Shown here piece after piece: positions 1-26,975 of a stretch of DNA of 26,975 nt. Every line of letters starts with the position of its first letter. Within the stretch, counting starts at the first letter, position 1. Made by a program: the position numbers and the translations under genes. The stretch covers positions 1 to 26,975 of the forward strand of contig AZLU01000358.1 in NCBI GenBank assembly GCA_002224055.1, in the 5' to 3' direction. The notes beneath the pieces were generated by a model. The model did not search any database, was not told where the DNA came from, and saw only the letters and a list, made by a program, of their open reading frames with translations. This stretch comes from Pezizomycotina sp. ARF18 (lineage: Eukaryota; Ascomycota).

Positions 1-399
1 ATATCTAGCCTAGTTAGCGTCTACGTAGATACGTAGAATCTAGTATTTTATCCTTTATCTTACGGGTATAATACGTAAGCGTATAATTAAAAAATTCTCT
101 TAATATCGTAGTATTTTTTTATACCTTCTTAATAAGTTTAGTTTACTTACTAACATATTACCTTAACGTTAAGATAGCGAAGGTATCGGTTAGTCTAGTA
201 AATAAGAATAGATTAACTTTTTATTATCTATTAATACTATATTACTAGTATAATTCTTAATCCGCGTTTAAAGAAATACCTTCTCTTTCTATTAGGAGTA
301 CTAATCCTGAGAGTACTCGAGCCTAAATCTCTAAAAAGTAATTATATATATATAGACTAATATAACATTAGGCGACGTTAATCTCTAGACCTAGTCTAT

Positions 400-960
400 T
401 TTACTTATATATTTAAAAAATAGGCTACTAACCCTATATCTTTATCTAAAGTATAAATTAAGATCTCGCTTAAGTATCTTAATTTATATTTATTAGATCT
501 AGCTATTAATAGATTTTAACGTAGATAATTTATTAGCCGATAATCTTTACTAATAAATAAGCTATATCGAGCCGATAAACTTAAACTTTAGTATTTAAGA
601 ACTAAGGTAAGTTCTTCGTACTATTTCGAGGTAACTATTTAAAGCCGTATAGAGTCTTTATAACTAAACTAATTTATTAATTTTTTCCCTTCTAGAGGCC
701 TATAATATTCTCTATTTTAGTTTAGGTATAAAGGCTATTATTATATCTATTTACTATATTTAAGATCGAGCTAGGCTACTAGTATAAGAATAGCCTTACT
801 ATTAATATCTTAACTACCAATATATATATCTCGTTATAATCGATCCTTTACTTTATATAACCTAAGTAACTAGTTTCAATTTAAATATTATAATCTAACC
901 GGTAATATCGCGCTTATATTTAAATATTTATTTACTATCGACGATATTATCTTTTAAGAG
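400..960 (-). pseudogene. copia reverse transcriptase remnant
   Basis: On the minus strand the codons at 901-954 read K-D-N-I-V-D-S-K-stop-I-F-K-Y-K-R-D-I-T. Undoing one G-to-A change (TGG to TAA/TAG) gives the W-I-F-K-Y-K-R-D block that opens copia reverse transcriptases. It continues at 841-903 with a block like G-x-I-x-x-F-K-A-K-L-V-T. Lower down, 533-562 reads S-L-F-I-S-K-D-Y and 414-512 reads L-L-I-A-R-S-N-K-Y through D-I-G-L-V-A-Y-F-L. These match the stretch around the catalytic YVDD box, which should lie near 511-529 but is not intact. The enzyme would have copied the element's RNA into DNA. Many in-frame stops make it non-functional. Confidence 0.8.
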
Positions 961-2879
961 GAGATCTTAAAAATCTATAGGTTTTTATACGTCTTATTTT
1001 TTAATCGAGAATAGTTTTTAATCTATCGATATATACTATCCTTTATAGTTTATAGAGCTTATAGCTTTTTTATAGATAAATAGCTCTAATTTATTAATAT
1101 ATACTATTAATCTTTATAGGCCTTCTCTCTAAGGCGTATAGCCGTTAGATTTTTACTAACATATCCTAGCCTATAGGGTATCTTTATAGTTTAACTACTA
1201 GATCTTATCTTTAGCGATTCTAGGAATACGCCTATTATCTTTAGTTAATCGTTATAGATCTATTTTATAGTATCTATATAACTTCCTTTATGAAGCGAAT
1301 ATCTTTTGGATCTTAGCTATAGACTAGCGTTATCGAGATCTTTGCTCTTATTCTTAGGCTATTCTAGCGTAATCGTCTCGTAAATATTTAATTAATGATT
1401 AGAAGTTAAATTTTAATTATAATCTAGCGCCGTTACTATTTTATTTTAAACCTATTCTAAGGTATTTTTAACGTACTTAAGAGGATCTTTATTATCCTCT
1501 ATAAAGTTACGTACTTAAAGGTTAATTTAATCGGAATCTAATATCTCTATAGATTAATACTTTACGGAAGTAGAATCTTAGACTCGGTAAATATTATAAG
1601 CCTCTAGACCTATAAAAATATCTTTTTTAATAATATTATCTAGCTCTCTTCTAAAGTTTACTATTAATATATACGTAATATAGTTTACTAAATATTCTAA
1701 ATTTAAGATATTAGGAGTTTTAACTTCTTATCTTCCCTATAATATCGTCTATTTACTATTTTTTAATACCTCGAGCGGTTTTAATAGCGTATAATTATAA
1801 ATTAGATTATAATAATTTACCGCCTCTACTTATAGCTATAGTAACTAATTCTAACGTAGCTAATATTATCTTTAATCTATTAATAAGAATCTAATTAAGC
1901 TTTTTAGGTATACTATTCTATTAAAATACATATATAGCTAAGATACGGATTATAATCCCTACTTCGTTATAATATCTATCGATTAGATATATTCTTTATC
2001 TCTATTATATTATAGCTTAATAAGCTTAAGGTTCGACTAACGTTTAGCTATCTTAAAAATACTATTAAAATATAAAAGTATTATCTTTACCTTTTTATCT
2101 TTTATAAAGTAGATCTAGAACTTCACGACTATTCCCTTTAAGAAGGTAATAACCCTATAATCTCTAAGGCTTTTATATACGCCTATTAGTAAAAATCTAA
2201 AAAGATTATCTCTATTAGCTTATACTTACTTAAACGGGTTTCTCGCGGTTTAATATAGCCTTCGATTTAGTAAGTCCGTAGGCCTCGTAGTTAATATAGC
2301 CCTAAAAATCCTTACCGTCTTTAGTAATACCGGTAACGCTTCTATATTAATTATTCGCTTAATATAATCCTTACGATATATCTAAGCCGTTTATATACTT
2401 TTTAATAGTAGCGAAAACTAAACTCTTCCTTATAGATATTAATAATCTTACCTAAGATCTCTTATAGTCCTATCTTTATAATAGCTTTAATCTTTAGCCC
2501 GGTCTAGTTATCGTATATCTACCTTATTAGATCGTTATTATATATTCTACCTTATCTATGCGAGAGATCGAATAGGCTATACTTTATCTTAGAGCGTATA
2601 GCGTATTCTTAAGTTTATAAGACTATCGCCGTACTTCCTACTAAGCCTTATAAATACTAAGCTAGTATTAATAGTCTATAGTACTTTTCTATTACCGATT
2701 ATAATATTTTATAGCTTTAAGAGGGGTTTATAGGTAGAAAATATCTTCTCTTATTATTATATAAGAAGATACGTCTAAGTTAAGGAATTATTAGATTGTT
2801 CTCTAAGAGCCGGTATCTTATATTAAGGTTTATATTATAAGGCCTAATACCCCGTTATTACCGCTATTCTTCTTATCCT

Positions 2880-2970
2880 TTATACGCTTTCTATAGTTGG
2901 CTCTCTTATATCTAACCTTATCGTAATAGTAATATTTTACCTTAAACTTATAAACCTTTTTATCGTTTTT
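2880..2970 (-). pseudogene. copia Gag zinc-knuckle remnant
   Basis: The minus strand reads K-Y-Y-Y-Y-D-K-V-R-Y-K-R-A-N-Y-R-K-R. Reversing RIP-type changes (Cys TGY to Tyr TAY, His CAY to Tyr TAY, Gly to Asp or Arg) yields exactly the spacing C-x2-C-x4-H-x4-C of a retroviral-type zinc knuckle, which binds the element's RNA in the Gag particle. The downstream basic R-K-R run also fits. Every zinc ligand is lost, each by a single transition. This is the clearest single proof of both the element's identity and the mutation mechanism. Confidence 0.85.
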
Positions 2971-3756
2971 TTTAGGTTTTACCTCGGCTATTTCTTTTAA
3001 ATAGCGCTATTATCCTTAGAGCTAACGTTTCTGGTATATCGTATTCTATACTTTACCTCTTTAATAAGTAGTGTTTTCTCGAGTATATTAAGGGTCGATT
3101 TTTTTACTATTAATCCGTTATTTACTAAAAGTTTGTAAAAACGTCTTCTAGTCGCTACTAAGATATTATAGATAAGATTAATAGTCTCTACTATAGCTAT
3201 ATTATTTTTAAGCTTATATCTAGCTCTATCTTCTTTACCGTTTCCGCCTTAGTCTTCTTTATTAAGATCGAGCCTAATATCTTATTATATGTTCTAATAG
3301 ATCTCGATGTTTTATATAAATCCTTAAATATTAACTTTATTCTTAAGTTAAATCTACCTTAGGATTTTTTAATATAAGGCTTACTAATAGCGGTAATAGC
3401 GATATACGCTAAACTTAAAGTATTCTATATCTTATTCTGCGCTATTATTAGTAGATTATAGATAAGTACGTTAAGTCTCTACCTCGTAGTAAGCTTTAAT
3501 AATAGTATACGCCTTTAAGTTATTATCTTAATTTTTAGTACTTGGCTCTACGTGGTTACCGTAGCCTTAAGCGGTTTACTAGTAATATCTTAGACTTTAT
3601 TATACTTAAGGAACGTAATTATGTGTATACTCTAATCGAGGTAGTTATAAGATAGCCTTTAGCTTTACCTCGTTAATTTTAGTAAGAAAAATATTATAAG
3701 ATATATCGTTTAGGGGAGATTAAGAAGTAAGTTAATTTATTAAAATATATTACTAA

Positions 3757-3770
3757 CCGGGCTTATAACC
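3757..3770 (-). promoter_or_regulatory. primer-binding site, half-tRNA (initiator Met) type
   Basis: Immediately inside the 5' LTR the minus strand reads GGTTATAAGCCCGG. With one RIP-type change undone (TAA back to TGA) it is the exact complement of CCGGGCTCATAACC, the anticodon stem-loop of initiator methionine tRNA. Drosophila copia is primed by the 5' half of this tRNA, not by its 3' end. The site also fixes element orientation: the interior lies toward lower coordinates. Confidence 0.8.
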
Positions 3771-4080
3771 TACTAGCGTAGATATATGGTATAATATCTA
3801 TAATATAGGATAGGATTGAACTTGTAGATTTAACTATAAAATTAATTAGACTAACTAAGGAAATATATATACTATATAATAAACTAATAATACTATAATC
3901 TTAATATAATATATATAGTCTACCTCGACGGCTCGTAGAGCCTTGTCGTCGTAATCTCCTTAATATCTATAGCTAAGATCTTAATATCTCCAGCTGAAGT
4001 TCCTTGTTCCTCAGCTATACAAGTATCATCTCGATGCCTATAGACTTGTCATGCCTCTTTGGCATGCCCAATAGCTAGCA
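3771..4080 (-). repeat. 5' LTR of the copia element (310 bp)
   Basis: On the minus strand it starts TGCTAGCTATTGGGC and ends CGCTAGTA, so the canonical TG...CA ends are present with the terminal CA changed to TA. It aligns along its length with the solo LTR at 14077-14343. Both carry the short inverted repeat ATGCC...GGCAT near the outer end (bases near 4053-4068 here). The mutation level is uneven. The inner part (3771 to about 3960) is AT-rich, while the outer 100 bases keep normal CpA and TpG content. Confidence 0.9.
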
Positions 4081-4396
4081 CAGATCGTGGCTGAACATTT
4101 CAAGCTTGCGTTCATTTTCCCAGCACGCTCGGATTTCAGGTGAGGCCGCTGGAATTGTTTGCTGCGAATCTCGTATTCGCAACCTTTGTTGTATAAATTC
4201 CGACTAGTCTTCTTTTCATTCCTCCTTTATTAACCGAGGGGGTTCCCACTTTTTCGTCCATCCTCGAAAGAAAATTGGCGTCCTTCCCCTCTTTCCATGT
4301 TCAAGTAATGAAGGCGATCGGGTCATTGTAAGTATATCATCTCCTCCATCCGATATCTTCGTCCCTCGACGCTAACGTACATCGACAGTGTATAGA

Positions 4397-5446
4397 ATGG
4401 TCCCTTCTAACATTTTCGTCATGCTTCTTCTTTCACGCGGCTGTACGTCCGCGTAATACAACGCGGGGGTCCATTTTGTCGTAGCGCGTGGAACTGGAGC
4501 GATATTTTTGTGGCGATGGCGTGGTTTACGGTACTCGCGGAGGCACTCGTCGATTCGTACCTCGCGCATCTCAATTTTCCTGTTACGGATATACCGGGCG
4601 TACCTTATCCACCGAAAATTGCGATGTTTGATAAATAAAGTAATGCGACCAAGCAGGCGTGGGTAATTCTTGAGTGTCGGAGCGACGCGTTGCTGATATT
4701 TATTTTGTGATTTTTGTAGATAACGACAGCCGAGGCCGCGATCTATTGGTGGGTAATGGACTTCGTCAAAGCGTCGATGCTGTGCTTCTACGACGAGTTC
4801 ATAGGGAGGAGCGTGATGCCGACGACGTGGATGTTCATCCGCTTTGTTGGGGTTCTCATATTCTGCGGCACCGTCGCGTCACCAATCGTTTCGTTAGCGT
4901 ACTGCCTTCCGATTTATAAAAGATGGTAAACATCGCCTGCTCCAAACCATCCCTCTCACAAAAATTAATGTATTTCCTGATATTTTAGGACAAACGACGA
5001 AAAGCTTTGGCTCTCTGCCAAACCGAACAGATGCTCCTCCCCGCCTACCTCTTCTTCTGCCTCTTCGAAGTAATCACCGACATCCTCGTCATAATAATAC
5101 CCTTTTTCGTCCTATCGAAAATGCAAAACCTCCCCTTTAGACAAAAGCTCGCGTCGGGATGATGTTCGGTTTGGGTATTTTCAGTCTCGTCTGCTCGACG
5201 GTGTACACGTACTTCCTCGTCCAGATCGCGCTACAGATACAGAATAATTACAGCTACCTGTCGTTCTTCGTCGCGATGGCGGAGCAGAATACAGCCGTGA
5301 CGGTGGCGTGCATGCCGGCGTTCAGGAAGCTGCTGCTTTCCAGGGGTGTGACGAGGGAACCGGAGATATCGACGCAGGAGGTTGCGAATTCGAAGCGGAA
5401 AGCGACGCGAACTCGAGTTTCCCGACGATGGCGTCGAGTGTAACAA
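4397..5446 (+). pseudogene. SAT4/PTH11-type fungal seven-transmembrane protein, broken
   Basis: Resembles the fungal rhodopsin-like integral membrane family that includes PTH11-type receptors. Exon 1 carries R-L-Y-V-R-V followed by a hydrophobic run starting W-S-D-I-F-V-A-M-A-W-F. Intron 4663-4719 is phase 0. Exon 2 (4720-4925) has F-V-K-A-S-M-L-C-F-Y, then C-L-P-I-Y-K-R-W. Intron 4926-4988 splits the Trp codon. Exon 3 has F-E-V-I-T-D-I-L-V-I-I-I-P, then F-R-Q-K-L-A-S-G, M-F-G-L-G-I-F-S-L-V and N-T-A-V-T-V-A-C-M-P-A-F-R. Defects: a frame change between about 4411 and 4459, an in-frame TAA at 4636-4638, a frame change at about 5012-5030, and loss of one base at 5157-5159 (GG where GGG is expected). 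The cytoplasmic tail may continue in another frame to about 5607. ATG 4397 is the first start in its frame but is uncertain. It lies 316 bp from the retrotransposon. Confidence 0.75.
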
Positions 5447-5811
5447 AGGAGACGGATCTGCTGAGTAGGAATACTAGCGTCACGGTCGTGAACCGAGATT
5501 CTGTAATGATCCGCCGAGAAGACTGGAGGAGGAGGTTGTTCCTAGCTGAAATTTTGCATGCGGTGGAATTTTGTCTTGATTTTTTGTTAAATATTTTCCC
5601 ATGTTAGAAATCCCGTGATAAAGGGAGTTAATTGCATAAATACGACAGACTGGTTCTAGCGTTATTTTTATGCCTTATGAGTGCTTTCTGAGTTTTTTTT
5701 TAGAGAGAGGTAATAGGTCGTGATCAAAGTTCATGAAGCTAAGGGGCGTTAAAAAAAAGGCAGTTTTAAAGAGTGGAAATTTCGGCACAGCAGAAAAACT
5801 TCACCTGATGC

Positions 5812-6880
5812 CTAGTATTCCCCCGCAGCAATGGGGTCCTTTACCACCATCGAATGCAGCTCGCTCGTCTGAAGCGGAATATATGGTTTATGCGCGGTGC
5901 TGGTGAACTTGAGTCCCCGAATGCGGTTGATAGTCACAACTGCCCTGCTGAGGGGCTTGACATGTTGAGTTTGAAGCTCAGAGAACTCGACATCCCCAAC
6001 ATACACTTGGACAAGGAAATAATTACATTTTGAGATATGCTTGAGCTTCAAGAAAAAGATGCTGATCGTTATATCTTGTGATATCAGCTTCGCTCCGTCC
6101 AATCTGGTGATAGCTATGGCTTCGAGTTCACGCGGGGTTTACAAAGATCCGCGTTATTCGCGACAAAAAGACATCCCAGCCACTAACGAGAATCGAAAAT
6201 AAATACGAATTTCGATTCAGCTCTCTCTCACGAGTTAGAATATGCAATTGTTATACGCTGGGGAGTGTTTTTGATCCACATCGAAATCGGGTTTCTGCTT
6301 CAGCAAGAGGTGGATCTTGAACGCTTTTACGAACAGGATGATACAGCCATTGATACCTCAACACCTCTTCTCCAGGTTTGAGACCATCGAATCTAATTGT
6401 AATTTGCCTTCTAGATAATGATATGGTATCGGAATACCACCGTTCTTACTTTCGATCCACCCCGAATCAGTGATCACAGCTCTCCCACTGAATCCGAGCC
6501 CACAATTTTGACGCGCGATAGCAAGGATTCGTGCATTTCTAACCACCAATTCCCATAGCAATAGAGCCCAGAACACTATATAGCTCAGTAGCGCGAACAA
6601 GAATATTTCCCTTTTATTGTCTAGTTTTAACTTTTGATCCGTTATAAAACCGGGTTGAATTAGGTCGTTGGCGAAAGCTAGTTAGCGATTTACATTTCGC
6701 CACCTAGGACAAGATCGCGCATCCTAATCATCATGTAATCTTTAAGGTACTTAGCGTATTCAATGTAACTAGCCCTAGTGAGCAAGAATAAAACGTTTTC
6801 ATGGCCTCTTTTTGGTATTTGATCTACCAATAATGCTATACAGTATAGAGCCTGCGCGCGCACACGGGTAGGAGATCAAA
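5812..6880 (-). pseudogene. unidentified membrane-anchored protein remnant
   Basis: Not recognised. Several protein-like stretches lie in order on the minus strand. About 6700-6870 reads R-A-Q-A-L-Y-C-I-A-L-L-V-D-Q-I-P-K-R-G-H then a Tyr/Lys-rich helix ending in stop. About 6358-6685 is open for 109 codons and has a strong hydrophobic segment (F-A-L-L-S-Y-I-V-F-W-A-L-L-L-W) with a basic stretch before it. 6240-6357 is open, and 5812-6118 reads on with V-Q-V-Y-V-G-D-V-E-F-S-E-L-Q. The possible splice acceptor ending CGCAG near 6853 would make the first stretch an exon. Stops and a frame change near 6115 separate the pieces. Whether they belong to one gene is inferred from order and strand only. 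Confidence 0.4.
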
Positions 6881-6889
6881 TGTAAATAA

Positions 6890-8690
6890 TCACAAAACCC
6901 CGTGTCCTCAACCTACTCTTCCTAGAAGAAAGAAATCAAAGATCAATCCGGGTTGTTTGCCCGAGTCTGTTTCTATAATTCCTTCTACCTGGCTGTGATT
7001 TTGAATGCTCCCGAAAATTGACATTGTGATAATCAGATCAGCTCTCTGCGCGACAACTACAGGCCCTATGAATTGTCAGTGCTCAAGACTAATAGGCAAT
7101 CTCAATCTCAACTCCTATTCCCAGAAAAAAGACCCTCATGATGAGCTCCAGCTCAGCTCCGCTGACCAAAATCTCAAGATGTTATGGGCAGGTTTTGATA
7201 TTAGTCTACACGAACAGGACTTCTAGAAGTTCTCTGAACTACAGCTTCACGATTTTAAATACGCCTGTGCAGATTTTAGGTATCCCCAACCATGCTTCCA
7301 GAAAAGGGCAGACCAGAATCCAGTCCAGAGCACCTCGAAGAGTAGAAATATCGAAAGCTCGTATTCCGGCTTTATTTTTGATCGCTCCAACCTAAGGTGG
7401 TCAGAACTTCGTCAAGGCTACAGGTTCGCGGTTTTCTAATGACCATTGTCTACAGAATCGATGCTCCAACCCTACCTTCAGAGGGAAACTAGCTTCAGAT
7501 ATGAAAGTGAATTGGTATCTTGTATAGGGATTTGATATATTCAAGCCCTGGTTCTCACTTCAGATGAACTGTTGTTAAACCTCCGTTCAACCACCGATTC
7601 GCGATTTGCAATTCCACCTCGAGAATAATCGTTATCTCAACCCCTAGCTACCATTTAAAAATATGCATATAATCCAAACCAGCGTGCCTCAGGGAATTGA
7701 AAAATATTTGTTTTATAACTTGGTGTTGAGGTTGGATCCACTCGAAACGCTGTCGTCTTACAAGATCTCGAGCCCTAGCCAGTTGCCGAGTTAGCCACCA
7801 AAAACTTCACAATCACGAAATTGAGACATCCCAACCACCTCTTTGAGGGAAAGAGCGTATAGAATTCAACCAAACTTGCATCTGCACTCAAGGATATACG
7901 CTTTGTTTATCACGACCCTGGTGTTCAATCTGCTCCCAAGGCGGAAGATCACACGTTTGATGCAGCCACGTCCCTTTATTCACCCCCTTTTGACACAAGC
8001 TATTTCAAGCATCTCAACACACATCTTGAGACCAAAATAACTGCTAAAACCAATTCGCCTTAAGGGTACGTAAGGATATCGGCTTAGGTAACTTGGAGTG
8101 GGAGGGTTGGGACTTCACATATTCGGACTGTGACCCTCCGAGTCCAGTGGTTAGAACGTCTAATTTAAAGGTTAACACTTGTTTTTCTTGATTATTCTTA
8201 ACATAGGCTCTTAGAGGATAAGAAGTGTAACTTGTGAAGCAGCCAAGGGAGCTGTATCTAATAGTAATCTTCATTTTTTTTGGGAAAGGTATTGAGAGGA
8301 TGCCATAGCAGCTTTGCTAAATCTTGCTTCGTCCCTCATCAGAATACTCCCATCCATGCAATAATCACTTTCAGCTAGTCCCCAACATATGTCGCGACTG
8401 CCTGAAAACCATAGAGTACGAAGCAAGCTATTCAAACCAATGATGTTTCATCTTTGAATTTCTTAGTAAGGCAGTGATGGGGCATCACCAATCTCAGAGT
8501 TTCAAAAACCACCAAATCGTTTGTTGTTGAAAACGTAAATTCACAAAAACCCAGAGACCACAGTAAAGGAACCACAAGCCATGTCAAAACATTGAATAAA
8601 ATATAATTTAAAGATGGGACAGATGAGGCGGATTGCGCTGCAGTCCCCAATCTCGCTATCGTGGTATGTTGAGTTGCACTCTAACAGTTT
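6890..8690. other. no assignable gene
   Basis: Moderate GC content, short open frames on both strands (longest about 85 codons) and no family match I can defend. Short look-alike phrases recur near 7240, 7420 and 7590 (a CTACAG-x-TTC-x-CG-x-TTTT type phrase, and CTCCAACC near 7385 and 7466). They are too short and irregular to call a tandem repeat. It may be an old non-coding or decayed coding region. Confidence 0.4.
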
Positions 8691-9107
8691 TTGAAGTTCA
8701 GCAACCGGGGATCTCATCAGAACCCAAGGGAACGATACCATGCCACAATGGCCATGCTCAACCTATTTCCACCGAACAGAATAGATATAAAAGTGGATGT
8801 AGCCGATGGAAGCGCGTTTAATCATGTCTACAATAAGCGGCATACGTCTATATCGGGAAGCTGTGATCATGTAGATTGCTGAATCTCTTGTACGAACGAG
8901 ATAGTAGACCACACTTAGGCTGTACTAACCTCAGACAGCTGCACCTCATCATATACCAATATCAAAAACGGAGCACAGCATTCAGTCAAGAGCAATGAAT
9001 CAGATTCGAAAGTACAGATAATTTTGCATATCGGAGTGGGTTGGGAATTGATGTGCACTATGGTGAAATTGGAGAACTTGGATGCGACAGAGCTTAGCAA
9101 GTCCTAG
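8691..9107 (+). pseudogene. possible coding fragments, unidentified
   Basis: Two plus-strand stretches look protein-like. 8691-8882 contains N-R-I-D-I-K-V-D-V-A-D-G-S-A-F-N-H-V-Y. 8925-9107 is open for 60 codons, containing S-K-V-Q-I-I-L-H-I-G-V-G-W-E-L and ending L-S-K-S-stop. A possible short intron (GTACGA... to CAG, about 8891-8938) could lie between them. I do not recognise a family. An overlapping minus-strand frame of similar length exists (8915-9100), so the strand is not certain. They sit just before an ankyrin-like remnant and might be its upstream part; this is inference only. Confidence 0.25.
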
Positions 9108-9149
9108 ACGGCTAACCCCTCGGGTAGTAAGATATGCAGCAAAACAGAA

Positions 9150-9409
9150 TAAAAAGACCCTTTTTATCGTGACGAAGGGTAATGCGTTTGCGGATCCTCC
9201 GTCTGCTATTGGAAGAAAAGGCGTGGCATTCGCCGGTTAAGAACGACAAAGAAACGTCGTTGGATATCGCGCAGAGGAGAGAAATGCCGGAGACTCACCA
9301 ATCCCTATTGAGATATAGGGGCTTGCCTGCGAGTGTAGCGATGCCGCCGAAGCAGCCCCCGAGTGTCCGGAGTATTGATTGGAGGATTCACGAATCCAGT
9401 ACGACATGA
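9150..9409 (+). pseudogene. ankyrin-repeat C-terminal remnant
   Basis: The open frame 9182-9409 begins R-L-R-I-L-R-L-L-L-E-E-K-A and continues K-N-D-K-E-T-S-L-D-I-A-Q-R-R. This follows the ankyrin pattern of V-V-x-L-L-L-E-x-G-A, then a loop, then K-D-x-x-G-x-T-P-L-x-x-A. Just upstream, 9150-9185 looks like the previous repeat in another frame (T-P-L-x-x-A-A phrase decayed). Ankyrin repeats mediate protein binding and are common in fungal STAND-type proteins, but no ATPase domain is visible here. About one and a half repeats remain, so this is a fragment with no defined start. The tail is Pro-rich (M-P-P-K-Q-P-P-S). Confidence 0.5.
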
Positions 9410-9758
9410 CGATGGTGATATGACATGATATGGAGATTGTGGAAACTAATTATTGAAGCCCTGTCCTGATTTGTATGCCAAGTTGGAATATTTTATTAAT
9501 ATTCTCCGTTTTTTTTTTTTTTTTACTTATTAGCATTTCATGATTTTGGCAGCCAGCGACCCGGACTGTTATTATCCACAAAGCAAACTTAATTAATTCT
9601 GTGGAGACTTTCTCCTCCACGCTACAACTGTCATGCACTGTACACTATTTTTCTTTCTCCTATAATTCGTTCTAGGATATTCCATCTTTGATCTCCTTCC
9701 TGTATCCACTTCTCTCCAAGCTCCCTGTTCCTCGCCCGTACACTGGGGCCTCTGCAGT
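9410..9758. other. intergenic, with T16 tract
   Basis: No gene seen. Contains a run of 16 T at 9509-9524. The last 100 bases before the ATG at 9759 are pyrimidine-rich, as is usual upstream of fungal start codons, so promoter elements for the acidic gene may lie here. Confidence 0.35.
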
Positions 9759-11075
9759 ATGGTCAACTCTTACGCCGATATCCGCCGGCGCATCGGCGAA
9801 GACAAACTCACGGTAGAGCTGATGACGGGGCTTAAAAACAAGATCCAGCAGCAACCTCAGATCACACCCAGTAAGCTCAAGCGGAGTTTCGACTTATCTG
9901 CGCTGTCCGACGAGGACGTGCAATTCACCGTTACAAACATCAAATCCTTGCAGAAGAAGTTGGCGGCCAGAAAGGAGGGAAGAGAGAAACGGCTGCTAAA
10001 AAATAATACTAAAGAGCGGGCCAGGAAGGTGATTCCTGAAGATAAGGACGCGGAGGAGGAGATGGTAGACGCGGAGGAGGAAGGGGACATGATTGTGGTT
10101 AGGAGTTCGGAAGAGAAGGAACATGAAAAAGAAATGCCGGCCGATGAAAGCTCTGAGATACGACACCTGTTATCACGACGGCGGATAAGGATGCGGCAGA
10201 AGCGGACCAAAATTCTGACTCTACCGCCGCTGCTGCAGACGTGGAAATTGGAGAGGGAGAAGACCGGACCATCGAAGTCATTTCGAATGTAGTAAACACG
10301 GATTTGGACATTACGTTATGCTTTGAGTTTGAGAATATAGTGCCTACGCCGCCTTTGGAACCGGACTTCGAAGAGGTAACTATCAAGCTCTCGTTACGTT
10401 GTTTACCCGTTTTCGATGGGAAACAGGCTCACTGACACTCGTTGCCTTTCCCAAAGCTTGAGCGATCTATCCAGTTCACTTTGGTGTCGAGCCCGATCAT
10501 GTCGCCTTCGGAAATTTCGCGCCGCAGTATCGTCCATTCCCATCCGAGCAGACACTATCCGAGCAGATACCGCCCAACCCCTACCATCCGAACCGCTACC
10601 ATCAGTCCCTCTAAAATGCAAAACGCTACCATCCGAGCCCCTACCGATACCCGCCGAATCCACCAATACCGACTCGCGCTCTTCCGGGATATCTCCAAAC
10701 CATTTGTTATTTATTCGGATGCTTCTCCCAGTCCGGAGAAGGATGATGCTCCGCTAAAAGCAAATGGAAAGATCCCGAGCAGCAATCTTCGGCATCCCCA
10801 GAGAAGGAGAAGTCCAGCAGCTCGTCGCCTTCGGATACCACGAGCGTTACGCCTCCGGACAGTATCGAGAAGTCACCAGCAGCGGAGTCAGTCTCTTCAA
10901 GATCTTCAGAAGAGCTCGAGGAAGTCGCTCCCGAGAAGAAGTCTGAATCATCCGACGAGGAGGGCGATGACGCGCAAGATTACGATTACGATGATGACGT
11001 GGTAATAACGGGGAGGAAGACGATGACGATGACGATGACTACCGGGAAGAGGAGGAAGAAGTCGAGCTGGTGTAA
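9759..11075 (+). pseudogene. acidic low-complexity hypothetical protein, frame-broken
   Basis: Not recognised. The start at 9759 (M-V-N-S-Y-A-D-I-R-R-R-I) follows a pyrimidine-rich leader. The first 90 residues look structured: a helix-rich Lys/Arg segment with L-S-D-E-D-V-Q-F-T-V and then S-L-Q-K-K-L-A-A-R-K. After that come Glu/Asp-rich stretches, D-L-D-I-T-L-C-F-E-F-E-N-I-V, a Pro/Tyr/Arg segment near 10550-10650, a Ser/Glu-rich segment (10800-10950) and an Asp/Glu tail ending E-V-E-L-V-stop. The frame shifts about 10160-10170, again near 10770, and again near 11005. Each fits loss of one base; at the first, GAGAT stands where GAGGAT is expected. A TGA at 10433 and a TAA near 10617 also interrupt the reading. 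Total length would be about 435 residues. Acidic tails of this sort are common in nuclear proteins, but that role is speculation. Confidence 0.55.
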
Positions 11076-11993
11076 GAGAAAGAGGATGAGGTAATTAAAA
11101 TACGGAAGACGAGCCTTGGGGGAAGAGAAATCACTTATTGAAAACGCTGGTTCGAAATATGTTCATCAGAGGGTTCTGAAATAATGGTTCAACAAAGCCA
11201 ATATTACCGAACTGTTGTTTCCCTCTTTTTCCCTTTTTCTTTTCTTTTCTTTCTTTTTTTCTCAGGCAGTCATATATGTTTCATTACGCCCGCATTTCTC
11301 TCTCGCATACCCATAGGAAGCATTTTCAAGGTTAAGTGCATAGTGGAGTTCGTTCTTTGACTTACGGCGTGTACTTTCTTTCGTTCTTTCTTTCATATTT
11401 CTCTCAATTTTTTGTATTAAGGATAGTGGTCGTGCGAGTTCTGGGTCAGAGAGGATTATGATTACAATTCAAGACTTCTTTGAGATAAGATGAATGAATC
11501 TTCAAAGACAAAAACCCCATCTGAATATTTGAGCTGCGGCAAGCTCCTGCTTTTCCCTAAGCTCGCAATTAGCCTTGAGAAGCTCAAATGCCTAAATTAC
11601 AATTCCTACTTATAATTAACGGCCGATCAATTTCTTTGTCGATTGGGCTTCAGGGCCAATACTTGAAGAAAATATTAAAAATCGAGAATCATATATCAAG
11701 CTTGGACGATTTTTCAAAGAAACTGCTTGACATTTTCACGGCGGTTACCTCTAGTATCAATGAAGCATGCGTCCTTTCTTCATAGAACTCAACATACCTC
11801 CTTTATATCCATGAAGATAAAAGGATATATAACAGAATGCTTGCCTCCAGTTTTTTGTATTTTGCCCACATCTAATCCCAAGATACTAAAATATAAACAA
11901 ACTGAAATTCATTATTACCTATATTGTGGGAGAAGTTCAGTACAGAGTCTTCCCTTACTAGATATTTAAGTAATATCTGAACAAATTGAAAGA
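11076..11993. other. intergenic, no gene supported
   Basis: T-rich and CT-rich runs (CTTT-type at 11225-11260 and 11370-11400), short open frames only. The last part before 11994 could hold the promoter of copy A. No conserved signal recognised. Confidence 0.4.
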
Positions 11994-12524
11994 ATGTGCT
12001 GGCACCACTCCATATACATCGCGTGCCCCAAAGGGGAAGAACGCCTCTACAATATATTCCGACGCTTTTCAAAGAAGGACATCAGTTGCGGTAACATGTA
12101 TTGCAGGCGCACGGCATCCTTACGCGCCTTCCATATCGGCAGGAAATACCCTTGGGCCGAAAGTGCTTACAATACTTACTACACCCTGTATCTGCGAACA
12201 CTGCACCGGCCTCATCACGATCGTGGACTGGGTGAAACATCTTAATTCGAATAGTCTGTGCACAGAAGATGCGCCTAATGCGATATTGAGGAGGGAGTGT
12301 ACGAGATAGATAGGTTTTTGAGCAGATACCACGAGATTGACCCGAGGGGGCAAGCGAACCCGCTAAAAATCCAGACGATTTTCCGGATGAAGTGCCTTGA
12401 ACTGGATGCGAGACAGTTGGATCCACCACTGGTATTGGATTTGGGGCTGGAATGTCACTGGGAGGTACCAAAGCCTCCTGAGAGTCACGATACCTTCGAT
12501 ATTACCGAGGCTTTCCCTCCGTGA
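11994..12524 (+). pseudogene. tandem Cys-containing family, copy A
   Basis: Founder-like copy of a family repeated four times on this strand. The start reads M-C-W-H-H-S-I-Y-I-A-C-P-K-G-E. Then come spaced Cys residues, F-H-I-G-R-K-Y-P-W-A-E-S-A, Y-Y-T and a C-x-C-x2-C motif (C-I-C-E-H-C near 12187-12204), followed by I-T-I-V-D-W-V. The second half has I-D-R-F-L-S-R-Y-H-E-I-D-P and ends with P-P-L-V-L-D-L-G-L-E-C-H-W-E-V-P-K-P-P, then D-T-F-D-I-T-E. Two frame changes: one near 12185, where two bases are missing compared with copy B (ACCCTGT against ACCCTCTGT), and a one-base loss near 12300. Full length would be about 176 residues. No signal peptide or membrane segment. The Cys/His pattern suggests metal binding, which is inference. 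I do not know a named family. Confidence 0.65.
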
Positions 12525-12697
12525 AGCCTATTTTGCCGGAATTATGGTTTGATATTAGCTATTAAACGTACTGCTTTTTTCTCTCGTTTAAATCAAAATA
12601 GTTCTTGAAAATTTAATTTCCTTTATTCCAGCTAATTTCGGCAATAAATTCCGCCATCCTTGCCGCCCTATTGCTTAAAAGAGAGGATTCTTTCAAA
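12525..12697 (+). repeat. 3' flank repeat of copy A
   Basis: This flank matches 13852-14031 downstream of copy B. Shared phrases in order are GCCTRTTTTGC, TTTTGATATTWR, TCCAGCTAATTT, TCCGCCAT and TTAAAAGAGAGGATTCTTT. The duplication unit therefore extends beyond the coding part. Confidence 0.7.
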
Positions 12698-12779
12698 CAA
12701 GTGATTTTCGTGATAATCGCTGGTGCTTTAAGCTCCTCTTCTGCCTTCATGAACTAGACAGGTCGAGAAATGGTTAGCA

Positions 12780-13073
12780 ATGAATGTCTATGCCTTTACG
12801 TTCATTGAGTTCCAAGATGATATTTTTTTTTTAGCAATTTTCAGTAAATCACTAAGATACCATGCCTTTTATAATGATTTCCAGTCTAAACAGGATAGCG
12901 TAAGAAAACGGCCTAACCATGGCGTTAGAGTGCCAAATATAATAGATATTAAAAGAGCGCCATTAATTACGGCAACTACTGTAGGGCATTACACATCTCT
13001 TGCTACCGGCGCCGACGACGTGACAACGGGATTGATAATAAATAGTTATATATCTGAAAAAGAACGCAAATAA
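12780..13073 (+). CDS. small hypothetical ORF, doubtful
   Basis: A 97-codon open frame from ATG with no family resemblance I recognise. The C-terminal half (A-P-L-I-T-A-T-T-V-G-H-Y-T-S-L-A-T-G-A-D-D) has a protein-like composition, while the first part includes a Phe-rich stretch made by a T run. It lies between copies A and B and has no counterpart downstream of B. Could be a spurious ORF or an exon remnant. Confidence 0.2.
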   Translation: MNVYAFTFIEFQDDIFFLAIFSKSLRYHAFYNDFQSKQDSVRKRPNHGVRVPNIIDIKRAPLITATTVGHYTSLATGADDVTTGLIINSYISEKERK

Positions 13074-13329
13074 AAATTTACATGAAATTATGTTCACTCA
13101 GCTGCGCTTTTTTTTTTTTTTTTTGTCTTTTTTTGCAAATATATCTAACAGTATGCATCATTTGAGAATCGTTGAAATTCTGTGCAAAAAACGAGTCACG
13201 ACACTTTAAGTTATGAATTTTGAGGTAAGCACTCGTTGCCGTGCAAATTAATAGGCCAATCATGGGGTATCTTGTCAACTATATGAGAGAGTACCTTACG
13301 TAGGGTATAGTTATTATGACTCTGAAACA

Positions 13330-13833
13330 ATATGCTAAAACTACTATATATATATTGTTTACCTAAAGGAGAAACAATTTTTATAATATATTTTGACGCT
13401 TTTTAATAAAAAACATGAATTATGTTTTTTATAAACATATGATATTTTTATATATCCTTTATATTAACAGGAAATACCTTTGGGCAGAAATTGCTGAGAT
13501 AATTACTATACCCTCTGTACTTGTGGTGACTGCAATATTCTAACGAGCACTATCGTGGACTGGGTAGCCAATTTAACTTGAACCCCCCAGCGAGGAAGAT
13601 GCGCCTGCTCAGGTCACCGGGTGTGCCCTGGGGATAGACAGGTTTTTGGTGAATTACCACGAGAGGGCTCCGGGGAACCATGGCCCCGGGGGGCCGCTGA
13701 GATTCGGACGGATTAGTCACCTGGAGTCGATTCACGAGGAGGCGAAACGGTTAAACCCCCAATAGTACTAGACTGGGGGCTAGAGTGTACGTGGCGGGTA
13801 CCAAAGCACTGTTCTGAACACAATTCCTTCTAA
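13330..13833 (+). pseudogene. tandem Cys-containing family, copy B (half RIP-mutated)
   Basis: Codon-by-codon alignment with copy A shows the start ATG changed to ATA at 13330-13332 and the Trp codon TGG changed to TAA two codons later. The differences from copy A over 13330 to about 13470 are mostly C-to-T and G-to-A. From about 13471 the composition is ordinary: K-Y-L-W-A-E, then Y-Y-T-L-C-T-C-G-D-C and S-T-I-V-D-W-V. Further on it reads E-D-A-P-A-Q, I-D-R-F-L-V-N-Y-H-E-R-A-P-G and P-P-I-V-L-D-W-G-L-E-C-T-W-R-V-P-K. Frame changes fall near 13500, 13585 and 13755. The tail is shorter than in A, ending H-N-S-F-stop. Certainly inactive. Confidence 0.7.
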
Positions 13834-13851
13834 ATTACAGAGCAAGAGTGA

Positions 13852-14031
13852 AAGCCTGTTTTGCGAGAATCCCGTTTTGATATTTAACATATTTTTTTCT
13901 TTCTTTTTTTGGCATAAAGCTAGTAATATCGCGTAAGAATACCGGAAACAAATCCTCTTTTAATCCAGCTAATTTTCTACGGTATCCGCCATACATTATT
14001 TCATATTACTTAAAAGAGAGGATTCTTTGAA
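13852..14031 (+). repeat. 3' flank repeat of copy B
   Basis: Partner of 12525-12697. Similarity to the A flank fades after the GAGAGGATTCTTT phrase, 40-50 bases before the solo LTR target site. Confidence 0.7.
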
Positions 14032-14076
14032 AAAGACGCGTTTATTATGAACCGCTTTGCTGTATTAGGTAGATTA

Positions 14077-14343
14077 TACTAGCCGAGATCCATATAATAT
14101 CTAATAATATAAAATAGGATTAAACTTATAGATTTAATACAAAACTAACTATCCTTATTTAAAAAATATATATAATCTACCTTAAAGACACATAGCGCCT
14201 CGTCATTATAATCTCTTAATATTTATAGCTAGGATCTTGATATTTTTCGCTAAAGTTCTTTTTTTTTTGTTTTTTTAGCTATATAAGCATTATCTCGATG
14301 TCTGTAGATTTTTATACCTCTTTGGCATGCCTAATAGCTAGCA
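14077..14343 (-). repeat. solo LTR of the copia family with target duplication
   Basis: Aligns with the LTR at 3771-4080 in the same orientation but is about 43 bp shorter. On the plus strand it runs from TACTAGCC to GCTAGCA. It is flanked by the 5-bp direct repeat GATTA at 14072-14076 and 14344-14348, the usual copia target-duplication length. No internal sequence remains, so the two LTRs of an inserted element probably recombined. Terminal CA to TA change and AT-rich interior show RIP. The outer end (14310-14343) is less mutated. Confidence 0.9.
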
Positions 14344-14348
14344 GATTA

Positions 14349-14973
14349 TGCTTCAAGCGCGTTTAGTGCCTCCGTAAACTCGTGCGATCGGGAAGGGGTA
14401 GCGATGAAGCGTTAATATTTCTGAATTGGTTTAGTTCCAAGTTATTTTTCCAGTAAATTTCCCCGTGAGGTTTGAGGATATGTGTTGAGGCGAGATATTT
14501 CGTGAGACCAAATTTGTATTCTGCGGCAACAAACTTGCTTTCATGTTGAACTTGAAGAGGCACTCGCTGTAGTAACCAATATATTCCTTAGCTAGCTAAT
14601 TACCAGAAGAAGAAGAAGTTTGCAATATTAAGAACATAAGATATAAATAAACATTCCCACAAGTCTCCCCCCTTCCACATATTTGGGAACTTAGGAGTTT
14701 TCCAGATGTATCTCTCATTCTCTGTGTATCTAGAATATCCTACAACACTCGCCTCTTTCCTGCAGTAGCATCTCAGGTCATACTGCTGTAACCTTAAGTC
14801 ATTGCAGGGACATAAAACTTCTGCCAGACAGCTTTCTTCTTGATGTATTCTCCAATCTCATAATCGATACACCTCAGAAAATCTTTGATAGCCGGTTCTA
14901 GTATCTTAGGAGAATTCAATAAAGGGTCGACCTCATTTTATAGTTGAATAACCACCCATTCTCAAAAGGAAAG
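14349..14973. other. intergenic between solo LTR and copy C
   Basis: Mixed composition with short open frames on both strands and no gene I can support. The final portion precedes the ATG of copy C and may contain its promoter. Confidence 0.35.
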
Positions 14974-15574
14974 ATGGGCTTCCACCAGAGTGTGTATTTG
15001 TCCTATCCCAGCGAAGAAGATCATCGCAGGAACATAGTACAGCGACACACGATTCGAGATATCCGCATCTGCAATAATATCCGATGCCAAAAGGTGAAAA
15101 GGCTTCTGCGTATGGGAGGGAAATTGGAGCAAAAGTCTTTGTGTGTCTTTCGCTTATTTGTGTCACCATAGTTGTGTGTTTTTATAACAAATCTACAAAG
15201 AACTTCTATATCGATTTTAATTATTAAAGAACTTACGCACCCCAAAAAGATTGTGGATTCCGTTATACTGGTCAATGCTCCGGGACGCCTGATGCGCGCC
15301 GATCCATAAAGAATATCACGAGAGAGTTTCTACGGGATTTAAACGCCTTTTTCGTCGCGCTTCACGAGAGATCACCGGAAATTATAATACGGCATATGGG
15401 ATTCTCGGTGTTCTTTCCATACCATCGCTGCAGAGCAGGGCTACGGCTTTCCTTCGGCCACTAGTGGTAGACGGGAGGCTTATCTGCGAGTGGGCGATAC
15501 CGAAGCCCCCGCACAGGCGTCATACATTTGAGGTTATGGGTAACCGTCTATTTTGGACAGGGGAATCTAGCTAA
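14974..15574 (+). pseudogene. tandem Cys-containing family, copy C (most diverged)
   Basis: The start, M-G-F-H-Q-S-V-Y-L-S-Y-P-S-E-E-D, matches the N-terminal block of A and D, but two conserved Cys are replaced (Cys2 by Gly, and the Cys of A-C-P by Tyr). R-N-I-V-Q-R and the spaced Cys residues follow. The CxCxxC region near 15150-15190 is not convincingly kept. Then 15312-15390 reads I-T-R-E-F-L-R-D-L-N-A-F-F-V-A-L-H-E-R-S-P, parallel to the I-D-R-F-L...Y-H-E block. The end, 15460-15574, reads P-L-V-V-D-G-R-L-I-C-E-W-A-I-P-K-P-P-H-R-R-H-T-F-E-V. Several frame changes and stops lie between 15110 and 15330. It is longer than the other copies, with extra sequence in the middle. Confidence 0.6.
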
Positions 15575-16659
15575 TTTCAAACTTGGGAATCATATTTCGA
15601 GCAAAATGAATTATATTGAACGCGAGTAAGAATACAGTCCCTCGGATTTATGTAAATAGTAGGTTTGTCTGCTTGAAATATATCAACATAGCTAGTTCGA
15701 GTGCGCCTTAAACTGATACTATTGACTGATTTTGATAATCCTGTGCCCACCGATGCAGTACCGAATTGAAGGGGAAAAAGAAAAAAGGATAGTATACTGT
15801 CTTGCATTAGTTGATCGCGTATATTAAATACTAGATTTTATTCGTGCCTTGTAATGCATATTTAAAGAACGGTAAATCGGCCGTTAACGCGTTCTCGTCC
15901 GTTTCGTATAGTTCTTTGTTATATATATCCCACCGTTAGAGAATTAGGGTAGCCGGCCTACGTGAGGACGAATCAAATGAATAATAGTAGTAAGGGGGAG
16001 CATAGGCAGTAAATTCCTTGCTTGAGGGCTTAAATACGTAAGGCTTTGAGCAAAGTGCGAAAATGTCACGAATGTACGACTTCCGGAGATTGCTCCGGCG
16101 TACCAAACATGATAGGGCTTGTAAGACACTAGAAAAACTCCAAGGCCCCGAGGATCAAGCCTCTGCGGTTAGCGAAATACTTGGGTTCACGATTAGCGCT
16201 TGCGTTCAGACCCGTTGTTGTATCTGATCAGATGTAAGAAAGGCTGAACGGTCATTCTAAATTAAACTCTTGCATTTGGTTTTTTCCGGATTGAGTCACG
16301 AATATTATACCGAATTTCGATTGGTCGTTATCGCGATTTATTCTCATTTTTGAGGTGGAATCGAGCTTAAGTTTGAAACCAGGAGTTTCTGTCATAACTG
16401 AATAGCTATCAGCCCATTTCTTGAAATGCATCAATCGCTACTTGTATATAATGGGGGCAAATAGCTTTGCTAAAAGGCTGTATTTTTCAATACACCTATC
16501 CGGTACTACAGCAGGGGAAAACAAAAGAGGTATAGGAATCCCAACTTCTTCGAGAGTAGATCTAAGGAAAGGTTCGCCGTTTCGCTCCTTCAATATCCAT
16601 ATATTTATACGCCTGAGAACAGACACATACCACTTCAAAAAACACCCTATTTAAAAGCA
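15575..16659. other. intergenic between copies C and D
   Basis: No well-supported gene. One short plus-strand frame at 16063-16227 (54 codons, M-S-R-M-Y-D-F-R-R-L-L-R-R, ending T-R-C-C-I) has a protein-like composition but no recognised family. Minus-strand frames near 15577-15807 and 15944-16129 look random. Confidence 0.35.
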
Positions 16660-17205
16660 ATGTGCATCCATCATATCATATACCTTGCCTGTCCGAGCGG
16701 GAGGATAGCCGCGATACAATCGTGCAGCGTTACAGCGAGCCTCACCATGCATGCCGTCATCATAATTGCAGGAACGTCCAAAGCATCCGCGCTCACCACA
16801 TCGGATGCAAGTACAAATGGAGCGAGAGCGCAAGCTACATGTACTACGTAACGTGCAATTGTGATTACTGCGTCCGTTTTGCAGAGCTCGTGGCATTTGT
16901 TAAGCGCGCCAATACCACCGACACCGAAGAAGCTCTCATTCCGAGGGAGGAGGTGGCTAGGGCATGTCTCCGGACGGTCAATACAGTTTTTGAGATGTTG
17001 CACCGGGCTTCGCCGGGAGATCAAGCCCAGGCGCCCTATGTGAATCGTTGCTATGCCTTGGCGGCCTGCCTCGGGAGCTCAGGCCAAGGAACTTGCGACC
17101 ACCACATTGGGTAGAAGACAATATGTTAGAGTGCCACTGGAGGGTACCGAAATCTGCCGAAAGGCGGGTACATTCGAGGTTACGGCGGATGACCTGCCGG
17201 ACTAA
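16660..17205 (+). pseudogene. tandem Cys-containing family, copy D (best preserved)
   Basis: The start reads M-C-I-H-H-I-I-Y-L-A-C-P-S-G, then (after one missing G in a GGGG expected near 16700) E-D-S-R-D-T-I-V-Q-R. It continues A-C-R-H-H-N-C-R-N, H-H-I-G-C-K-Y-K-W-S-E-S-A, M-Y-Y-V-T-C-N-C-D-Y-C and a stretch ending F-V-K-R-A-N. The second half has V-F-E-M-L-H-R-A-S-P-G-D-Q and N-M-L-E-C-H-W-R-V-P-K-S-A-E-R-R, then T-F-E-V-T-A-D-D-L-P-D-stop. Three frame changes (near 16700, 17035 and 17168) each fit loss of one base, and I see no in-frame stop outside those. If these are assembly errors, copy D could be an intact protein of about 182 residues. Function unknown. Confidence 0.65.
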
Positions 17206-18020
17206 TCGTTATTCAGCAGTTGATTACCTTGAAAAAAAAAAAAACGGTTGCATTGTATTCGTGTAATAATTAGGCGATTATTTTTCTCTCCTTTAGGTAT
17301 TTATTATCTGCTACGCATGCGCGATTCATTGAGGTAATAGCAAAACCAACGTTCTCTGGTATAATTCCGACATACTATGGTATATTCTAATGCTTGACGA
17401 CTCCGTTCATTGATTTTGTTGTCCTCGTGAAGAGCTTTAAGGCAACTGCCTTTAGTTCGAGGCTGAGCTGGTGCAAGTTACATTATGCTTAACGAATCAT
17501 ATGAGACTCGCATTGTTTAAGGAGGCCGACCTTTCTGCTCCTTCCGATTATCTTTTCGGCTTTTCAACAGAAGCTCAAAGAGGAAATTTGAGATTTTTTT
17601 TTTCTGGAGCCTTTCTCCTTGGCTGAAATGGCAGAGCTATATCGGCCCAACACAACCTCTAATGGCGTTTCTAGAACCATGTCACGTTTATGTGTTAAAT
17701 ATTGTAGAGGGCCTGTACTGGAAAACATTTTGTGAAAATAGAAAAGATCGAAGTTAGCTTTGTTCAATTCCATCCATCTAGTTCAATATCCACCTTCCTT
17801 CATGAACAAAAGAAACAAGTTTTTATATCAATCTTACCGTTCCTTGGACCTCGCTTCTCACTTTTGAGGGAGGCTCCCATCTTTTCGCACAAACGGCACT
17901 CAGTGGATCCCCAGGCCACCTTAACGGTAGATCTTCTCGCCCCTTTCCGCCCGCTGTCTCTGGTTGTACTTCCACAAATTAACCCCGAGGGGTCCAGCTG
18001 GGCGGTGCGTACGCATCTCG
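17206..18020. other. intergenic
   Basis: Nothing assignable. Includes an A12-type run near 17231 and a T-rich run near 17590. Open frames are short and without family likeness. Confidence 0.35.
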
Positions 18021-18027
18021 CGGTCTT

Positions 18028-18335
18028 TCAGCACTGCTGTACTTTTTGCTCCTGATGCTCGGACTCGTGCTTCTTGGTCTCATCGTCGTTCTGCTCGGAC
18101 TCGTCATTGTCAATCTCGAGCTCCTCCTGATCATCGTTCTGCTCGACCTCACCGTGCTCGTCAAGGGATCGGGCCCTCAGAGACACACTGGAAGAAGACC
18201 CCGAACTTGGCCAAGGGGAACGGCTGCCTCTTCGACATCATCGTCTCCCTCAGGATTGTCCACCGCATCGACAAACTACTCGTCAGAGTCGGACATCGCC
18301 ACATCTTCATCTTCATCGCCACATATTGCGTCTGC
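18028..18335 (-). pseudogene. acidic protein remnant
   Basis: The minus strand reads G-D-E-D-E-D-V-A-M-S-D-S-D-E, a stop (TAG at 18276-18278), then F-V-D-A-V-D-N-P-E-G-D-D-D-V-E-E-A-A. After a frame change near 18190 (fits one lost base) it reads S-S-V-S-L-R-A-R-S-L-D-E-H-G-E-V, then a Glu/Asp/Gln-rich stretch ending V-Q-Q-C-stop. The composition and the stop of a single transition type suggest the acidic tail of a larger protein, perhaps the one read at 18498-18710. Family not recognised. Confidence 0.45.
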
Positions 18336-18497
18336 TAAAGACAGAAACACCAACGTCAGTTACGACCTCTGATACCCTTTTCTCTAAATCTTCGCGTCAA
18401 CTTCATCACTTTTGGCTGCGAACTACTGTTTCCAAAAAGCTCGGACTACGCCAGTAACCCCAACGCATCTCTTTGGAATTGGGAAAAGATGAATGAC

Positions 18498-18770
18498 TTA
18501 TGCTAACAATTCGTATTTTCCTTCGACAGGATCAATGGGCGGCACGGGGACTGAGAAGTGCGAGTGAGGAGGTCGTGGAAGCTTTTGCAAACGAGTTGGG
18601 ATGGTGTCCTTGACCGCATCGACGTGGTTCCATTCCCTGGTTTGCTTTTCCTTCGCCAAATAACCCTGCAATTTCTGGCTCTCGAGGTTTCCAGTAATAT
18701 TCTCGCGCAAGTCCTGAGTTCGAGGCCATTTCGTCGTCCTGCAAGGTTTCCGCAGTGCTTATCGCGCTGA
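18498..18770 (-). pseudogene. unidentified coding segment
   Basis: The minus-strand frame 18498-18710 is convincingly protein-like: N-L-E-S-Q-K-L-Q-G-Y-L-A-K-E-K-Q-T-R-E-W-N-H, then a Pro-rich stretch ending P-V-P-P-I-D-P-V-E-G-K-Y-E-L-L-A-stop. Two other minus frames overlap it and look less natural. It may continue from the frame at 18818-19438 with a frame change near 18780, and into the acidic segment below 18335. No known domain recognised. Confidence 0.4.
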
Positions 18771-18817
18771 AACATTCAAGTCACAATGAGGATCTCCCGA
18801 GGAAATTCTACTCCTGG

Positions 18818-19740
18818 CTACGCAGTAGCTCCCTTCAGCAACATGTCCTCTTTCTTTTTGCTATCCATGAGGCGGGGACCAATCGGTTTGCGATTACTAC
18901 TGCCGTTCCCGATGGAGACTTCCAGCATTACGCTGTGCGGCGGAGTTCCGGCGTTGATGCTCTGGGGCTGGGACATCATAATCGTGGATCTTGGACCGGA
19001 TGCCCGGGGTTTACCTTTCGAGAGCGTCATGGCTACTGCCGCTTTCTTCAACTTCGATATGTAGTAAGCGACGAGCTGGATGCGCTTAATCAATGTGTGC
19101 GCATCCATAAGCCTTTGAGCGTCGACTGGCCTTCCGTCCCATGCTCGAGTCTCAACCTTGACCATCCTCCGCAACCGGGGCCGAATCCGGCAAGCGGACG
19201 AAGCTTCTCTGCGACGACCTTCTCGGGTGGGGGAAGGAGGCAAGCGCTCGCATTTGGCAACGCGTACATAAAGCGCAGGTGCGGACTCTGAGAAGGCTGG
19301 AACCTTCTGCGCCGAGCTTGACCGCGATCTACTCCAAGAAGCCCTCGAGTTTAACGAGGTAGACGGTTTCAGCGCGGAACATCCTCTCAATAGCTTCGTG
19401 CGCGGCTTTCTTGAGACGGGTCGCACCACCCACGCCAAACATAAGCGTGAGCTAGGTGTTCGATCGGTCTCGTCAGCTACATCGAGGAAGACCCACTCCT
19501 AGCGGGCTTCGACGCATGGGTTTAGGACCGGGTAGTTCTGGTTGACAATCCACAAGTTAAGTCCAAAGAAGCCTGTTAGAGGAAAAGGAATCGCACAAGT
19601 ACGTTAGCAAACAAGCGCTCGTTAGCCACTTTGAGGAGGACCCACTCTCGCCGGAATCGCAAAATAGATATCCCGGAAAGGACAAAACCATTCACGAAGC
19701 GAGATGGGAGTGGCGGTGCGTTTGGGGTGCTGAGGGCCAG
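18818..19740 (-). pseudogene. unidentified basic protein remnant with internal repeat
   Basis: Several minus-strand stretches follow one another. About 19560-19740 reads P-S-R-F-V-N-G-F-V-L-S-G-I-S-I-L-R-F-R then E-W-V-L-L-K-V-A-N-E-R-L. 19470-19575 reads G-F-F-G-L-N-L-W-I-V-N-Q-N-Y-P-V-L-N-P then, after a stop, E-W-V-F-L-D-V-A-D-E-T-D. 19330-19440 reads M-F-G-V-G-G-A-T-R-L-K-K-A-A-H-E-A-I-E-R-M-F. Lower down, the frame to 18818 carries L-I-K-R-I-Q-L-V-A-Y-Y-I-S-K-L-K-K. The frame at 18818-19438 is open for 206 codons, the longest in the window, but part of it may be a wrong-frame reading. The whole is probably one gene body with frame changes. Family not recognised. Confidence 0.4.
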
Positions 19741-19835
19741 TTCCAGCTGGCCCTTGAGCTTCGCAAGCTGGAAAGCCTGTAGAGACGCTTCTGCTTGTGG
19801 GTGTTCATGATGTAGTGGATATGGCTGAGGATTCC
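19725..19835 (-). repeat. duplicated segment, copy 2
   Basis: Matches 20768-20880 with scattered substitutions. Shared phrases include CAGTTCCAGC, CTTGAGCTTC, TAGAGACG and CATGATGTAG. On the minus strand it encodes Y-I-M-N-T-H-K-Q-K-R-L then A-K-L-K-G-Q-L-E-L-A. Similarity stops on both sides. Confidence 0.7.
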
Positions 19836-19839
19836 TTTG

Positions 19840-20660
19840 AATTGGTTTCTTGAAGGTTCTGGGGAAGGGTGCTCTTAGGGGTCTTCAGGGCAATGTAACC
19901 ACGTGGCGTGCTGGGTACATGAAGCAGAGGTGCAGATTCTGGGGGAAGTGGTGATGCGGCACCGGAAGCAGATCGACAGATGGCCGGGAGGACGGCCCAC
20001 CCAATAGACAGGTGGCGGCGGTGCAGGCCCCACCCAAGAAACAGGTGTTGTGGTGAGCCGCATCGAGATGCGAATGGCATGGTGTGCCAAGTGCGACTCT
20101 AACGGCTGGCTCGACGTCCTCAAGGTCAAGGCGCGACTTAAAATATCCGCCGCCGGATAAACCATCGAACGGCGGTTTCGAAGTCAGGGGCCGGTTGAAG
20201 TAGCTCAAGAGTCAGGAGATGTCGTTCTGGTTCGAGACAGCCTAAATCTCAACAGTCAAGTCCTTTCTCTGCTTTCGGGCTGATGCAAAGGGGAGGTTTC
20301 GCAGACTCCGTGGCCCGTTCGTCCGCCATGGTGTAGCAGTGGCTTGCATGATTACTAGAGTTTGGGCGGTGTGGGGAGGCTGAGCAGGGTTCCCGGCGCC
20401 TTTCTCATTGAACGGCCACTTCGCGTATTCACCCTGGCCGGTTTCGTGGACTCGCAATTGACGCAAGCTATCTCGACCCCCACGTCCGCGAGAACCTTGA
20501 CGGCAAGTTTGGCTTTACGTCGCTCTTCGAGCTGGAGTGCCGGGCACGCTCAGGCGATGTCCGTATACAAGAGCTTGAACGCCCGGGGCGTGATTGATCA
20601 GGCGCAAGTAGCGTTCGAGAGTCTCGCTGCCCACGTCCACGCCCGCGCCGTGTTGCTATA
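19840..20660 (-). pseudogene. unidentified minus-strand remnants
   Basis: Readable pieces on the minus strand. About 20520-20625 reads S-E-T-L-E-R-Y-L-R-L-I-N-H-A-P-G-V-Q-A-L. 20242-20466 reads E-Y-A-K-W-P-F-N-E-K-G-A-G-N-P-A-Q, ending K-D-L-T-V-E-I-stop. 19885-20208 reads Y-F-N-R-P-L-T-S-K-P-P-F-D-G-L. The plus strand has a 99-codon frame over 20362-20661 that I take as a shadow. GC is high, so long frames arise by chance; the pieces are uncertain. Confidence 0.3.
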
Positions 20661-20767
20661 GCTTACACTTAATACAGCCATTGTAGTGATAGAGGTTGCT
20701 ATTGGCTAGAGAGGAGGCAGCGTGTATCAGTGAGAAGAGCTGGGGAAGAGGTGGCTAGAGGAGGGGA

Positions 20768-20880
20768 TGGCCATGCTTATTTGGGAGCTGGGGTCAGTTC
20801 CAGCGCCCCTTGAGCTTCATGGCACGCTGGGAAGCCTCTAGAGACGTTTTTGCTCGTGCGTATGCATGATGTAGCAGACG
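20768..20880 (-). repeat. duplicated segment, copy 1
   Basis: Partner of 19725-19835. On the minus strand it encodes V-C-Y-I-M-H-T-H-E-Q-K-R-L and, after a one-base frame change, E-A-S-Q-R-A-M-K-L-K-G. The two copies start 1.04 kb apart. Confidence 0.7.
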
Positions 20881-21158
20881 TGTTTGAGCACTTCGAGGAA
20901 GCCGTCGGGGTTGAGAACAGGTGTGAAGGTGATGCCTGGCGGTATCAAACTGCTGGGCTGATGATGTTTCCAAGAGATGGACGTTAGCCAAACTCCTCTC
21001 GATGGGATTGTAATGGTCGCGCCGTCAAAACCTAGCTTCGGGTGATGTCCTAAGCATAATCTCTTTGAAGGGTCATCGACGTCTGATCGGAATCCAATCT
21101 TGAGAATGTGGTCGAAGTCGGGAAAGTTATAGATTTTGTATTTCGTCACGTCCTCCAT
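20794..21158 (-). pseudogene. N-terminal coding segment, unidentified
   Basis: A minus-strand frame of 106 codons from ATG (21158) begins M-E-D-V-T-K-Y-K-I-Y-N-F-P-D-F-D-H-I-L. It continues G-F-R-S-D-V-D-D-P-S-K-R and G-F-D-G-A-T-I-T-I-P-S-R-G-V-W-L and ends in the duplicated Y-I-M-H-T-H-E-Q-K-R-L motif. The stop at 20838 is bypassed by a one-base frame change that restores E-A-S-Q-R-A-M-K-L-K-G, which aligns with the second copy. It looks like the start of a soluble protein; family not recognised. It could be the first exon of the gene whose remnants fill 18-20.7 kb, or a tandem paralogue of it. Confidence 0.45.
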
Positions 21159-21169
21159 CTGGAAACTTT

Positions 21170-21870
21170 ACAGTTGCGTGAACGATATTAACCGTTTCGG
21201 CGACAAGAGCTTCCCGGCGCATGCTCGAATTACTTCAGTGCGTTGAAAGCCCGTCGACTTTTTGCTTTGAAGCCTAGAATTTATCTTCAGGTCAGTATTT
21301 TAGAATCAAAGCAGACTTTCTAATTCCATATTACTTTCTTTTATAGATCATGTTTTCAAAAATGAAGAGCATTGGAAGAAAATCTGATTTGTGATCAACC
21401 AGACTTTGTCAGGGCAGAATAAGGTGATTTTTCCTCTACGGAAGGAGGTCAACTTACCATCTTTTGCACGGTTGGTATGAGGAGTCCGTAGACTCTCCCA
21501 TCCCACCTGTTCATTTGTGGTGAGGAGATCAAAGGGTTTTAACGCTCTGTCACCCAGAGCAAGCTCCCCTACCTCCAGGGCCCGTTTTCGATGATATGGC
21601 GCCTGAAGAAGTCAGCAGTCTGGTCAGGTTGGCAACGCTCTGAGGAATCTGGAATGCATGATGGAAACCTGAAAGCAAAACGGAGAGAAAAAAATGGAAG
21701 GCAACATGGAGTCATTGCTGAGGGCTCATTCTTTGCCTTGAGTGCATACAAGACGACGGGCAGCGTTGTATCAGAAGCAAACCAACGATGCTGTGATGAG
21801 ATAGTGGTTGGAGAAAACCCTTGGGGGCTTAAGAAAGGATAGCTCCTGTTTGTTAAGAGGCAAGGAATAA
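21170..21870. other. intergenic, doubtful ORFs
   Basis: Overlapping frames of 104 codons (minus, 21569-21883) and 83 codons (plus, 21591-21842) cover each other; neither resembles a family I know. I do not call a gene. Confidence 0.35.
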
Positions 21871-21872
21871 AT

Positions 21873-22143
21873 TTGATCATCAAAGAGGAAGTGTTTGTCC
21901 CTTTCCTTGATCATTTCCTTCCTTCTTGCCAGGATTCCTCTTTAAACCTAGACGAAGATGAGGATGAAGATGAGGACGAAGATCGAGACGGACGTGGAGA
22001 TAAAGAGGGGTCAGGTGATTACTTATGCTCCGAATGCCGTCGATTCCCTCTTGGAATCACCCGAGAACAAGGCACCGTCCCACTTATACGTCGAAGCTCA
22101 CCGTCGTGCTTCAGATGAGACCGTAAGCTCTCTGAGGAGATAA
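21873..22143 (+). CDS. small ORF or terminal exon, doubtful
   Basis: Two plus-strand frames overlap across a GA-rich triplet run (21951-21985). One reads D-E-D-E-D-E-D-E-D-E-D-R-D-G and ends at 22118. The other reads M-R-M-K-M-R-T-K-I-E-T-D-V-E-I-K-R-G-Q-V and ends D-E-T-V-S-S-L-R-R-stop at 22143. A pyrimidine-rich CTTCTTGCCAG just before 21932 could be a splice acceptor. Family and correct frame are unknown. Confidence 0.25.
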
Positions 22144-22149
22144 CCTCGA

Positions 22150-22480
22150 TACTGTATGGGATTAAGATGATAACTGAAGGAAGAGGAAGGAGAAGAAGGA
22201 TGGAGGGAGGAGGGTTTTGTGTTTCATTATATATATATATTTTTTTTTCAAGAGGGGGATTTGGTGGATGGATGCTTTCTTTTATTGATAGCAACTCGCT
22301 TATTAATATTCTTGTCTTTTTTTTTTTTTTTTTTTCTCGTTTGTGTCTTGCACGGGTCCTTCCCGTCTTTGTCGGGACGAGAAAGCCTTCCCCGTTGAGG
22401 GCGTCCGTTAACGCGCGTCACGCCCGGACTAGGGTGCAGCCCTAGCCCTAATTAATAGGATCGAATAAGGCAGCGCCCGC
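22150..22480. other. intergenic, T19 tract then GC-rich block
   Basis: A run of 19 T (22317-22335) is followed by a GC-rich stretch with no open frame of interest. It includes CCCTAGCCCTAA near 22441, which is not a telomere array. Confidence 0.4.
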
Positions 22481-22483
22481 CGG

Positions 22484-22592
22484 CTTGTAGGGTTGTTCTC
22501 GGGTGTGACTTATTGGCCTTGTCGACCTTTGCGTCATGTTCTCGTCGGCCGGTTATCCTCTACGAGAACACAACGGGAACCCTACGGACAAG
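22484..22592. repeat. imperfect inverted repeat / hairpin
   Basis: The left arm CTTGTAGGGTTGTTCTCG (22484-22501) pairs with a right arm at 22563-22592 that contains CGAGAACACAA, then ACCCTAC, then ACAAG, with small bulges. Nested inside is a perfect 9-bp inverted repeat, TGTTCTCGT (22537-22545) and ACGAGAACA (22562-22570), with a 16-base loop. TGTTCTCG therefore occurs twice and can pair with the same partner in two ways. Could be a small terminal-inverted-repeat element remnant or a structured RNA; undetermined. Confidence 0.5.
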
Positions 22593-22649
22593 CTACGACA
22601 ACTTATTTCTTTTTATAACTTGGCAATTTTATTCTTCTCCTTAAGCTAA

Positions 22650-23778
22650 CATCAAAAAGGCACTGCGGCAGGGTAAGCACGACAGGGCGCGTCAGGCAAG
22701 TGAAAGCACGAGTTCTATTTATCGCTTCCATTACTTCGGTTTTCTACTCTTTGTCCCGTTATTTGTATTCATGTATCACCTTCCCATGCTACCACTATTC
22801 AAGCTCCTCGTTACATTCTGTATGCTTTTCAGTGTACACGACGCCGCCGATTTCTTCTATCGAATCTCTAATTTCTTTTACATCTTCCATCTTAGGTAAA
22901 AGATCCTCATTATTTTATACGGCGTCAGCGGCCCCTCCGAGTCGACAGTAAGCGCGACTCGACCGGAAAGATTTCCCGCAATATTCAGCGTCATTTCTAG
23001 GTGATCAGACGCTGGAAGGCCAGATTCACCTTCAAGTCAACTGTTATGTCCAATTTCGGAACAACGCGAGCGGTTCTCCTCGTCGCGGGCGTGTTTTGGT
23101 TTTTGACAGCTTCCTCAGCAGCAATTTCACCCGTCGGACGCGTCGATTTGGCACCTAAGACCGCCCTGAAGAATCAGGATTTACCTTGGCTCCACTCGGG
23201 ACGGCGAGGCTGTTTCGTACCATAGGAACCAACGGGTGGGTTCTACGATGGTGCGGATTTTTCGAAGCGCAAATCTCGTTTCAAACTTCCAGACAAGATC
23301 TAGGGTTAAAACTCACAGCTTGACCTCTGAGGATGTTTCCTCTTGTTCCAATAGACGAAGGTTGTCAAAAACGACCAGATTGCGAAATTTAGAACGGCCA
23401 TAGAGCCCCTCTAGGTGTAGCGGGATCAGGTGTTCCCACTTCGGTATACTTCGTTCGGGGCATGCAGGATGTTATTCTAAAGCCTCTTCAGTAAGCCTTC
23501 GTCAAGACCGTAATAGCTACGGAGCATGTTAAGCTTAGGGCATATTCGGACATTTTCGTTGCCATAATTTCTATGCAATTTCTGTTGGAGTTCCTTTACG
23601 AAAGATCTGAGATAAAGTTATCCAAAAATTTACTGGCCTGAATTTTAAATTCAAAGCCTTTTATATGGCCTTTTTGCAGCTCCAGAGACGGATCGTGAGT
23701 TATTCGAGCATTTCCAGCTTGTATACCACCGCCGGCATCATTCAACTTGAACGCATCACTTTGGTGCCATTCAAACCG
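22650..23778 (-). pseudogene. unidentified protein remnant, frame-broken and partly RIP-mutated
   Basis: Minus-strand segments follow in order. 23599-23778, 60 open codons: F-E-W-H-Q-S-D-A-F-K-L-N-D-A-G-G-G, ending K-F-L-D-N-F-I-S-D-L. 23429-23602, one base shifted: V-K-E-L-Q-Q-K-L-H-R-N-Y, a TAG at 23477-23479, then N-N-I-L-H-A-P-N-E-V-Y. 23316-23440, shifted again: L-Y-G-R-S-K-F-R-N-L-V-V-F-D-N-L-R-L-L-E. A possible intron opens with GTGAGT there. 23000-23173: T-G-E-I-A-A-E-E-A-V-K-N-Q, ending K-L-D-I-T-V-D-L-K-V-N-L-A-F-Q-R. 22798-22914: K-M-E-D-V-K-E-I-R-D-S-I-E-E-I-G-G. Below 22798 four TAG/TAA codons fit CAG/CAA change. Total about 370 residues, helix-rich and charged at the end. Family not recognised. 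Confidence 0.5.
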
Positions 23779-23959
23779 TTAATTTTCATTCAAATTAATT
23801 ACTTTTCATTCGCCTGCTGAGATATAAGGCTCCGCTTTCCGGGGACTATTGCGTAAACATTCCCAGAGTAGTCTCACTCTTTACGATCAAATTTTGCTCT
23901 TAAAATATAAAATAGTATAGTAAATATAAGCTGCTTCCCTTCCTCTCTTACCTCAAGCC

Positions 23960-24090
23960 ATGTCCAGTCAAAACGACCAAACTCCTACTTCCCCTTCGAG
24001 GGTACAAGGCTCCGTTAGTGCCGACGGAGCTAGCGCCTACATCGACGGGATTAGGGTTAATATTATCCGCGAACTAATGATCCGGCTCCC
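23960..24090 (+). pseudogene. truncated gene start abutting a poly-T tract
   Basis: After a pyrimidine-rich leader with CAAGCC before the ATG, the frame reads M-S-S-Q-N-D-Q-T-P-T-S-P-S-R-V-Q-G, then D-G-A-S-A-Y-I-D-G-I-R-V-N-I-I-R-E-L-M. At 24091 it enters 19 consecutive T and AT-rich DNA, and the remaining frame to 24184 is Phe/Tyr-rich junk. The sharp break suggests that the rest of the gene was lost or displaced by an insertion whose A-tail reads as T here. Family unknown; the protein start is Ser/Thr/Gln-rich. Confidence 0.4.
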
Positions 24091-24764
24091 TTTTTTTTTT
24101 TTTTTTTTTGTGGGTTATTTTTTTTGGTCGAAATCATATACTCTCACTTTTCGTTTAAAATTATATTATTACTTTTATAATTAACTTTAACTATATATAA
24201 TTACTTATACTATTGTTATTATTAATTCTTATTTAATATAATTGGTCGTCTTCGCTTTATCCTTCGTGAGCCGTTTTATAATATGTGAGTTGGTTTTTAA
24301 CTAATAATTTACCCGTTTAGCCGTCCCTCTAAATTTTTCTATATAAATTAAAGCCTTTCCCTCTTATTAGAAAAATAATCTTTTTAAAATATTCTTTTTC
24401 CCTTACTGAGATCTTGCCGCGTCGTGGTTCAGTATTAATAATAAATACCCAAGCCAAAAAAAAAAGAAAAAAAAACTGCCAGGAGCCGAAAAGAAAAGAG
24501 CCAAAATAAATAAATAAAAAAATAAAATAAAATAAAAAATAGAAAATACCAAGTCTTTTATACTGCCCATTTCAGCATCTCTCCTTTAATTTTAGTTATA
24601 CCTCTTAATAATTATCACTAAACTTCTTATTACTTTTATAACTGAGAGAAGGTACTTAGCGAGATACTTCTCTATTTTTTGTAACGATAAATAACCATTC
24701 TAAATTAGTCGACCTTTTAAGACCTATCCATAATTAATTTAAAAATATTTAATCTTTAATTGGC

Positions 24765-24796
<32 letters not shown>

Positions 24797-25959
24797 ACTT
24801 TGATCCCTCTTAACGTATTTCTAATACGCTTTACGAAAGTACCTTAACCCTCGAGCCAACTGCGAGAATAGAAATGGGAAGAGAAAGGGAAAAAGAGAAG
24901 AAATTAAATATATAATTTCTTTACTCGCCTCTGCTTAAGCTTTTAAATCATACGCATACCCCTAAATAGCTTTCTCTACGATGCTTTACCAGCAGAATAG
25001 TATCGGCACTAACTTAGTCGCGTCTACCATAGCTACAACTTTCCCCAGTACAAATTATAATAAACCTACAGCAATCCTCTAGGTACCAACTAGAACGAGC
25101 AACTTATATATAGGCCGGCTCGTGCCTTACAACCGGCAGATAGGAAAACCACTCGATACCTAGTAGCGAGCAGTTTGCCCTCAAGTTATTATTAATAGGA
25201 TGTTTCGGAAGCAACGGAAATTTCGGTTGTATTAATAATAGGGTTAGGAGTTGAGCACTAAACAAGTTTCTGACTAACGTACACAAATGTATCGCATATC
25301 AATCTTACCGCTCTCGCTTATAAGTCTAGAAAGAGGAAGATATATCGACTTTAGAAGACGGGGCGTCTAGTCTTGCTTGAAGAGGATTTTTTTTTTAGAT
25401 ATAGACGTACGAAAAGTATTTTCTAGCTAGGATCGTAGAAGAAATCTCGACAGGAATGACTCATAATTTTTTAAAAAATCGATTTTGGAAATTGGGTCTT
25501 ATAGATTCTTCCCGGCTAGGAATTTTTTTTTCTTTTAGTCTTGAGCACCAGACACCTTTTTTTTTTTATTTTTTTTTATTTTTTTTTTATTTTTTTTTTC
25601 CTTTTTTCCCCTACCTTTCTAACTTATGCGGTTTATAACGAATTTTTTAACATCCTATATTAGATTTTTCCTACTTCTTTTGTATTTGCTAAGATAGCCT
25701 ATAGGTTTAGCATCATTTCTATATTGTGTATAATTTTAAGACTGATTTACTTTGTTAAATGTTTAGATATCTTATATTTATGCGCCGGTATGCTGTAAAT
25801 TTTTCGAAAGCTTCAAAAGGAGAGTGTGGACCAGCTTATGTCGGGAGCCGGCTATTTAGAGAGCGAAATAAAAACTATACCTTTCGCTATATTAAGCACT
25901 TAACGACGACTAGAAACTTAAGTTATTTGCTTTACGGTCTATTTCTCTTTCTTTAGCTA
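24091..25959. other. AT-rich degraded block with long T tracts
   Basis: No gene. T runs of 19 (24091-24109) and 26 (24765-24790), and a T-rich stretch interrupted by single A (25557-25600). A-rich runs near 24456-24540. Short frames on either strand lack any family likeness. GC content and CpA use vary, so several old insertions of different age may be stacked here. It could contain remnants of non-LTR elements (T runs as reversed A-tails), but no polymerase motif was found. Confidence 0.5.
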
Positions 25960-26742
25960 TAACCTCCTTTCCTGACTTCGAGGGCTCTTCTTTGCCGTAC
26001 ACCCGAGTCCTGCTTCCTTAGCGTTCGTCTTTTTTTTACTACCGTTGTACTTTCTTTGTATTAAGCTTAAGCCTTTTCTTGAGTTGCCGGTACTCTCGCT
26101 CTTTTGATTCTTATCCTATAAAGCTTCGCCGACGAAGTTATCTCCGCTAGCGTTTTTTCCTTTCTCCGCTGCCGTCTGCGGTTTCTTCGCCTTTTCCGCT
26201 TCCTTCTTCGTATTTGTCTTCGCTGAGACTCCTTTCTCCTTCGCTTAACTCTTCCCTTTATAGCAGCCTTATCCTCGTCTTCTTTAATATACTTCTGCTT
26301 CGTATCCTTCTTCGTCTCTCTCTTCCTACACCTCTACCGGTCGACTAACCTCTCTATCGCCGATGCCAGTCCGAGCGTAGCCGCGAACGCTTTTCGAAAC
26401 ATTAGCCGCTTTATCGTCTTCCTAACCGGCTAACCCTTAGCTTCTCCCCTTTTAACCTTAACCTTCTACGGCCGTTAACCGCCGCGTCTCGTTCTCCTCA
26501 AAAGTAACTCAGCGATTTTTTCCTCTTTCGACGGTTCCTTCTCAGCTCGTCCTCCGCGTCGCCGGAATCGAAGTCTTCTCGTCATCGCCCTCGTCGAGAA
26601 AGGTATGTGTGTTCGATCGCGCCAGACGGGACGGATTTGGGGCCCTCTTTCTGGCCCCGCCGGGTTCCGGTGCCACTTTTGTTGGCCCGTCCGGAGCGCG
26701 ACGCGAATTCCGCCAAGATTTTTTATTTAAAATAATAAACAT
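25960..26742 (-). pseudogene. Lys/Ala/Glu-rich protein remnant
   Basis: GC-richer island inside AT-rich DNA. The minus strand reads G-A-R-K-R-A-P-N-P-S-R-L-A-R-S-N-T-H-T-F-L-D-E-G-D-D-E in the first part (26742 to 26570). After a frame change comes D-S-G-D-A-E-D-E-L-R-R-N-R-R-K-R-K-K-S. Toward 26200-25990 it reads K-T-N-T-K-K-E-A-E-K-A-K-K-P-Q-T-A-A-E-K-G, later K-S-E-S-T-G-N-S-R-K-G-L-S-L-I. The middle is full of stops. Basic/acidic low-complexity proteins like this are often nuclear, but nothing identifies the family. The upstream part lies in AT-rich DNA and the start is unclear. Confidence 0.35.
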
Positions 26743-26975
26743 ATAGATTATTTATGTAATTTTAATTATTTTTTATATTTTTATATGATTTAAATATTAT
26801 TTTTTATATATATTTTATATATTATATTTATTTATTTTTTATTTAATTATTTTTATTATTTATTATATTATTATATTTATATAATATATTTATAGCTACT
26901 ATATTTCCATATCTACTACTAGTAATTCTTATACTATAGTTTATTACTATAGATATCTACCACTAATATCTCCCT
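26743..26975. other. extremely AT-rich tail of window
   Basis: Almost only A and T to about 26890, with TATATA and TTTATT runs, consistent with a RIP-saturated repeat continuing past the window. No features. Confidence 0.6.

Follow-up and report, generated by a model that had tools for sequence, protein, structure and literature searches.

The four related genes noticed in a first-pass annotation of Pezizomycotina sp. ARF18 contig AZLU01000358.1 (26,975 nucleotides, analysed at full length and called the window here) belong to a family of small proteins with conserved cysteines, for which the 46.4-Mb genome has about 52 loci spread over 17 contigs, many of them in tandem arrays at 1.3-1.7 kb. 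The array is real and represents a small part of this larger family. In the interpretation that we favour, with slightly more than even confidence, copies A-D (Table 1) would belong to a family that expands by tandem duplication and encodes small intracellular proteins, probably zinc-folded; A and D may still be working and B and C would be dying.

Table 1. Family copies and related non-coding flanks in the window.
Feature	Position	Strand	Remarks
Copy A	11994..12524	+	Starts MC; 8/8 family cysteines; all five blocks
3' non-coding flank of A	12525..12697	+	Counterpart behind B at 13852-14032
Copy B	13330..13833	+	Decayed-looking; CxCxxC, FLxxYHERxP and GLxCxWxVPK blocks left
3' non-coding flank of B	13852..14032	+	Counterpart of 12525-12697
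Copy C	14974..15574	+	Most diverged copy; 3/8 cysteines
Copy D	16660..17205	+	Starts MC; 8/8 family cysteines; all five blocks

All four copies were found where the first-pass annotation had placed them, with start-to-start distances of 1.34, 1.64 and 1.69 kb that agree with its spacing of 1.3-1.7 kb. Their relation was recovered in whole-genome searches, in which the N-terminal piece of A matched D (E 6.5e-7) and C (0.039), and its C-terminal piece matched B (6.3e-6), C (0.005) and D (0.19). The five blocks in order, claimed for every copy, are present in three of the four, i.e. A, D and, with the first two eroded, B; the claim fails for C. Frame changes are present in all four copies. The reading of A is composed of three frame pieces (11994-12185, 12187-12278 and 12279-12524; 2 changes, 3.8 per kb), and D, whose longest single-frame piece spans 16698-17111, has 2 changes (3.7 per kb), or 3 when its last codons are counted. 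The contig ends are strongly AT-rich, with RIP-like indices.

Single-sequence searches alone identified 37 loci on 14 contigs at E <= 0.01, and the total of about 52 is their union with the profile loci at E <= 0.05, neighbours within 700 bases being merged. The family profile matched 66 pieces in real frames (69 at E <= 0.05, minus three same-frame overlaps) and none at E <= 1 in reversed sequence. The encoded proteins have about 160-180 residues and start at a conserved Met-Cys. One copy on another contig (C146:65055-65534) is open in a single frame from this MC through the C-terminal W-x-x-P.

Up to eight cysteines are conserved, in the order C2, C11, C-x(1 or 4)-C, C-x-C-x2-C and C-x-W. 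Seven of them are near-invariant among the 66 non-overlapping profile pieces (34/37, 40/42, 35/37, 37/38, 36/38, 36/37 and 36/37), in counts that include the 22 pieces used to build the profile and come from a search that favours cysteine-keeping pieces. The eighth lies in the C-terminal GLxCxWxVPK block, which belongs to part of the family only; this block gave 11 matches, drawn from two listings kept at E <= 1 and E <= 0.05, 9 of them just downstream of a family anchor and the others being copy B and a weak copy on contig C104. Since the open C146 copy reads GKWLIP in this block and has no cysteine there, the eighth position is not universal. Metal binding, which the first-pass annotation had proposed from the Cys/His residues, has gained in plausibility, each cysteine being conserved in some 40 pieces, and the pattern of these cysteines suggests that they probably bind metal, namely zinc. 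Most likely one or two structural zinc ions would be held by the cysteines, so that a fast-diverging surface could still fold. Structure prediction for the longest single-frame piece of D (138 residues, with a five-row alignment of window pieces only) gave a pLDDT of 49.6 and a pTM of 0.32, values too low for a usable model.

Cysteine motifs in many copies would also be expected if the family consisted of mobile-element or viral relics, e.g. gag-like proteins with zinc knuckles. We regard this origin as very improbable, given that the aligned pieces contain no CCHC knuckle (C-x2-C-x4-H-x4-C) and that the copies stand in arrays at 1.3-1.7 kb. Furthermore, no Pfam transposon domain was found in the 22 family pieces, where viral-glycoprotein matches were weak and single (E 0.04 and above), in the 44 window ORFs or in 16 ORFs of stretches from contigs C87, C104 and C328 (some of which are family pieces themselves), and PHROGs returned one weak match, of unknown function.

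The broken frames bear on whether the array is a pseudogene graveyard, in which most family members, these four included, would be dead relics. Ten actin-family and Hsp70 places in the same assembly, i.e. all those having three or more pieces, served as a conserved-gene control, and 9 of them change frame as well, at 3.7, 3.4, 2.8, 1.7, 1.6, 1.5, 1.4, 1.3, 1.1 and 0 changes per kb; the pooled rate is 1.9 per kb (28 changes in 14,608 bases), a count that omits changes beside intron-size gaps and is therefore low rather than high. Introns were considered as the source of these changes and rejected for 28 of the 40 changes at the ten places, which have no intron-size gap. An earlier control with four hand-picked places had given 4.2, 3.4, 3.8 and 1.4 per kb. 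Because conserved genes are broken too, a broken frame in this genome is not by itself the mark of a pseudogene. Nonetheless, A and D stand at the upper end of the control rates, with two or three changes each where about one per copy is expected at the pooled rate, and this ten-place recount lowers our confidence that they are intact. Their breaks are compatible with assembly noise, which is not to say proven to be so, and constitute weak evidence of death. In the 'frame-corrected' copies that the first-pass annotation asked for, the correction may, for A and D, remove assembly noise and not necessarily decay. Many other family copies carry stops or frame breaks, for which noise and decay are indistinguishable copy by copy.

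Decay is more apparent in B and C. Within about 500 bases B is split into five pieces in different frames; its three N-terminal family cysteines are not recognisable, block 1 is eroded to YIYCLPKGE, and block 2 to RKYLWAE with HIG missing. Its first 200 bases or so show a strong one-way bias, with 49 C/G-to-T/A changes versus 6 in reverse. The C-to-T changes are spread over contexts (before A 11/17, before G 8/11, before C 6/15, before T 5/13), whereas RIP would be expected to focus on CpA. In copy C, MG replaces MC, C11 has become Y, block 1 lacks its cysteine (MGFHQSVYLSYP) and block 2 is poor; blocks 4 and 5 are there, and the copy retains the C-x4-C pair, ALHERSP and LICEWAIPKPP. The C-x-C-x2-C motif could not be read in any frame of C. 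From these features B and C look like dying genes, and together with the frame changes of A and D they are what a graveyard would predict for the whole array. Against such a graveyard stand the breaks in conserved genes, the full set of cysteines in A and D, the persistence of seven cysteines almost everywhere at 24-31% mean identity and the open C146 member; we therefore consider this reading unlikely, if by no means negligible. To judge from their sequences, A and D could well still be functional, intact and expressed.

The unequal divergence of the copies, which had been taken to indicate duplications of different age, is borne out. The 3' non-coding flanks of A and B are 61% identical over 189 columns (repeat families D4, D8 and D13), and among the window repeats reported this sharing is confined to these two copies. 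Since their flanks are alike, the unit whose duplication produced A and B extended beyond the gene itself. Across the genome, the mean identity of aligned pieces is 0.306 within the same contig versus 0.237 between different contigs, a difference reached in 0 of 1000 permutations. The family would grow via local tandem duplication and shrink via mutation of its members.

In filamentous fungi, small cysteine-rich proteins occur in families that are lineage-specific and have expanded in tandem, the best-known of which are secreted. The present family resembles them in being small, cysteine-rich and devoid of a named domain, with many divergent arrayed copies, but differs in its conserved Met-Cys start and in the lack, by eye, of a signal peptide at the N-termini of A (MCWHHSIYIACPKGEE) and D (MCIHHIIYLACPSG), upstream exons being possible. 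In the favoured interpretation, the proteins would be cytosolic and may have a binding or adaptor role. The same resemblance, along with the AT-rich contig ends and their RIP-like indices, would fit effector-like proteins that are released without a signal peptide and diversify under host or competitor pressure. We find this doubtful in view of the MCxxxxIYLACP N terminus, without a hydrophobic signal region by eye, and of the third codon positions, whose excess variability indicates constraint and not diversification; they were the most variable in 37 of 40 pairs and the opposite held in 3, in a protein-guided comparison that favours first and second positions and lists 40 of the 101 pairs (out of 136) above the set limit. 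It is tempting to speculate, with as little confidence, on an undescribed zinc-fold family of about fifty divergent, tandem-born members acting as an intracellular system of variable recognition or genetic conflict (e.g. self/non-self, or drive and suppression).

The description of the family as unnamed holds with respect to Pfam, NCBIfam, PHROGs and the PDB. None of the four window copy pieces reached a curated Pfam-A cut-off, and each Pfam-A family listed for the 22 family pieces matched a single member (DUF4240 having the best E, 0.0012), as did each model listed from NCBIfam and PHROGs. The zf-TAZ domain (PF02135), a cysteine-rich zinc fold as the present family may be, matched the D piece weakly (E 0.19, 12.6 bits versus a cut-off of 25) and 1 of the 22 family pieces (best E 0.032); the best PDB match, choline trimethylamine lyase (E 0.084), was taken as chance. 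In the protein collection, neither the D query (16 candidates) nor the 22 family pieces (1143 candidates) gave any match at E <= 10. However, none of the 120 matches listed for an Hsp70 control piece of the same genome exceeded 81% identity, which suggests poor fungal coverage of this collection, so that the family is no more than a candidate for an undescribed one. A small fungal control, Con-6 (PF10346), had no match here or in 14 control genomes and was hence uninformative. In the parts of the topical and CxCxxC-family literature that were accessible to us, we recognised no paper describing this cysteine family. Certain small ascomycete proteins annotated as hypothetical also start with MC-x8-C and may be relatives; they share the C2-x8-C11 spacing but usually continue with Gly-His or Gly-Cys, whereas Pro-x-Gly-Glu mostly follows in the present family.

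With its frames broken in the assembly, the family would probably escape gene callers and, if confined to one lineage, it would represent a sizeable unannotated share of a fungal gene set. In practical terms, the assembly control cautions against calling pseudogenes from frame breaks alone in this genome. Given cysteines that are kept at such low mean identity in proteins with no evident signal peptide, zinc binding by this family is directly testable, for which one open member suffices.

The window, which is the whole of contig C358 in the 46.36 Mb assembly (408 contigs), carries four copies (A-D) of a cysteine-containing gene family, described in the first-pass annotation as sharing five ordered blocks: HH/Y-x-A-C-P, H-I-G-x-K-Y-x-W, C-x-C-x2-C, F-L-x-x-Y-H-E-R-x-P and L-E-C-x-W-x-V-P-K-P-P. 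Three-frame translation of the four stretches recovered all five blocks in A and D and also in B, where blocks 1 and 2 are eroded, so that this description held on its main point for A, B and D. It was wrong for one of the five blocks in copy C, in which C-x-C-x2-C is absent in every frame; in this copy block 1 lacks its cysteine (MGFHQSVYLSYP), block 2 is poor and blocks 4 and 5 are good (ALHERSP and LICEWAIPKPP), with 3 of the 8 family cysteines retained. That the blocks are shared beyond chance was borne out by genome searches and by a reversed-sequence control. A piece of A retrieved D (E 6.5e-7) and C (E 0.039) from the whole genome, and its C-terminal piece retrieved B (E 6.3e-6), C (E 0.005) and D (E 0.19). 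At E <= 0.05, a family profile built on 22 aligned pieces matched 69 pieces of the retrieved family stretches (66 once same-frame overlaps were removed); it gave zero matches at E <= 1 against the same six-frame segments reversed.

Features of the window
Feature	Positions	Strand	Details
Rhodopsin domain fragment, fungal (PF20684)	5141-5443	+	E 2.2e-7, above curated cut-off
Overlapping open frames	9666-11094	+	208, 189 and 115 aa; acidic and Ser/Lys runs
Family copy A	11994-12524	+	
Family copy B	13330-13833	+	
Family copy C	14974-15574	+	
Family copy D	16660-17205	+	
Left contig end	1-4000		GC 0.27; (CA+TG)/(AC+GT) 0.09
Right contig end	24001-26975		GC 0.35; (CA+TG)/(AC+GT) 0.59

The loci from single-protein genome searches, for which five family pieces and the C-terminal end of A served as queries, were merged with those of the profile and came to 52 on 17 contigs, a count that includes weak lone loci, some possibly due to chance, and to which further copies may be added since the search scored its best candidates and flanks were retrieved for part of them. 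Twelve loci lie on contig C87, seven on C328, four each on C104, C187 and C358, three each on C146, C3 and C62, two each on C11, C57 and C8, and one each on C1, C127, C148, C214, C4 and C43; a stricter count, from single-sequence searches only at E <= 0.01, is 37 loci distributed over 14 contigs. On C87, the starts of seven + strand copies lie at approximately 35.0, 36.6, 38.1, 39.6, 41.2, 42.5 and 43.8 kb, in steps of 1.3-1.6 kb similar to those of the window array. Head-to-tail order is not universal in the arrays, because the five copies in C328:1-10000 are distributed over both strands. Mean identity was 0.306 for pairs on the same contig (66 pairs) versus 0.237 for pairs on different contigs (820 pairs), a difference equalled in 0 of 1000 label permutations. 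The plain reading is that the family spread by local tandem duplication.

Frame changes are present in all four window copies. Actin-family and Hsp70 genes are unlikely to be dead yet are frame-shifted here, so in this assembly a copy can be called a pseudogene on the strength of broken frames only alongside such a control. Among ten actin-family and Hsp70 places, each with at least three profile pieces, nine shifted frame without an intron-size gap (loci L066, L067, L030 and L032 translated); pooling gave 28 changes over a total of 14,608 bases, or 1.9 per kb (0-3.7 per kb across places), which is an underestimate, changes beside intron-size gaps being excluded. About one change per copy is expected at this rate, and we counted two in the 531 bases of A (3.8 per kb) and two in the 546 bases of D (3.7 per kb; three changes if the last codons are counted). 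These values fall at the high end of the control and are compatible with noise; as the control places shift frame as well, the breaks in A and D are weak evidence either way on whether these copies are dead. A copy at C146:65055-65534 is a single open frame from Met-Cys through the C-terminal W-x-x-P. The third codon position was the most divergent in 37 of 40 listed pairs (the exceptions being A vs L009, L054 vs L013 and L004 vs L013, all family pieces), which matches the expectation under protein-level constraint and is taken as supporting evidence only, because a protein-guided alignment favours it.

Copies B and C look decayed. B lies in five pieces in different frames, with 4 changes in ~500 bases, exceeding every control place, and has lost its middle cysteine pair. 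Aligned base by base with A, its start is ATA with a stop two codons later; a neighbouring-frame ATG begins a short piece in which YIYCLPKGE is still readable before stops follow. The first 200 bases of B (13330-13530) differ from A by 49 C/G-to-T/A changes, 6 in reverse and 15 transversions, versus 24, 32 and 68 in the remainder of the gene and 15, 17 and 41 in the 3' flank. The one-way run is confined to those first positions, the bias being absent from the remainder of B. This burst resembles RIP, yet without a CpA focus. Both contig ends are AT-rich, with dinucleotide indices that are RIP-like by the usual thresholds, extreme on the left. Elsewhere in the window, the rhodopsin domain fragment fits a filamentous ascomycete, and the overlapping frames upstream of A, whose Pfam matches are all weak (SWAP1_C, E 0.0053), are perhaps a single gene split over several frames.

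The 66 profile pieces outline a protein that starts with Met-Cys (M 35/37, C 34/37) followed by Y (37/42), C11 (40/42), a C-x-C or C-x4-C pair (cysteines 35/37 and 37/38), I/L-G (G 29/33) and Y-Y-x2-C-x-C-x2-C (Y 29/39; cysteines 36/38, 36/37 and 36/37), these counts being inflated as the pieces were found by the family profile. The C-terminal G-L-x-C-x-W-x-V/I-P-K block had 11 matches in the stretches searched, 9 of them directly downstream of a family anchor, one in copy B and one after a C104 copy scoring below the anchor limit. Cysteines number up to eight per protein, the open C146 copy lacking the eighth, C-terminal one.

The annotation had also regarded the family as unnamed. No match common to its members was found in Pfam, NCBIfam, PHROG or PDB, and family pieces retrieved nothing from the protein collection, whose fungal coverage looks poor because the closest listed match of an ARF18 Hsp70 control piece had 81% identity (120 matches listed, under a length limit that also shut out full-length Hsp70s). 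The sole organism-named match among those listed was Dentiscutata, a glomeromycete. Titles and abstract openings in the literature held no account recognised as this family. Within these resources the family thus appears unnamed, a claim qualified by that coverage; expanded cysteine-rich families are of a familiar kind in fungi.

Our results establish that the family has many divergent copies, that these arose in tandem and conserve their cysteines, that they match no known domain in the libraries searched, and that the assembly is noisy. The Met-Cys start, with no signal peptide visible by eye in the family N termini, suggests a cytosolic protein. Given the reducing conditions of the cytosol, the cysteines of such a protein would be likelier to bind zinc than to be joined in disulfides. 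They might make up two groups of four, one being C2, C11 and the C-x1/4-C pair and the other C-x-C-x2-C and the C-terminal C-x-W, a guess for which the predicted structure was unusable and which is weakened by the missing last cysteine of the open C146 copy. Read most economically, a mean identity of 24-31% with fixed cysteines would point to a protein that works in binding or as an adaptor, its surface changing fast while the cysteine framework stays constant. Less likely rival readings are a graveyard of pseudogenes, effector-like proteins released by an unconventional route, and relics of mobile elements. With its mechanism so far inferred, the family is of moderate interest as a clean, testable orphan family.
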